A stretch of DNA of 53,114 nucleotides, from the NCBI GenBank assembly GCA_016188005.1, contig JACPIQ010000030.1, positions 1 through 53,114 of the forward strand, in the 5' to 3' direction. The translations under genes and the position numbers were made by a program. Within the stretch, counting starts at the first letter, position 1. Each line of letters begins with the position of its first letter. This document shows positions 1-53,114 of the stretch, in pieces. The notes beneath the pieces were generated by a model that saw nothing but the letters and a program-made list of their open reading frames with translations, ran no database searches and had not been told where the DNA came from. Origin of the DNA: Candidatus Rokuibacteriota bacterium. GTDB lineage: Bacteria; Methylomirabilota; Methylomirabilia; Rokubacteriales; CSP1-6.

Positions 1-144
1 GTGACCGGAGAGTGCCAGGTGACCGATGCCGAAGGGAACGCGGTCGTCCCGAACGCGAACCCCTTCTACCTCTGTCGCTGCGGGGCCTCCGCCAACAAGC
101 CGTTCTGCGACGGCCAGCACAAGAAGATCGAGTTCAAGAGCTAG
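1..144 (+). CDS. CDGSH-type iron-sulfur protein, 5' end missing
   Basis: The reading frame is open from base 1 to the TAG at 142-144 and encodes 47 residues. It contains the CDGSH-type 2Fe-2S motif CRCGAS...KPFCDGQH, with three Cys and one His as ligands and Gln in place of Ser before the His. Comparison with the facing paralog at 345-530 shows that about 14 N-terminal residues lie outside the window, so the GTG at base 1 is an internal Val. Small bacterial CDGSH proteins are soluble redox or cluster-transfer proteins; the partner is unknown. The two copies differ at about seven residues (for example DAEGNAVV against DAEGKALV), so they are diverged paralogs. Confidence 0.85.
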   Translation: MTGECQVTDAEGNAVVPNANPFYLCRCGASANKPFCDGQHKKIEFKS

Positions 145-488
145 TCGCCCCGCCCAAATCCGAAGACAGGGCGCCGGCCGGGGCGGGGGGCCTCCCCGCG
201 GAACACGCTGAGTCGCATCCCGCGGCTACGTCTCGTGACGAGCCACGAGATCGAGGTCTTCGGCTCCGGTATCGCGCAGAAGCCACGGTTCCGCGGGGGG
301 CCCCCCGCCCCGACCGGCAATCTTCGGATTTCCGCGCGGGGCGACTAGGCCTTGAACTCGACCTTCTTGTGCTGGCCGTCGCAGAACGGCTTGTTGCCGG
401 AGGCGCCGCAGCGGCAGAGGTAGAAGGGGTTCGCCTTCGGGACCAGTGCCTTCCCCTCTGCGTCGGTCACCTGGCATTCTCCGGTCAC
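1..488. repeat. Imperfect inverted repeat carrying two facing CDGSH genes
   Basis: Arm 1 is about 1-204 and arm 2 about 288-488. They are reverse complements through the coding region, the stop codons (142-144 and 345-347) and about 60 bp beyond them, ending near GCGGAAC. Small indels and substitutions separate the arms. The roughly 80 bp between them contain a short CTCGT/ACGAG hairpin. Arm 1 may extend left of the window. The pattern is an inverted gene duplication, and the divergence argues against a simple assembly echo. Confidence 0.85.
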
Positions 489-530
489 GACGATGGGGCC
501 GTTCGCGAGGACCTTCATGGTCACGGGCAT
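345..530 (-). CDS. CDGSH-type iron-sulfur protein
   Basis: This 61-residue protein starts MPVTMKVLANGP and carries the 2Fe-2S motif CRCGASGNKPFCDGQH at residues 39-54. Its length fits single-domain bacterial CDGSH proteins. The ATG at 528-530 follows AAGGAGAG on the minus strand, a good ribosome binding site. It faces its paralog at 1-144 inside an inverted repeat. The gene sits downstream of purC on the same strand with a 92-bp gap. Redox or cluster-carrier activity is known for the family; its role here is unknown. Confidence 0.88.
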   Translation of the reverse strand: MPVTMKVLANGPIVVTGECQVTDAEGKALVPKANPFYLCRCGASGNKPFCDGQHKKVEFKA

Positions 531-622
531 GAGCACTCTCCTTGGAATGGATTCGGCCCCTTGCGCGAGAGGCCGGTCGGCAGTATACACCGACGGCGGT
601 GGCCCAGCTGGCCGCGCACGTG

Positions 623-1507
623 TCAGGCGCCCACGAGCCGCCGCAGGGCCTCGCGGTACTTCTCGGCGGTCCTGGCGATGATGTCGGCGGGCAGGCGCGG
701 GGCCGGCGGCTTCTTGTTCCACGGCTGCCGCTCCAGCCAGTCGCGGACGAACTGCTTGTCGAAGGAGGGGGGGCTCGCGCCCACCCGGTACTCGCTCACG
801 GGCCAGAAGCGCGACGAGTCGGGCGTGAGGATCTCGTCGATGAGGAATACGGCGCCGGCCGCATCGGTGCCGAACTCGAACTTGGTGTCGGCGATGATGA
901 TGCCGCGGGTGGCGGCGTACTCGGCGGCGCGGGTGTAGAGGCTGATGGCCGCCTGGCGGACCTCGCGGGCGACCCCGGCGCCCAGGCGCCGCTCGGCCTC
1001 CGCGAACGGGATGTTCTCGTCGTGCTGGCCGGCCGGCGCCTTGGTGGAGGGGGTGAAGACGGTCTCCGGCAGCTTCTGCGCCTCCTGAAGGCCTGCCGGC
1101 AGCGCGATCCCGCAGATCGCCCCGGTCTTCTGGTACTCCTTCCATCCCGAGCCGATGATGTAACCGCGCACGATCGCTTCGATGGTCAGCGGCGTGAGAC
1201 GCCGCGCCACCATCGCCCGCCCGCGCACCTGGGCGCGCTCCGCCTCGCCCGAGACCACCGACTCCGGGTCGATGCCGGTGGTGTGGTTGCGCACCAGGTA
1301 GCCGAGCTTCTTGAACCAGAAGTCGGACAGGGCAGTGAGCACCTCCCCCTTGCCGGGGATGGGGTCCTCGAGCACGACGTCGAAGGCCGACAGGCGATCG
1401 GTCTGCACGATGAGGAGCTTGTCCTCACCCACCGCATAGATGTCCCGCACCTTGCCGCTGTGCAGGAACGGCAGGCTCCGGATGTCGGTCCTGAGCAGCG
1501 GCGTCAT
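623..1507 (-). CDS. purC: Phosphoribosylaminoimidazole-succinocarboxamide synthase
   Basis: This 294-residue enzyme joins CAIR and aspartate in an ATP-dependent step of purine synthesis, giving SAICAR. The N-terminus has the ATP-binding start typical of the family (HSGKVRDIY, then DRLSAFDVV). Further family segments are [15 protein letters not shown] and IADTKFEFG near the C-terminus. The length matches the longer form of PurC (about 300 aa, as in yeast Ade1) rather than the 237-aa E. coli form. It starts one base after the SDR stop codon, so the two are probably cotranscribed. No other purine gene is in the window. Confidence 0.96.
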
Positions 1508-1508
1508 T

Positions 1509-2312
1509 TCATCGTGACTCGTCGATGCCCCGGGCCAGGCGCTCGAAGCGGCGGCGCAGCGGCTCGAGCCCCTCCGCGTGGGTGATGACGTGGAGGCGGT
1601 TGTCGCGGACAGCGCGCAGGACGCGCTCGGCCACGTGCTCCGGCGTGAGGTAGCGGCCGATCAGCTCCACCGCGCGGCCCGGCGGGTCTTCCGGGTTCAG
1701 GAGGTGGGTCGGCCGGTTGCGCGAGCTCTGGCGGATCCGGGTGGTCACGCCCATGGGGCAGAGCACCGAGACCCCGATGCCGTAGGGGCGCAGGTCCTTC
1801 GAGAGCGTCTCGGACAGCCCCACCACGGCGTACTTGGTGGTGTTGTAGACACCGAGCCCCTGCGAGGCGATCAGGCCGGCCATGGATGCGGTGTTGACGA
1901 TGTGGCCGCCCTGCTTCTGGGCGATCATGCGCGGCACGAAGGTCTCGATCCCGTGGATCACGCCCCACAGATTGACGCCGACCACCCATTCCCAGTCGCG
2001 ATGGGTCGCCGCCTCGAGACCGCCGCTCACGGTGACGCCCGCGTTGTTGCAGAGCACGTGGACCCCGCCGAAGTCTTGCCAGGCCCGGTCGGCCAGGGCC
2101 TGGACGTCCGCGAGCCGGCTGACGTCCGTCCGCAGCGTGATGACGCGCGCCCCGGCGGCCCCGACCTGCGACGCGGTCTCGTCCATGCCCGGCCCGTCCA
2201 GGTCGGCGATGACGACGCGCATGCCCTCGCGGGCGAAGGCCAGGCAGAGGGCGCGCCCGATCCCGCTGGCGCCCCCGGTGACCACGGCCACGCGATCCGT
2301 CAGGGTGTCCAC
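1509..2312 (-). CDS. SDR family NAD(P)-dependent oxidoreductase
   Basis: This 267-residue classical short-chain dehydrogenase has the nucleotide-binding TGGASGIG (residues 12-19), an acidic residue after beta-2 (VVIADLD) that hints at NAD(H), NNAG (89-92), and catalytic Ser143, Tyr156 and Lys160 (YNTTK). I chose the GTG at 2310-2312 because the Rossmann fold starts seven residues later; the open frame runs further upstream to 2429 without SDR-like sequence and overlaps the divergent aminopeptidase start. It overlaps nothing downstream and is one base from purC. The substrate cannot be read from the sequence. Confidence 0.9.
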
Positions 2313-2332
2313 CGGGCGCGAGTGTGGGGCCG

Positions 2333-2369
2333 TCGCCGCGGCGATGTCAAGAGTGTGTCGCCTGGGCGA
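2333..2369. promoter_or_regulatory. Twin palindromes between divergent SDR and aminopeptidase genes
   Basis: TCGCCGCGGCGA (2333-2344) and TCGCCTGGGCGA (2358-2369) share the form TCGCC-N2-GGCGA with centres 25 bp apart. They lie between two divergent start codons (2312 and 2428). A minus-strand TTGACA (complement of 2345-2350) lies between the two palindromes and could be the -35 box of the SDR promoter. A dimeric regulator site is plausible, but in GC-rich DNA short palindromes also arise by chance. Confidence 0.35.
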
Positions 2370-2427
2370 CTCTGGTATCCTCCGTAGGGCGCCAGCGGCC
2401 CGTCGCGGCGCAACGGGAGAAGAGATC

Positions 2428-4977
2428 ATGGATCATCGCTTGCCCATCACGGTCGTGCCCGGCCGGTACGACATCCGGCTCGAGCCCGATCTCGACACCG
2501 CCACCTTCAGGGGCGAGGAGACCATCGCCGTCACCGTGCGGGAACCGGTGACGGAGATCCTGCTCAATGCGGCCGAGCTCTGCATCCTCGCCGTCACAGC
2601 CCGCGACGCGAGCGACGCGGCGGTGGAGGGGCGCGCGGAGCTCGACGAGGCCGCCGAGCGCGCCCGGCTCAGCTTTCCCTCGCCCCTCCTCCCCGGCCAG
2701 TGGCGCCTCACGCTCCGCTTCACCGGCACCCTGAACGATCGCCTCCACGGCTTCTACCGCAGCACGTACAAGGACGCGGCCGGGGCCTCCCACACGCTGG
2801 CGGCCACCCAGTTCGAGGCCACCGACGCGCGCCGCGCCTTCCCGTGCTGGGACGAACCCGGCTGCAAGGCCGTGTTCGGCGTCACGCTCGTGGTCCCCGA
2901 GCGGCTGGCCGCGGTGTCCAACACCGCCGTCGTCCGCGAGGAGCGGACGGAGGACGGCCGCAAGGTCGTCACCTTCGCCGACTCCATGAAGATGTCCACC
3001 TACCTGGTGGCCTTCATCGTGGGTGAGCTGGAGGCGACCGCGCCCGTCATGGTGGGCCAGACGCCGCTGCGCGTCTGGTGCGTGCCCGGCAAGCAGCCCC
3101 TGGCGCGCTTCGCGCTGGAGGCCGGCGCCTTCGCGCTGGACTTCTTCGAGCGGTACTACGGGCTGCCGTACCCCGGAGACAAGCTCGACATGCTGGCCAT
3201 CCCGGACTTCGCCGCCGGAGCGATGGAGAACCTTGGCGCCATCACCTATCGCGAGACCGCGCTGCTGGTGGACGAGACGGCGGCCTCCCACACGGAGCTG
3301 GAGCGCGTGGCCGACGTGGTGGCACACGAGGTGGCGCACATGTGGTTCGGGGACCTCGTGACGATGGCGTGGTGGAACGGCATCTGGCTCAACGAGGCCT
3401 TCGCCACGTTCATGGAGATGCTGGCGGTGGAGGCCTGGAAGCCTCAGTGGGAGCGCTGGGTCACCTTCGGGGTGTCGCGCGCCGCCGCCATGGGCGTTGA
3501 CGGCCTCCTGTCGAGCCGCCCCATCGAGTTCGAGGTGCGGGCGCCGCGCGACTGCGAGGCCATGTTCGATCTGCTCACGTACGAGAAGGGCGCTTCGGTG
3601 CTGCGCATGCTCGAGCAGCACCTGGGGCCCGAGGTGTTCCGCGACGGCGTCCGTCGCTATCTCCAGCAGCACCGCCACGGCAACGCCGAGACCACCGATC
3701 TCTGGAAGGCCCTCGGTGAGGCGGCCCGGCAGCCGATCCCCGAGGTGATGGACGCCTGGATCTTCCGCCCCGGCTACCCCGTGGTGACGGTGGAGAAGGA
3801 CGGGCCCGGCCTCAAGCTCTCCCAGCGGCGCTTCACCTATCTCGAGGCCGGGCCCGAGGAGAGCGAGCACTGGCGCATTCCGGTCGCGCTGCGCGCCTCG
3901 GTCAAGGGAGGCTGGGTCGAGAAGCGGGTGTTGCTCGAAGAGGCCGAGGTACGCGTGGCGCTGCCCGCCCCGGCGGACTGGGCGGTGGCCAACGCGGGCG
4001 GGCACGGGTTCTATCGGGTGCAGTACGCGCCGGCCATGCTGCGGCGGATGGCCAAGGCGCTGTCGCGCATCCCGCCCATCGAGCGCTTCAATCTGGTCAG
4101 CGACGCGCTGGCGCTCACCCAGGCGGGCGCCATGTCGGCCGCCGAGTACCTGGACCTGACGGGCTCCTTCCGCGATGAGACGGACCGCAACGTCTGGGCC
4201 GTGCTCACCGGGTCCCTGGCGTACCTGAACCGGATCCTGCCCGAGACCGTGCGGCCCCGGCTCGAGGCCTGGGTCCGCCACCGGCTGGAGCGGGCCGTGG
4301 AGCGGCTGTCCTGGGAGCGGCAGCCCGAGGAGAGCGAGCTCGCACGCCAGCTCCGTGCCGATCTCCTCCGCGCCCTCGGCACGCTGGGCAACGACGAGGA
4401 GACGCAGCGGCGCGCGCGGTCGGTCTACGAGGGCTACCGGCACGACGAGACGGTCGTGGATCCCAACCTGCTGCCCGCCCTCATCGCGATCCTCGCCGCC
4501 TCCGGTGGCGAGGGCGAGTACGAGGAGTTCCTCCAGCGCTTCAAGAGCGCGCGCACGCCCCAGGAGGAGCAGCGTTACCTCTACGCGCTCGCCGCCTTCC
4601 GCCAGCCCGAGCTGATCCGCCGGACGCTCGCGCGCACCATCAATGGCGAGGTCCGGAGCCAGGACGCCCCCTTCCTGGTGCGCGCGCTGCTGGGTGGCGT
4701 GTACTCACGGGGGCTCGCGTGGGACTTCGTCAAGGAGCACTGGGAGACGATGGCGCGGCAGTACCCGGGCAGCGCCTATCGGCGGATGTACGAGGGCGTC
4801 ACGGCACTGGTGAGCCCCGAATGGGAGCAGGAGGTGCAGGAGTTCTTCGCGAGCCGGGGCATCGTGCTCGGCGGCAAGACGCTCGAGCAGTACCTCGAGC
4901 AGCTGCGCGTCGCCGTCCGCTTCCAGGAGCGGGAGGCAGCGGCGCTGGCCGCGCTCCTGGCGCGCCCTCCCCGCTGA
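2428..4977 (+). CDS. M1 family zinc metallo-aminopeptidase
   Basis: This 849-residue protein has the M1 exopeptidase motif GAMEN (264-268), the zinc motif HEVAH (300-304) with the third ligand Glu323 in NEAF, and the conserved Tyr385 (LTYEKG). An N-terminal beta-sandwich (1-200), a catalytic thermolysin-like domain (about 205-450) and an ERAP1-like helical C-terminal domain fill the length, as in aminopeptidase N and tricorn-interacting factor F3. It removes N-terminal residues from peptides. No signal peptide is visible, so it is cytoplasmic. The ATG at 2428 follows GGGAGAAGAG; the frame is open far upstream, but that part is antisense to the SDR. Confidence 0.95.
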   Translation: MDHRLPITVVPGRYDIRLEPDLDTATFRGEETIAVTVREPVTEILLNAAELCILAVTARDASDAAVEGRAELDEAAERARLSFPSPLLPGQWRLTLRFTGTLNDRLHGFYRSTYKDAAGASHTLAATQFEATDARRAFPCWDEPGCKAVFGVTLVVPERLAAVSNTAVVREERTEDGRKVVTFADSMKMSTYLVAFIVGELEATAPVMVGQTPLRVWCVPGKQPLARFALEAGAFALDFFERYYGLPYPGDKLDMLAIPDFAAGAMENLGAITYRETALLVDETAASHTELERVADVVAHEVAHMWFGDLVTMAWWNGIWLNEAFATFMEMLAVEAWKPQWERWVTFGVSRAAAMGVDGLLSSRPIEFEVRAPRDCEAMFDLLTYEKGASVLRMLEQHLGPEVFRDGVRRYLQQHRHGNAETTDLWKALGEAARQPIPEVMDAWIFRPGYPVVTVEKDGPGLKLSQRRFTYLEAGPEESEHWRIPVALRASVKGGWVEKRVLLEEAEVRVALPAPADWAVANAGGHGFYRVQYAPAMLRRMAKALSRIPPIERFNLVSDALALTQAGAMSAAEYLDLTGSFRDETDRNVWAVLTGSLAYLNRILPETVRPRLEAWVRHRLERAVERLSWERQPEESELARQLRADLLRALGTLGNDEETQRRARSVYEGYRHDETVVDPNLLPALIAILAASGGEGEYEEFLQRFKSARTPQEEQRYLYALAAFRQPELIRRTLARTINGEVRSQDAPFLVRALLGGVYSRGLAWDFVKEHWETMARQYPGSAYRRMYEGVTALVSPEWEQEVQEFFASRGIVLGGKTLEQYLEQLRVAVRFQEREAAALAALLARPPR

Positions 4978-5046
4978 CGGGACGTCCACGGAGTCCGGCG
5001 GCAGTCGCGGATGGGGCAGAGGAACCCGACTACGGGAGGGGGGCGC

Positions 5047-6180
5047 ATGGACTTCGACCTGATCCTCCGCGGCGGAACCGTCATCGATCCCGGGCAGGGC
5101 GTCGACGGGCCGTGCGACGTGGCCTTCGCCAACGGCCGTGTGGCCGCGTTGGGTCCGGACCTTTCCGTCACGGCCGCCGAGGTCGTGGATGTCACTGGCA
5201 AGCTCGTGACGCCGGGGCTCATCGATCTGCACGGCCACTTCTTCCATCGCGGCCAGCCGCTCTTCGTGGATCCGGACGATCTCTGTCTGCCCGGCGGCGT
5301 CACCACTGCGGTGGACGCCGGGAGCAGCGGCTGGGCGACCTACGCGGGGTTCCGCGAGTACGTCATCGCGCGCGCCGAGACCCGCGTGCTGGCCTTCCTC
5401 CACCTGGCGACCACAGGTCTGGCCACACTGGCGGCCGGCGTCGGGGAGCTCGAGGACCTCCGCTTCGCCCAGGAGGAGCGCACGCGCGACGCCTTCCGGC
5501 GCTTCCCCGAGCTCCTTGGGCTCAAGGTCCGCATCCAGCGCGCGGCGACGGGGGAGGCCAACGCCCTGCCAGCGCTGGAGATGGCCCGCCGCATCTGCGA
5601 CGACGCGAGCACGCGGCTCATGGTGCACGTCTCGGGGACGCCGATCCCGCTGCCGGTGATCCTCGACCGGCTCAGGCCCGGCGACGTCGTGACGCACATC
5701 TTCAACGGCCACGAGCACGGGATCCTGGACGGCGCGGGGAAGGTCCTCCCCTCCGTCCGCGACGCCGCGGCGCGGGGGGTGATCCTCGACGTGGCCCATG
5801 CCGGCGTCCACTTCGACGTCGAGGTGGCCCGGGCCGCGCTGGCCCAGGGGTTGCCACCCACGACGCTGTCCACCGACATGGTGAGACCTGCCGTGGCGCG
5901 CCGCATGTACGACCTGCTCGGCGTCATGTCAAGTTTCCTCGCCCTGGGACTGCCGCTTCCCGAGGTGATCCGCGCCGTGACGGAGGCCCCGGCGCGGGCG
6001 ATCGGCCAGGCGGGCAAGCTCGGCGCGCTGGCGCCCGGCGCCTCCGGGGATGCGGCGGTGCTCGACCTCGAGGAGGGCGACTTCACCTTCGGGGATGCCG
6101 CCGGCCACGACTTCAAGGCCGCGCGCCGCTTCGTCCCCGTGCTCACCGTCCGTGCGGGCCGCCGGTGGCGGCGCCGCTGA
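5047..6180 (+). CDS. Amidohydrolase/deacetylase family metallohydrolase (dihydroorotase-like)
   Basis: This 377-residue protein has the amidohydrolase start (LILRGGTVIDP), the metal motif DLHGHFF (HxH) and the closing section where a small beta domain reforms (APGASGDAAVLDLEEGDF). Later His residues in MVHVSG and THIFNGHEH and the Asp in STDM are candidate metal and catalytic positions. It fits the amidohydrolase/deacetylase group near dihydroorotases rather than true pyrC. The ATG at 5047 follows GGGAGGGGGGC; an upstream ATG at 5011 has no comparable site. The substrate is unknown. It lies 69 bp behind the M1 peptidase and could share its transcript. Confidence 0.85.
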   Translation: MDFDLILRGGTVIDPGQGVDGPCDVAFANGRVAALGPDLSVTAAEVVDVTGKLVTPGLIDLHGHFFHRGQPLFVDPDDLCLPGGVTTAVDAGSSGWATYAGFREYVIARAETRVLAFLHLATTGLATLAAGVGELEDLRFAQEERTRDAFRRFPELLGLKVRIQRAATGEANALPALEMARRICDDASTRLMVHVSGTPIPLPVILDRLRPGDVVTHIFNGHEHGILDGAGKVLPSVRDAAARGVILDVAHAGVHFDVEVARAALAQGLPPTTLSTDMVRPAVARRMYDLLGVMSSFLALGLPLPEVIRAVTEAPARAIGQAGKLGALAPGASGDAAVLDLEEGDFTFGDAAGHDFKAARRFVPVLTVRAGRRWRRR

Positions 6181-6213
6181 GCCCTCTCCGGGCCCTCGGA
6201 GTTCCGGGTCGGC

Positions 6214-7314
6214 TCACAGGGCCAGCAGCTCGTCGGCCAGGCGCAGCAGCCGCCAGCCGTCAAGGGCGCGCCGGGCCGTCGCCTCCCAGACGCCTCGAGG
6301 GCCGGTGTGATGAAAGGACTCGAGGATCACGACCCGGGCCCGGCCCTCGGCCGCCTGCGCCAGCCTCAGGCTTTCCGTGAAGGGGATGGACTCGTCACCA
6401 CTCCCGTGGGCGATCAGGAGCCGCCCGTGGAGCGTGGGGATGGCGGGAAGCGGCGAGAGGCGGTCAAGGGCCTCCAGCGCCCGGGACGGCAGGCGGGACA
6501 GGAGCGGTGCCACAAGGTCCTCGCGCCGGTTCAGCGCCAGGGCCATGGCCGCCTGTCCTGCCTCGCCCAGGGCGCTCTCCAGGCCCGTGGTCGGATCCGC
6601 GGGGTCGGCGAGCTTCCGCCGCGCGATCGCGGCGAGCCCCTCGCGATCCCTCTCGCTGTCCACGAAGCCCGCCAGCAGGGCGACGAGCTTCCAGCGGTTG
6701 TACTCCTCGTGTCGCTGCACGTAGCGCCGGCCGCCGAGCTCGTGGACGCCCGTCGAGATGTAGGCGATCACGTGGCGCAGATCGGCATAGCCCCCGAAGC
6801 TCCCGGCCAGGCGGACCTCGGGGAGGGTGGCGGCCGCCAGCAGGGCGGGCCCGGCCCCGAAGCTCAGGCCCACGACGCCGACGCGGTCGCCGAGGCCCGC
6901 GGCGTGCTGGATGGCCGCGCGGATCTCGTCCACCTCGCGCCCGCCGAGCCGGAGCGCGGCCAGTCCCTCGACGTGCGGGACGAGAACGAGCAGCCCATGG
7001 CGGGCGAGCAGCCGGGCCAGACGCATCAGCTCGGGATGACGCCGACCCGCGGGAGAGAGGCCGTGAACCAGGACGAGGGCACCCCGCGGCCCGGGGCGGC
7101 GGTAGAGATCGGCGTGGACGGGTCGGCCGCCAGCGCCGAAGCTCACCTCCGTGCGGATCGCGTCCCGGGCGACGGGTGCGAGCCACCGCTCGGTAGAAGG
7201 GAAGGCGAGGGCCAGGGTGAACGCGACGGGCGCGCCGAAGCGCCACGCCAGCGCCAGCCCGAGGAGTGCCGCCAGGAGTCCTGCTCCCAGAAGCCGGCGG
7301 CCGCGCGAGCTCAT
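6214..7314 (-). CDS. Membrane-anchored alpha/beta hydrolase (dienelactone-hydrolase-like)
   Basis: The 366-residue protein begins with one hydrophobic segment (about residues 8-35), probably an uncleaved anchor or signal. The alpha/beta hydrolase fold follows: oxyanion HG in LVHGLSP, nucleophile elbow GLSFGAG, Asp in HGSGDESIPF and His in SFHHTG. The layout resembles dienelactone-hydrolase or prolyl-oligopeptidase-type esterases. It is convergent with the amidohydrolase gene, with 33 bp between them. The substrate is not evident. Confidence 0.82.
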   Translation of the reverse strand: MSSRGRRLLGAGLLAALLGLALAWRFGAPVAFTLALAFPSTERWLAPVARDAIRTEVSFGAGGRPVHADLYRRPGPRGALVLVHGLSPAGRRHPELMRLARLLARHGLLVLVPHVEGLAALRLGGREVDEIRAAIQHAAGLGDRVGVVGLSFGAGPALLAAATLPEVRLAGSFGGYADLRHVIAYISTGVHELGGRRYVQRHEEYNRWKLVALLAGFVDSERDREGLAAIARRKLADPADPTTGLESALGEAGQAAMALALNRREDLVAPLLSRLPSRALEALDRLSPLPAIPTLHGRLLIAHGSGDESIPFTESLRLAQAAEGRARVVILESFHHTGPRGVWEATARRALDGWRLLRLADELLAL

Positions 7315-7396
7315 GGCTCCGTCGCCCGGCTCGCTCCCGCTCGCCCCATTTCCATATCCGCTCGCCTCGCCTAGCGGCTGCGGCTCGCCCGGCGCG

Positions 7397-8605
7397 TCAG
7401 ACGGCGCCGGGTCGCGTCGTCAGAACGAAGACGGCCAGGGCCGCGAGCCCCGCACCGGCGAGGCCCGTCGCGCAGAGGTAGATGACGAGGTAGGAGGCCG
7501 TCACGTCGTAGAGCCACCCCGACATCCAGGGGCCGGCGGCGGCGCCCAGGCTGTTGCCGATGCTGAGAAGCCCGAAGACGGCGCCGTACCGAGCCGGCGG
7601 GGCGATGCGGCTCAGGAGGACGGCGACGATGGTGGCCCTCGAGCCCAGCGGCAGGAAGAGGAAGAGCGCGTAGCCGTAGGCGACGAGCCGTCCCGGCCAG
7701 GCCTCCATCCCGAGGAGGCAGAGCATTCCCACGATCGAGCAGCTGAAGGACAGGAAACCCGCCGGCGGGCCCCCGAAGCGATCGGCCGCGAGGCCGGCCA
7801 GGGCCCGCCCGATGGCGGCGAGCACGCCGCCCACGGCGAGGAGCACGGAGGCCTCGGCCGCCGAGAGGCCGCGGGCGGTGAAGTAGAGCGCGTGCTGGGT
7901 GGTGGCGAGATAGCCGAAGAGCGGCGGCACCGCGAAGACCACTGCGAGGGCCCAGAAGGGCACCGAGCGGACGATGCCGCCCACGCTGCGCGGCGCCGTG
8001 AGGTCTCCGGCCGGCGTCCTGGCTGCGGGGATCTCGAGCCGGGTCGGGCACACCCGCCAGCCCCACGCGATCAGCGCCACCAGGGCGACGACGTAGCCGG
8101 CCAGGGCGCCGCGCCAGCCTGTCAGCGCGATCGCCCCCTGGATCCCCGGCGCCAGCGCATAGCCCGCCATGGAGCCGGAGAAGGCGATTCCCATGGCGAG
8201 CCCCCGGCGCCTGACGTAGACGTCGGCGAGCAGCGCGGCCTGCGTCACCATGCCCGTCAGGCCCACGCCGATGCCGCCGCCCAGCCCCACCGCGCCGATG
8301 AACATGGGGAGCGAGGTGGCCAGCGTCCCCACGGCGAGGCCCGTGGCCGCGGCGCCGAGGCCGAGCGTCACGATCAGGCGGGGGTTCCAGCGCGAGACGA
8401 GGTAGCCGGACAGCGGCCCGAGCACCGCGCCGCCGATCCAGAGGAAGGACACGGTGGAGGCGGTGGCGCCGCGAGAGCCCCCGAACTCGGTGAGGAGGGC
8501 GGGGAAGAAAATCGGGAAGGCATTACCGAGCCCGGAGACGAGCAGCATCGAGGCGAATGCGAGCCACAGCCGCGGGTTCGCCAGGGTCTCCCGGTCCGGG
8601 GTCAC
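7397..8605 (-). CDS. MFS transporter, probably 12 transmembrane helices
   Basis: The 402-residue protein is hydrophobic throughout, with about 12 helices and the loop motif GYLVSRWNPR between helices 2 and 3 and GLAADRFGG in the second half. It resembles the oxalate/formate antiporter and monocarboxylate side of the MFS, but the substrate cannot be fixed. I chose the GTG at 8603-8605 (VTPDRETLANP), directly before the first helix; the open frame upstream is antisense to the desulfhydrase gene. It is divergent from that gene across 90 bp. Confidence 0.87.
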   Translation of the reverse strand: MTPDRETLANPRLWLAFASMLLVSGLGNAFPIFFPALLTEFGGSRGATASTVSFLWIGGAVLGPLSGYLVSRWNPRLIVTLGLGAAATGLAVGTLATSLPMFIGAVGLGGGIGVGLTGMVTQAALLADVYVRRRGLAMGIAFSGSMAGYALAPGIQGAIALTGWRGALAGYVVALVALIAWGWRVCPTRLEIPAARTPAGDLTAPRSVGGIVRSVPFWALAVVFAVPPLFGYLATTQHALYFTARGLSAAEASVLLAVGGVLAAIGRALAGLAADRFGGPPAGFLSFSCSIVGMLCLLGMEAWPGRLVAYGYALFLFLPLGSRATIVAVLLSRIAPPARYGAVFGLLSIGNSLGAAAGPWMSGWLYDVTASYLVIYLCATGLAGAGLAALAVFVLTTRPGAV

Positions 8606-8683
8606 CCGGCCATTATGGCCGAAACCGGCGTCCGTCGTATCGCTCGGGAGCGGGAGCACGCGGAGGCCGCGAGAGGGGCGTGA

Positions 8684-8689
8684 TACGAT
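8684..8689 (+). promoter_or_regulatory. Candidate -10 box TACGAT just before the start codon
   Basis: TACGAT lies 6 nt before the ATG at 8696. A transcript starting about 7 nt after the -10 box would begin at the start codon, so translation could be leaderless. No Shine-Dalgarno sequence lies in the gap, and no good -35 box is visible. Confidence 0.4.
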
Positions 8690-8695
8690 GACGCC

Positions 8696-9703
8696 ATGGC
8701 CGTGCCGCCGCGCTACCCACTCGCGCTCGCCCCGACGCCGATCCTCAAGCTCGACCGCCTCTCCGCCCAGCTCGGCGTCGAGCTCTATCTCAAGCGGGAC
8801 GACCTGACCGGCCTCCTCGAGTCGGGGAACAAGGTCCGCAAGCTGGAGTTCCTGGTGGGGGAGGCGGTCGCCCAGGGGGCCGACACGCTCATCACGTGCG
8901 GGACGCTCCAGTCCAACTGCTGTCGCGCGGTGTCGGCGGTGGCGGCGCGGCTGGGGCTCCGGGCCGTCCTCGCAGTAAAGGGTGGCAAGCCCGAAGCCTA
9001 TGACGGGAACCTGCTCCTGGACCGGCTGCTCGGCGCCGATGTCCGGTATCTGTCGGGCGCCGAGTTCGAGCGCGTGGACCAGGTGCTCGCGGACCTCGCC
9101 GACGAGGTGAGGGCGCGGGGCGGCCGGCCCTACGTCATCCCGGAGAGCGGCTCCAACGAGGTGGGGGCGCTCGGCTACCTGGAATGCGCCGTGGAGCTGG
9201 CCGGACAGATCGGCCAGGGCGCGCCCCGCTTCGACAGCGTCGTCATCACGGCATTCAGCGGGAGCAGCCAGGCGGGGCTGCTGATGGGCAAGCAGCTGGC
9301 GGGCCTGCCCTCCGAGGTAGTGGGAGTGCCCATCGCACTGCCGGGCGCGCAGGTGCGCGACTACATCGCCCGGACCATGGTCAAGGCCATCACCCGGTTC
9401 GGCCTCGCCATCGAGGTGCCGAAGAGCATTCACCTGCTCGACGGCTATCAGGGCAGGGGGCGGGCCGCGGTGGGCGACGAGGAGCTCCGCACCGTCGTCC
9501 AGCTCGCGCGCCAGGAGGGCGTGGCCCTGGACCCCGTGTACACGGCCAAGGCCTTCGCCGGGCTCCTCGACACGCTCCGCAAGGACCCTCAGGCGCTGGG
9601 CCAGCGCGTGTGCTTCATCCACACGGGGGGAATCTTCAGCCTGTTCCCGTTCAGGGTGCCGCTCTCCCGGTTCCTGGACGGGGAGCCCCTCTTCTCCTCG
9701 TAG
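8696..9703 (+). CDS. D-cysteine desulfhydrase / ACC deaminase family PLP enzyme
   Basis: The 335-residue protein starts with the family section (TPILKLDRLSAQLGVELYLKRDDLTG) and has the PLP lysine Lys46 in SGNKVRKLE. TCGTLQSNCCRA and the C-terminal HTGG (binding the cofactor phosphate or ring) also match. Members either release H2S, pyruvate and ammonia from D-cysteine or deaminate aminocyclopropane carboxylate. The sequence alone does not decide between them. It is followed after 13 bp by an alpha/beta hydrolase gene, probably in the same operon. Confidence 0.87.
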   Translation: MAVPPRYPLALAPTPILKLDRLSAQLGVELYLKRDDLTGLLESGNKVRKLEFLVGEAVAQGADTLITCGTLQSNCCRAVSAVAARLGLRAVLAVKGGKPEAYDGNLLLDRLLGADVRYLSGAEFERVDQVLADLADEVRARGGRPYVIPESGSNEVGALGYLECAVELAGQIGQGAPRFDSVVITAFSGSSQAGLLMGKQLAGLPSEVVGVPIALPGAQVRDYIARTMVKAITRFGLAIEVPKSIHLLDGYQGRGRAAVGDEELRTVVQLARQEGVALDPVYTAKAFAGLLDTLRKDPQALGQRVCFIHTGGIFSLFPFRVPLSRFLDGEPLFSS

Positions 9704-9716
9704 CCCCGAGACAGCC

Positions 9717-10568
9717 GTGCCCGAGCTCTCGCTGGTGGGCGCCGATCTGGACGGGCTGAGCCTCCACTACGTCAGGGAGGGGCGCGGGCCTGCGACAGTC
9801 CTGATCCACGGCCTGGGCGGGTTCGCCGAGTCGTGGCGCGGCACCATCGCGGCCCTCAGGGGCCGGGGCACGGTGATCGCGCTCGACCTCCCGGGCTTTG
9901 GCCGATCCGCGAAGCCGCGGCGCGACTACCGGCTGTCCTTCCACGCCCGCGCGGTGGAGGGCCTGCTCTGCGCCCTTGGCGTCGAGCGCGTCCGGCTCGT
10001 GGGACACTCCCTCGGCGGCGCGGTGGCGGTGGCCCATGCCGTCCTCTTCCCCGACCGCGTGGAGCGCCTGGCGCTCCTCGGCGCCACCGTGCCCGGCTTT
10101 CCGCTGCGCGCGTCCCTCGCCTACCGCCTCATGGTGCTGCCCGGGGTCGGGGAGATCGTTTCGAGCCTCCTCACCCCCAGCCTCTGCGCGGCCGCGCTGG
10201 CCCGCTGCTTCGCCGCTCCCGAGCCCGACGAGATCGCGTTCCTCGTTTCCCACGAGTACGCCGCCCGCACGAGCCCGGCGGGTCGCGCCGCTTATCTCTC
10301 CACGCTCCGCTCGGTCAAGGCCGACTTCACCGCGGACGCCGCGGCGTGCCGGAGGGCGCTGGGTCGACTGGAGGTACCGTCGCTGATCGTCCACGGCCGG
10401 CAAGATCCGGTGGTCCCGATGTCGCATGCGGCGGCGGTGGCTCGGGAGCTGCCCGTGGCGGAGGGGCGTTGGCTCGACCGCTGCGGCCATTTCCCCCAGA
10501 TCGAGCATCCGGCCACGGTGAATGGTTGGCTGGCCGACTTCCTCTACGCGGGGACCCGCTCCCGCTGA
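9717..10568 (+). CDS. Alpha/beta hydrolase
   Basis: The 283-residue protein has the HG oxyanion motif (LIHGLGG), nucleophile elbow GHSLGG with Ser98, Asp in HGRQDPVVP and His in DRCGHFPQIEHP, a complete catalytic triad in the order of the haloperoxidase/MhpC-like branch. It starts with GTG at 9717, 13 bp behind the preceding stop. No signal peptide is seen. It may act on an ester or C-C bond substrate; nothing in the neighbourhood fixes this. Confidence 0.85.
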   Translation: MPELSLVGADLDGLSLHYVREGRGPATVLIHGLGGFAESWRGTIAALRGRGTVIALDLPGFGRSAKPRRDYRLSFHARAVEGLLCALGVERVRLVGHSLGGAVAVAHAVLFPDRVERLALLGATVPGFPLRASLAYRLMVLPGVGEIVSSLLTPSLCAAALARCFAAPEPDEIAFLVSHEYAARTSPAGRAAYLSTLRSVKADFTADAAACRRALGRLEVPSLIVHGRQDPVVPMSHAAAVARELPVAEGRWLDRCGHFPQIEHPATVNGWLADFLYAGTRSR

Positions 10569-10662
10569 CCCCACGCGGCCGTGCCGGCGACACCCGGCGG
10601 GCGACGCGGCGCCGCAGTGACCGCGACTGAGATCGCCCGAGCTATCGATCGAGCGCGAGGAT

Positions 10663-10881
10663 CCGGCGGGGGCGGGCGTGGCGAAGCCCGGGTGCCCGCG
10701 CCGGGGTCGACGGCGACTCGGATCGCGTGATGGAGGTCGCGCTGGGCGATCGTCCGGCGGGGGCGGGCGTGGCGAAGCCCGGGTGCCCGCGCCGGGGTCG
10801 ACGGCGACTCGGATCGCGTGACGGAGGTCGCGCTGGGCGATCGTCCGGCGGGGGCGGGCGTGGCGAAGCCCGGGTGCCCGC
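10663..10881. repeat. 91-bp tandem repeat, about 2.4 copies
   Basis: Copies begin at 10663, 10754 and 10845 (CCGGCGGGGGCGGGCG...), a period of exactly 91 bp. The first two are full length and nearly identical; the third stops after about 37 bp next to the stop codon of the minus-strand MBL gene. The period is not a multiple of three and no credible protein crosses it. The repeat fills most of the 319-bp gap 10569-10887 between two convergent genes. The section with TGGCGAAGCCCGGGTGCCCG has short inverted complementarity. Confidence 0.9.
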
Positions 10882-10887
10882 CCCACT

Positions 10888-11652
10888 TCAAAGAGAGTAG
10901 GTCTTGCCCTGCTCGAGGATGTGGATGCGGGCGGGGTCGATCTGGGCCAGCTCCTCGGCTGTCTCCTGGTACAGCTGGGGCTTGACGTGGAAGATCCAGA
11001 CGGGCAGCTCCGGGGGCATCTTGTCGATCTCGCGGCCCAGCATGGCCGGCGTGAGGTGGCCCGAGGCGCGCGCGTGAGCATCGAGCCGGTTGGGGAAGGC
11101 CGTCTCCACCACGAGGGCCTTGAGCCCGCGCATCTCTCTCGCTGCCTGCCACAAGCGCACCGTGGGGCCGGTGTCGCCGCTGTAGACGAATCCCGTCTCC
11201 CCATCGTGCACGATGAACCCCGCGGCGGCTACCGCATGATCCACCAGGATCGGCGTCACCCACAGGTCACCGACGCGCGCCTCGGCGTCCTCGGGGAGCG
11301 CGCGGAACCTCAGCACCGGCTCCGAGCGAGATGGGATCGCCGCGAAGTTCGGCCAGAGGAGGTCGTTGAAGGCATGGGTGCGGAGCGTGTCGATGACGGG
11401 GCCGATGCTGCAGGCGGTGACGTACCGCTCGGGAGCGATCATGGCCAGGGTGTCCGCGAGGAAGGCGAGGCCCACCGTGTGGTCCAGGTGGGCGTGGCTC
11501 AAGACGGCGTGCTCGACGGCGACCTGCTCGGGAACGGAGAGGAGGCCGCCGACCGTGCCGGCGTCCACCAGCACCCGGTCGTCCACCAGGAACGCCGATG
11601 GCCGCTGCCCCGGCCCCTCGCTGCCATAGGCCCCCAAAACCTTGAGCCTCAC
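10888..11652 (-). CDS. MBL-fold metallo-hydrolase, class II cyclic-nucleotide phosphodiesterase-like
   Basis: The 254-residue protein has the metallo-beta-lactamase motif SHAHLDHTVG, a later Asp in YSGDTGPT and a distal His-containing strand (IFHVKPQLYQET). The N-terminus MRLKVLGAYGSEGPGQRPSAFL is that of the class II 3',5'-cyclic AMP phosphodiesterase (PDE1/CpdP) and RNase Z-like branch. It could hydrolyse a cyclic nucleotide, but the substrate is not shown. It starts with GTG at 11650-11652. A promoter-like pair at 11699-11728 precedes it. It is divergent from the corrinoid protein gene. Confidence 0.8.
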   Translation of the reverse strand: MRLKVLGAYGSEGPGQRPSAFLVDDRVLVDAGTVGGLLSVPEQVAVEHAVLSHAHLDHTVGLAFLADTLAMIAPERYVTACSIGPVIDTLRTHAFNDLLWPNFAAIPSRSEPVLRFRALPEDAEARVGDLWVTPILVDHAVAAAGFIVHDGETGFVYSGDTGPTVRLWQAAREMRGLKALVVETAFPNRLDAHARASGHLTPAMLGREIDKMPPELPVWIFHVKPQLYQETAEELAQIDPARIHILEQGKTYSL

Positions 11653-11698
11653 CGGACCCCCATTCCCTCGGGCGGGCCCCGAGGCTGCGATTGCGCGG

Positions 11699-11728
11699 AT
11701 TCTAGTGTACCGGACGCAGGGCGGTCAA
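11699..11728 (-). promoter_or_regulatory. Sigma-70-type promoter for the MBL hydrolase gene
   Basis: On the minus strand TTGACC (11723-11728) and TAGAAT (11699-11704) are separated by 18 bp. The pair lies 46 bp upstream of the GTG start at 11652. Both boxes are close to the consensus and stand out in this GC-rich sequence. Confidence 0.5.
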
Positions 11729-11807
11729 GCCGAATGGCCCCGCGTGCGTGCGGGACCACCCTCCTTCGCCTTGCGGAGCTCTCCGGGCCTGTGGGAGAAT
11801 CCGACCC

Positions 11808-12485
11808 ATGGCCACGCTGCGCGCCGTCGACGGCTTCGATTTTCCCGCCATGGCACGGGCCCTCGTCCTCGGCGACAAGGACACCGTGTTCAGGATGACG
11901 CAGGAAGGCTTGGCGCTGGCGCTTCCGCCCACCGACCTCATCTTCCGCGGGCTCATCCCCGGCATGGACGTGGTGGGCGAGAAGTTCCGGCGGAACGAGT
12001 ACTACGTGCCGCAGGTGCTCCTGTCGGCCCGGGCCATGTACGCCGGGCTCGATCTGCTCAAGCCCCTGCTCACGGCCGCAGGGGCGGCGGGCCGGTCGCT
12101 GGGCGTCGTCGTCATCGGCACTGCCCAGGGCGACCTCCACGACATCGGCAAGAACCTGGTGGCGATGATGCTCGAGGGCGCTGGCTTCAAGGTGCACAAC
12201 CTCGGGCGGGACGTGGCGCCGGAGAAGTTCGTGGCGGCGGTGGAGGAGCACGGGGCCCAGATCGTGGGCATCTCGGCGCTCATGACCACCACCATGCCGG
12301 CTATGAAGCGCACCATCGACGCACTCCAGAAGGCCGGGCTCCGCGAGCGCGTCAAGGTCATGGTCGGCGGCGCCCCGGTGACCCAGGCCTACTGCGACGA
12401 GATCGGCGCCGACGGCTACGCCAGGGACTCCACCCTGGCGGTGGCGCGCGCCAAGGCGCTGATGGGCGTCGCGGCGCCCGTGTGA
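11808..12485 (+). CDS. Corrinoid (B12-binding) methyl-carrier protein
   Basis: The 225-residue protein has an N-terminal helical cap (about 1-90) and a cobalamin-binding Rossmann domain with GDLHDIGKNLV. His111 is the expected lower axial ligand to cobalt. The later VGISALMTTTMPAM and VGGAPVTQAY match MtaC/MtbC-type carriers and the B12 module of MetH. It shuttles a methyl group between two methyltransferases. The ATG at 11808 overlaps nothing upstream. Its TGA overlaps by one base the ATG of a homocysteine methyltransferase-type gene, so the two work as a pair. Confidence 0.93.
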   Translation: MATLRAVDGFDFPAMARALVLGDKDTVFRMTQEGLALALPPTDLIFRGLIPGMDVVGEKFRRNEYYVPQVLLSARAMYAGLDLLKPLLTAAGAAGRSLGVVVIGTAQGDLHDIGKNLVAMMLEGAGFKVHNLGRDVAPEKFVAAVEEHGAQIVGISALMTTTMPAMKRTIDALQKAGLRERVKVMVGGAPVTQAYCDEIGADGYARDSTLAVARAKALMGVAAPV

Positions 12486-13408
12486 TGGGCGCCCGGGGGC
12501 GCGGCTGGGAGATCGTCGAGCGCGCGGCGGCCGGGGAGCTCCTGGTCTTCGACGGGGGCTACGGCACGGCGCTCTTCGAGGCGGGGCTCGCCAACGGGGC
12601 CTGCCCCGAGCTCTGGAACGACACCCACGCCGACGTGGTGCGGAGCATCCACGCGGGCTACTTCGCGGCCGGCTCCGACCTCGCCGAGACGAACACCTTC
12701 GGTGGCACCCGGCTCAAGCTCCACGAGTACGGGCTCGGCGACCGCACCCGCGAGCTCAACGAGAAGGGGGCCAGGCTCGCCCGGGCCGCCTGCGCGCCCG
12801 GCGGGTACGTGGCGGGCTCGATGGGACCCACGAGCCGCCTGCCCGCCGAGTACGAGCCGCTGGGCGACACCAGCGACGCGCAGTACGTGGCGACCTTCAC
12901 GGAGCAGGCCGAGGCGCTGGCCGAGGGCGGCGTGGATCTCTTCGCCGTGGAGACCATGATGTTCCCCCAGGAGGCCGTGGCGGCCATCCGGGCCTGCAAG
13001 GCGGCCACCGACCTGCCCGTCATGGCCACCATGTTCTTCCAGTACGAGGAGCTGCACGACCGCGACCGGACCATGTGGGGCGAGAGCCCCGCGGACGTCG
13101 CGCGCAACCTGGTGGCTGCGGGGGCCGACATCGTGGGAATGAACTGCGGGCGCGGTCCGGACCGCGCCGTCGCCATCATCCGCGAGATGCGCGCGACCGT
13201 CCGCGTGCCGCTCGTCGCCTATCCCAACGCCGGCCTGCCGATCACCACGGGAAGCCGCACCACCTACGAGCTCGGCCCCGAGGCGATGGCCAAGGAGTAC
13301 CCCGCGCTGCTCGACGCCGGCTGCACCATCGTCGGCGGCTGCTGCGGCTCTGGCCCCGAGCACATCCGCCTCATTGCCGAGGTCGTCCGCTCCCGCCGCA
13401 AGCGGTGA
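12485..13408 (+). CDS. Homocysteine S-methyltransferase family protein
   Basis: This 307-residue TIM-barrel protein has the zinc cysteines of the family: Cys221 (MNCGRG) and Cys286/Cys287 (GGCCGSG). DGGYGTALFEAG and LAETNTFGGTRLKL are family sections near the N-terminus. Members transfer a methyl group to a thiol such as homocysteine. With the corrinoid protein directly upstream (one-base TGATG overlap) it looks like a split form of the MetH homocysteine and B12 modules. The acceptor could also be another thiol or amine. The start codon is fixed by the overlap. Confidence 0.9.
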   Translation: MGARGRGWEIVERAAAGELLVFDGGYGTALFEAGLANGACPELWNDTHADVVRSIHAGYFAAGSDLAETNTFGGTRLKLHEYGLGDRTRELNEKGARLARAACAPGGYVAGSMGPTSRLPAEYEPLGDTSDAQYVATFTEQAEALAEGGVDLFAVETMMFPQEAVAAIRACKAATDLPVMATMFFQYEELHDRDRTMWGESPADVARNLVAAGADIVGMNCGRGPDRAVAIIREMRATVRVPLVAYPNAGLPITTGSRTTYELGPEAMAKEYPALLDAGCTIVGGCCGSGPEHIRLIAEVVRSRRKR

Positions 13409-13478
13409 GCCTGCGCCTGTCCGCGCCCTGTTCCGGGCCGGTCGCCCTCCGCGACCTCCCGCCCCACATCCGGTCGGG

Positions 13479-14522
13479 GTGAGCGTGCTCCCCTGGGCGA
13501 CCATCGGGCGGCTGCTGGCGGCCGTGGCCGGGGTCTGGGTGTTCGCGCGGACGTGGCAGCTCTGGATGCTGCTGCTCACCGCGCTGATCCTAGCCGCGGC
13601 CATCCTCCCCGCGGCGCGCTGGGGGGACCGCCACCGCGTTCCCCGGCTCGCCACCGTGGCCGGCGTCTACCTGGGTGCGGCGCTCGTGGTCGCCGTGCTC
13701 GGGCGCTTCCTCGTCCCCGCCTTCGTCGAGCAGGGGACGCAGTTCGCGGCCCAGCTCCCGGCGCTCATCGAGAATGCGAAGGGCTGGGCGGCGCAGCTGG
13801 TCGCCTGGGGGGCGCGCTGGGAGATCCCGCTGCCCGCAGTGCCGGCGGGCGGCGAAGGCCTCACGGGCCTGGGCAAGATCCTGCTCGAGAACACGCTCCG
13901 CGCGACGGCCGGGGTCATCGGCGCTGTCGTGGGCTTCTTCCTCATCGTCGTCCTTGCCGCTTACCTCGTGATCGACGCGGAGCACCTCGGGCGCGCGCTG
14001 GCGGCGCTGCTGCCTGCAGCCCACCGGGAGCGCGCGGCAGCCCTGGCTCCCCCCGTGCTGGCCGTCATGGGAGGCTATGTCCGCGGCCAGTTCGTCGTGA
14101 GCCTGTGTGTCGGCGGGGTGATCGCGGCCGGGCTGGCGCTCCTGGGCGTGCCCTACTCGCTCCTGATCGGGGGCATCGCCGCGACGCTGAACGTGATCCC
14201 CTTCCTCGGCTCGCCGGCCGCCGCCGTGCTCGGCATCCTCTCCGCGTTCAACATCTCCGGCTCGCTTGCGCTCTGGACGGCCCTCCTCTTCTGGGGAGCC
14301 AATCTCCTGGAGGCCAAGCTCCTCGTGCCCTACTTCGTCGGCCGCGCCACGGGCCTGCACCCCGTCGCCGTGCTCCTCGGCATCCTGGGCGGCGCCCAGC
14401 TCGCGGGTCTGGTGGGGGCGCTGGTCGCCATCCCGCTCCTGGCCGGCGCCTGGGAGGTGGTGCGGCAGTGCTGGGTGGATTCCCCGGGGCGGGGCGCCGG
14501 GCTCGCCGCGCAACCGAAGTGA
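13479..14522 (+). CDS. AI-2E family transporter (PerM-like permease)
   Basis: The 347-residue protein has about eight hydrophobic segments in the AI-2E layout: two N-terminal pairs, a soluble stretch around residues 75-125, and a C-terminal set with SLLIGGIAATLNVIPFLGSP and GRATGLHPVAVLLG. Despite the name, most members export unknown solutes or are Na+/H+ antiporters. I chose GTG 13479; the frame is open from 13374, but that part overlaps the upstream gene and is not hydrophobic. It is followed after 16 bp by aroK. Confidence 0.85.
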   Translation: MSVLPWATIGRLLAAVAGVWVFARTWQLWMLLLTALILAAAILPAARWGDRHRVPRLATVAGVYLGAALVVAVLGRFLVPAFVEQGTQFAAQLPALIENAKGWAAQLVAWGARWEIPLPAVPAGGEGLTGLGKILLENTLRATAGVIGAVVGFFLIVVLAAYLVIDAEHLGRALAALLPAAHRERAAALAPPVLAVMGGYVRGQFVVSLCVGGVIAAGLALLGVPYSLLIGGIAATLNVIPFLGSPAAAVLGILSAFNISGSLALWTALLFWGANLLEAKLLVPYFVGRATGLHPVAVLLGILGGAQLAGLVGALVAIPLLAGAWEVVRQCWVDSPGRGAGLAAQPK

Positions 14523-14538
14523 TACGATTGCGCCTGCG

Positions 14539-15060
14539 ATGGCCGAGAACCTGATCCTCGTGGGCTTCATGGGCGCCGGCAAGTCCTCGGTCGGGCGCCT
14601 CCTGGCCAAGCGCTCGGGCCGCTGCTTCGTGGAGACCGACGACATGATCACCGGCCGGGAGGGGTGCTCCGTCCCCGAGATCTTCGCCCGGCACGGCGAG
14701 GCCCACTTCCGCGCCGCGGAGGAGGAGCTGCTGGGCCTCCTCGCCTTGAAGCAGGGGGAGGTCATCGCGACGGGGGGCGGGCTGCCCTGCCGCGAGGGGC
14801 GCATGGAGGCGCTCGCCGCGCTGGGCACCGTGATCTGGCTCGCCGGCGACTTCGACACCCTCTATGAGCGCGCGCGCCGCGCCGGCGACCGGCCGATGCT
14901 CGCGGGCCGGAGCCGCGGCGAGGCGGAGGCGCTCTACCGGTCGCGCGAGCCCTTTTACCGGCAGGCCGCGCTCACCGTGAACACCTCCGGCCTCGGCCCG
15001 GATGAGGTCGTAGCCCGGATCCTCAGCGCGCTCGCGGCCCGCGCGCAGGCGGCCCGCTAG
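14539..15060 (+). CDS. aroK: Shikimate kinase
   Basis: The 173-residue protein has the P-loop GFMGAGKSS (residues 9-17), the ETDD pair that binds shikimate and Mg2+, the TGGG motif and the lid segment DRPMLAGRS. It phosphorylates shikimate in aromatic amino acid synthesis. Length is normal for AroK. A TACGAT box ends 10 nt before the ATG at 14539. It ends one base before the next gene's ATG, so it is cotranscribed with the methyltransferase/MTHFR fusion; no other shikimate gene is nearby. Confidence 0.94.
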   Translation: MAENLILVGFMGAGKSSVGRLLAKRSGRCFVETDDMITGREGCSVPEIFARHGEAHFRAAEEELLGLLALKQGEVIATGGGLPCREGRMEALAALGTVIWLAGDFDTLYERARRAGDRPMLAGRSRGEAEALYRSREPFYRQAALTVNTSGLGPDEVVARILSALAARAQAAR

Positions 15061-15061
15061 C

Positions 15062-16906
15062 ATGGCCGCCCCCTTCGCCGCTCGCCTGGCCGAGCGCCCG
15101 CTCCTGGGCGACGGGGCCATGGGCACCATGCTCTACTCGCGCGGCGTGTCGCTGGACGCCTGCTTCGACGTCCTCAACGTCAACGAGCCGAAGCTCGTCC
15201 AGGCCATCCACGCCGAGTACATCGCGGCCGGCGCCGACTGCATCCAGACCAACACCTTCGGCGCCAACCGCTTCAAGCTCGGCATCCATGGGCTCGCCGC
15301 GAGGGTCGGGGAGATCAACCTCCGCGGGGTGAAGCTCGCGCGCGACGTGCGCGAGAGCATGGGGCGCGACGTCTTCGTCCTGGGCTCCGTGGGGCCGCTC
15401 GGCAAGTACCTGGCGCCCCTCGGCGCCGTGGAGCCCGGCGAGGCGGGCGCGGCCTTCCGCGAGCAGGCCGAGGGGCTGCTCGCGGGCGGGGTGGACGGCT
15501 TCGTCGTCGAGACCTTCTCCGATCTGACCGAGCAACGGCTGGCCGTGGAAGCCATCCGCTCCCTTTGCGATCTCCCCATCGTGGCGACGGCGGCCTTCAC
15601 CGACGAGAGCGTGACGTTCCTCGGCCGGAGCCCGCTGGAGGTGGTGCGGGCGCTCCGGGCGCTGGCGGTCGAGGCCGTGGGGGCGAACTGCTCGGTGGGC
15701 TCCAGCGTCCTGTATGACGTCCTCGAGCAGATGCTGCCCGAGGCGGGCGGGCTGCCCGTCGTGATCCAGCCCAACGCGGGCCTGCCGAGCCGCGTCGGCG
15801 AGCGGCTCATGTATCTCTCCTCGCCGGCTTACATGGCCGACTACGCCGCCCGCATGATCGCGGCCGGAGCCCGGATGGTCGGCGGCTGCTGCGGCACCAC
15901 GCCCCAGCACATCCGCGCCATGCGCGAGGCGGTGGACCGCCACGCCCCGGCGCGGGCGGCAGCCCGGGTGGCGCCGTCGGTGGCGCGCGTCGAGGCGGGC
16001 GTGACCGCCGCTCTGGGTCCCGCCGCAGGCCCCACGCGGCTCGCACGCGGGCTCGAGGCGGGGGAGTTCCTCGTCACGGTGGAGCTGGACCCGCCGCGCG
16101 GCCACAACATCGAGAAGCTCGTGCAGGGGGCCAAGCTCCTGAAGGAGCGCGGGGTCGAGATCCTCGACATCAACGACGGCTCCCTCGGGCGCGTGCGCAT
16201 GTCGGTGCTGCCGACGGCGATGCTGGTGCGCGAGGCCACGGGGCTCGACATCAACATGCACTTCACCTGCCGGGACCGGAACCTCATGGGCATCCAGGCC
16301 GATCTCCTCGGCGCGCATGCCATGGACATCCGCAACATCCTGGCCATGACGGGCGATCCGCCGCGCACCGGCGACTACGTCAACGCCACCGCCGTGTTCG
16401 ACGTGGATGCCATCGGTCTCATCCGCATCCTGGCCGGCATGAACCGGGGACTGGACGCCACCGGCACCTCCATCGGCGAGCCCACAGCCTTCTGCGTGGG
16501 CGCGGCGCTGAATCCGGCCGCCGGGGAACCGGGGCGGGAGATGGAGCGCTTCCTCCACAAGGTGGAGGCTGGCGCGCGCTGGGTCCAGACCCAGCCCGTC
16601 TACGATCTCGAGGTGCTCGATCGCTTCTTCGCCGGGACGCCTCCACCGGTGCCGGTGATCGTGGGGGTGCTGCCGCTGCACTCCTGGCGGCACGCGGAAT
16701 TTCTCCACAACGAGGTGCCGGGCATCACCATTCCGCACGGCGCCCGCGCCCGGATGCGCGAGGCCGGGGACCGGGCGCTCCGGGTGGGGATCGCCATGGC
16801 CCAGGAACTGGTGGGCCAGATCCGCCGCCGCTATGCCGGCGCCTACCTCATGCCCTCGTTCGGGCGCTTCGAGGTCGTGGCCGAAGTCCTCGAGGCGCTG
16901 CACTGA
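15062..16906 (+). CDS. Bifunctional homocysteine S-methyltransferase / methylenetetrahydrofolate reductase
   Basis: The 614-residue fusion has an N-terminal S-methyltransferase barrel (about 1-300) with zinc Cys210 (GANCSVG) and Cys276/277 (GGCCGTTPQHI). The C-terminal part (about 325-614) is a methylenetetrahydrofolate reductase barrel (VTVELDPPRGHN, then MTGDPPRTGDY and AGARWVQTQPVYD). The arrangement is that of Bacillus YitJ-type proteins. It makes methyl-THF and can pass methyl groups on to homocysteine. In this cluster it could feed or drain the corrinoid protein at 11808-12485. The ATG is one base after the aroK stop. Confidence 0.94.
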   Translation: MAAPFAARLAERPLLGDGAMGTMLYSRGVSLDACFDVLNVNEPKLVQAIHAEYIAAGADCIQTNTFGANRFKLGIHGLAARVGEINLRGVKLARDVRESMGRDVFVLGSVGPLGKYLAPLGAVEPGEAGAAFREQAEGLLAGGVDGFVVETFSDLTEQRLAVEAIRSLCDLPIVATAAFTDESVTFLGRSPLEVVRALRALAVEAVGANCSVGSSVLYDVLEQMLPEAGGLPVVIQPNAGLPSRVGERLMYLSSPAYMADYAARMIAAGARMVGGCCGTTPQHIRAMREAVDRHAPARAAARVAPSVARVEAGVTAALGPAAGPTRLARGLEAGEFLVTVELDPPRGHNIEKLVQGAKLLKERGVEILDINDGSLGRVRMSVLPTAMLVREATGLDINMHFTCRDRNLMGIQADLLGAHAMDIRNILAMTGDPPRTGDYVNATAVFDVDAIGLIRILAGMNRGLDATGTSIGEPTAFCVGAALNPAAGEPGREMERFLHKVEAGARWVQTQPVYDLEVLDRFFAGTPPPVPVIVGVLPLHSWRHAEFLHNEVPGITIPHGARARMREAGDRALRVGIAMAQELVGQIRRRYAGAYLMPSFGRFEVVAEVLEALH

Positions 16907-16910
16907 CCCG

Positions 16911-18257
16911 ATGCCTGCCCTTCACGACTTGACGGCCGCCGAGGCCGCCCGCCGGATCCGCGCCGGATCGCTCTCGCCGGTGGATCTGGTGACGGCCTGT
17001 CTGGCGCAGATCGGGCGCACGGAGGCCTCCGTCAGGGCCTGGGTCCATCTCGACGGTCCGGCCGCGCTCCGGACCGCGCACGAGCGCGAGAGCGAGGCCC
17101 GGGCGGGACGCTTCCTCGGCGCGCTGCACGGCGTGCCGGTGGCGCTCAAGGACATCTTCGATGCGGCGGGGTTCCCCACGCAGGCCGGCGCGCCGGCCTT
17201 CGCCCACCGCCGGCCCACGGTGGACGCCGCCTCGGTGGCCCGGCTCCGGGCCCACGGCGCGGTGATTCTCGGCAAGGTCACCACGACGGCCTTCGCCTAC
17301 CTCGACCCGAGCCCCACGCGCAACCCGTGGAACCTCGAGCACACGCCCGGCGGCTCCTCGAGCGGGCCAGCCGCCGCCGTGGCGGCGCGCATGACGCCGC
17401 TGGCGCTCGGGTCCCAGACGGTGGGCTCGGTCCTGCGGCCCGCGGCCTACTGCGGCGTGGTCGGCCTCAAGCCCACCCACGGCCGGATCAGCACGGCCGG
17501 CGTCGTGCCGCTGGCCTGGAGCCTCGATCACGTCGGCATCTTCTCCCGCAGCGTGGAGGATGCGGCGCTGGCCCTGGGCCTCCTGGCGGGCGTCGATCCC
17601 GCCGATCCGCTCTCGAGCGCGGCGCCGGTGGACGATTACCTGGCGGGGTGGCCGCCGGTCGTGCCTCCGCGCCTCGGCCTGATCCGCGCCCTTCTCGAGC
17701 GCGCCACGCCCGCCGCGGCGGAGCACATCGAGACGGTCACGCGCGTTTTCCGCGAGGCCGGCGGCGTCGTGATGGAGGCAACGCTGCCCGACTCCTTCGA
17801 GGGTCTGCACGACGCGGGCGCGACCGTCGTGAGGGTTGAGGCCGCCGCGTACCATGCGTCCACCTTCGCCACGCATGCCGCGGAGTACCCGCCCCGGATC
17901 AGGGAGGCCATCGGCCTCGGCCAGGCCATCGGCGCCGTGGAGTTCCTCGCCGCCCAGGCCCGGCGCCGGCGCTTCCGCGAGGAGATGGCGCCCATCGCGG
18001 CGCGCTACGACGCGCTCCTCACCCCTGCGGCGGCCGGGCCTGCGCCGCGGGGGCTCGAGTCCACCGGCGACCCCTACTTCTGCGCCCCGTGGAGCTTCGC
18101 CGGGATGCCCGCCATCGCCGTGCCGAGCGGGCTCGCGCCCGAGGGGCTGCCGCTCTCGCTCCAGCTCGTGGGCGGCGTCCTCGGCGAGGCCCCCTTGCTG
18201 GCCGCCGCCGCGTGGTGCGAGCGGGTCCTCGGATTCCAGGCGGCTCCCCGTGCTTGA
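16911..18257 (+). CDS. Amidase signature family protein
   Basis: The 448-residue protein has the amidase signature: Lys80 (VALKDIFD), the Gly/Ser motif GGSSSGPAAA with cis-Ser149, and the nucleophile Ser173 in GSQTVGS. VVGLKPTHGRIS follows as usual. It lacks the C-terminal GatA features, and no gatB or gatC is near, so it is a catabolic amidase rather than part of the glutamyl-tRNA amidotransferase. It starts 4 bp after the preceding stop. Its 3' end overlaps the D-aminoacylase remnant. Confidence 0.9.
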   Translation: MPALHDLTAAEAARRIRAGSLSPVDLVTACLAQIGRTEASVRAWVHLDGPAALRTAHERESEARAGRFLGALHGVPVALKDIFDAAGFPTQAGAPAFAHRRPTVDAASVARLRAHGAVILGKVTTTAFAYLDPSPTRNPWNLEHTPGGSSSGPAAAVAARMTPLALGSQTVGSVLRPAAYCGVVGLKPTHGRISTAGVVPLAWSLDHVGIFSRSVEDAALALGLLAGVDPADPLSSAAPVDDYLAGWPPVVPPRLGLIRALLERATPAAAEHIETVTRVFREAGGVVMEATLPDSFEGLHDAGATVVRVEAAAYHASTFATHAAEYPPRIREAIGLGQAIGAVEFLAAQARRRRFREEMAPIAARYDALLTPAAAGPAPRGLESTGDPYFCAPWSFAGMPAIAVPSGLAPEGLPLSLQLVGGVLGEAPLLAAAAWCERVLGFQAAPRA

Positions 18258-18726
18258 CATCAAGATCGAGGGCGGAATGGTCTACATGATCCTCTTCCAG
18301 CTCGACGAGGCCGACCTCCGCCGCGCGCTCGTCCACCCCTGGGTCATGATCGGCTCGGACGGCTCGGCGCTGGCGACCCACGGCGAGCTCGCCGCCGGCA
18401 AGCCCCACCCGCGCAGCTACGGGACCCCTCGCGTGCTCGCCCGCTACATCCGCGAGCAGCGGCTGGTCAGCCTGGAAGCCGCCGTGCGGAAGGTGACCGC
18501 GCTGCCTGCCGCGCGCCTGAAGCTGGCCGACCGTGGCGTGCTGCGCGTGGGAGCCAAGGCGGACGTGGTGCTACTCGACCCCGAGGTCGTGGCCGATCTC
18601 GCCACCTACGAGGAGCCGCACCGCTATGCTCGGGGCATCGAGGGGGTGCTCGTCAACGGCCGGGTGGTCGTCGACGGCGGGGAGCATACCGGTACCCTCC
18701 CGGGGCGCGTGCTCGGGCGGCGCTGA
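18250..18726 (+). pseudogene. C-terminal remnant of a D-aminoacylase-type amidohydrolase
   Basis: About 158 residues are open from a GTG at 18250. They match only the last third of N-acyl-D-amino-acid deacylases: HPWVMIGSDGSAL with the active-site Asp, KPHPRSYGT, then the C-terminal beta domain (GAKADVVLLDPEVVAD, VLVNGRVVVDGG). The N-terminal two thirds with the HxH metal site are absent; upstream is an intact amidase in another frame. Full members have about 500 residues. I infer a deletion that fused the 3' end of an amidase gene to a decayed deacylase. It is probably inactive. Confidence 0.8.
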
Positions 18727-18749
18727 GCAGGCGCTCGGCGTCACGCGGC

Positions 18750-18777
18750 TTGCGGTCCGGCCATGGTGGTGTAGACT
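18750..18777 (+). promoter_or_regulatory. Possible sigma-70 promoter for the RRM gene
   Basis: TTGCGG (18750-18755) and TAGACT (18772-18777) are 16 bp apart and lie about 96 bp before the RRM start codon. The long leader that would result is seen in cold-shock-type RNA-binding protein genes, but no leader structure was established here. Confidence 0.35.
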
Positions 18778-18873
18778 TGGGCCTGGTGCGAGTGGTCCAC
18801 CAGTGCCTCCGACGGGCTCCTCGGCCTGGTGGGGCGTGCGTCAGGGCCGAGGAACAACCGAAGGAGATCGAAC

Positions 18874-19254
18874 ATGGCAGCGAAACTCTACGTCGGCGGG
18901 CTGTCCTACTCCACGACCAGCGAGACCCTGCGGGAGTACTTCTCGCAGTGCGGGACCGTGGAGTCCGCGTCGGTGGTCACCGACAAGTTCTCCGGCCAGT
19001 CGCGCGGCTTCGGCTTCGTCGAGATGGCGACGGCGGAGGAGGCCCAGCGGGCCATCGCCGAGCTGAACGGCAAGGACCTGGACGGGCGAAAGCTCACGGT
19101 GAACGTGTCGAACCCGCGCGCGCCGGGCGGGGGCGGCGGGCCGCGCGGAGGTGGTCGCGGTCCCGGGCGTCCGGGTGGCGGCGGCCGTGGCGGCGGCGGA
19201 GGCGACAGGGGCGCCTACGGCGTCCCTCCGTCAAAGAAGCCGTTCCGCTGGTAG
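18874..19254 (+). CDS. RNA recognition motif (RRM) protein with Gly-rich tail
   Basis: The 126-residue protein has one RRM (about 3-80) with RNP2 LYVGGL and RNP1 RGFGFVEM, both with the aromatic residues that stack on RNA bases. The last 45 residues are Gly/Arg-rich (RGG-like). Bacterial proteins of this type (the Rbp family of cyanobacteria and others) bind RNA and are often induced by cold. The ATG at 18874 follows AAGGAG at 18861-18866, which decides this start over the longer frame. A strong terminator follows, so it is probably a single-gene transcript. Confidence 0.94.
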   Translation: MAAKLYVGGLSYSTTSETLREYFSQCGTVESASVVTDKFSGQSRGFGFVEMATAEEAQRAIAELNGKDLDGRKLTVNVSNPRAPGGGGGPRGGGRGPGRPGGGGRGGGGGDRGAYGVPPSKKPFRW

Positions 19255-19282
19255 TGGACAGGGCAGGCTGAGCTGAGGGGCG

Positions 19283-19320
19283 CAGGGGCGCGGTGGTCAC
19301 CCACCGCGCCCCTGGTCTTT
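19283..19320 (+). terminator. Rho-independent-type terminator after the RRM gene
   Basis: A perfect 14-bp stem (19283-19296 with 19301-19314) encloses the loop TCAC and is followed by GTCTTT. It lies 28 bp after the RRM stop codon. The U tract is short but the stem is very stable. Confidence 0.8.
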
Positions 19321-19477
19321 GCGCGGGCCGACGTGGCCCCTGAGCGCCTGCCCTCCCTCGGCGTGCATCTCCCCGTGCTCGCCGCTGGCGTTCAACGTCC
19401 ACGAGTCCAGCTGGAAGCCGGCGAGGAGAGATGGATCACCAACGGACTCCGCCGGGCCGGCGGCGGGGCGGTGGCGC

Positions 19478-20017
19478 CTATTCCCAGAGGGGTGCGAGCG
19501 GGATCGCGAGGGCGGCGAAGTCGGGATGAACGAGCGTATCGGCGGGGCCGGCGGCGATGACGAGCCGGTACTCGTCGCCGTCGCGGCGATGGCACTCGAT
19601 GCTCCTGCCCTCGGGGTCCACCAGCCACAGATGCGGGACGCCGAGGGCGGCGTAGCGGCGGGCCTTGATGGTGCGGTCATAGGCCGCGGTGCCGGGCGAG
19701 AGAACCTCGACGACGAGGAGCGGTGGCCCCTCGATGCCGCGGGCGGAAACCTGAGCCGGATCAGCGACCACGACGATGTCGGGCTGGAGCACGTCGTGGG
19801 GCGTGAGGATCACGTCGATGGGGGACACGAAGACCTCGGCCGGGCGCGGGAAGTGCTTCAGCAGGGCCACCAGGAGTCCGGCGACCAGCCGCTGGTGGAT
19901 CGGGCTCGGGGCGGGGGTCACATGCGGCTCCCCGTCGAGCAATTCCCAGCGTCGGCCATCGGCGGGGATGGCGGCGTAATCGTCGTAGTCGAGCCTGCTC
20001 TTGAGCTCGGGCGCCAT
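19478..20017 (-). CDS. Uma2 family (DUF820) PD-(D/E)XK endonuclease-like protein
   Basis: The 179-residue protein has the Uma2 layout: N-terminal YAAIPADGRRWELLDGE, then LQPDIVVV with the Asp, VVEVLSPGT with the Glu, and KARRYAALGVPHLWLVDPE with the Lys. These form the PD-(D/E)XK core. The family is abundant in cyanobacteria, Chloroflexi and similar phyla; its function is mostly unknown. The ATG at 20015-20017 follows GAGGGAGAA. The 157 bp downstream (19321-19477) show no further feature. Confidence 0.87.
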   Translation of the reverse strand: MAPELKSRLDYDDYAAIPADGRRWELLDGEPHVTPAPSPIHQRLVAGLLVALLKHFPRPAEVFVSPIDVILTPHDVLQPDIVVVADPAQVSARGIEGPPLLVVEVLSPGTAAYDRTIKARRYAALGVPHLWLVDPEGRSIECHRRDGDEYRLVIAAGPADTLVHPDFAALAIPLAPLWE

Positions 20018-20038
20018 GGCGTTCTCCCTCTCGCGGGC

Positions 20039-20044
20039 ATTATA
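20039..20044 (-). promoter_or_regulatory. TATAAT -10 box before the Uma2 gene
   Basis: A perfect TATAAT reads on the minus strand 21 bp before the ATG, in the middle of an inverted repeat GCGGGC-ATTATA-GCCCGT. The -35 position at 17 bp is GC-rich and not recognisable. Confidence 0.45.
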
Positions 20045-20118
20045 GCCCGTGTACCGCGCCCCCGGCCCCCGGCTCAAGAGTGCAGGAAACGATACAGCCT
20101 GAAGGCGCCCCGGATCCC

Positions 20119-21963
20119 TCAGCCCAGGAGGCGCTCGTAGCGCCCGTAGGCGTGGGCAGCGTCCATGAACCAGCGCACGATCTCCGGGCTCGAGCGGGGC
20201 GGGATCTCGCACGACGTCGAGAGGATGAAGCCCGAGCGGCGGGCCGCCGTGTCGACGCAGCGCCGCACCTCGGCCTCGATCTCCTCACGGGTCGCCCGCT
20301 CGAACTTCGTCGCGTCCACGTTGCCGATGGCCACGGTGCGCCCGCGCGCGACCTCCATGAAGCGGTCGAGCTGGTCCACGTGGAGCGCCGGGTCAGCCTG
20401 CTGGTCCAGGTCGAAGGACACCGTGGTGAAGCCGCAGCCGATCAGGTCCTCGAAGATGGGGTAGGTGGTGCCGCAGATGTGGGTGGTGAGACCCACCTTC
20501 CGGGCCTTGAAGTGCTCCACGAGCTCCCTGTGGTAGGGGGCGATGAACTCGCGGTAATTGTCAGGCGAGATGAGGCTCACGGACGCGGTGGGTTCGGAGA
20601 AGCTGAGCCCGATCTTCGTCTTGGCGATGGCCTCGCCCCAGGTCTTGCAGAAGTCCGTGGTGATCCGCATGAGGGCGTGGATGAACGCGGGGTCCTCGAA
20701 GGTGTCCAGGAGCATGGTCTCGGGGTTGCGGAGCAGCATGGCGATGGTCCACGGGCCGACGGCCACCGCGCCCATGGCCGCCGGCGGGCCTGCCTTGACC
20801 AGGGCCTCGCATTGCTCGAGGAAGCCGGGGAGCCTGGCCGTTCCGTACGGGTCCGGCATCGTGAGCCGCGCCAGGTCGGCCTTGTCCTCGAGCGGGTGCG
20901 TCTCCACCGAGGGGACCACGTACTCCGAGTACTTGACCCGGCAACCGAAGGCCTCGGCCTCCTTCGCCAGGTCGTTGTAGGCGAGCACGACGTCTGGCTG
21001 GTACCGCTCGTAGTAGTTCAGCATCGCCTTGATGGCGCGCGACGGGTTGGTGCAGTACTCCTCGATGCTGAGCCCGTCGAGCGTGCCGGCGAAGGACGCG
21101 ACGATGGGGTACACCGGCACCCGATCGGCGAAGGAGCGCTTGTACGCCGCCACCACGCGGTCGCGGTTGGTGAGCGGGGCCTGGCCCTTGTCCGCCTCCC
21201 AGAGGCGGTTCACCTCCATGTAGCGCCCCGGGAGCTTGGCCTCGTACTCCATGAACTGGGTGATCGGGTAGCGGATGCCGCCGGCGTGGGTGCCGCGCAG
21301 CCCCTCGACGATCTCCTCCATGCGGTCCCACGGGATGGTAAAGGCCATCTCGTGGTCCTGGGTCTGGCCGAAGATGCGGTCGCCGGAGCAGGGGAGGATG
21401 ACCTGGGGCTCCCCGGTCTTCATGGTGGTGACGATGATGTCGGCGCAAACCGCACGGCACTCGAAGGACGAGGGGAGCCGGCCGCCGCGCTTCCACAGCG
21501 CGGCCTGCGTCAGACGCATGACCTGTGCCGGGTTGCCGTACACGCATACCAGGTGGGGCTCGAACGCCGCGCGGTCCAGCGGGGCGACGAGCAAGGCGGC
21601 GTACTCGCCCGGCGCGAACTTGTCCACGGCCGCCTCGGAGCGCTGCCCGGCCTCCTTCGTTTCCGTGTACATGCCCTCGCAGAGGGTCCCCACGTTGTAG
21701 ATGGGGAGGGGCTTGTCGAAGCCCGCGGCGATGATGCCCAGGGAGCAGATCGAGTCGTCCCGCGTGAGAGCGATGGTCCAGCCATAGCGGCGGGCCATGT
21801 CGATCACCTGGCAATTCATGCTGAGCTTCTTGAAGTCGCGCGCTGGCCGCTTCGCGCGCTCGGGGATGGGCTCGCCGGGCCCGAGCATGCGGATGGCGAC
21901 GGGGAATGTCTGCGGTCGGATGTAGGTGGCGAGCTCCCGGTCCGCCGTCTTGGCGTCGATCAT
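20119..21963 (-). CDS. DUF169 domain fused to an MtaA/CmuA-type (URO-D fold) methyltransferase
   Basis: The 614-residue protein has two parts. Residues 1 to about 250 match DUF169 (COG2043): FPVAIRML, CQVIDMARRYGWTIAL, DDSICSLGIIAAGF, with Cys at 51, 73, 95, 140, 169, 173 and 192. From about 263 (LTNRDRVVAAYK...DRVPVYP) it is a URO-D-fold domain. It carries the zinc set of corrinoid methyltransferases, His495-x-Cys497 (THICG) and Cys585 (SCEIPP), which true uroporphyrinogen decarboxylases lack. I infer a methyl transfer role with a corrinoid partner such as the protein at 11808-12485. The DUF169 part may bind a metal or cofactor; its function is unknown. The ATG at 21963 sits 7 nt after a -10 box. 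Confidence 0.85.
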   Translation of the reverse strand: MIDAKTADRELATYIRPQTFPVAIRMLGPGEPIPERAKRPARDFKKLSMNCQVIDMARRYGWTIALTRDDSICSLGIIAAGFDKPLPIYNVGTLCEGMYTETKEAGQRSEAAVDKFAPGEYAALLVAPLDRAAFEPHLVCVYGNPAQVMRLTQAALWKRGGRLPSSFECRAVCADIIVTTMKTGEPQVILPCSGDRIFGQTQDHEMAFTIPWDRMEEIVEGLRGTHAGGIRYPITQFMEYEAKLPGRYMEVNRLWEADKGQAPLTNRDRVVAAYKRSFADRVPVYPIVASFAGTLDGLSIEEYCTNPSRAIKAMLNYYERYQPDVVLAYNDLAKEAEAFGCRVKYSEYVVPSVETHPLEDKADLARLTMPDPYGTARLPGFLEQCEALVKAGPPAAMGAVAVGPWTIAMLLRNPETMLLDTFEDPAFIHALMRITTDFCKTWGEAIAKTKIGLSFSEPTASVSLISPDNYREFIAPYHRELVEHFKARKVGLTTHICGTTYPIFEDLIGCGFTTVSFDLDQQADPALHVDQLDRFMEVARGRTVAIGNVDATKFERATREEIEAEVRRCVDTAARRSGFILSTSCEIPPRSSPEIVRWFMDAAHAYGRYERLLG

Positions 21964-21970
21964 GAGGTGC

Positions 21971-21999
21971 AGGCTACGGGTGGGCTCCACCCTTGTCAA
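21971..21999 (-). promoter_or_regulatory. Sigma-70 promoter of the DUF169-methyltransferase gene, probably leaderless
   Basis: On the minus strand TTGACA (21994-21999) and TAGCCT (21971-21976) are 17 bp apart. Only 7 nt separate the -10 box from the ATG (21961-21963), so the transcript should start at or next to the start codon. Confidence 0.6.
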
Positions 22000-22195
22000 G
22001 CGAGGGCGACGGGCTCCGGCGGCGATGGCATGGCCGCGGCGGTACCGCGCCGGGCGGGGGTCTCTGACCGCCGTCGCTGGCGACCGATCGGCTGTCTGAG
22101 CGGCGTCGGCAGCCCGCCGGGAGCGAGCAGGGGCATCTCCTGCCACGTCGGCGGCAAGAGGGCCCCGCGGGGGTTCCAGCCGGGTCGCGCGTGCC

Positions 22196-22225
22196 TTGAC
22201 CGGCCCCCCGCCGCCGGGGCAGTAT
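22196..22225 (+). promoter_or_regulatory. Candidate promoter of the hydrolase-ABC-CoA ligase operon
   Basis: TTGACC (22196-22201) and CAGTAT (22220-22225) are 18 bp apart, about 97 bp before the first start codon of the operon. The 358-bp divergent gap 21964-22321 holds this and the opposite promoter; the rest is GC-rich with no gene I can support. GGAGG precedes the ATG at 22322. Confidence 0.4.
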
Positions 22226-22321
22226 GGGGCTGGCCGGAGCCGCCTCTGTCCGTGCCGCGGGCGAGCCGGCGGGGACGCGACGGAATGAAGCTGGGAAAGC
22301 CCTCGATGACGGAGGAGTGAG

Positions 22322-23167
22322 ATGCCGATCGTCAAAGCAGCGGATGGGGTCGAGCTCCACTACGACCTCCACGACTACACCGATCCCTGGAAGCGGGGGC
22401 CGGTGCTGATCCTCCAGCACGGCTTTGGCCGGTCCTCGCGTTTCTGGTACAACATGGTTCCCTACATCGCGCGCCACTATCCGGTGGTCTGCCCGAACCT
22501 GCGTGGCCTGGGTCCCTCGCCTGCGGACTTCGACATCGACAAGGCGATCACGGTCGACAACTACATTGGCGACCTCGTCGCCATCATCGAGAGCCTCGGC
22601 AGGGGACCCGTGCACTACGCGGGAGAGTCCCTCGGCGGCATCCTCGGCTTCGCGCTGGCGGCCGAGCATCCGGAGCTGGTGCGGACGCTGTCGGTCTTCG
22701 CCGCCCCCCTGGTGATCAGTGCATGGACCCAGAAGACCTTCGCGTTCGAGCATCCCACCTGGCAGGACGCGCTCGGCAGCATGGGCGCCGAGGGCTGGGC
22801 CAGGGCCGTCAACACGGCGACCCGCTTCCCGCCGGACACCGACCCCGACCTCCTCGAGTGGTTTGCGCGAGAGATGGGCAAGAGCAGGGTCGAGGTGATG
22901 ATCGCCATGTCGCGGCTCGCCTCGAAGGTCGATGCGACGCCCTCCCTGTCCCGCATCAAGGCGCCGGTCCTCGGGCTCTATCCCTCGGGCGGCGCCATCG
23001 TCTCCGGGGATCAGGAGGAGACGCTCCGGGCGCGGATCGCCGACTTGACGGTCGTTCACCTCCCGACTCGCTACCACATGGTCCACACGCTGTTTCCCGC
23101 GACCTGCGCGGAGTACGTGCTGAGCTTCATGGCGCTGCACGACGGCCGCGTCGTGCGCGAAACCTAG
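22322..23167 (+). CDS. Alpha/beta hydrolase (enol-lactonase-like)
   Basis: The 281-residue protein has LQHGFGRSS (oxyanion), GESLGG with nucleophile Ser103, and a C-terminal RYHMVH that can supply the His. The fold and length match 3-oxoadipate enol-lactonase-like and MhpC-like hydrolases. It opens an operon of binding protein, ATPase, permease and CoA ligase. I infer that it cleaves an ester or lactone whose acid part is then activated to a CoA thioester. The start is supported by GGAGGAGTGAG. Confidence 0.85.
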   Translation: MPIVKAADGVELHYDLHDYTDPWKRGPVLILQHGFGRSSRFWYNMVPYIARHYPVVCPNLRGLGPSPADFDIDKAITVDNYIGDLVAIIESLGRGPVHYAGESLGGILGFALAAEHPELVRTLSVFAAPLVISAWTQKTFAFEHPTWQDALGSMGAEGWARAVNTATRFPPDTDPDLLEWFAREMGKSRVEVMIAMSRLASKVDATPSLSRIKAPVLGLYPSGGAIVSGDQEETLRARIADLTVVHLPTRYHMVHTLFPATCAEYVLSFMALHDGRVVRET

Positions 23168-23202
23168 CGGCGCTCCGCGCCGCACACGGAGGCGAGGACG
23201 CG

Positions 23203-24243
23203 ATGATGACGCTGAATGCCCTGCTGCGATCGTGCGCGGCGACAGTCCTTTCGATCCTGGCGGCCGCGAGCCCGGTCGCGGCGCAATCGGATCACGAACA
23301 GCTCGTCGCCGCGGCGAAGAAGGAAGGCCGGGTGATGGCCTACGGGGAGCTCATCACGCCGACGTGGCGGGCCTTCAAGGCGGGGTTCGAGAGGACATAC
23401 CCGGGCATCACGATGGAGTTCGTCTACCAATCGGGACAGCCGATGATGACCCGCATCCTCGCCGAGCAGGACGCGGGCCGTCACGTCGCCGATGTCCTCG
23501 CCCTGGACGTGCTGCGGCTGCCGATCCTCAAGGCGAAGGGGTACCTCGCGCAGTACCTCACGCGTGAGCATCGCAACTACGACAAGCAGTGGCAGTCGGA
23601 TCCCCCCGGGTACTGGACCGAGAATCACGTGTACCTGGGTGGCATCATGTACAACAAGAAGCTCGTGCCGCCCGACAAGGCGCCGAAATCGTTCGAGGAT
23701 CTCCTCAAGCCCGAGTGGAAGGGCAAGATCGCGATGGTGAGCCCGGTCGCCAACGACCTCATCTTCTACATGTTCGCGGGGCTGGTGCGGGACATGGGCG
23801 AGGAGCGGGCCTTCCGCTTCTTCCGCGCCCTGAAGGACCAAGGGGCCCTGGTGTTCGGCCCCGGCGGGATCCGCGTCTCTCAGGGGGTGAACACCGGCGA
23901 GTTCTCGCTCGGCGTCGGTTTCATCGGCCACGTCTACAGCGTGGGCGGGGGAGACAGTGGCAACATGGCGTTCGTGCCGACCAACCCGACCTACGCGCTC
24001 AGCGGACCCGGCGTGTCCGTCATGAAGAACGCGCCGCACCCGAACGCGGCACGGCTGCTGGCGGACTACATGAACTCGCGGGAAGCGCAGGAGACCGTCG
24101 TCGACCTCGGCTACTTCTCCAACTTCCGCGGCCTCCAGGCGAAGTCGGCGCTCACGAAGCTCAACGTGAGCGTGGCGCCGACGCCCCAGGGAGAGCAGAA
24201 GGACCGGCTTCAGGGGCGGATCAAGGATGCGCTCGGCTTGTAG
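23203..24243 (+). CDS. ABC transporter extracellular solute-binding protein (AfuA/FbpA-type fold)
   Basis: The 346-residue protein starts with a signal peptide (MMTLNALLRSCAATVLSILAAASPVAAQ, cleavage after AAQ). The mature part has the type 2 binding-protein fold of the ferric and polyamine family: EQLVAAAKKEGRVMAYG, YNKKLVPPDKAPKSFEDLLKPEWKGKIAM. The Tyr pair that binds Fe3+ in true ferric-binding proteins is not at its usual place (the region reads GFIGHVYSVGGGDSG). So an organic anion is more likely than iron. GGAGGCGAGG precedes the ATG. Confidence 0.9.
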   Translation: MMTLNALLRSCAATVLSILAAASPVAAQSDHEQLVAAAKKEGRVMAYGELITPTWRAFKAGFERTYPGITMEFVYQSGQPMMTRILAEQDAGRHVADVLALDVLRLPILKAKGYLAQYLTREHRNYDKQWQSDPPGYWTENHVYLGGIMYNKKLVPPDKAPKSFEDLLKPEWKGKIAMVSPVANDLIFYMFAGLVRDMGEERAFRFFRALKDQGALVFGPGGIRVSQGVNTGEFSLGVGFIGHVYSVGGGDSGNMAFVPTNPTYALSGPGVSVMKNAPHPNAARLLADYMNSREAQETVVDLGYFSNFRGLQAKSALTKLNVSVAPTPQGEQKDRLQGRIKDALGL

Positions 24244-24293
24244 GGCTCGTCGGGTGCCCTGTCGCGCGGTGCGCGCAGCGCGGTAGACGGGCC

Positions 24294-25403
24294 GTGATCC
24301 GGATCGAGAAGCTCGACAAGCATTACCGATCTGCGCGCCGCGCGGTGCACGTCATCGACCGCATCGAGCTCGAGATCCCGAAGGGCGCGTTCTTTACCCT
24401 CGTGGGCCCCAGCGGGTCGGGGAAGACGACCACCCTCCGCGTCGTCGCCGGCCTCGAGCATCACGACGGCGGCCAGGTCTGGCTCGGCGAGCGGCTGGTC
24501 TCCGATCCGGCCCGTGGCATCTTCGTCCCCCCCAGCCAGCGCGACGTGGGCATGGTCTTCCAGTCCTATGCGATCTGGCCTCACATGGATGTGTTCCACA
24601 ACGTGGCCTATCCGCTTCAGGTGGGCGCCCGGCGCCGGGGGCGCGCCGAGATCGAGAAGCGGGTTGCGGAGTCCCTGGAGATCGTCGGGCTGCACGAGCT
24701 CGCCCGCGTCCCGGCCACCGCGCTCAGCGGGGGGCAGCAGCAGCGGGTCGCCCTCGCGCGCGCCCTCGTCGGGCAGCCGCGCATCCTCCTCCTCGACGAG
24801 CCCCTGAGCAATCTGGACGCCCAGCTGCGCGAGCGGATGCGCGTGGAGATCAAGGACATCCAGCGCAGCCTGGGCATCACGACATTCTATGTCACCCACG
24901 ACCGGGCCGAGGCCCTGTCGATGTCCACCCTCGTTGCGGTCATGAACGCGGGCCGGATCGAGATGATCGGAACGCCCCGGGATGTCTACGAGCGCCCCTC
25001 CACCGTCTTCTGCGCGGAATTCCTGGGTCAGTGCAACCGCTTTCCCGGCCGGGTCGCCGAGGTGACGGGCGGGACCGTTGTCGCCGACACAGGCATCGGC
25101 CGCCTCATCTGCCGCTCCGACGCGGCGGTCGCCGTGGGGGACGCGGTCGACGTCGTCGTCCGGCCCGAGGACATCACGGTGTCGCCGAGCGAGCGGGGCG
25201 GGGTCGGGGACGGCGTCCTGACCGGGGACGTCGTCCACGTGGGCTACTACGGCGACCGTGCGGAATGCGCGGTGCGCGTCGGGTCCGACACGCTGCGCGT
25301 CGCCGGGCATGCGGCGATGGTCGACTCGTGGACGGGCCGGCTCGTGGTCCGGATCCGCGAGGGACGGGGCTGGGCGATCCCGTCGGCGGCCGCCGCCCGA
25401 TGA
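24294..25403 (+). CDS. ABC transporter ATP-binding protein (PotA/FbpC-type)
   Basis: The 369-residue protein has Walker A GPSGSGKTT, Q-loop MVFQSYAIWP, signature LSGGQQQR, Walker B ILLLDEP and H-loop YVTHDR. A C-terminal TOBE-type domain (about 280-365) is typical of importers of this class. It starts with GTG at 24294, 50 bp after the binding-protein stop. Its TGA overlaps the permease ATG by four bases. It powers the transporter with the genes on both sides. Confidence 0.94.
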   Translation: MIRIEKLDKHYRSARRAVHVIDRIELEIPKGAFFTLVGPSGSGKTTTLRVVAGLEHHDGGQVWLGERLVSDPARGIFVPPSQRDVGMVFQSYAIWPHMDVFHNVAYPLQVGARRRGRAEIEKRVAESLEIVGLHELARVPATALSGGQQQRVALARALVGQPRILLLDEPLSNLDAQLRERMRVEIKDIQRSLGITTFYVTHDRAEALSMSTLVAVMNAGRIEMIGTPRDVYERPSTVFCAEFLGQCNRFPGRVAEVTGGTVVADTGIGRLICRSDAAVAVGDAVDVVVRPEDITVSPSERGGVGDGVLTGDVVHVGYYGDRAECAVRVGSDTLRVAGHAAMVDSWTGRLVVRIREGRGWAIPSAAAAR

Positions 25404-27133
25404 GCACGCCCTGGAGCCCGGTCGGCGCGCCGGCCCTGCCGTCGGTGGGGGCGCTCAGCCGGGTGAAGGAGCGCCTGACCGCGGCGCACGTCGTCCTCTG
25501 GGCTTGCTTCGCGATCGTGGGAACGGCCGTGGTGGTGCCGACCGGCACGCTGGTGTGGCAGAGCTTCACCAAGTCGACGCCGGCCGGAACGGTGCTGGCA
25601 CTCGACAGCTTCGCCAGGGTCCTGGGCAAGGGCGCCACCTACCAGCTCCTCCTCAACACGGTGACCTTCAGCGCAGCGATGACCGTGGTTGCGGGCGCGC
25701 TTGGCTTCCTCTTCGCCTGGATCGCGGCCCGGACCAATGCCCCGGGACGGCGCCTCATGCCGATCGCGATCCTGCTGCCGTATCTGGTGCCGCCGACGCT
25801 CGGCGCCATCACGTGGATCCTGCTCCTGTCGCCGTCCAACGGGATCATCAACATGTGGCTCAAGGCGCTCGTCGGAGGAGCCCCCTTCAACATCTACTCC
25901 TTCGCGGGCATGGTGTTCGTCGAATCGCTCTACACCTTTCCGCTCTCGTTCATGTTCTTCTTCGCCGCCCTGTCCTCGCTCAATCCCACGCTCGAGGAGG
26001 CGTCCGCGGTGTCCGGCGCGGGGCCGCTGCGCACCCTCTGGCGCACGACGGTGCCGAGCATGTGGCCCACCGTCCTCTCGGTCGCGACGCTCCTGTTCAT
26101 CATCGGCCTGGAGAGCTTCGACGTCGCCTGGTTCCTGGGCTATCCGGCGAAGATCTACCTCCTCAGCATCGAGGTCTTTCTGCTCACGCGCTACAAGTAC
26201 CCCCCCGATCTCGGCTCGGCCGCGGTGTTCGGCGTGATCGCGTTCCTCGCCGCGGTCGCGATGATCGCCGCGTACCGCCGCGTCACCCGACAGCGCGAGC
26301 GGTTTGCGACGATCACCGGCAAGGGGTATCGCCCCGGGGATCTCGACATCCGCTGGATGCGCTGGCCCGCGTCGATCGTGTTCTATCTCCTGGTGACGGT
26401 CATCGGCGTCCTCCCCGTGCTCCTCCTCCTCGCCATATCGGTCGACGCCGTGAGCTGGCCCTTCCGGATCACGTCGAGACCCAGTCTCGAGAACTTCCGA
26501 TGGATCCTGACGGACTCGGAATCCCTCCGGGCGATCGGCAATACCGCATTCCTCGCGATCGGCGGGGCATTCACGGTCGTCATCCTCGGGTTCTTCGTCG
26601 GCTACATCGGCGTCCGCACCCAGATCCGGGGCCGCGGCGTTCTGGACTACCTCGCCTTCGTGCCGTTCGCATTTCCCAGCACGGTGCTGGCGGTTGGCAT
26701 CATCGGCGCCCTCATCACGACGCCCCTCTACAACACGATCTGGATCATGCTGCTCGCCTTCAGCATCAAGTTCCTGCCGTACGGCCTGCGCAACCTCTCG
26801 AACAACATGCTGCAGATCCATCCCGAGCTGGAGGAGGCGTCGTACGCCGCGGGGGCCGGGCTGATGCGGACGCTGTGGCGGGTCGTCCTGCCGCTCACCG
26901 TGCCGGGCATCGTCGCCGCGTGGTCCCTCCTGCTGATCGTGTTCATGCGCCAGTTCAGTCTGCCGATCATGCTGTCCTCCCCGGGGTCGCAGGTGGTGAC
27001 CATCATGCTGTTCCAGGAGTTCGAGGCCGGGCAGATGGGGCACGTGGCCGCGTTCGGGATGCTCCTGGTGGGGAGCTGCATCCCTTTCATCGTGGTCGCG
27101 CGCTATCTCGGCCGGGCCTCGCAATCGATATGA
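25400..27133 (+). CDS. ABC transporter permease, two fused membrane domains
   Basis: The 577-residue protein has about 12 helices in two halves. Each half has an EAA loop that contacts the ATPase: EEASAVSGAGPLRTLW and EEASYAAGAGLMRTLW. This fused form is typical of the ferric (FbpB/SfuB) and related permeases. It joins the upstream ATPase and the downstream CoA ligase gene by four-base ATGA overlaps, so these three genes are translationally coupled. Confidence 0.94.
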   Translation: MSTPWSPVGAPALPSVGALSRVKERLTAAHVVLWACFAIVGTAVVVPTGTLVWQSFTKSTPAGTVLALDSFARVLGKGATYQLLLNTVTFSAAMTVVAGALGFLFAWIAARTNAPGRRLMPIAILLPYLVPPTLGAITWILLLSPSNGIINMWLKALVGGAPFNIYSFAGMVFVESLYTFPLSFMFFFAALSSLNPTLEEASAVSGAGPLRTLWRTTVPSMWPTVLSVATLLFIIGLESFDVAWFLGYPAKIYLLSIEVFLLTRYKYPPDLGSAAVFGVIAFLAAVAMIAAYRRVTRQRERFATITGKGYRPGDLDIRWMRWPASIVFYLLVTVIGVLPVLLLLAISVDAVSWPFRITSRPSLENFRWILTDSESLRAIGNTAFLAIGGAFTVVILGFFVGYIGVRTQIRGRGVLDYLAFVPFAFPSTVLAVGIIGALITTPLYNTIWIMLLAFSIKFLPYGLRNLSNNMLQIHPELEEASYAAGAGLMRTLWRVVLPLTVPGIVAAWSLLLIVFMRQFSLPIMLSSPGSQVVTIMLFQEFEAGQMGHVAAFGMLLVGSCIPFIVVARYLGRASQSI

Positions 27134-28722
27134 CACCGCGAACCTTGTCGGAACTCCTCGACCGGCGTGGCGGGGAGCCGGCGGTGATCTACGGCGAGCG
27201 CGTGCTCAGCTATGGCGACCTTGCTGAGCGCAGCCGCAGGCTGGCGCGCGGCCTCGCCGATCTGGGCATCGGCGCCGGCGACCGGGTCGCCTTCTGGCTC
27301 CCCAACACACCGGACTACCTCTGCCTCCTGTTCGCGTGCGCCCGACTCGGGGCGATCACCGTCTCGGTGAACACCCGTTTCCGCGAGGCCGAGGTGGGCG
27401 ACATCGTGGGCCGTTCCGGCGCGCGCGCGCTCGTGCTGTGGCCGAGCTTCCTTGGCATACCCTTCCTCGACATCCTGGCCGGCATCGATCGGGGGCAGCT
27501 CGCCGGGGTGGAGACCCTCATCCTCTACGGCGAAGCGAGCGACCCGGTACCCCGTGTCCTGCCGGACGTCGGCCGCCGCAGCGTTGCGGTGGCGGAGCTG
27601 GCCGAGCGGCCGGCGAGGCCGGCCACGTGTCCCGCGGACAATGCCGGATGCGCGATCTTCACGACCTCGGGCACGACGCGGGCGCCCAAGTTCGTGCTGC
27701 ACGGCCAGCACGGCGTCGCCAGCCACTCCCTCGATGTGGCGCGGGCCTTCGGCTACGATCGTCCGGGCGCCGTGGCTCTGCTCGCCATCCCGCTGTGCGG
27801 TGTCTTCGGCTTCTCGCAGGCGCTGGCAACGCTCGCCGCCGGGGGCGTCATGGTCATGACCCCGACGTTCGAGGCGGCGCTGGCGGCGCAGCTCATCCAC
27901 CGCCACCAGGTCACCCACACCAACGGCGGCGACGACATGGTCGCTCGCTTGCTCGACGCCGTGCCGGGAGAGAGGCCCTTCCCCTCCCTCGACGGGATCG
28001 GATACGCGGCGTTCAACAGCGCGCTGGCCGACTTACCCGCGCGCGCCGAGAGGCGCGGGCTCCGCCTGTTCGGGCTCTACGGCATGAGCGAGGTGCTCGC
28101 GCTCTTTGCCCGCCAGCCGCTCGAGCTACCCGTCGAGCGGCGCCGCCGCGCCGGGGGCATCCCGGTCGCGGGCGTGGCGCGCGTGCGGGCACGCAACCCG
28201 GAGTCTGGCGCGATCCTCCCGCACGGAGAGGCGGGGGAGCTCGAGGTCAGGGGGCCGAGCCTGATGCTCTCCTATTTCGGAGATCCTGCGGCGACGAAGG
28301 CGGCCTTCACCGAGGATGGCTTCCTCCGCACCGGTGACCTCGGCTACACGGAGGAGGATGGCGGCTTCGTCTTTCTCGCGCGCATCGGCGACGTGCTGCG
28401 GCTGGGCGGCTTCCTCGTGTCCCCGGCCGAGATCGAGTCGACGCTGCTCGAGGTGCCGGGCATCGCCGACGCGCAGGCGGTGGCGGTGGCGACGCCCGCC
28501 GGCACTCGCCCCGTGGCCTTCGTGGTCGTCCGGCCCGGCGCGCCGCTCGATGAGGCCGCGGCCATCGCGCACTGCCGTGCACGCATCGCGAAGTACAAGG
28601 TGCCGGTCCGGATCGTCGGTCTCGACGCCTTCCCGGTCACGCAGAGCGCGAACGGCACCAAGATCCAGCGCGCCAAGCTCCGGGCCATGGCGGAGGAGGC
28701 GATGCGGCGCCGGCCCGGCTGA
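27130..28722 (+). CDS. AMP-dependent acyl-CoA synthetase/ligase
   Basis: The 530-residue protein has the adenylate-forming motifs: FTTSGTTRAPK (P-loop variant with Arg instead of Gly), LYGMSEV, RTGDLGY and the C-terminal NGTKIQRAKLR with the catalytic Lys. It should activate a carboxylic acid to a CoA thioester. Coupling by ATGA overlap to an ABC permease makes the imported compound, or the acid that the operon's hydrolase releases from it, the likely substrate. Chain length and ring type cannot be told. Confidence 0.9.
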   Translation: MTPRTLSELLDRRGGEPAVIYGERVLSYGDLAERSRRLARGLADLGIGAGDRVAFWLPNTPDYLCLLFACARLGAITVSVNTRFREAEVGDIVGRSGARALVLWPSFLGIPFLDILAGIDRGQLAGVETLILYGEASDPVPRVLPDVGRRSVAVAELAERPARPATCPADNAGCAIFTTSGTTRAPKFVLHGQHGVASHSLDVARAFGYDRPGAVALLAIPLCGVFGFSQALATLAAGGVMVMTPTFEAALAAQLIHRHQVTHTNGGDDMVARLLDAVPGERPFPSLDGIGYAAFNSALADLPARAERRGLRLFGLYGMSEVLALFARQPLELPVERRRRAGGIPVAGVARVRARNPESGAILPHGEAGELEVRGPSLMLSYFGDPAATKAAFTEDGFLRTGDLGYTEEDGGFVFLARIGDVLRLGGFLVSPAEIESTLLEVPGIADAQAVAVATPAGTRPVAFVVVRPGAPLDEAAAIAHCRARIAKYKVPVRIVGLDAFPVTQSANGTKIQRAKLRAMAEEAMRRRPG

Positions 28723-28902
28723 GCCCCCGCGGGACACCGGGCCTCGGGCGACGCGGCGCTGCAGGGACCGCCGGCCGGCGCGCGCGCCACTGCCGAGAGA
28801 CGGTGACGCGGGGTCGCGCCGGGGCGAGGGATGCCGGCGCCAGCGGGAAACCGAGCGAACCGCGCGGCGTGTTTCGGTAGAATAGGCCCCGGGAAACGAT
28901 CC

Positions 28903-29193
28903 ATGGCGCGCTACCGGGTTCTTCGCTGGCAGGACATCCCGTCCGTCGTCGAGGCCTGGGACGGCGACCAGAGCGCGAGCCTGCAGCTGTCGCAGCGCTT
29001 CCAGGACCTCATCGACGCCGTGGCCATGCGCACGGGGGCCTCGGAGTCGGACGCCTACCTGGCGGGGTGGAGCCGGGACGACCAGGCCGAGCGGCCCGGT
29101 GGCCCGGACGCCGTCGCGGCTGAGGTCGCGGCCGAGCTCGAGGCCAGCTTCGAGACGCTTCTGTCCCGCCACATGCTCCCGCCCCGGGGGTGA
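28903..29193 (+). CDS. Small conserved protein of the Virulence_fact (PF13769) type
   Basis: The 96-residue protein begins MARYRVLRWQDIPSVVEAWD and contains RFQDLIDAVAMRTG and DAYLAGW. These are features I recognise from a small family labelled virulence factor in Pfam, common in alphaproteobacteria near one-carbon genes; no mechanism is known. TAGAAT at 28878-28883 may be its -10 box. The longer frame upstream has no family features, so the ATG at 28903 is preferred. Confidence 0.65.
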   Translation: MARYRVLRWQDIPSVVEAWDGDQSASLQLSQRFQDLIDAVAMRTGASESDAYLAGWSRDDQAERPGGPDAVAAEVAAELEASFETLLSRHMLPPRG

Positions 29194-29491
29194 GGAAGCC
29201 GGCGTGTCGGCGTGCCGGCTCTCCACGATCCCACAACGCCCATGAAGGCCGCGGAACGCGTTGCCGCTTCGCCGCCAGACGTTGCGAGCGGCGCCGCGCC
29301 CGAGGCGCCCGTGCCACGGAATGGTGGTAAGATCGCCATCCGCGGGGGCGGATGGACGCCGTGGCCGCCCCGGAAGTCCGTCGGGGTATCCCGGCTCCGA
29401 ACCTGGCATCGGACCTGTCCCGTCGCCGGCGCGGCCGGACCCCGAGAAGCCCGGGCTGTCCCACACCTCCAACGCGTAGCGAGGGTGCTCC

Positions 29492-31444
29492 ATGGCAGAG
29501 AAGACGAGAGCCACCGCCACACCCATCCAGGCCCTTCTCCGGGAGCGACGGAAGTTCGCTCCCCCGAAGGCGTTTGCCCAGCAGGCCAATGCCCGCCGGG
29601 CGTCCGTCTACACGGAGGCGGCCAGGGACCCCGTGAAGTTCTGGGAGCGATGGGCAAGGGAGCTCCACTGGTTCAAGCCGTGGAAGAAGGGGCTCGACTG
29701 GAAACTGCCGTATGCCAAGTGGTTCGTCGGCGGCAAGCTCAACGTCTCCCATAACTGCCTCGACCGCCACATCGAGACCCCCGTCCGCAACAAGGCGGCG
29801 CTGATCTGGGAAGGGGAGCCGGGGGACACCCGGACCCTCACCTACTGGGACCTCTACCGCGACGTCAACCGCTTCGCCGCCGCCCTCAAGAAGCATGGCG
29901 TCAAGAAGGGGGACCGGGTCACCATCTACATGCCCATGGTGCCCGAGCTGGCCGTGGCCATGCTGGCCTGCGCCAGGATCGGCGCGCCCCACAGCGTGAT
30001 CTTCGCCGGCTTCGCGCCCGACGCCATCCGCGACCGGATCCACGACGCCGAGTCGAAGATCATCCTGACGGCCGACGGCGGGTACCGGCGGGGCAGCATC
30101 GTCCCCCTCAAGAAGAACGTGGACGAGGCGCTCAAGGAGTGCCCGGACGTCACCACCGTGGTCGTCCTCAGGCGCACGCGCCAGGACGTCGCCATGGAGC
30201 CCGGCCGTGACGTCTGGTGGGAGGCCTTCATCCAGGATGCGCCTGCCCGGTGCCCGGCCGAGAAGATGGACTCCGAGGACATGCTCTACCTGCTCTACAC
30301 CTCGGGCTCGACGGGCAAGCCCAAGGGCATCGTCCACACCACCGGCGGCTACCTCACGGGGATCTACGCGACAACCAAGTGGGTCTTCGACCTCAAGGAC
30401 ACCGACGTCTACTGGTGCACGGCGGATGTGGGCTGGGTCACGGGCCACTCCTACGTGGTGTACGGTCCGCTGGCCAATGGCGCCACCACCGTCATGTACG
30501 AGGGGACGCCCGACACCCCCGACCGCGATCGCTTCTGGCGCATCATCGAGCGGCACGGGATCACCATCTGCTACACGGCCCCGACCGCCATCCGCACCTT
30601 CATGCGCTGGGGCGAGGAGTATCCGAACCGCTGCGATCTCTCGAGCCTGAGGCTCCTCGGGACTGTCGGGGAGCCCATCAACCCCGAGGCCTGGGTGTGG
30701 TACTGGAAGCACATCGGCCGCGGGCGCTGCCCCGTGGTGGACACCTGGTGGCAGACCGAGACCGGACAGATCCTGATCACGCCCTTGCCCGGGCTCGTCC
30801 CGCAGAAGCCGGGGTCGGCGACGCGGCCCTTCCCGGGCATCGACGCCGAGGTGGTGAATGACAAGGGCGAGCCCACCACGGCGGGTTACCTCGTCCTGAA
30901 GAAGCCCTGGCCCGCCATGCTGCGCGGCATCTACCGGGACCCGCAGCGCTACCAGGCCCAGTACTGGAACCGCTTCCCCGGGATGTACTTCACCGGGGAC
31001 GGCGCCAAGCGTGACGAAGACGGCTACTTCTGGCTGCTCGGCCGAGTGGACGACGTCATGAACGTCTCCGGGCATCGCGTCTCCACCATGGAGGTGGAGT
31101 CGGCGCTGGTGGACCACCCGCTGGTGGCCGAGGCCGCCGTCATCGGCCGACCCCACGAGATCAAGGGGCAGGCCATCGCCGCCTTCGTCACGATCCGGGA
31201 CGGGCACAAGGGGACCAAGGAGCTGATGGAGGAGATCAAGGGGCACGTGACCAAGAAGATCGGGGCGCTGGCCCGTCCCGACGATCTGATCTTCTCCGCC
31301 GACCTGCCGAAGACCCGGAGCGGCAAGATCATGCGCCGGCTCCTCCGGGACATCGCCGAGGGCCGCGCCCTGGGTGACACCACCACCCTCGCCGACCCGG
31401 CGGTCGTCGCCACCCTCAAGGAGAAGTACGGCGAGGAGGAGTAG
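29492..31444 (+). CDS. acs: Acetyl-CoA synthetase
   Basis: The 650-residue protein has the full Acs layout: [20 protein letters not shown] (P-loop), [18 protein letters not shown], and the C-terminal [13 protein letters not shown] with the catalytic, acetylation-controlled Lys. It converts acetate, ATP and CoA to acetyl-CoA. Length fits AMP-forming Acs. The 298-bp gap before it (29194-29491) is GC-rich with no gene or clear promoter that I can support. No actP or acetylase gene is adjacent. Confidence 0.96.
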
Positions 31445-31630
31445 GGCGAGCGCCGATCCCGACGGTACAGCGGCCCCACAGCGGCTTGCGGACGTCGTTG
31501 AAGTGTGGCAGGTTCTCCCTTGCGTGGCGCTCGCGTTCGGGCCCTCGGGCGCACGTGACCGGACCAACGGCGGCCTCTCAGGCGGGTTGCCGGAGCTGAA
31601 GTGGGAGTCCTCTGGGCTGGAGGCCAAGCG

Positions 31631-32191
31631 ATGCAAGCTCTGAGGGGAGGGCGCGGCGTCAGGCTTCCCGAGGCAGGCTCGTCGCGGTCCGGGCGGGGGT
31701 GCCTCCTCATGTGCGCCGGGGTGGTGGTCGCGCTTCTGATGGCAGGCTGCGTGCTCCCCCCCACCAGCCCGGCGCCTCCTCGGGTGGACGTCCTGGGGGG
31801 AGATGCCCGGGCGCTCGTCTACGGGACGACGGCACGGGCGGTCATCGAGCATCCTTCGCTGCGCGAGGGCGTCCGCAGGCTCTTCGGCCCCGACTGGGCG
31901 GCCACGGGCGCGGAGCGGCGCGTGTCGCTGCCTGCGCCAGACTTCTTCGGCGGGTCTGAGCCCCCACGCCTGCTTCGGATTGGCGGACGGGAGTATGTGG
32001 CTGTTCCCGGGTGCGTCGAGCGGACCTGCCGGACCCACCGCGCACTGCTGCTGATCGCAGGTCCCACCGAGCTGCTCGCCCGCCTCGACGATGGGGGCCT
32101 CAGCGTCCACTACGTGCACGGGGCGGGGCTGGCGCCGAGCCCGGAGGTCCGAGCGCTCGTGGACGCGGCGGGGCGTGCCCTCAGGCCATAG
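31631..32191 (+). CDS. Putative lipoprotein, possibly lysozyme-inhibitor (Ivy)-like
   Basis: The 186-residue protein has a hydrophobic stretch ending in the lipobox LMAGC, so a lipid anchor on Cys is likely. The mature part holds GCVERTCRTHRALL, resembling the loop C-x4-C-x2-H of Ivy-type lysozyme inhibitors (CKPHDCxxH). The match is weak and limited to that loop and the order of nearby strands. The start is uncertain; ATG 31631 gives a long n-region, and a later ATG (31709) is possible. The 186 bp upstream show nothing else. Confidence 0.5.
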   Translation: MQALRGGRGVRLPEAGSSRSGRGCLLMCAGVVVALLMAGCVLPPTSPAPPRVDVLGGDARALVYGTTARAVIEHPSLREGVRRLFGPDWAATGAERRVSLPAPDFFGGSEPPRLLRIGGREYVAVPGCVERTCRTHRALLLIAGPTELLARLDDGGLSVHYVHGAGLAPSPEVRALVDAAGRALRP

Positions 32192-32260
32192 AACCCCCTG
32201 CGTGCGAATCACGGCGGCGGCCCCCGTCGTCGGCCCACCGACCACACGGCGCAGATCGGA

Positions 32261-32266
32261 TACAAT
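32261..32266 (+). promoter_or_regulatory. Candidate -10 box TACAAT before a small secreted protein gene
   Basis: TACAAT lies 7 nt before the ATG at 32274, again a spacing that would give a leaderless message. No -35 consensus is visible. Confidence 0.45.
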
Positions 32267-32273
32267 ACGGCCC

Positions 32274-32585
32274 ATGGCGGCGCGGCGCCTCGCCCTCTTG
32301 CTCTTGCTGTATGTCTCGCTCGACGTGGCCAATCCCTTGATGCCGGGAGCCGTTCACTTCGTGGACGGCTCGGTCGAGGTGGTTCAAGCTGATCGCGCCC
32401 GACCCGAGAGCCTTGCCGCCCCTGTGCCCCTCGTCCGCCTGCCGACGCTCGACCGGCCACAGGCCGCTGTCCAGAGCCTCCCGTCCTCGCGCCCCATGAC
32501 CGTCCATAGCCGGCAGGCCCTGCTTCCGGTCCGGCGCCCGCCTGACGCCTCCTCAGGTCCCCCCTCGCCCTCAGAAGACCACTAG
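32274..32585 (+). CDS. Small secreted protein of unknown function
   Basis: The 103-residue protein has an N-terminal hydrophobic segment (MAARRLALLLLLYVSLDVANP) that looks like a signal peptide or anchor. The rest is Pro-rich and lacks a recognisable fold (FVDGSVEVVQADRARPE near the start). The TACAAT box 7 nt upstream and the clear signal peptide support it as a gene. It precedes a 32-aa membrane ORF and a Na+/H+ antiporter gene on the same strand. Confidence 0.6.
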   Translation: MAARRLALLLLLYVSLDVANPLMPGAVHFVDGSVEVVQADRARPESLAAPVPLVRLPTLDRPQAAVQSLPSSRPMTVHSRQALLPVRRPPDASSGPPSPSEDH

Positions 32586-32665
32586 CCCGTCCTCGCGCCT
32601 TCGCGTCAAGGCCTGCCGCCGTTGCGGCAGCGCGCCCTGTCTCTCTCTCCGCGGAGGACGGCGCA

Positions 32666-32764
32666 GTGAAGATCAAGGAAGGCTGGGAAGGTCTCGTGGT
32701 GAGCCTGTGGATGCTACTGGTTGCCGGGATCCTCATCGTGGTCCTCAAGCTCATCCTTGGCTGA
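32666..32764 (+). CDS. 32-residue single-span membrane protein
   Basis: A GTG at 32666 after GGAGG (32654-32658) opens a frame to the TGA at 32762-32764. The peptide starts MKIKEGWEGLVVS and continues as one hydrophobic helix (LWMLLVAGILIVVLKLILG). The good ribosome binding site, the amphipathic head with charged residues and the pure helix support a real small protein. It lies 48 bp before the antiporter gene, so it may be a small accessory subunit, as KdpF-type peptides are for other transporters. Confidence 0.6.
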   Translation: MKIKEGWEGLVVSLWMLLVAGILIVVLKLILG

Positions 32765-32812
32765 GGGGGGCTCCATGGCCGGACCCGGCCGGTAGACGAG
32801 GACTGGGACCCG

Positions 32813-34036
32813 ATGCCGGGGTATGCCGTCCTGCCGTTCGTGGCAATGCTTCTCGCCATCGCCGTGTGTCCATTGTGGGTCCCGCACTGGTGGGAGCGGA
32901 ACCGCAACAAGCTCCTCCTGTCCTGCGGCCTCGGCCTTCCAGTCGCGGGTTTCTACCTCGTCCAGCGGCCACCCGCGCTCCTGCACACGCTGGAAGAGTA
33001 CGTGTCCTTCATGCTGCTGCTGGCCGCTCTCTACACGATCTCCGGCGGCATCCGGCTGACGGGCGACCTGGAGGCGACGCCGCTGACGAACACCGCCTTT
33101 CTGGCGGTGGGATCCGTCCTGGCGTCGCTGATCGGGACGACGGGGGCCTCGGTCCTGCTGATTCGAGCGCTGCTCGAGACCAACCGGGAGCGGAGCCGGG
33201 TCATCCACACCGTCGTCTTCTTCATCTTCCTGGTCTCGAACATCGGCGGTCTGCTCACGCCGATCGGCGATCCTCCGCTCCTCCTGGGCTATCTCAAGGG
33301 CGTCCCGTTCTTCTGGCCCCTCAGGCTGTGGCGTCACTGGCTGGTGGCCGTCGGGGCGTTGCTCGTGACCTACTTCGCCTGGGACTCCATCCAGCACGCG
33401 CGTGAGCCTCTCTCGCGGCTGCGGCGCGATCGCTCGGAGCTGCGTCCGTTGCGGGTCGAAGGGGCGGTGAATGCTCTCGCGCTCCTCGGGGTCGTCGCGG
33501 CCATCGCCCTTCTGCGCGAGCCCTGGCGCGAGGGACTGATCCTCGGCCTGGCCGGGGCATCTCTCTGGCTCACCCCCAGGCGGATCTGGCATGCCAACGG
33601 GTTCACGGCCGCCCCGATGGTCGAGGTGGCCGTGCTGTTCCTCGGCATCTTCCTGACCATGATCCCGGCGCTGGAGATTCTTCGGGCGCGAGGCCCCGGG
33701 CTGAGTGTCCAGGCCCCGTGGCAGTTCTTCTGGGCCACCGGCCTCCTGTCCGCGTTCCTCGACAACGCGCCGACTTACCTCGCCTTCCTGGCCCTCGCCC
33801 AGGGACTCGGATTGACCAGCGACGTTGTCGGGGTATCGCATGAGGTCCTGGCCGCGATCAGCGTCGGCGCGGTGTTCATGGGAGCCTGCACGTATGTCGG
33901 CAACGCGCCCAACTTCATGATCAAGGCCATGGCTGAACAGAGCGGCCTCAAGATGCCGACCTTCCTCGGCTACATGGGGTACACCGCGGTCACCCTGATC
34001 CCACTATTCACCCTGCTCACCTTCCTGCTCTTCTGA
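32813..34036 (+). CDS. Sodium:proton antiporter / ion transporter superfamily membrane protein
   Basis: The 407-residue protein has about 11 helices with two re-entrant-type signatures: SNIGGLLTPIGDPPLLLG in the first half and GAVFMGACTYVGNAPNFM in the second. These match the CitMHS/ArsB/NhaD-like group usually labelled sodium:proton antiporter. Ion transport is likely; citrate transport is an older label and not supported here. Two small ORFs for membrane or secreted proteins precede it on the same strand. Confidence 0.87.
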   Translation: MPGYAVLPFVAMLLAIAVCPLWVPHWWERNRNKLLLSCGLGLPVAGFYLVQRPPALLHTLEEYVSFMLLLAALYTISGGIRLTGDLEATPLTNTAFLAVGSVLASLIGTTGASVLLIRALLETNRERSRVIHTVVFFIFLVSNIGGLLTPIGDPPLLLGYLKGVPFFWPLRLWRHWLVAVGALLVTYFAWDSIQHAREPLSRLRRDRSELRPLRVEGAVNALALLGVVAAIALLREPWREGLILGLAGASLWLTPRRIWHANGFTAAPMVEVAVLFLGIFLTMIPALEILRARGPGLSVQAPWQFFWATGLLSAFLDNAPTYLAFLALAQGLGLTSDVVGVSHEVLAAISVGAVFMGACTYVGNAPNFMIKAMAEQSGLKMPTFLGYMGYTAVTLIPLFTLLTFLLF

Positions 34037-34397
34037 ACAAGCTCGACAAGGAGTAGGCCCAGCACCGCCGGGGGGGCGTTGACCGTCCGGAGTGCTCCGG
34101 GTCCGACCTCCTGCCCCGCGGTGAGCCTTCCCCCGGCGGGCTGTGAGTCCCCTCAGCCCCCTCCTCACTGTGAGGAGCCGGATCCCCATTTCTCGGCACA
34201 AGGCGTGCCGATTTTTCCTCGTGGTACGGGACTTTCGCCCGTGCGGATGTTCCGGGCTCCGCGGTGGGTCTTGAATATCGATGGCTTAGACCTCGTCCAA
34301 GCCAGCGGGTTGTGGGCATGGCGCTTGCGCCGGAGGTGGGCCTCGCAGTCGATGGATGGAGGGGGTCGGAGCTCCCGTTAGCCAGAGGAGATCGGTG
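34037..34397 (+). other. Intergenic region with a terminator-like hairpin
   Basis: This 361-bp gap has no gene I can support. It holds a CTCCTCA/TGAGGAG hairpin near 34171-34187 and, at 34194-34216, a CGGCAC/GTGCCG stem with a 5-nt loop followed by ATTTTT, a plausible terminator for the antiporter gene. AGAGGAGATCGGTG before 34398 is the ribosome binding site of the next gene. Confidence 0.6.
34194..34216 (+). terminator. Rho-independent terminator candidate after the antiporter
   Basis: The stem CGGCAC (34194-34199) with GTGCCG (34205-34210) is followed by a T run (34212-34216). The stem is short but the T run is unusual for this GC-rich sequence. Confidence 0.55.
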
Positions 34398-34808
34398 ATG
34401 GACGAGATCAAACAGCGACTCGAAGCGGAACTGAGCCGGACGGTGGACAGGATCCGCCGGATGGGGGGAGGGGTCGTCTTCGAGGATTTCCCGGGCGCCA
34501 TCGGAGACAACACGCCCATGGCCGATGAGGTGGACGTGATCCGCGTCAACGAGGACAGGGAAATCAGCTTTGCCACCCGCAGCTTGCTCGTGGAGCGCGC
34601 CAACAAGCTGGCAGAGGCGCTGGAGCGCCTGCGCGAGGGCGAGTACGGGATCTGCCAGGAGTGCGGCGAGCGCATCGCGCCGGCCCGTCTCCGGGCCATG
34701 CCCGAAGTGCTCACCTGCGTCCGCTGCCAGGATCGGCTGGAGCGGACCACCAGCCGGCTCGCGCCCGCGGGCGCGGCCTTCGGCGGTGACGACCACGACG
34801 ACGACTAG
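34398..34808 (+). CDS. TraR/DksA family zinc-finger protein
   Basis: The 136-residue protein has an N-terminal coiled-coil region (about 1-85) and the DksA/TraR zinc motif CQECGERI...CVRCQD near the C-terminus. All four Cys are present. Family members bind in the RNA polymerase secondary channel and modulate promoters, with or without ppGpp. The acidic pair at the coiled-coil tip cannot be assigned safely. An Asp-rich tail (DDHDDD) is unusual. It is likely a single gene, bounded by the gap upstream and convergent gene downstream. Confidence 0.9.
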   Translation: MDEIKQRLEAELSRTVDRIRRMGGGVVFEDFPGAIGDNTPMADEVDVIRVNEDREISFATRSLLVERANKLAEALERLREGEYGICQECGERIAPARLRAMPEVLTCVRCQDRLERTTSRLAPAGAAFGGDDHDDD

Positions 34809-34936
34809 TCAGGATGGCGCCACAGGCTGCTCGAGAGGGTCCAGATCCGACGCGCCGCCCGGCGGTTGCCCGCGAGGTGGACCCGCGGTGCCTTGAGCGT
34901 GCACCCGAGGGTGCCGACGACGCGGACGAGCCCTGT

Positions 34937-35674
34937 TCAGTGGCCCGCTAGCCGGGCGCGAAGGAGCGCCGGGCGGTCGGTGATGATGCCGCTCACTCCC
35001 CACGAGACGAGCCGGTCCATCAGGGCCGGCTCGTTGACTGTCCAGACGTAGCAGCCGAGCCCGGCCTCTCGGATCAGCGCTATGTCCCCTTCGGTCAGCA
35101 GGTGTGCCCCCGGGCAGACGGCCTGGACCAATCCCGGCGCCACCACCGATGGGTCCAGCGGCGGCTGCGCCACCAACGCCCCCAGCCTCACCTCCGGGCT
35201 CAGCGTGCGCGCCCGGCGGAGCGCCCCGTGGTCGAAGGACTGGACCAGCGTGCGGTCCAGGACATCGTAGATCTCCAGGCTCGTCACCACCCGCTCCTCG
35301 ATGCCGGGGTAGAGATCGGACCCGGCCTTCAGCTCGATCCAGAAGCGGGTGCGGTCGCGGAAGCGCTCCAGCACCTCCAGGAGGGTCTGGAGCCGCTGCC
35401 CCCGGAAGGCCGGTGAGTGCCAGCTGCCGGCGTCCAGCCGCTTCAGCTCCTGCACGCTCCGGTCGCGGACGGCGCCGGCCCCGTCCGTCGTCCGTTCGAG
35501 CGTCCAGTCGTGGATCACCACCAGCTGGTCGTCGCCGGAGAGATGGACGTCCAGCTCGATGGCGTCGGCGCCCTGCTGGATGGCCAGCTCGAAGGCCGCG
35601 ATGGTGTTCTCGGGGGCCTCGGCTGAGGCGCCCCGGTGGGCGATCACCAGCGGGCGGCTCGCGTCGTCCGGCAT
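34937..35674 (-). CDS. Glycerophosphodiester phosphodiesterase
   Basis: The 245-residue protein has the GDPD motifs: [31 protein letters not shown] with the metal-binding acids and His, and WIELKAG. The C-terminal WTVNEP and GIITDRP complete the barrel. It releases glycerol-3-phosphate from deacylated phospholipids. No signal peptide, so it is cytoplasmic. It is divergent from a PlsC-type acyltransferase gene with 35 bp between, which suggests shared control of phospholipid turnover. Confidence 0.94.
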
Positions 35675-35709
35675 TGTGTGCCTCGTGGCCCCCGTGGCAG
35701 TATCGGGAC

Positions 35710-36342
35710 GTGCGCACGCCCGTCCTCGACCTCTTCCGTCCCGCCGTGTGGCTCGGGGCCCGCCTGTACTTCGGCATCCGCTTCGAGGGCGTCGAGAACA
35801 TCCCCCGGGACGGCGCGCTCATCATCACCCCGAACCACGTGACCTACGCCGATCCTCCCCTGGTCAGCATCCCGGTGCGTCGCCCCGTCTACTACATGGC
35901 CTGGAGCGCGCTGTTCCGCATCCCCGTCTTCTCCTGGGTGATCCGCCGCCTCCGAGCCTTCCCCGTCGACATCGGGTCCGCCGACCCGAGGGCGACGCGG
36001 GAAGCCGTCCGCCTGCTGGAGGCGCAACAGGCCGTGATGATCTTTCCCGAGGCGGGGCGCAGTCACGATGGGCGGCTGCAGCGCTTCAGGCTCGGCGCCT
36101 TCCGGCTGGCATGCTCCCGGAGCGCGCCGGTGCTCCCCGTGACGATCATCGGCGGCAGCGAGTCGTGGCCTCCGGGGCGGCTCCTCCCGCGTCCCGGCCA
36201 GGTGACCATCGTCTACCACCCGCTCATCTGGCCAGCAGGGGGCGACGATGTCAAGGGCGCCGCGCGGGAGATGGCGACCAAGGTCCACGCTGCCGTACTC
36301 TCCGCGCTGCCGCCATCCCTGCGAGCACCCGGCGGGGAGTAG
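35710..36342 (+). CDS. 1-acyl-sn-glycerol-3-phosphate acyltransferase (PlsC-type)
   Basis: The 210-residue protein has the acyltransferase motif NHVTYADPP (HX4D) and [10 protein letters not shown] in place of the common FPEGTRS. It starts with GTG at 35710; the frame upstream is antisense to the GDPD gene. Family members add the second acyl chain in phosphatidic acid synthesis. The Gly-Thr to Ala-Gly change in motif III could alter the acceptor. Behind it lie 288 bp (36343-36630) with the sigma-54 control region of the next operon. Confidence 0.88.
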
Positions 36343-36425
36343 GGCATGCCGAGGGCCGTCATCTCAAGGTCCGTGCAGCCCAGAGCCTGCCGCGGGTAGC
36401 CCGGGCTGACTCGTTCCCTGTCCTC

Positions 36426-36462
36426 TGCGCAATCGCGCGCGCGCCGAGAAGCGCCTTGCGCA
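36426..36462 (+). promoter_or_regulatory. Paired TGCGCA sites, candidate enhancer of the cupredoxin-oxidase operon
   Basis: TGCGCAA (36426-36432) and TTGCGCA (36456-36462) form an inverted pair with core starts 31 bp apart, about three helical turns. The nearer site ends 95 bp before the -24 GG of the sigma-54 promoter, the usual range for NtrC-type activator binding. The same core occurs twice upstream of the kinase promoter at 44734-44775. Confidence 0.5.
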
Positions 36463-36555
36463 CCGAACCGGGGTCCATCGCCTCTCGTCCCCAGCCCGCC
36501 TCGAGAAATTCCCTTTGGCGTCGGCTTGATGCACCTGCGCTCGCCGGCGGACGTC

Positions 36556-36571
36556 CTGGCACGCCAATTGC
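36556..36571 (+). promoter_or_regulatory. Sigma-54 (-24/-12) promoter
   Basis: CTGGCACG-CCAA-TTGC matches the sigma-54 consensus YTGGCACG-N4-TTGC at every fixed position. The -24 GG (36558-36559) and -12 GC (36570-36571) have the required 12-bp offset. Transcription would start near 36582, leaving a leader of about 49 nt with AAAGGAGG before the ATG at 36631. Confidence 0.85.
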
Positions 36572-36630
36572 CCATCACCCGGGGAAATGGTGGCTACGAC
36601 TTCTGGACGACGCGAAAGGAGGAGCTGGCG

Positions 36631-37089
36631 ATGAATGACAGGAGACGGTGGTCAGTGGCTCTTGCAGGAGCCGTGGTCGCAGTCCTGGTCCTGGCAGGGG
36701 GATGGGAGGCGGCTCAGGCCCAGTCAGTGAAGGAGTTCCTGCTCGTCACGGGAGAGTGGTCCTGGAAAGCCAAGGCCGGTGAAGCGCCCGTGGTCGACCG
36801 CAACCGGGGGCCGGTCAAGGAGATCGAGCGCTACAGCTTCGATCCCCCGTTCCTGGTCGTCAACAAGGGGGACACCGTGGTCCTGAAGATCCACGCCTTG
36901 AAGGGAGCGAAGCACGTGCTCAAGATCGAGGATTTCGGTGTCGACGAGACCACCATCAACAAGGGTGAAGAGAAGACAGTCAAGTTCGTTGCCAACAAGG
37001 CGGGGACGTTCAAGTTCGTCTGCACCAACCACACGGACGCGGAGAAGGAAGGGCCGATGGTGGGGTACCTCTATGTCGTGGGCCGGTAG
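36631..37089 (+). CDS. Secreted cupredoxin, nitrosocyanin-like
   Basis: The 152-residue protein has a signal peptide (cleavage near AQAQ, residues 29-32). The mature domain follows the nitrosocyanin layout ([15 protein letters not shown]..., [28 protein letters not shown]). The candidate copper ligands are His95, Cys131, His134 and Met143, a blue type 1 set. In nitrosocyanin, by my alignment, the position of His95 is a Glu and a second His follows the Cys-x2-His. So this is probably an electron carrier rather than a red copper protein. It is the first gene behind the sigma-54 promoter, with AAAGGAGG as ribosome binding site. Confidence 0.88.
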
Positions 37090-37831
37090 GAGCTGGCCTC
37101 TCGGGCTAGACCGCCGGCTCATCACGCTCGCCGGGGTCAGTATGGCCGCGCTCTCCTGGGCGGCGCCGGCGATCGGGCAGGACGGCTACCGGGAGGGGAC
37201 GGTCGCCAACGGCGCCACCATCGCCGGAGAGGTGAGCCATGCGGGAGCCCCTCCCGCCCCGTTCGTGATCTGGGTGAAGAAGAACGCCGACGTCTTCGGC
37301 GAGAAGCTCCCTGACGAGCGCGTCATCGTCTCGCGGACCGGCAAGATCAAGAACGTCCTCGTCGCTCTGGAGGGGATCAAGGGGGGGAAGCGGTGGTCGG
37401 ATCATCGTCCGCAGCTCCTCAACCGAGGGGGGCTGTTCGTGCCTCACCTCCAGGCGGCCCGGACCGGGAGCCAGCTGGAGGTCACCAACCAGGACCCGGT
37501 CCTCCACAACACTCACGCCTACGTCAACGGTCGAACCCTCTTCAACATGGCGCAGCCGAACAAGGGTCAGGTGATCCAGAAGTCCCTCAAGCGGTCCGGG
37601 ATGGTGGAACTCATGTGCGATGCCCACGACTGGATGAACGGATGGATCGCGGTCCTGGATCACCCCTACTTCGCCCTGACCGGCGAGGACGGCACGTATA
37701 CGATCGCAGACGTCCCGCCGGGGACCTACACGCTGACAGCATGGCACGAGAAACTGGGACGCCAGCAGCTCCCGGTGACGGTAAAGGGCAATGAGACGAA
37801 GCGGATGAACCTGGCCTTTCCGGCGAAGTAG
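37073..37831 (+). CDS. Secreted cupredoxin with carboxypeptidase-regulatory-like domain
   Basis: The 252-residue protein has a signal peptide with an Arg-Arg pair (LDRRLITLAGVSMAALSW). The cupredoxin part has candidate ligands His145 (VLHNTH), Cys182, His185 and Met188 (MCDAHDWMNG). A beta-sandwich (GEDGTYTIADVPPGTYTLTAWHEKLG) of the carboxypeptidase-regulatory type ends the protein. I chose the ATG at 37073, which overlaps the upstream gene by 17 bases; an ATG at 37142 would cut the signal peptide. It probably passes electrons in the periplasm with the upstream cupredoxin. Confidence 0.85.
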   Translation: MSWAGRSWPLGLDRRLITLAGVSMAALSWAAPAIGQDGYREGTVANGATIAGEVSHAGAPPAPFVIWVKKNADVFGEKLPDERVIVSRTGKIKNVLVALEGIKGGKRWSDHRPQLLNRGGLFVPHLQAARTGSQLEVTNQDPVLHNTHAYVNGRTLFNMAQPNKGQVIQKSLKRSGMVELMCDAHDWMNGWIAVLDHPYFALTGEDGTYTIADVPPGTYTLTAWHEKLGRQQLPVTVKGNETKRMNLAFPAK

Positions 37832-37940
37832 CGGAGAGCGGCGGACTCTCGACGACGTCCTGGACTCCTTCTTGCGGATCGACTGCCACGAGTGGGACTG
37901 CGAGGGCGGCCCCCGGGCTGACCTTCGCCTTCGAGTACAG

Positions 37941-39905
37941 GTGAGCCGGCCTTTGGCCCCCGGCCGCGCCGCGTGGCTTCTCATCACGGTCCTGGCGCTT
38001 GCGCTCGGCTCGGCGCTCGCCGGGCCCGCCGCTGCCGCCGAGGCGCCCGCCACGGACTACCGGCGCTTCTTCGGCGGAGACGCCCGGCTGGTCATCTGGA
38101 TTGTCGCCCAGATCCACCTGATGTTCGGGGCGTTCGTGCTGGGGGTGCCCATCTTCGCCTCGATCGTGGAGGTCATCGGCTGGCGCACCGGCGACTCCCG
38201 CTACGACCGCCTCGCCCAGGAGTTCACGGCCCTGCTCGCCGCCGCATTCTCCACGACGGCGGCCTTCGGCGGGCTGCTCGCCTTCGCGCTCTTCGGGCTC
38301 TATCCCAGGTTCATGACGTTCCTCACGTCGATCTTCCACACGACGTACTACGTCTACGCCCTGCTCTTCCTCGCCGAAACCTTCACCCTGTACCTCTACT
38401 ACTATGGCTGGAACCGCCTGCGCGGGCGCTGGAAGGGGCTCCACGTGCTCCTCGGCATCCTCCTGAACGTCTGGGGCACGGTGCTCATGCTGCTCGCCAA
38501 CGCGTGGGTCTCCTACATGATGGCCCCGTCGGGGCTCGACAAGGAGGCCCTGCGGTTTGTGGGGACCACCTGGCAGGCGGTGGCCAACCCCCTCTGGATC
38601 CCGCTGGCCATCCACCGCTTCGTCGCCAACGTCGCCTTCGGCGGGTTCATCGTCGGCGCCTACGCGGCGCTCCGCTTCCTCGGGGCCCGGCGGGACGCTG
38701 ACCGCGCGTACTACGACTGGATGGGCTACGTGGGGAACTTCGTCGGCCTGGCGGCGCTGATCCCGCTCCCCTTCGCCGGCTACTATCTCGGGCGGGAGGT
38801 GTACTCGGCGAGCCCGGTCATGGGCAACAACATGATGGGCGGCGCCTTCTCCTGGAGCTTCATCATCCAGGCCGTCCTGATCGGCATGCTCTTCGTGGGC
38901 GGCAACTACTATCTGTGGACGGGCATGGGGCGGATCAGCGGCGCCGAGCGCTACCGGCCCTACATCAAGTACATCAACGTCCTGCTGCTCGTGAGCTTCG
39001 CCGTCTGGCTCACCCCGCGCAACATCCCCCTCACCGGCGAGGAGCAATTGGCCCTGGGCGGTCAGTTCCATCCCCTCCTGAAGTACCTCGGCTTGATGGC
39101 CGCGAAGAATGCGGCGGTGAACTTCATCATCCTCTCCACGTTCTTCTCGTTCCTCCTCTACCGGCGGGCGAACAAGGGGCGCCCCCGCCCCTTCGCCGAG
39201 CACGGAGCCGGGGCGAAGGTCACTCTGGGCGTGGCGGCCGCGATCTCGGCGCTCATCCTCGCCTGGTACGGCCGGAGCCTCCTCACCCTGGATCCCACGA
39301 CCCTCGACCTCTCCCCGGACCGTGCCCGGTACTTCACGCTTCCCGCCTATCTCCTCCTGGGCCAGGTCGGGATGGTCCTCGTCACGGGGGTGCTGACCCT
39401 CCGCGACCGGGGCAAGCTCGCCCAGGCGCTCTTCCTCGCCTCGACGGTCTTGGCGTCCGTGTTCGTGCTGGGCGTGTACGGCTTCGTCATCATGGAGAAG
39501 GCCAACCCCTTCCTCCGCAACATCGCCGTGGGCCAGTGGCTCATGGTCATGGTCTGCCTCTTCTGGACCGCCACGATCGATGTCCTCCTGTTCCGTCGGG
39601 CGGAGATCGTCGGCGAGATCCGATGGGGGCGGATGCCTGCCCGCTCCCAGTACGCTCTCGTTCTCCTCTGCGTGAGCATCGTCATGCTGATGGGGCTCAT
39701 GGGCTTCATCCGCTCCGGGCTCCGCGAGGACTGGCACATCTACGGCGTGCTGCAGGACACCTCCACCTGGGCCTGGACGCCGACCAACGCTTACATGATG
39801 CGGGTGGTCGGGAGCATCGTCGTCGTCTTCCTCGGGCTCGTGTCCTTCGTCTTCTGGCTGGCGGGGCTGGGGCAGCACGAGCGCGGGGACGAGCGCCCGG
39901 CATGA
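37941..39905 (+). CDS. CydA-like cytochrome bd-type oxidase subunit I
   Basis: The 654-residue protein has an N-terminal signal-like helix and about a dozen further helices. Family features are IHLMFGAFVLG with His59, SIFHTTYYVYALLFLAE with His133 and Glu146, and AIHRFVANVAFGG with His224, all candidates for heme ligation or proton transfer. It belongs to the bd superfamily, but lacks a neighbouring cydB. The neighbours are cytochromes c and cupredoxins. This fits the divergent OR-N/OR-C-type branches, which use other partners. Start: GTG 37941; a TTG at 37872 is possible but adds a non-hydrophobic lead. Confidence 0.82.
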   Translation: MSRPLAPGRAAWLLITVLALALGSALAGPAAAAEAPATDYRRFFGGDARLVIWIVAQIHLMFGAFVLGVPIFASIVEVIGWRTGDSRYDRLAQEFTALLAAAFSTTAAFGGLLAFALFGLYPRFMTFLTSIFHTTYYVYALLFLAETFTLYLYYYGWNRLRGRWKGLHVLLGILLNVWGTVLMLLANAWVSYMMAPSGLDKEALRFVGTTWQAVANPLWIPLAIHRFVANVAFGGFIVGAYAALRFLGARRDADRAYYDWMGYVGNFVGLAALIPLPFAGYYLGREVYSASPVMGNNMMGGAFSWSFIIQAVLIGMLFVGGNYYLWTGMGRISGAERYRPYIKYINVLLLVSFAVWLTPRNIPLTGEEQLALGGQFHPLLKYLGLMAAKNAAVNFIILSTFFSFLLYRRANKGRPRPFAEHGAGAKVTLGVAAAISALILAWYGRSLLTLDPTTLDLSPDRARYFTLPAYLLLGQVGMVLVTGVLTLRDRGKLAQALFLASTVLASVFVLGVYGFVIMEKANPFLRNIAVGQWLMVMVCLFWTATIDVLLFRRAEIVGEIRWGRMPARSQYALVLLCVSIVMLMGLMGFIRSGLREDWHIYGVLQDTSTWAWTPTNAYMMRVVGSIVVVFLGLVSFVFWLAGLGQHERGDERPA

Positions 39906-40897
39906 AGCGGTCATTCCTCGGCGTGATCGTCTTCACGCTCGCCGTGATCCTCGCGCTCGTGGGAGTGGCCGAGCTGGTCACGCGGGTGTCCGGCGAGGGC
40001 GGGCGGCGGCCGGCCGCCGCGCTGACGGGCGCCGACCTCACCCCCGAGGCGGGCGAGGCGATCTTCTGGGGCAAGGGCAAGTGCTCCACCTGCCACGCGG
40101 TGGGCAGCCGCGGCGCGAGCATCCGCGGGCCGAACCAGGGCGAGTCGGGTCCCCTGGGGCTCCCGATCGGGGCGCGGGCCCTGGAGCGTGCCAGGGAGCG
40201 GTCCAGGGTCACGGGCCGGCCCTATACGGCCACGGACTACCTCGTCGAGAGCGTGGTGGAGCCCGGGGCGTATGTCGTCGAGGGCTTCAAGAACGAGATG
40301 CCGGACCCGACGCGGCCGCCGATCTCGCTCAAGCCCGAGGAGCTCCGGGCGGTGATCCTCTATCTCGGGACCCTCGGCGGCGAGCCGGACGCCGCCGCGA
40401 TCAAGCTGCCCGAGGGGGTCCTCGCCGCCGCCGGGGGGGCGCCGGCGAGGGAGGAGTGGAAGGCCTACCTGCCCGGCGATCCGGCCAAGGGGGAGAAGCT
40501 CTTCTTCGACGCGGACTCCAACGCCGCGTGCGCCAAGTGCCACGCCGTGAAGGGCCGGGGCGGCAAGGTGGGGCCCGAGCTGACCCAGGTGGCGGGGACG
40601 CGGGAGCCGACGTTCATCATCGAGTCCATCCTCGATCCCTCCAAGGAGATCGCCTCGGGCTTCGAGCCGGTGCTCATCGTGACCAAGGAGAACCGCTACA
40701 TCACCGGGATCGTCAGGAAGGAGGACCCGGCGCAGGTCGAGGTGATGGACAGCAAGGCGGAGATCCACAAGGTCGCCAAGGCCGAGATCCAGCAGCGCGC
40801 GCCGCAGAAGACGTCGCTCATGCCGGGCAACTTCAAGGAGATCCTGACCGTGGAGGAGTTCCATGACCTTCTCGCCTACGTGCTGACGCTCCGATGA
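39902..40897 (+). CDS. Membrane-anchored diheme cytochrome c
   Basis: The 331-residue protein has one N-terminal helix (about 4-26) that probably anchors it. Two heme c sites follow: CSTCH (61-65) and CAKCH (210-214). The second domain continues with VGPELTQVAGTREPTFIIESILDPSKEIASGF, a layout common in membrane-gene-linked cytochromes of large heme clusters. It couples by ATGA overlap to the CydA-like gene, so it is a likely electron-donating subunit of that oxidase. Confidence 0.92.
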   Translation: MKRSFLGVIVFTLAVILALVGVAELVTRVSGEGGRRPAAALTGADLTPEAGEAIFWGKGKCSTCHAVGSRGASIRGPNQGESGPLGLPIGARALERARERSRVTGRPYTATDYLVESVVEPGAYVVEGFKNEMPDPTRPPISLKPEELRAVILYLGTLGGEPDAAAIKLPEGVLAAAGGAPAREEWKAYLPGDPAKGEKLFFDADSNAACAKCHAVKGRGGKVGPELTQVAGTREPTFIIESILDPSKEIASGFEPVLIVTKENRYITGIVRKEDPAQVEVMDSKAEIHKVAKAEIQQRAPQKTSLMPGNFKEILTVEEFHDLLAYVLTLR

Positions 40898-40917
40898 GGC
40901 CACGGTGCGCGGGCGCC

Positions 40918-41109
40918 CCGACGAGCCGGCAGGGCGAAGAGGCCCAACCGCGACGTGAGGTCATCCACGTTCAGGCGAGCCCGATGAGCCCACAAGGGCG
41001 AAGAGGCCCAACCGCGACGTGAGGTCATCCACGTTCAGGCGAGCCCGATGAGCCCACAAGGGCGAAGAGGCCCAACCGCGACGTGAGGTCATCTACGTTC
41101 AGGCGAGCC
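40918..41109. repeat. 64-bp tandem repeat, three copies, ending at a start codon
   Basis: Copies of CCGATGAGCCCACAAGGGCG... start at about 40918, 40981 and 41045, with AGGGCGAAGAGG at 40931, 40995 and 41059 (period 64). Copies 2 and 3 differ by one C/T change; copy 1 has a few changes and a one-base gap. Each unit holds an ACGTG/CACGT hairpin. Each unit also ends with CAGGCGAGCC-GATG, and the real start codon of the next gene sits at the same place after the last copy. The repeat fills almost all of the gap 40898-41111. Confidence 0.92.
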
Positions 41110-41111
41110 GA

Positions 41112-43478
41112 ATGAAACGGGTCCCCCTCTTCTGGAGCGTGGGTATCGTCCTGCTCGTCGTGTGGGCGACGCTCGCCTGGGTGCTTCCCTACGCGGCCAT
41201 GTGGCTGACGGGCCGCGACCGGTCCCTGCCTGTTCCCGGCGCCGTCTTCGCCATCTACCTCATCCTCGCCCTCGTCGGGGCGGCGGTCTATGTCACCATC
41301 AGCGACGAGTCCATCCGTGAGTTCCTGCGCCCCCCGCTCGCCTTCCTGCGGGGCCCGCGTACCGGCACGCGCCGGGGGACCGGGCTCCGGACGGGACGGC
41401 TCGCCGTCCTCCTGCTGATCCCGCTGGCGGCGGGCGGCGTCGTGTACGCTCGGGCACTGCCGCGGGTGCAGAGTCCCACGAGTCTCAGGATCCAGCACCC
41501 CACCATCCCGGGCGCCTACGAGCGGCTCAGGAATCCATTCCGCGAGCCCACCGACGCGGCGGTGCAGAAGTGGATGGCCGAGACGAAACGCGCTGGCAGC
41601 CTCGACGAGGGGCGCCGCGCCTACACCGAGGCTGCCCTCCTCGACGGGCGCGTGATCTTCCAGATCAACTGCCGGCCCTGCCACGGGGATGCGGCCGACG
41701 GACAGGGGCCGATGGCCTGGGGCTTCAGGCTCAAGCCCGCCAACTTCACCGACCCGGGAATGATCGCCACCGTCGTCGAGCCCTACGCCTTCTGGCGCGT
41801 CACCGAGGGTGGGCCCGGGCTGCCGCCCTCGGGAAGCCCGTGGGACTCGGCCATGCCGATCTGGAAGCAGGACCTGAGCGACGAGGAGAAGTGGAAAGCG
41901 GTCCTGGCGGCCTATGACCTGGCCGGGGTCGAGCCGAGAAAGCCAGAGAAGCTGCACTCATCGCTGTTCGTGGGGCGCGCCGAGGCCCAGGCCGCGCCTC
42001 CCTCGGAGACCCCGGAGCGCCTGGCCCGCGGGAAGGCGGTCTACGTCAAGCGCTGCCTCGCCTGCCACGGGGAGAAGGGCGACGGCAAGGGGCCAGTGGC
42101 GCCCTATCTCGAGCCGCGCCCGCGGGACTTCGTGGCGGCGTCCTTCAAGCTTCGCACGACCGAGTCGGGTGAGCCGCCCACTGACGAGGATCTCTTCCGC
42201 GTGGTGACGCGCGGCGTGCCGGGCACTGCCATGGCGGGCTGGACGACACTGTCCGAGCAGGAGCGATGGCTCGTGATCGGCTACATCAAGACGTTCAGTG
42301 ACGTGTTCACCGAGAAGCGGACCCTCGTCAAGCCGGCGAGGGAGATCGCCCCCTCTGCGGAGCTCCTCGCCAAGGGGAAGGAGGTCTACAGGCGCGCCAA
42401 GTGCTGGGAGTGTCACGGCCAGGAGGGGCGCGGCGACGGCGAGGCCGCTCCCAAACTCAAGGATGACGCGGGAGACCGCATCCTCGCCGCCGACCTCACC
42501 AAGGGCTGGCGGATCAAGGGTGGGCGGGAGGCCCGGGACATCTTCATGCGCTTCTCGACCGGCCTCGACGGAACGCCCATGCCCTCCTTCGCGGACTCGC
42601 TCGGGGAGGAGGACCGCTGGGCGCTGGCCCACTACGTCAAGTCGCTCCAGACTGTCGAAGAGCCGGGCGATCCGGTGGTGCTCCGGGCCACGCGGCTGGC
42701 CGGGCCCCTGCCTGGCGACCCCGACGACGCGCGGTGGGCGAAGGCCCCCTTCCTCGCCGTCCCGCTGGCCGGCCAGGTGCTGGCCAGGCCGCGCTGGCAG
42801 AACCACTCGGTGGATGCCGTCACCGTGCGCGCCTCCTACAACGACACGGCCATCGCGTTTCTCTTCGAGTGGAACGACCGCTCCAGGGACACCGAGCACC
42901 AGCCCGGGCCGGAGCCCGAACTGAAGGAGGCCACCTACCCCCTGCGTGATCTGACGCCCGGGCTCCGCGAGAAGCTCCGCGACGCGATCCGCCTCCAGCT
43001 CCCTGTCGCGATCCCCGTCGGTCCCGAGCGGCCCCACTTCTTCCTCGGGAGCCCGGGCAAGCCCGTGTCCCTCTGGCACTGGCAGGCCGACCTCGATGCG
43101 GCCGGCAAGCCCGCGGTGGTGAAGGAGTGGGCTGAGGGCTTCCAGAAGCCCGTTCGGGCCCAGACCGACGCCGCCCAGGACGTGACGGGCAAGGGCGTGT
43201 GGAAGGACGGGCGCTGGAAGGTCGTGATGACCCGGCCGCTCGTGCCGAGGGAGCGCGGCCGCGACGTCACCTTCGAGCCGGGCCGGCTCATCCCCTTCGC
43301 CATCCACGCCTGGGACGGGGCCAACGGCGAGCGGGGTTTCATGATGGCGCTCTCGTCCTGGACCTACGTCGTGCTGGAGTCCCCCGTCTCGGCCTGGGCC
43401 TACCTGTCCTCCCTGCTGGCCGTCTGCGTCGTCGGGCTCGTGGAGTGGTGGCTGATCCGCCGCGTCCGCCGGAGCTAG
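41112..43478 (+). CDS. Triheme cytochrome c fused to an ethylbenzene-dehydrogenase-type heme-binding domain
   Basis: The 788-residue protein has N-terminal helices (about 6-28, 43-63, 97-113), three heme c sites CRPCH (187-191), CLACH (315-319) and CWECH (431-435), and then an EB_dh-type domain (about 500-760; DDARWAKAPFLAVPLAG, ...TVRASYNDTAIAFLFEWND) that binds a b-type heme in NarI-like and EBDH gamma subunits. A last helix (AYLSSLLAVCVVGLVEWWLI) anchors the C-terminus. I infer an electron conduit for the adjacent oxidase or for an unknown periplasmic donor. Confidence 0.9.
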   Translation: MKRVPLFWSVGIVLLVVWATLAWVLPYAAMWLTGRDRSLPVPGAVFAIYLILALVGAAVYVTISDESIREFLRPPLAFLRGPRTGTRRGTGLRTGRLAVLLLIPLAAGGVVYARALPRVQSPTSLRIQHPTIPGAYERLRNPFREPTDAAVQKWMAETKRAGSLDEGRRAYTEAALLDGRVIFQINCRPCHGDAADGQGPMAWGFRLKPANFTDPGMIATVVEPYAFWRVTEGGPGLPPSGSPWDSAMPIWKQDLSDEEKWKAVLAAYDLAGVEPRKPEKLHSSLFVGRAEAQAAPPSETPERLARGKAVYVKRCLACHGEKGDGKGPVAPYLEPRPRDFVAASFKLRTTESGEPPTDEDLFRVVTRGVPGTAMAGWTTLSEQERWLVIGYIKTFSDVFTEKRTLVKPAREIAPSAELLAKGKEVYRRAKCWECHGQEGRGDGEAAPKLKDDAGDRILAADLTKGWRIKGGREARDIFMRFSTGLDGTPMPSFADSLGEEDRWALAHYVKSLQTVEEPGDPVVLRATRLAGPLPGDPDDARWAKAPFLAVPLAGQVLARPRWQNHSVDAVTVRASYNDTAIAFLFEWNDRSRDTEHQPGPEPELKEATYPLRDLTPGLREKLRDAIRLQLPVAIPVGPERPHFFLGSPGKPVSLWHWQADLDAAGKPAVVKEWAEGFQKPVRAQTDAAQDVTGKGVWKDGRWKVVMTRPLVPRERGRDVTFEPGRLIPFAIHAWDGANGERGFMMALSSWTYVVLESPVSAWAYLSSLLAVCVVGLVEWWLIRRVRRS

Positions 43479-43500
43479 GCCGCGGCAGGAGGGAGTCGTC

Positions 43501-43914
43501 GTGATCGCCACGCGCGAAGCCCGGTTCAAGCAGGCGGCCTGGTGCTACCTGGCCTACGGTGTCGCCTACTGGCTCGGCGGCGTGTATCTCGCCGCCCACG
43601 GGATCGGAGGTGGCCGCGGGCTCGTCTGGGTCGCGCTGGGCCTCGTCTTCGTGGCCCTCTTCCCGTGGCTCATCGCCCGTGGCTCGCGAGGGCGGGGCTT
43701 CCTCTGGTTCGTCCGGGTGCTGAGCGTGGCCGTGCTCTTGCGGGCGATCCTCGTGGCGCGCACCGTCGTTGAGCCCCGCCTGCCCTCGGTCCCGCTGCCC
43801 GGTGGCGGCGTCTTGCCCATGCGCGTGGCCGCCACGCTCTTTCTCGTCATCACCCTGGCCACGGCCGCCATGCTGGCACGCGCGGCCTGGAGCCGCCGCT
43901 CGTCGGTGTTATGA
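43501..43914 (+). CDS. Small polytopic membrane protein
   Basis: The 137-residue protein has about four hydrophobic segments (YLAYGVAYWLGGVYLAA, LVWVALGLVFVALFPWLI, LWFVRVLSVAVLLRAILV, LFLVITLATAAMLARAAW). I do not recognise a family. It starts with GTG at 43501 after AGGAGGGA. It lies 22 bp behind the triheme gene and 13 bp before the PCP-repeat gene, so it belongs to the same operon and may be an assembly or accessory subunit. Confidence 0.75.
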   Translation: MIATREARFKQAAWCYLAYGVAYWLGGVYLAAHGIGGGRGLVWVALGLVFVALFPWLIARGSRGRGFLWFVRVLSVAVLLRAILVARTVVEPRLPSVPLPGGGVLPMRVAATLFLVITLATAAMLARAAWSRRSSVL

Positions 43915-43927
43915 TCGGCACGGAGCC

Positions 43928-44686
43928 ATGACTGAGATCGTGTGGACCGACGAGGCTCGGCGCCGGGTGGACAGGGCGCCGCCCTTCATCCGGCCCGGCA
44001 TCCTCAAGCTGATGCCGATCCGCGCCAGGGAGCGGGGGCGCACCGTGATCACCTCGGACTTCCTCACCGAGATCCGGAACGAATCCATGCTCCGGGTGGC
44101 CAAGTGCATCAAGGGCTTCGGCTTCGAGGAATTGTCCATGGCGGCCTTCGAGGTGGCCAAGGCCAAGATGCGCAAGCTCCCGCACAAGGTCGAGGTGATC
44201 GGGGAGATCGAGGCGTTTCTCGACACCCGTGTCGAGAAGAACGAGATGATCCTGGCCAAGTTCAGACGCTATCTCCAGACAATCCCGGAGCGAGGGCTGC
44301 CGTGGACCGAGGAGGCGCTGGCCCGGGTGCAGCGGGCGCCAGCCTTCGTCCAGGGGATCGCGCGGACCGCCATCGAGGAGGAGGCGCGGCGCCGAAAGGA
44401 GCCGGTCGTGACCCCGGAGGCGGTGGAGCACGTGATGGGCCTCGTGCCCATGGCCGAGGCGCCAGCGCCGACGGACGAGCCGCGGTCGGCCGAGCCACTT
44501 CACGGCGTGACCATGCTCTGGGAGGCGGCGGCCGAGGAGCGGCTCCGGCGCATCCCGATCCCCGCCGTGCGGGCCGGGGTGATCCGGAAGGTCGAGGCTC
44601 ACGCCCGCGCCCAGGGGCTCGGCGTGGTGGACCTCGCGGCCTACGGCGCGGCCATCGCGGGGGGACTCCCTCGGCTCTCAGCCTGA
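43928..44686 (+). CDS. Protein with three PCP-reductase-type repeats
   Basis: The 252-residue protein has three related helical repeats at about 6-50 (WTDEARRRVDRAPPFIRPGI...), 126-170 (WTEEALARVQRAPAFVQGIAR...) and 198-243 (WEAAAEERLRRIPIPAVRAGV...). Each has Trp, Glu/Ala-rich helix, P-x-F/V-R and a closing VTxxxxxxx helix. The pattern matches the domain found at the C-terminus of light-independent protochlorophyllide reductase subunit B (PF08369). No chlorophyll genes are near, so the role is not photosynthetic. It closes the oxidase operon. It may act in protein-protein contact or cofactor handling; this is inference. Confidence 0.78.
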   Translation: MTEIVWTDEARRRVDRAPPFIRPGILKLMPIRARERGRTVITSDFLTEIRNESMLRVAKCIKGFGFEELSMAAFEVAKAKMRKLPHKVEVIGEIEAFLDTRVEKNEMILAKFRRYLQTIPERGLPWTEEALARVQRAPAFVQGIARTAIEEEARRRKEPVVTPEAVEHVMGLVPMAEAPAPTDEPRSAEPLHGVTMLWEAAAEERLRRIPIPAVRAGVIRKVEAHARAQGLGVVDLAAYGAAIAGGLPRLSA

Positions 44687-44733
44687 GGCCGGGGGCTGCG
44701 TGTCGCGGGATCGTCGGTCCCCTCCGACGCTGC

Positions 44734-44775
44734 TGCGCAGAGCCCTGCGCTCCGGAATGCGAACACCTGTGCGCA
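44734..44775 (+). promoter_or_regulatory. Paired TGCGCA sites, candidate enhancer of the kinase-regulator operon
   Basis: TGCGCA occurs at 44734-44739 and 44770-44775, 36 bp apart. The nearer one ends 93 bp before the -24 GG of the second sigma-54 promoter, against 95 bp at the first promoter. This supports a common activator. Confidence 0.5.
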
Positions 44776-44866
44776 TCCGCGTCCTCCTCCGGCTGTGCCG
44801 GCGCTGCAACCTCCGGGGAACTCTACACATGGCCCATGTCCGGCGCTCTCCCCGGGGCGAGTCCCG

Positions 44867-44882
44867 CTGGCACGGGTATTGC
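44867..44882 (+). promoter_or_regulatory. Sigma-54 (-24/-12) promoter
   Basis: CTGGCACG-GGTA-TTGC matches the consensus at every fixed position, with the GG (44869-44870) and GC (44881-44882) 12 bp apart. Transcription would start near 44893, which makes the ATG at 44955 (after GAGCGGGGGG) the start of the kinase and rules out the longer frame from 44700. Confidence 0.85.
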
Positions 44883-44954
44883 CCCTGGAGGCGGGTGCCC
44901 TTCCAGCCTGGCCGGTCCGACGACCCGCTGGTGCCCCCATCCGAGCGGGGGGCC

Positions 44955-46487
44955 ATGATCGGCACCCGGGGGAGGGGAAACTGGGTGGGTGAACGCCTCT
45001 TTCAGCGCTTTTCCCTGCTGAGCGCCGGGCTCTGGGTCGGTTTCGCCCTCGTCCTGGGCGGCGGCGTCACCTATGTCGTCGAGCAGAAGATGCTGGAGCG
45101 AGCCACCCTGGCCTCGCTGGACTACTTCAAGAGCTTGGCGCGCTTCATCACGACGGACCAGGAGTTCGTCAGGCTGAAGACGGGGGCGGAGTACGGGGCG
45201 TTCGACCGGCTCATCAAGGAGAGCTTCTCCACCTCCCACGCGGTGACCATCAAGATCTACGACCGGTCGGGGACCACCGTCTACCATTCGCGGAATCCAG
45301 AGATCGTCGGCCGCGCTTTCCCGGACAACGCCCCGCTCCAGCGGGCATTCCGCGGCGAGACGGTGATCGGGCTCTCCGACCTCCGGGGGTTCGAGCACCT
45401 CACGGAGCGCCAGGCGGGGTATTCGCGCCTGTTGGAGGTTTACATCCCGATCTTTCTCGAGGGGACGAGTACCATCATCGGAGCCTACGAGATCTACAGT
45501 CCCATCGACCCCTTCTACCAGAAGGTCTGGCCCCTCCGGCTCTCCGTGTGGGGAGCCGTCATCTTCGGCCTGACACTGCTCTACGTGGCTCTCTCCCTGA
45601 CCTTTCGCCGGGCGTCGCGGACCATCGTCGAGCAGAATCTGGCCCTGGAGCGAAGCGCGGGAGAGCTGCGGGAGGCCTACGAGGAACTCAAGCGGGCTCA
45701 GTCCCAGCTCGTCCAGACCGAGAAGCTGACCTCTGCCGGTCGGCTGGCAGCGGGCATGATCCACGAGATAGGCAACCCGCTGGCCTCCATCCTCGGCCTG
45801 CTGGATCTCCAGCTCCTGTGCAAGGGGAGCGCCGCGGACCGCGCCGAGTGCCTGGACCGCACCGAGCGACTGGCTGGCGAGATCGCGCGGCTCCGCGGGC
45901 TCCTGCGAGGCCTGCTGGAGTACGCGCGCCCGGGCCCCTCGGAGGCGACCGCGCTGGACCTGAACGACGTGGTGGAGAAATCGTTACTCTTCGTCTTCTC
46001 CCAGAGGGACTTTGGATCCCTGACCCTCCGGAAGACGCTGGCTCCGGCGCTGCCCTCTGTCCTGGCCGACGAGTCGCTGCTCCAGCAGGTCCTGGTGAAC
46101 GTTCTCCTGAACGCAGCTCAGGCCTCCCCGCCGAACGGCTTGGTCACCGTGACCACGCGGGCCGGGAACGGCGCGGACGCCCGGAGGGGCGACCATGCCG
46201 TCGGTCACGTCTTCCAGCCTGGAGAGCGGACCGTGACGGTCGCGGTCTCCGACGCCGGGCCCGGAATCCCGCGCGCACACCTGGGGCGGATCTTCGAGCC
46301 GTTCTTCTCGACAAAGGGACGGGGAGAAGGGGCGGGACTCGGCTTGGCGATCTGCCACAGCATCATCGAGCTGCTCCACGGTGCTCTGGTCGTGGAGCTG
46401 GCGCACGGCGGCGGCACCACGTTCCACATCGTCCTTCCGGCGGCCGCGCCGATGCCGCTCGCCGCAGGACACGTTGGCCATGACTGA
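44955..46487 (+). CDS. Sensor histidine kinase with periplasmic Cache-like domain (NtrB-type partner)
   Basis: The 510-residue protein has TM1 (about 18-42), a periplasmic sensor domain (43-193; IKIYDRSGTTVYHSRNPEIVG...RLLEVYIPIF) of Cache type, TM2 (194-216), a coiled-coil (223-255), the H-box MIHEIGNP with His270, N-box LLNAAQAS and G-boxes DAGPGIP and GAGLGLAI. The signal is not known; its oxidase neighbours suggest a respiratory or redox-linked ligand. The regulator gene starts 8 bp inside its 3' end. A sigma-54 promoter upstream indicates autoregulation by the same system. Confidence 0.92.
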   Translation: MIGTRGRGNWVGERLFQRFSLLSAGLWVGFALVLGGGVTYVVEQKMLERATLASLDYFKSLARFITTDQEFVRLKTGAEYGAFDRLIKESFSTSHAVTIKIYDRSGTTVYHSRNPEIVGRAFPDNAPLQRAFRGETVIGLSDLRGFEHLTERQAGYSRLLEVYIPIFLEGTSTIIGAYEIYSPIDPFYQKVWPLRLSVWGAVIFGLTLLYVALSLTFRRASRTIVEQNLALERSAGELREAYEELKRAQSQLVQTEKLTSAGRLAAGMIHEIGNPLASILGLLDLQLLCKGSAADRAECLDRTERLAGEIARLRGLLRGLLEYARPGPSEATALDLNDVVEKSLLFVFSQRDFGSLTLRKTLAPALPSVLADESLLQQVLVNVLLNAAQASPPNGLVTVTTRAGNGADARRGDHAVGHVFQPGERTVTVAVSDAGPGIPRAHLGRIFEPFFSTKGRGEGAGLGLAICHSIIELLHGALVVELAHGGGTTFHIVLPAAAPMPLAAGHVGHD

Positions 46488-46618
46488 GGCTCCGGCGCGC
46501 GTGCTCGTCGTCGACGATGAGGAGAACATGGTGCATTTCCTGACCATGCTCCTCCGGGGTGAGGGGTTCGAGGTCGAGGGCGCTGGGACGGGGGAAGCCG
46601 CCCTCGAGAAGCTTCGGG

Positions 46619-46718
46619 CCGGGCCGTTCGAGCTCGTGCTCACGGATCTGAAACTGCCGGACACCGATGGGATCGAGATCCTGAAAGCGGCCCGGGAGCT
46701 CCACCCCGAAACCGTGGT
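46619..46718 (+). repeat. 100-bp direct repeat, copy 1 (receiver domain of the regulator)
   Basis: This segment encodes receiver residues around the phosphorylated Asp56. It is identical base for base to 47063-47162, which lies 444 bp downstream. It is in its natural place here, because the protein is continuous through it. Confidence 0.95.
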
Positions 46719-47062
46719 GGTTCTGATCACGGCTTACGGCACGATCGGGTCGGCGATCGAGGCCATGCGGGCGGGCGCCTACGACTACGTGACCAAGCCG
46801 TTCCGGGCCAGCGAGATCCTCCAGGCGGTGGAGAAGGCGTTCGAGCGGGTCCGGCTGCGGCGGGAGGTCGCCCAGCTGCGGCAGGCCGTCGCCGAGCGCT
46901 TCGCGTTCGCGAATCTGGTCGGCAAGAGCCCGAAGATGCAGGACGTCTATGTCCAGATCGAGAAGCTCGCGGCCAGCCGCGGCGCCGTCCTCATCCAGGG
47001 GGAGAGCGGCACTGGCAAGGAGCTGGTGGCCAAGGCGATCCACTTCAACGGCCCGCGGAAGT

Positions 47063-47162
47063 CCGGGCCGTTCGAGCTCGTGCTCACGGATCTGAAACTG
47101 CCGGACACCGATGGGATCGAGATCCTGAAAGCGGCCCGGGAGCTCCACCCCGAAACCGTGGT
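47063..47162 (+). repeat. 100-bp direct repeat, copy 2 (misplaced in the AAA+ domain)
   Basis: This exact copy of 46619-46718 sits where NtrC-type proteins encode about 37 residues including GAFTGA. The junctions share microhomology: CCGGGCCGTTCG at the left, GTGGTT at the right. It adds a frameshift. Confidence 0.95.
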
Positions 47163-47939
47163 TCGAGGAGGCGCACGGAGGCTCGCTCTTCCTGGACGAA
47201 GTGGCGGAGATGGCTCCTGGGCTTCAGGCCAAGCTCCTCCGCGTCCTCCAGGACGGGGAGCTCCGGCATGTGGGGGCGACCAGGACGCTCCGCGTGGACA
47301 CGCGGGTCATCGCAGCCACCAACCACGACCTCGGCGCCGAGGCCCGGGAGGGCGCCTTCCGGCAGGATCTCTACTATCGCCTGAATGTGTTCCCCGTCTT
47401 CCTTGCCCCGCTCCGGGAACGGGCCGAGGACCTCCCTCTGCTCGTCGACCACTTCCTCCAGCGTTTCGCCCGTGAGAGCGGGCGGCCGACCAGGCGCTTC
47501 TCCGCCGACGCGCTCCGGGCGATGGTGGTTTATCCGTGGCCCGGCAACGTGCGCGAGCTGGAGCACGCCGTGGAGCGGGCGGTGCTCCTGAGCGAGGGGG
47601 AGGTGATCGGGCCCGGAGACCTTCCTCAGGAGATCCTGGAGCCCCAGGACGAGCTGACCCTGCCGCTGCCGAGCCCGACCCTGGGCTTCAAGGACACCAT
47701 GGCGCGTGTGACTCGCGATGCCGAGGTGAAGCTCATCCGCCGGGCACTCACCCAGGCAGGCAATAACCGGACGCAGGCGGCGCGGCTCCTTGGCATCAGC
47801 CGGCGCGCGCTGCTCTACAAGCTGAACGAATACAGCCTCAGCCGTTCCTGACGGTTCCCGGAGAGCGGCGGCACGGCCAGGGGGAGGCGGGCAGGTAGTC
47901 TCGGGTCCCCAGCCGGGCCCGGCCCGGGAGGGGGGGGCG

Positions 47940-48452
47940 ACCAATGTATCGCCACATCTGCGGCCGCAGCGTCGGTCAGCTCGTAGTGGATGACGATGGG
48001 CACGCCGCGCCGGCCGCAGACCTCCAGGATGGTGGCGAAGGGCCCGAGGGGTCGCGGTCGAAGGCCTTGCGCCCCACCTGGCGCAGGTGCACCTCGCCCA
48101 CGACCCGCGCGCGGCTCTTCTCCAGCGCCGCATCCAGCCGCGCCGCGGCGCCCTCGGCGGCGGGGTCGGGGAGCGGCTGCCCGGCGACGACGCGGTCGGG
48201 ATGTCTTCGCGCCGCGGCGGCCACCCAGGCGGGATCGTCCTTCTGCTCGCCGCCCACCGCGAGCAGCACCACGCGGCTCACGTTGTGGCGCTTCATCGCC
48301 TCGACGTAGGCCTCCACCGCCCTGGCGCTGGACAGATGCGAGTGGGCGTCGATGAGGGGCCCGGAGTAGTCGGCCGCCGCTGCCGGGGATCCGGCGACAC
48401 ACCCCAGCAGCGCGGCGACCAGCGTGGCGCGGAGATCCTGGCCGAGGCTCAT
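47940..48452 (-). pseudogene. Frameshifted, truncated amidohydrolase with signal peptide
   Basis: The start at 48452 gives MSLGQDLRATLVAALLG... with a signal peptide ending at AAA, then LIDAHSHL (metal HxH) and RVVLLAVGGEQKDDPAW, a TIM-barrel metal-dependent hydrolase of the amidohydrolase 2 type. After KAFDRDP the frame breaks at a run of four G (48048-48051 on the plus strand); restoring one base continues as LGPFATILEV...VPIVIHYEL. Homology ends soon after, at about 47943, so the C-terminal half is missing. It overlaps the upstream RraA-like gene by ATGA. Confidence 0.75.
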
Positions 48453-49093
48453 GCCCCCTCGTCCCGCTCGGCGGGGAGCCTGTCCGCGAGCCCCAGCAGC
48501 TCCATCGTGGTCTTGCCCTGCTGGAGCGCCACGCGCATCCTCGCCTCCTTGTCCACGATGGCGTGTGCCCCGGAGAGGGCCTCCTCCAGCCGCTCGACTG
48601 GGACAATCACGACGCCGTCGTCGTCCCCGAAGACGATGTCGCCCGGCCTCACCGTCACGCCGCCCACCACCACCGGCCGGCCGATCCGGCCGAAGCGTTC
48701 CTTCACCGGCCCCCCGGGGTGTACCCCCGCGGCGAAGGTCGGGAAGCCCAGCAAGCGCAGGCCGGCCACGTCCCGCACCGGGCCGTCCACCACCCAGCCC
48801 GCGATGCCGCGCTGGCGGGCCGCGAAGCCCATGACATCGCCCACCAGGGCCGTGACGGGGTGGCCGCCCCCGTCGATCACGAGGGCGTGGCCCGGTGGGC
48901 ACAGCTCGATCGCCCGGTGGATGGTGAGGTTGTCGGCCGCGGGCGTCTTCACCGTGAAGGCGGGCGCCGCGAGGCTGAGTCCCGGGGTGACGGAGCGGAT
49001 CCGGGGATCGCAGAGCCCGGTTCGGCCCAGGGCGTCTCCCACGTTTCCCGTGGACAGGACGGAGAAGCGCTCGGCGAGCGGCTGATTCGTCAT
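48449..49093 (-). CDS. RraA family protein / HMG-type aldolase
   Basis: The 214-residue protein has the RraA-like fold sections STGNVGDALGR, GDVMGFAARQRGIAGWVVDGPVRD (Gly-rich turn plus Arg-Asp that bind pyruvate and the metal in 4-hydroxy-4-methyl-2-oxoglutarate aldolases) and GDIVFGDDDGVVIVP. Members are aldolases or oxaloacetate decarboxylases, or RNase E regulators in enterobacteria. Here an aldolase or decarboxylase in a catabolic set is more likely. The ATG at 49093 is preferred over a longer frame because the family starts there. Confidence 0.88.
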   Translation of the reverse strand: MTNQPLAERFSVLSTGNVGDALGRTGLCDPRIRSVTPGLSLAAPAFTVKTPAADNLTIHRAIELCPPGHALVIDGGGHPVTALVGDVMGFAARQRGIAGWVVDGPVRDVAGLRLLGFPTFAAGVHPGGPVKERFGRIGRPVVVGGVTVRPGDIVFGDDDGVVIVPVERLEEALSGAHAIVDKEARMRVALQQGKTTMELLGLADRLPAERDEGA

Positions 49094-49139
49094 TCGTGCA
49101 TGACCTCCATGACCGTCGGGCCCTCGGATCCGTTGGGGC

Positions 49140-50078
49140 TCAGAAGGGGATGGCGGGGGCCGCATGGGACGGCGACATCATGCCCACGGGCATGAGCGGT
49201 GTCGAGTGCGCCCAGCCCAGCCGCCCCCTCCAGTCGGCGAGGATGAGACCGCCCTGGCCGCGCCCCTCCTCCACGAGCACGTCCACGGCGACCCGGCAGG
49301 CGCGCTGTGGATCGTCCACCGCCTTCAGGATCTCCAGCGTGCGCCGCGCCAGCGCCACCCGGATGATCGCCTCGCCCTCGCCGGTGCAGGACACCCCCCC
49401 GAGCGTGCTCTCGGCATAGGTGCCGCAGCCGATGAGCGCCGAGTCGCCCACTCGCCCCGGCAGCTTGCCGGCCATCCCGCCCGTGGAGGTGGCGGCGGCG
49501 ATGACGCCGTGGCGGTCCAGCGCCAACGCGCCCACCGTGCCGGCCGGCCCGGTCGCGCCCGCTCCGCCCGCTGGTCTCGCCGCTGCCGCAGCCCCGGCGG
49601 CTCCCGCCGCGCCGGCCACGAGCGAGCGCAGCCGCTCCCGCTGCCGCTCGGTGATGAGTTCCGCCGGATCGCAGGGGGGGATGCCGAGGGCGCGCGCCTG
49701 CTCCAGGGCGCCCGGGCCCACGAAGAGCGAGTGCCGGCCGGAGTCGAGGATGCGCCGCGCCAGCGAGACCGGATGGCGGATGGCCGTGACCGCACCCACG
49801 GCCCCGTTGCGGAGATGCTCCCCCTCCATGATGGAGGCATCCATCTCCACCGTGCCGGCGCTCGTCAGCACCGAGCCGCGCCCCGCGTTGAAGCGTGGGT
49901 GGTCCTCAAGCGCGCGCACCGCGGCCTCGACGGCATCCAGCGAGGAGCCGCCCGCCTCGAGGGCGCTCCAGCCGGCGGTCACGGCCTGGAGGATGCCCTC
50001 CCGCAGCTCCTCGCGTCCGTCGTTCGGATCCGCGCCCGCCCCGCCGTGGACGATGAGTGCCGGCACGCGGCCCGTCAT
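49140..50078 (-). CDS. Isoaspartyl peptidase / L-asparaginase family Ntn-hydrolase
   Basis: The 312-residue precursor has IVHGGAGAD at the start, HPRFNAGRGSVLT, and the autoprocessing site Gly180/Thr181 (GTVGALALDRHG). Cleavage there gives alpha and beta chains with Thr181 as nucleophile. CGTYAE and the later GEGE also match. The alpha chain ends in an Ala/Gly-rich linker (155-180), common before the cleavage site but long here. It removes beta-aspartyl residues or deamidates asparagine. It is the first enzyme gene of the minus-strand set after the regulator. Confidence 0.92.
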   Translation of the reverse strand: MTGRVPALIVHGGAGADPNDGREELREGILQAVTAGWSALEAGGSSLDAVEAAVRALEDHPRFNAGRGSVLTSAGTVEMDASIMEGEHLRNGAVGAVTAIRHPVSLARRILDSGRHSLFVGPGALEQARALGIPPCDPAELITERQRERLRSLVAGAAGAAGAAAAARPAGGAGATGPAGTVGALALDRHGVIAAATSTGGMAGKLPGRVGDSALIGCGTYAESTLGGVSCTGEGEAIIRVALARRTLEILKAVDDPQRACRVAVDVLVEEGRGQGGLILADWRGRLGWAHSTPLMPVGMMSPSHAAPAIPF

Positions 50079-50197
50079 GCCTGGGCTCCGGGCGGTATCA
50101 TCACCCGGTGATTGTCGCCGAGCGGGCGGCGAAGGACAATGCATGATTGCCGCGACGACAGCGGGCGGTCGCTGTCAGGGCGCGAGGCCGCTCGGCG

Positions 50198-50776
50198 CTA
50201 CCGCTTGGCGACGCTGACCCTGACCGCGCCGAGCTCGTTCCTCCGGCCCCGGGCGGCACGCTTCGGTGATCGCTTGACCGGCTGGCCGTTGGATTCCATG
50301 ACCTGGGGCAGCCCGAAGGTCAAGGTGCGCTTGACCACTTCGAGGACAGTCGAGGTGGCCGTTCGGACGATGCCGGGGATCTTCGCGAGACGGTTCGTGA
50401 TGAAGTCGAGCAGATGGTCGTTGGAGCGGAACAGCGCCCCCACGAGAATGTCGTAGCTGCCGGTCGTGATGTGCACGAAGTAGACTTCGCTCGCCTCTGC
50501 CAGGCGCTGCGCGACCAGCCGTATCTTGGGCATCTCCACCTGGATCTGCATGAGCACCCACACGTGGTACCCGAGCTGGAGGGGGTTGGTCATGAGGACC
50601 ACCTCGACGATGCGCTGCTCCATCAGACGGTTGACCCGGTGCCGAACGGTCGACTCCGGCACGTGCAGCCTGTCGGCAATCCGGGCAATCGGGATCCTCG
50701 CATCCTCCTGAAGGCAGCGAATGATCTCGATGTCAGCGGCCCGGAGCTTGATCGGCTTCACGACTCCCTCCTGCAT
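50198..50776 (-). CDS. Lrp/AsnC family transcriptional regulator
   Basis: The 192-residue protein has an N-terminal winged HTH (IRCLQEDARIPIARIADRLHVPESTVRHRVNRL, about 15-50) and an AsnC-type ligand-binding domain (VEVVLMTNP..., HITTGSYDILVGALF). The C-terminal 30 residues are basic (PVKRSPKRAARGRR) and extend beyond the usual length of about 160. It likely controls the divergent ABC transporter and the downstream peptidase and RraA-like genes, with an amino acid or similar compound as effector. The ATG at 50774-50776 follows GGAGGG. Confidence 0.92.
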   Translation of the reverse strand: MQEGVVKPIKLRAADIEIIRCLQEDARIPIARIADRLHVPESTVRHRVNRLMEQRIVEVVLMTNPLQLGYHVWVLMQIQVEMPKIRLVAQRLAEASEVYFVHITTGSYDILVGALFRSNDHLLDFITNRLAKIPGIVRTATSTVLEVVKRTLTFGLPQVMESNGQPVKRSPKRAARGRRNELGAVRVSVAKR

Positions 50777-50813
50777 ATAAGATTGCGGTACCAGCAATAT
50801 ATCAGCTAGAGAG

Positions 50814-50828
50814 TTGCTTGAACAGCAA
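50814..50828. promoter_or_regulatory. Palindromic operator candidate for the Lrp/AsnC regulator
   Basis: TTGCT-TGAAC-AGCAA is a perfect 5-bp inverted repeat with a 5-bp spacer in an unusually AT-rich stretch (50775-50850) between the divergent regulator and ABC genes. Lrp/AsnC sites have this form. TTGACA at 50837-50842 next to it could be a -35 box for the ABC operon. Confidence 0.5.
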
Positions 50829-50863
50829 GAAAACTCTTGACAATACGCTGGGACGAGGAGTAC

Positions 50864-51688
50864 ATGAATGCGCCATGTGGGCGACTTCGGCGGCGGTGGC
50901 GCACGACCGGCGGTGGAAGCTCGATGGGCGCTAGGGTCGGCGTGCGTGGGCTGACGAAGGTGTACCGGGATCCGCGGCGCGGCGAGGAGGTCGTCGCCAT
51001 TCGGGACCTCAACCTGGAGATCGAGCCGGACGAGTTCGTCTGCATCGTCGGCCAGAGCGGGTGCGGCAAGACATCCTTTCTGCACATGCTGGCCGGCCTC
51101 AGGCAGCAAACCCACGGGCAGATCCTCGTTGACGGACGCGCGGTGACGCGGCCGGGCGCAGACCGCGGCATGGTGTTCCAGGACTACGCCCTGTTTCCGT
51201 GGAAGACGGCCCGGGCGAACGTCGAGCTGGGGCCGAAGATCCGGAAGGTCCCGGCGGCGGAGCGCCGAGTGATCACCGACCACTACCTGCGCATCGTCGG
51301 GCTCGAGGGGTTCGAGAATCGCTATCCACACGAGCTCTCCGGCGGCATGCAGCAGCGGGTCGGGATCGCCCGCGCGCTGGCGAATCAGCCGCCGGTGCTC
51401 CTGATGGACGAGCCGTTCGCCTCGGTCGACGCCTTGACCCGGATGAACCTCCAGGAGGCCGTGGACCGCATCTGGTCCGATCAGCGAACGACGGTGGTCT
51501 TCGTCACTCACAGCGTCGACGAGGCGGTCTTCATGGCCGACCGAGTGGTCGTGTTCACGCCGCGGCCCGGACGCGTCGGGCGCATCTTCACGGTCGAGAT
51601 TCCACGGCCGCGGCTGTGGGCGGCGCTGGAGCCGGATCGGCACTTCAACGAGTTGCGGCGCGAGGTTCTGCAAATGGTCCGGGAGTGA
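50864..51688 (+). CDS. ABC transporter ATP-binding protein (NitT/TauT type)
   Basis: The 274-residue protein has Walker A GQSGCGKTS, Q-loop MVFQDYALFPWKT, signature LSGGMQQR, Walker B VLLMDEP and H-loop VTHSVDEA, as in SsuB/TauB-type importers of nitrate, sulfonates and thiamine precursors. GAGGAG before the ATG at 50864 decides the start, although an internal ATG at 50924 lies closer to the fold. It is coupled to the permease by a GTGA overlap. Confidence 0.92.
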   Translation: MNAPCGRLRRRWRTTGGGSSMGARVGVRGLTKVYRDPRRGEEVVAIRDLNLEIEPDEFVCIVGQSGCGKTSFLHMLAGLRQQTHGQILVDGRAVTRPGADRGMVFQDYALFPWKTARANVELGPKIRKVPAAERRVITDHYLRIVGLEGFENRYPHELSGGMQQRVGIARALANQPPVLLMDEPFASVDALTRMNLQEAVDRIWSDQRTTVVFVTHSVDEAVFMADRVVVFTPRPGRVGRIFTVEIPRPRLWAALEPDRHFNELRREVLQMVRE

Positions 51689-52602
51689 GTGTGCTCGGCA
51701 GCCCGGACAAGACCGGGGATTACGTGTCCCCCACGACGGGCCACGGGGCCAGGCCGCCGGTTGACAACGAGTATCGGGAGGCCGAGCTCGACGGCTCGGC
51801 GCGCAAGCGACGGACCAGCGGTACGACGATCGCCGAGCGTCTGTCCGCCGTCTCGACGTTCGCGTTCCCGTTCGTGGTCCTCGTTGCCATCTGGGCCCTG
51901 GTCGCGGCTGCAGGCCTCTATCCGAACTATATCTTCCCGAGTCCCGTCGAGGTGGGCCGGACCGTGATCCGAACCCTCGGGGATGGGAGCCTGCTGCGGC
52001 ATGTCGCGGCGAGCCTGTTCCGCCTGGGCCTCGGCTTCGCGGCCGGGTGCGCGATCGGATTTCCCCTGGCCGTGCTGATCGGCATCAACAGGACGGCGAG
52101 TCGGTTCTTCGTGCCGCTCATCACGTTCTTCAACTCGATTCCCGGGCTCGCCTGGATCCCGCTGGCCATCCTGTGGTTCGGTATCGACTACAAGGCCGTC
52201 ACCTTCATCATCTTCAACTCGGTCTTCTTCCCCGTCGCATTCAGCACCGTTGCCGGGATCAGAGGGGTTCCGCAGAGCCTCATCAACGCCGCGCTGTGCC
52301 TGGGGGCGGGCCACAAGGTCCTGATCCAGGAGGTCTACATTCCCGGCGCTCTCCCGTCGATCGTGACCGGGATGCGGCTCGGGGTGGGCTACGGTTGGAG
52401 GGCGCTCATCGGCGGCGAGATGATCGCAACCTCCTCCGGGCTTGGCTTCATGATCTTCGACGCGCGGCAGACGCTGGAGTCGGACGTCGTCGTGCTGGGC
52501 ATGGTCGCGATGGGCGCGCTCTATCTGACGATGGACCGGCTGGTCCTGCGTCCGCTGGAAGCGCGAACCATCGAACGGTGGGGCACCGTCCGCAGCGACT
52601 GA
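51685..52602 (+). CDS. ABC transporter permease (NitT/TauT type)
   Basis: The 305-residue protein has six helices after a charged N-terminal stretch of about 50 residues, and the SsuC/TauC EAA loop (INAALCLGAGHKVLIQEVYIPGALPSIVTGMR). It starts with GTG at 51685, overlapping the ATPase stop by four bases. YIFPSPVEV after the first helix is typical of the family. It forms the channel for the flanking ATPase and binding protein. Confidence 0.93.
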   Translation: MSVLGSPDKTGDYVSPTTGHGARPPVDNEYREAELDGSARKRRTSGTTIAERLSAVSTFAFPFVVLVAIWALVAAAGLYPNYIFPSPVEVGRTVIRTLGDGSLLRHVAASLFRLGLGFAAGCAIGFPLAVLIGINRTASRFFVPLITFFNSIPGLAWIPLAILWFGIDYKAVTFIIFNSVFFPVAFSTVAGIRGVPQSLINAALCLGAGHKVLIQEVYIPGALPSIVTGMRLGVGYGWRALIGGEMIATSSGLGFMIFDARQTLESDVVVLGMVAMGALYLTMDRLVLRPLEARTIERWGTVRSD

Positions 52603-52688
52603 GCGCCGTGCTCGAGCGGCCAGGTGGGCGAGGGGCAAGTCTGACAAGAGGGATCGTCACGCACCAAGCTGTCGACTCGGAGGTCACC

Positions 52689-53114
52689 ATGATGATGAGG
52701 ATGAAGGCCATCGCTGTTGGCATCGCCCTCCTGCTGGTCGGGGGGGCGTTCACATCCGCTGACGCGGACAATCCGAAGGTGCGACTCGGCATCGGCTATG
52801 CCCTGGCCTACGTGCCGCTCTATGTCGCCCAGGAGAAGGGTTTCTTCAAGGAAGAGGGTGTGGACGTCGAGTTCGTGCCCATCGAGGTCGCCCCGGACAT
52901 GATGCAGTCCATCATCGGCGGCTCCACGGACGCCGGCGTCGCGGGCTCGTTCGGCGTGATCTCGTTCGTCGCGAAGGGCGCGCCGGTCTCGACGGTGGCC
53001 ACCTACGGCTACGGGGGTGACCGCATCGCCTTGGCGGTGCGAAAGGGAGCTGGCGTCAAGTCGCTGACGGACCTCTACGGCAAGAAGGTCGCGGTCCAGA
53101 CGGGGACGATCGCA
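52689..53114 (+). CDS. ABC transporter substrate-binding protein (NMT1/SsuA type), 3' end missing
   Basis: The 142 residues present start with a signal peptide (MMMRMKAIAVGIALLLVGGAFTSADA) and the family lead VRLGIGYALAYVPLYVAQEKGFFKEEGVDVEFVPI, then GGSTDAGVAGSFG and KSLTDLYGKKVAVQTGT. This is the NMT1/SsuA-like type 2 fold that pairs with NitT/TauT-type ABC components. The gene runs off the window. The substrate cannot be told from the N-terminal lobe. The 86-bp gap upstream shows no promoter, so it is part of the ABC operon. Confidence 0.92.
   Translation, partial: MMMRMKAIAVGIALLLVGGAFTSADADNPKVRLGIGYALAYVPLYVAQEKGFFKEEGVDVEFVPIEVAPDMMQSIIGGSTDAGVAGSFGVISFVAKGAPVSTVATYGYGGDRIALAVRKGAGVKSLTDLYGKKVAVQTGTIA

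Follow-up and report, generated by a model that had tools for sequence, protein, structure and literature searches.

The closest described relatives of the enzyme examined here are the corrinoid:coenzyme M methyltransferases MtaA, MtbA and MtsA (PDB 4ay7, TIGR01463), which have in common with it the UroD fold and the HxC...C ligand set. In type 1 mlp clusters, the genes for bacterial UroD methyltransferases are accompanied by those for a corrinoid protein and for a reductive activase, and a return of the methyl group to methionine has been proposed for these clusters (PMC10418091). The MtgC/MtgD system of Ruegeria uses a corrinoid protein for both glycine betaine demethylation and methionine synthesis, in aerobes (PMC12478193). 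Finally, the core methionine synthase MesD depends on a partner, MesX, that is itself a domain without known function (DUF1852; PMC7857596). Zinc use is not general to UroD-fold methyltransferases, as CdmB functions without zinc (PMC13222342).

We describe a gene of a Candidatus Rokuibacteriota bacterium, lying in a stretch of 53,114 nucleotides (hereafter the window), whose product joins a DUF169 domain to such a UroD-fold domain. Unlike MtaA, MtbA and MtsA, among which lies its best structure match, this protein carries DUF169, reaches only 123.5 of the 235.4 bits set as the curated cut-off of TIGR01463 (MtaA/CmuA), and is found in a host that is not a methanogen. The nearest published logic is that of type 1 mlp clusters and of MtgC/MtgD. 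However, mlp clusters are compact, contain several UroD genes and belong to obligate anaerobes, whereas here there is one fused gene, kilobases from a corrinoid operon: the corrinoid gene lies at a distance of 7.6 kb and on the opposite strand, and the RACo gene (254 bits) is on a separate contig (C121). The dual corrinoid role known from MtgC/MtgD resembles the one that we propose below, but the donor-side enzyme would here be a UroD-fold protein with DUF169. The likeness to MesD/MesX concerns zinc methyl transfer and folate-independent methionine synthesis, although MesD is a MetE relative and DUF169 is absent there. As for DUF169 proteins themselves (PF02596, COG2043), the N-terminal half of the fusion clearly belongs to this family and has its core cysteines, while the other members were found standalone or fused to ferredoxin, never to UroD.

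The fusion gene occupies positions 20119-21963 on the minus strand and encodes 614 amino acids. The two-domain architecture proposed by the initial annotation is confirmed by Pfam profile searches, as both the DUF169 domain (residues 11-221, 21301-21933, minus strand; PF02596, 193.7 bits for a gathering cut-off of 27) and the URO-D-fold domain (residues 265-606, 20146-21171, minus strand; PF01208, 211.3 versus 23.9 bits, covering profile positions 1-346 of 346) pass their cut-offs. The open frame reaches 22335 upstream; the start is the ATG at 21963, as homologues begin with the same methionine. AlphaFold models gave a pTM of 0.63 and a mean pLDDT of 87 for the whole protein, and a pTM of 0.79 and a mean pLDDT of 79 for DUF169 by itself. 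On the same strand, an ORF at 19478-20212, the coding part of which is Uma2-like by eye, overlaps the 3' end of the fusion; no match to it was found among the related loci clustered.

Rokubacteria, which are uncultured, are common inhabitants of soil and groundwater. The fusion is present at full or nearly full length in about 53 of the 95 Methylomirabilota genomes, with 56-95% identity across its length, and several more copies, interrupted by contig ends, stand outside this count. Carriers fall nearly all within the Rokubacteria family, the named loci being mostly Candidatus Rokubacteria MAGs. With so many genomes holding the fusion in a single frame at such identity, chance or frameshift is far from sufficient to explain it. 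In the DUF169 tree, the fusion copies and two standalone copies (in genomes G011 and G019) form one fully supported Methylomirabilota clade, and this topology fits a single fusion event in the Rokubacteria family, followed by later separation. The two standalone copies are close ones (58-59% identical), and neither genome has a UroD orthologue. We also observed an 84% identical fusion in a contig titled as an Alicyclobacillus MAG (L041); this contig probably comes from Rokubacteria and was wrongly labelled or binned.

The zinc set reported for the UroD half by the initial annotation stands: H495 and C497 (20473-20481, minus strand), as well as C585 (20209-20211, minus strand), are invariant in all 29 fused proteins and all nine UroD-only proteins aligned, and the H-I-C of the fusion aligns with the H-I-C of MtaA (PDB 4ay7). 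This MtaA structure is the closest solved one by sequence (phmmer, 2.6e-16) and by fold, ahead of every HemE structure (Foldseek E 7e-23; TM 0.87 by target length). The assignment to the MtaA/CmuA type holds in part only: ligands and fold agree with it, but the TIGR01463 score lies under the cut-off, so that the UroD half is MtaA/CmuA-like and not filed as a member. From fold and ligands, we regard this half as probably a zinc methyltransferase. HemE was considered and rejected, the TIGR01464 score being 43.5 bits for a cut-off of 302.95; as a true HemE is encoded elsewhere in the genome (G000:C117, 438 bits), the UroD half is not the decarboxylase. A UroD-only paralogue, 64-68% identical, is nested among the fused proteins in a quick tree (support 99), and no DUF169 remnant was found upstream of such paralogues. 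This paralogue often adjoins a luciferase-like monooxygenase gene (e.g., L186, 7283-9348; L091, 9005-10042).

The DUF169 half contains seven cysteines (positions 51, 73, 95, 140, 169, 173, and 192), as first counted, but this number overstates the site, because position 169 is a cysteine in only two of the 29 fused proteins and C140 varies. C95 is nearly invariant among close relatives, and only C51 (21811-21813), C73 (21745-21747), C173 (21445-21447), and C192 (21388-21390, all minus strand) are fully so, being present in 29/29 fused and 13/13 close DUF169-only proteins. Among 30 diverse DUF169 members, C51 and C73 are each retained in 29 (one distant paralogue lacks both), C173 in 27 (it is missing at the aligned column in three), and C192 in 26 (glycine replaces it in four). 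We found no PDB relative of DUF169 by sequence (E up to 10) or by structure (E ≤ 0.001). An internal duplication opposing a C51/C73 half to a C173/C192 half was also considered and discarded, as the profile comparison gave a probability of 0.0, under that of shuffled controls. That the domain lacks a known function, as stated initially, is borne out by the open literature searched, in which we found neither a published function nor a functional study for it (PF02596, COG2043). We infer from the conserved cysteines, and from redox associations seen elsewhere, that the chances of DUF169 binding a metal cluster are about even; such a module on C51, C73, C173, and C192 would most likely be an Fe-S one.

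Outside the fusion, DUF169 was detected in 79 of 299 Bacillota genomes (frames of at most 348 aa) and 24 of 294 Planctomycetota genomes (frames of at most 388 aa), and was not found in phages. The survey of DUF169 neighbours and fusions suggested by the initial annotation thus has two sides: the UroD fusion is kept in Methylomirabilota, but not one was found in these Bacillota and Planctomycetota genomes or in the plasmids searched. Bacillota provide a clue to DUF169 that is independent of UroD, since the domain is fused there to a C-terminal 2[4Fe-4S] ferredoxin in several loci (L168, L131, L135, L139, and L132). In the first of these, the DUF169-ferredoxin gene shares an operon with CCG + Fer4 (HdrD-like), DUF2064, molybdopterin oxidoreductase, Fer4, and NrfD genes. 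Associations of DUF169 outside the UroD fusion are redox ones (ferredoxin fusion; HdrD-like and molybdopterin-oxidoreductase neighbours); other copies adjoin pyruvate kinase, PYC_OADA, and MinC genes. Both halves are able to exist alone, given the standalone DUF169 copies in Bacillota, Planctomycetota and two Methylomirabilota genomes, and the UroD-only paralogue. The initial claim that the fusion reveals the substrate or cofactor of DUF169 is accordingly weak, as DUF169 is common without a UroD partner and the UroD-only paralogue is nested among fused proteins. That annotation had also named two observations that would speak against it: separate, unlinked homologues do exist, while loss of the zinc ligands was never seen in aligned homologues.

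The corrinoid protein that had been noticed in the window is indeed there, at 11748-12485 on the plus strand (B12-binding_2 and B12-binding domains, by Pfam), and is a candidate partner of the fusion. Its gene is overlapped by one for a homocysteine S-methyltransferase (12482-13408, plus strand; PF02574, 243.7 bits), and this pair is kept in relatives, often with a third, Met_synt_B12-like gene downstream. Resemblance of the third gene to the methionine-synthase activation domain is weak to moderate, one of the two tested scoring above cut-off. We saw no gene for folate binding in the 11748-13408 operon, and the pair resembles a methionine synthase that is split and independent of folate. The same region includes a homocysteine S-methyltransferase fused to MTHFR (15062-16906, plus strand). 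Further along, a protein with three PCP_red stretches (protochlorophyllide reductase 57 kD subunit type) is encoded at 43769-44686 on the plus strand; its region also contains a gene resembling that of cytochrome bd subunit I and, at 41112-43478, a multi-domain gene of cytochrome c and ethylbenzene-dehydrogenase type.

Most neighbouring genes run on the other strand from the fusion gene, which stands by itself and shares no operon with the corrinoid gene. These neighbours are mixed, and include genes for malic enzyme, acetyl-CoA synthetases, an RNA-binding protein, an amidase, an amidohydrolase, and the homocysteine methyltransferase/MTHFR. A corrinoid orthologue (66-95% identity) is nevertheless encoded in almost every fusion-bearing genome. 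Among the 53 genomes with both the fusion and a close orthologue, the two genes are on one contig in 38, at distances of 2.6-20 kb (median 12 kb), and are split between contigs in the other 15. In family f7 (genomes G018 and G016), they are 5 kb apart despite most other neighbours being different. Families lacking the fusion (f6 and f10) have only weak corrinoid matches, mostly MetH-sized frames, and one genome (G003) has a corrinoid orthologue with no fusion detected. In another genome, with standalone DUF169 (G019:C72, L221, 1145-6975), a RACo-corrinoid-UroD-UroD-homocysteine methyltransferase operon shows that UroD enzymes and such corrinoid/homocysteine pairs co-occur in Methylomirabilota. 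The UroD and corrinoid gene pairs at C92 and C86, in the genome to which the window belongs, are further precedents from this phylum for a corrinoid link.

Our preferred explanation, to which we attach a probability of roughly 0.4, is that of a two-part enzyme in which a zinc UroD methyltransferase serves the corrinoid/homocysteine operon, assisted by DUF169 as a metal or Fe-S module. This enzyme would be cytoplasmic. Zinc held by H495, C497, and C585 would activate a thiol or bind the methylated substrate, and the methyl group would move, via the UroD half, between this substrate, as donor, and the corrinoid protein. The latter would pass it to homocysteine through its operon partner, yielding methionine without a folate-binding domain, while DUF169 may supply a redox or substrate-holding function beside the active site. 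On co-location and co-occurrence, we put the chances that the partner is the corrinoid protein of the window itself a little short of even. This support is weakened by shared ancestry, co-location within the Rokubacteria family being partly general synteny. In addition, other corrinoid partners are conceivable, because the genome also encodes a full-length MetH (G000:C68, frame of 1157 aa) and two further UroD and corrinoid gene pairs (C92 and C86).

The UroD half could be a zinc methyltransferase whose partner is either free cobalamin or a corrinoid protein from another locus, its closeness to the operon reflecting inherited gene order only. The opposite strands of fusion and operon, the unrelated genes between them, and the similar order kept by the malic enzyme, amidase, and amidohydrolase genes of the region all fit this explanation, as do the further corrinoid proteins of the genome. 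However, each of the latter already adjoins a UroD gene of its own, the closeness of fusion and corrinoid gene in family f7 outlasts most other neighbours, and fusion presence tracks the corrinoid orthologue across families, so that we consider a partner from elsewhere rather unlikely. Another reading would be that the UroD half is another zinc enzyme of the fold (a lyase or decarboxylase), with DUF169 as its substrate-binding part. Scores under every curated methyltransferase cut-off, a weaker Foldseek match of the same fold to ApcE of acetophenone carboxylase, and the frequent luciferase-like oxidoreductase neighbour of the UroD-only paralogue point that way, but MtaA is the closest structure and the HxC...C set is invariant, which makes such an enzyme improbable.

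The role of DUF169 can also be read differently. The conserved cysteines, ferredoxin fusions, and HdrD-like and molybdopterin-oxidoreductase neighbours suggest electron transfer, and DUF169 might then be a reductive activator of the corrinoid protein, that is, a fused replacement for RACo/RamA rescuing inactive Co(II). We think this very improbable: the genome already has a RACo, relatives carry the Met_synt_B12-like gene in their corrinoid operon, and in Planctomycetota genomes that carry DUF169, a close UroD orthologue is absent and the DUF169 gene lies amid unrelated conserved genes. Finally, within the two-part enzyme that we prefer, DUF169 might be an Fe-S module that acts chemically on an unusual methylated substrate, preparing or opening it for the fused zinc methyltransferase, which would feed folate-independent methionine synthesis; we hold this out as a long shot.

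The fusion, which is old and retained by almost every relative, does not by itself reveal the role of DUF169, but it makes this role testable. About one in four of the Bacillota genomes sampled carry the domain, as do methanogens (M. jannaschii, M. acetivorans); in one lineage, the fusion links DUF169 to an enzyme whose chemistry lends itself to assays with purified components. The fusion further suggests that Rokubacteria have a corrinoid methionine route independent of folate binding. If DUF169 did open the substrate as an Fe-S module, this would be the first function for DUF169, parallel to that of MesX for MesD, and a new one-carbon entry point in a widespread uncultured phylum.
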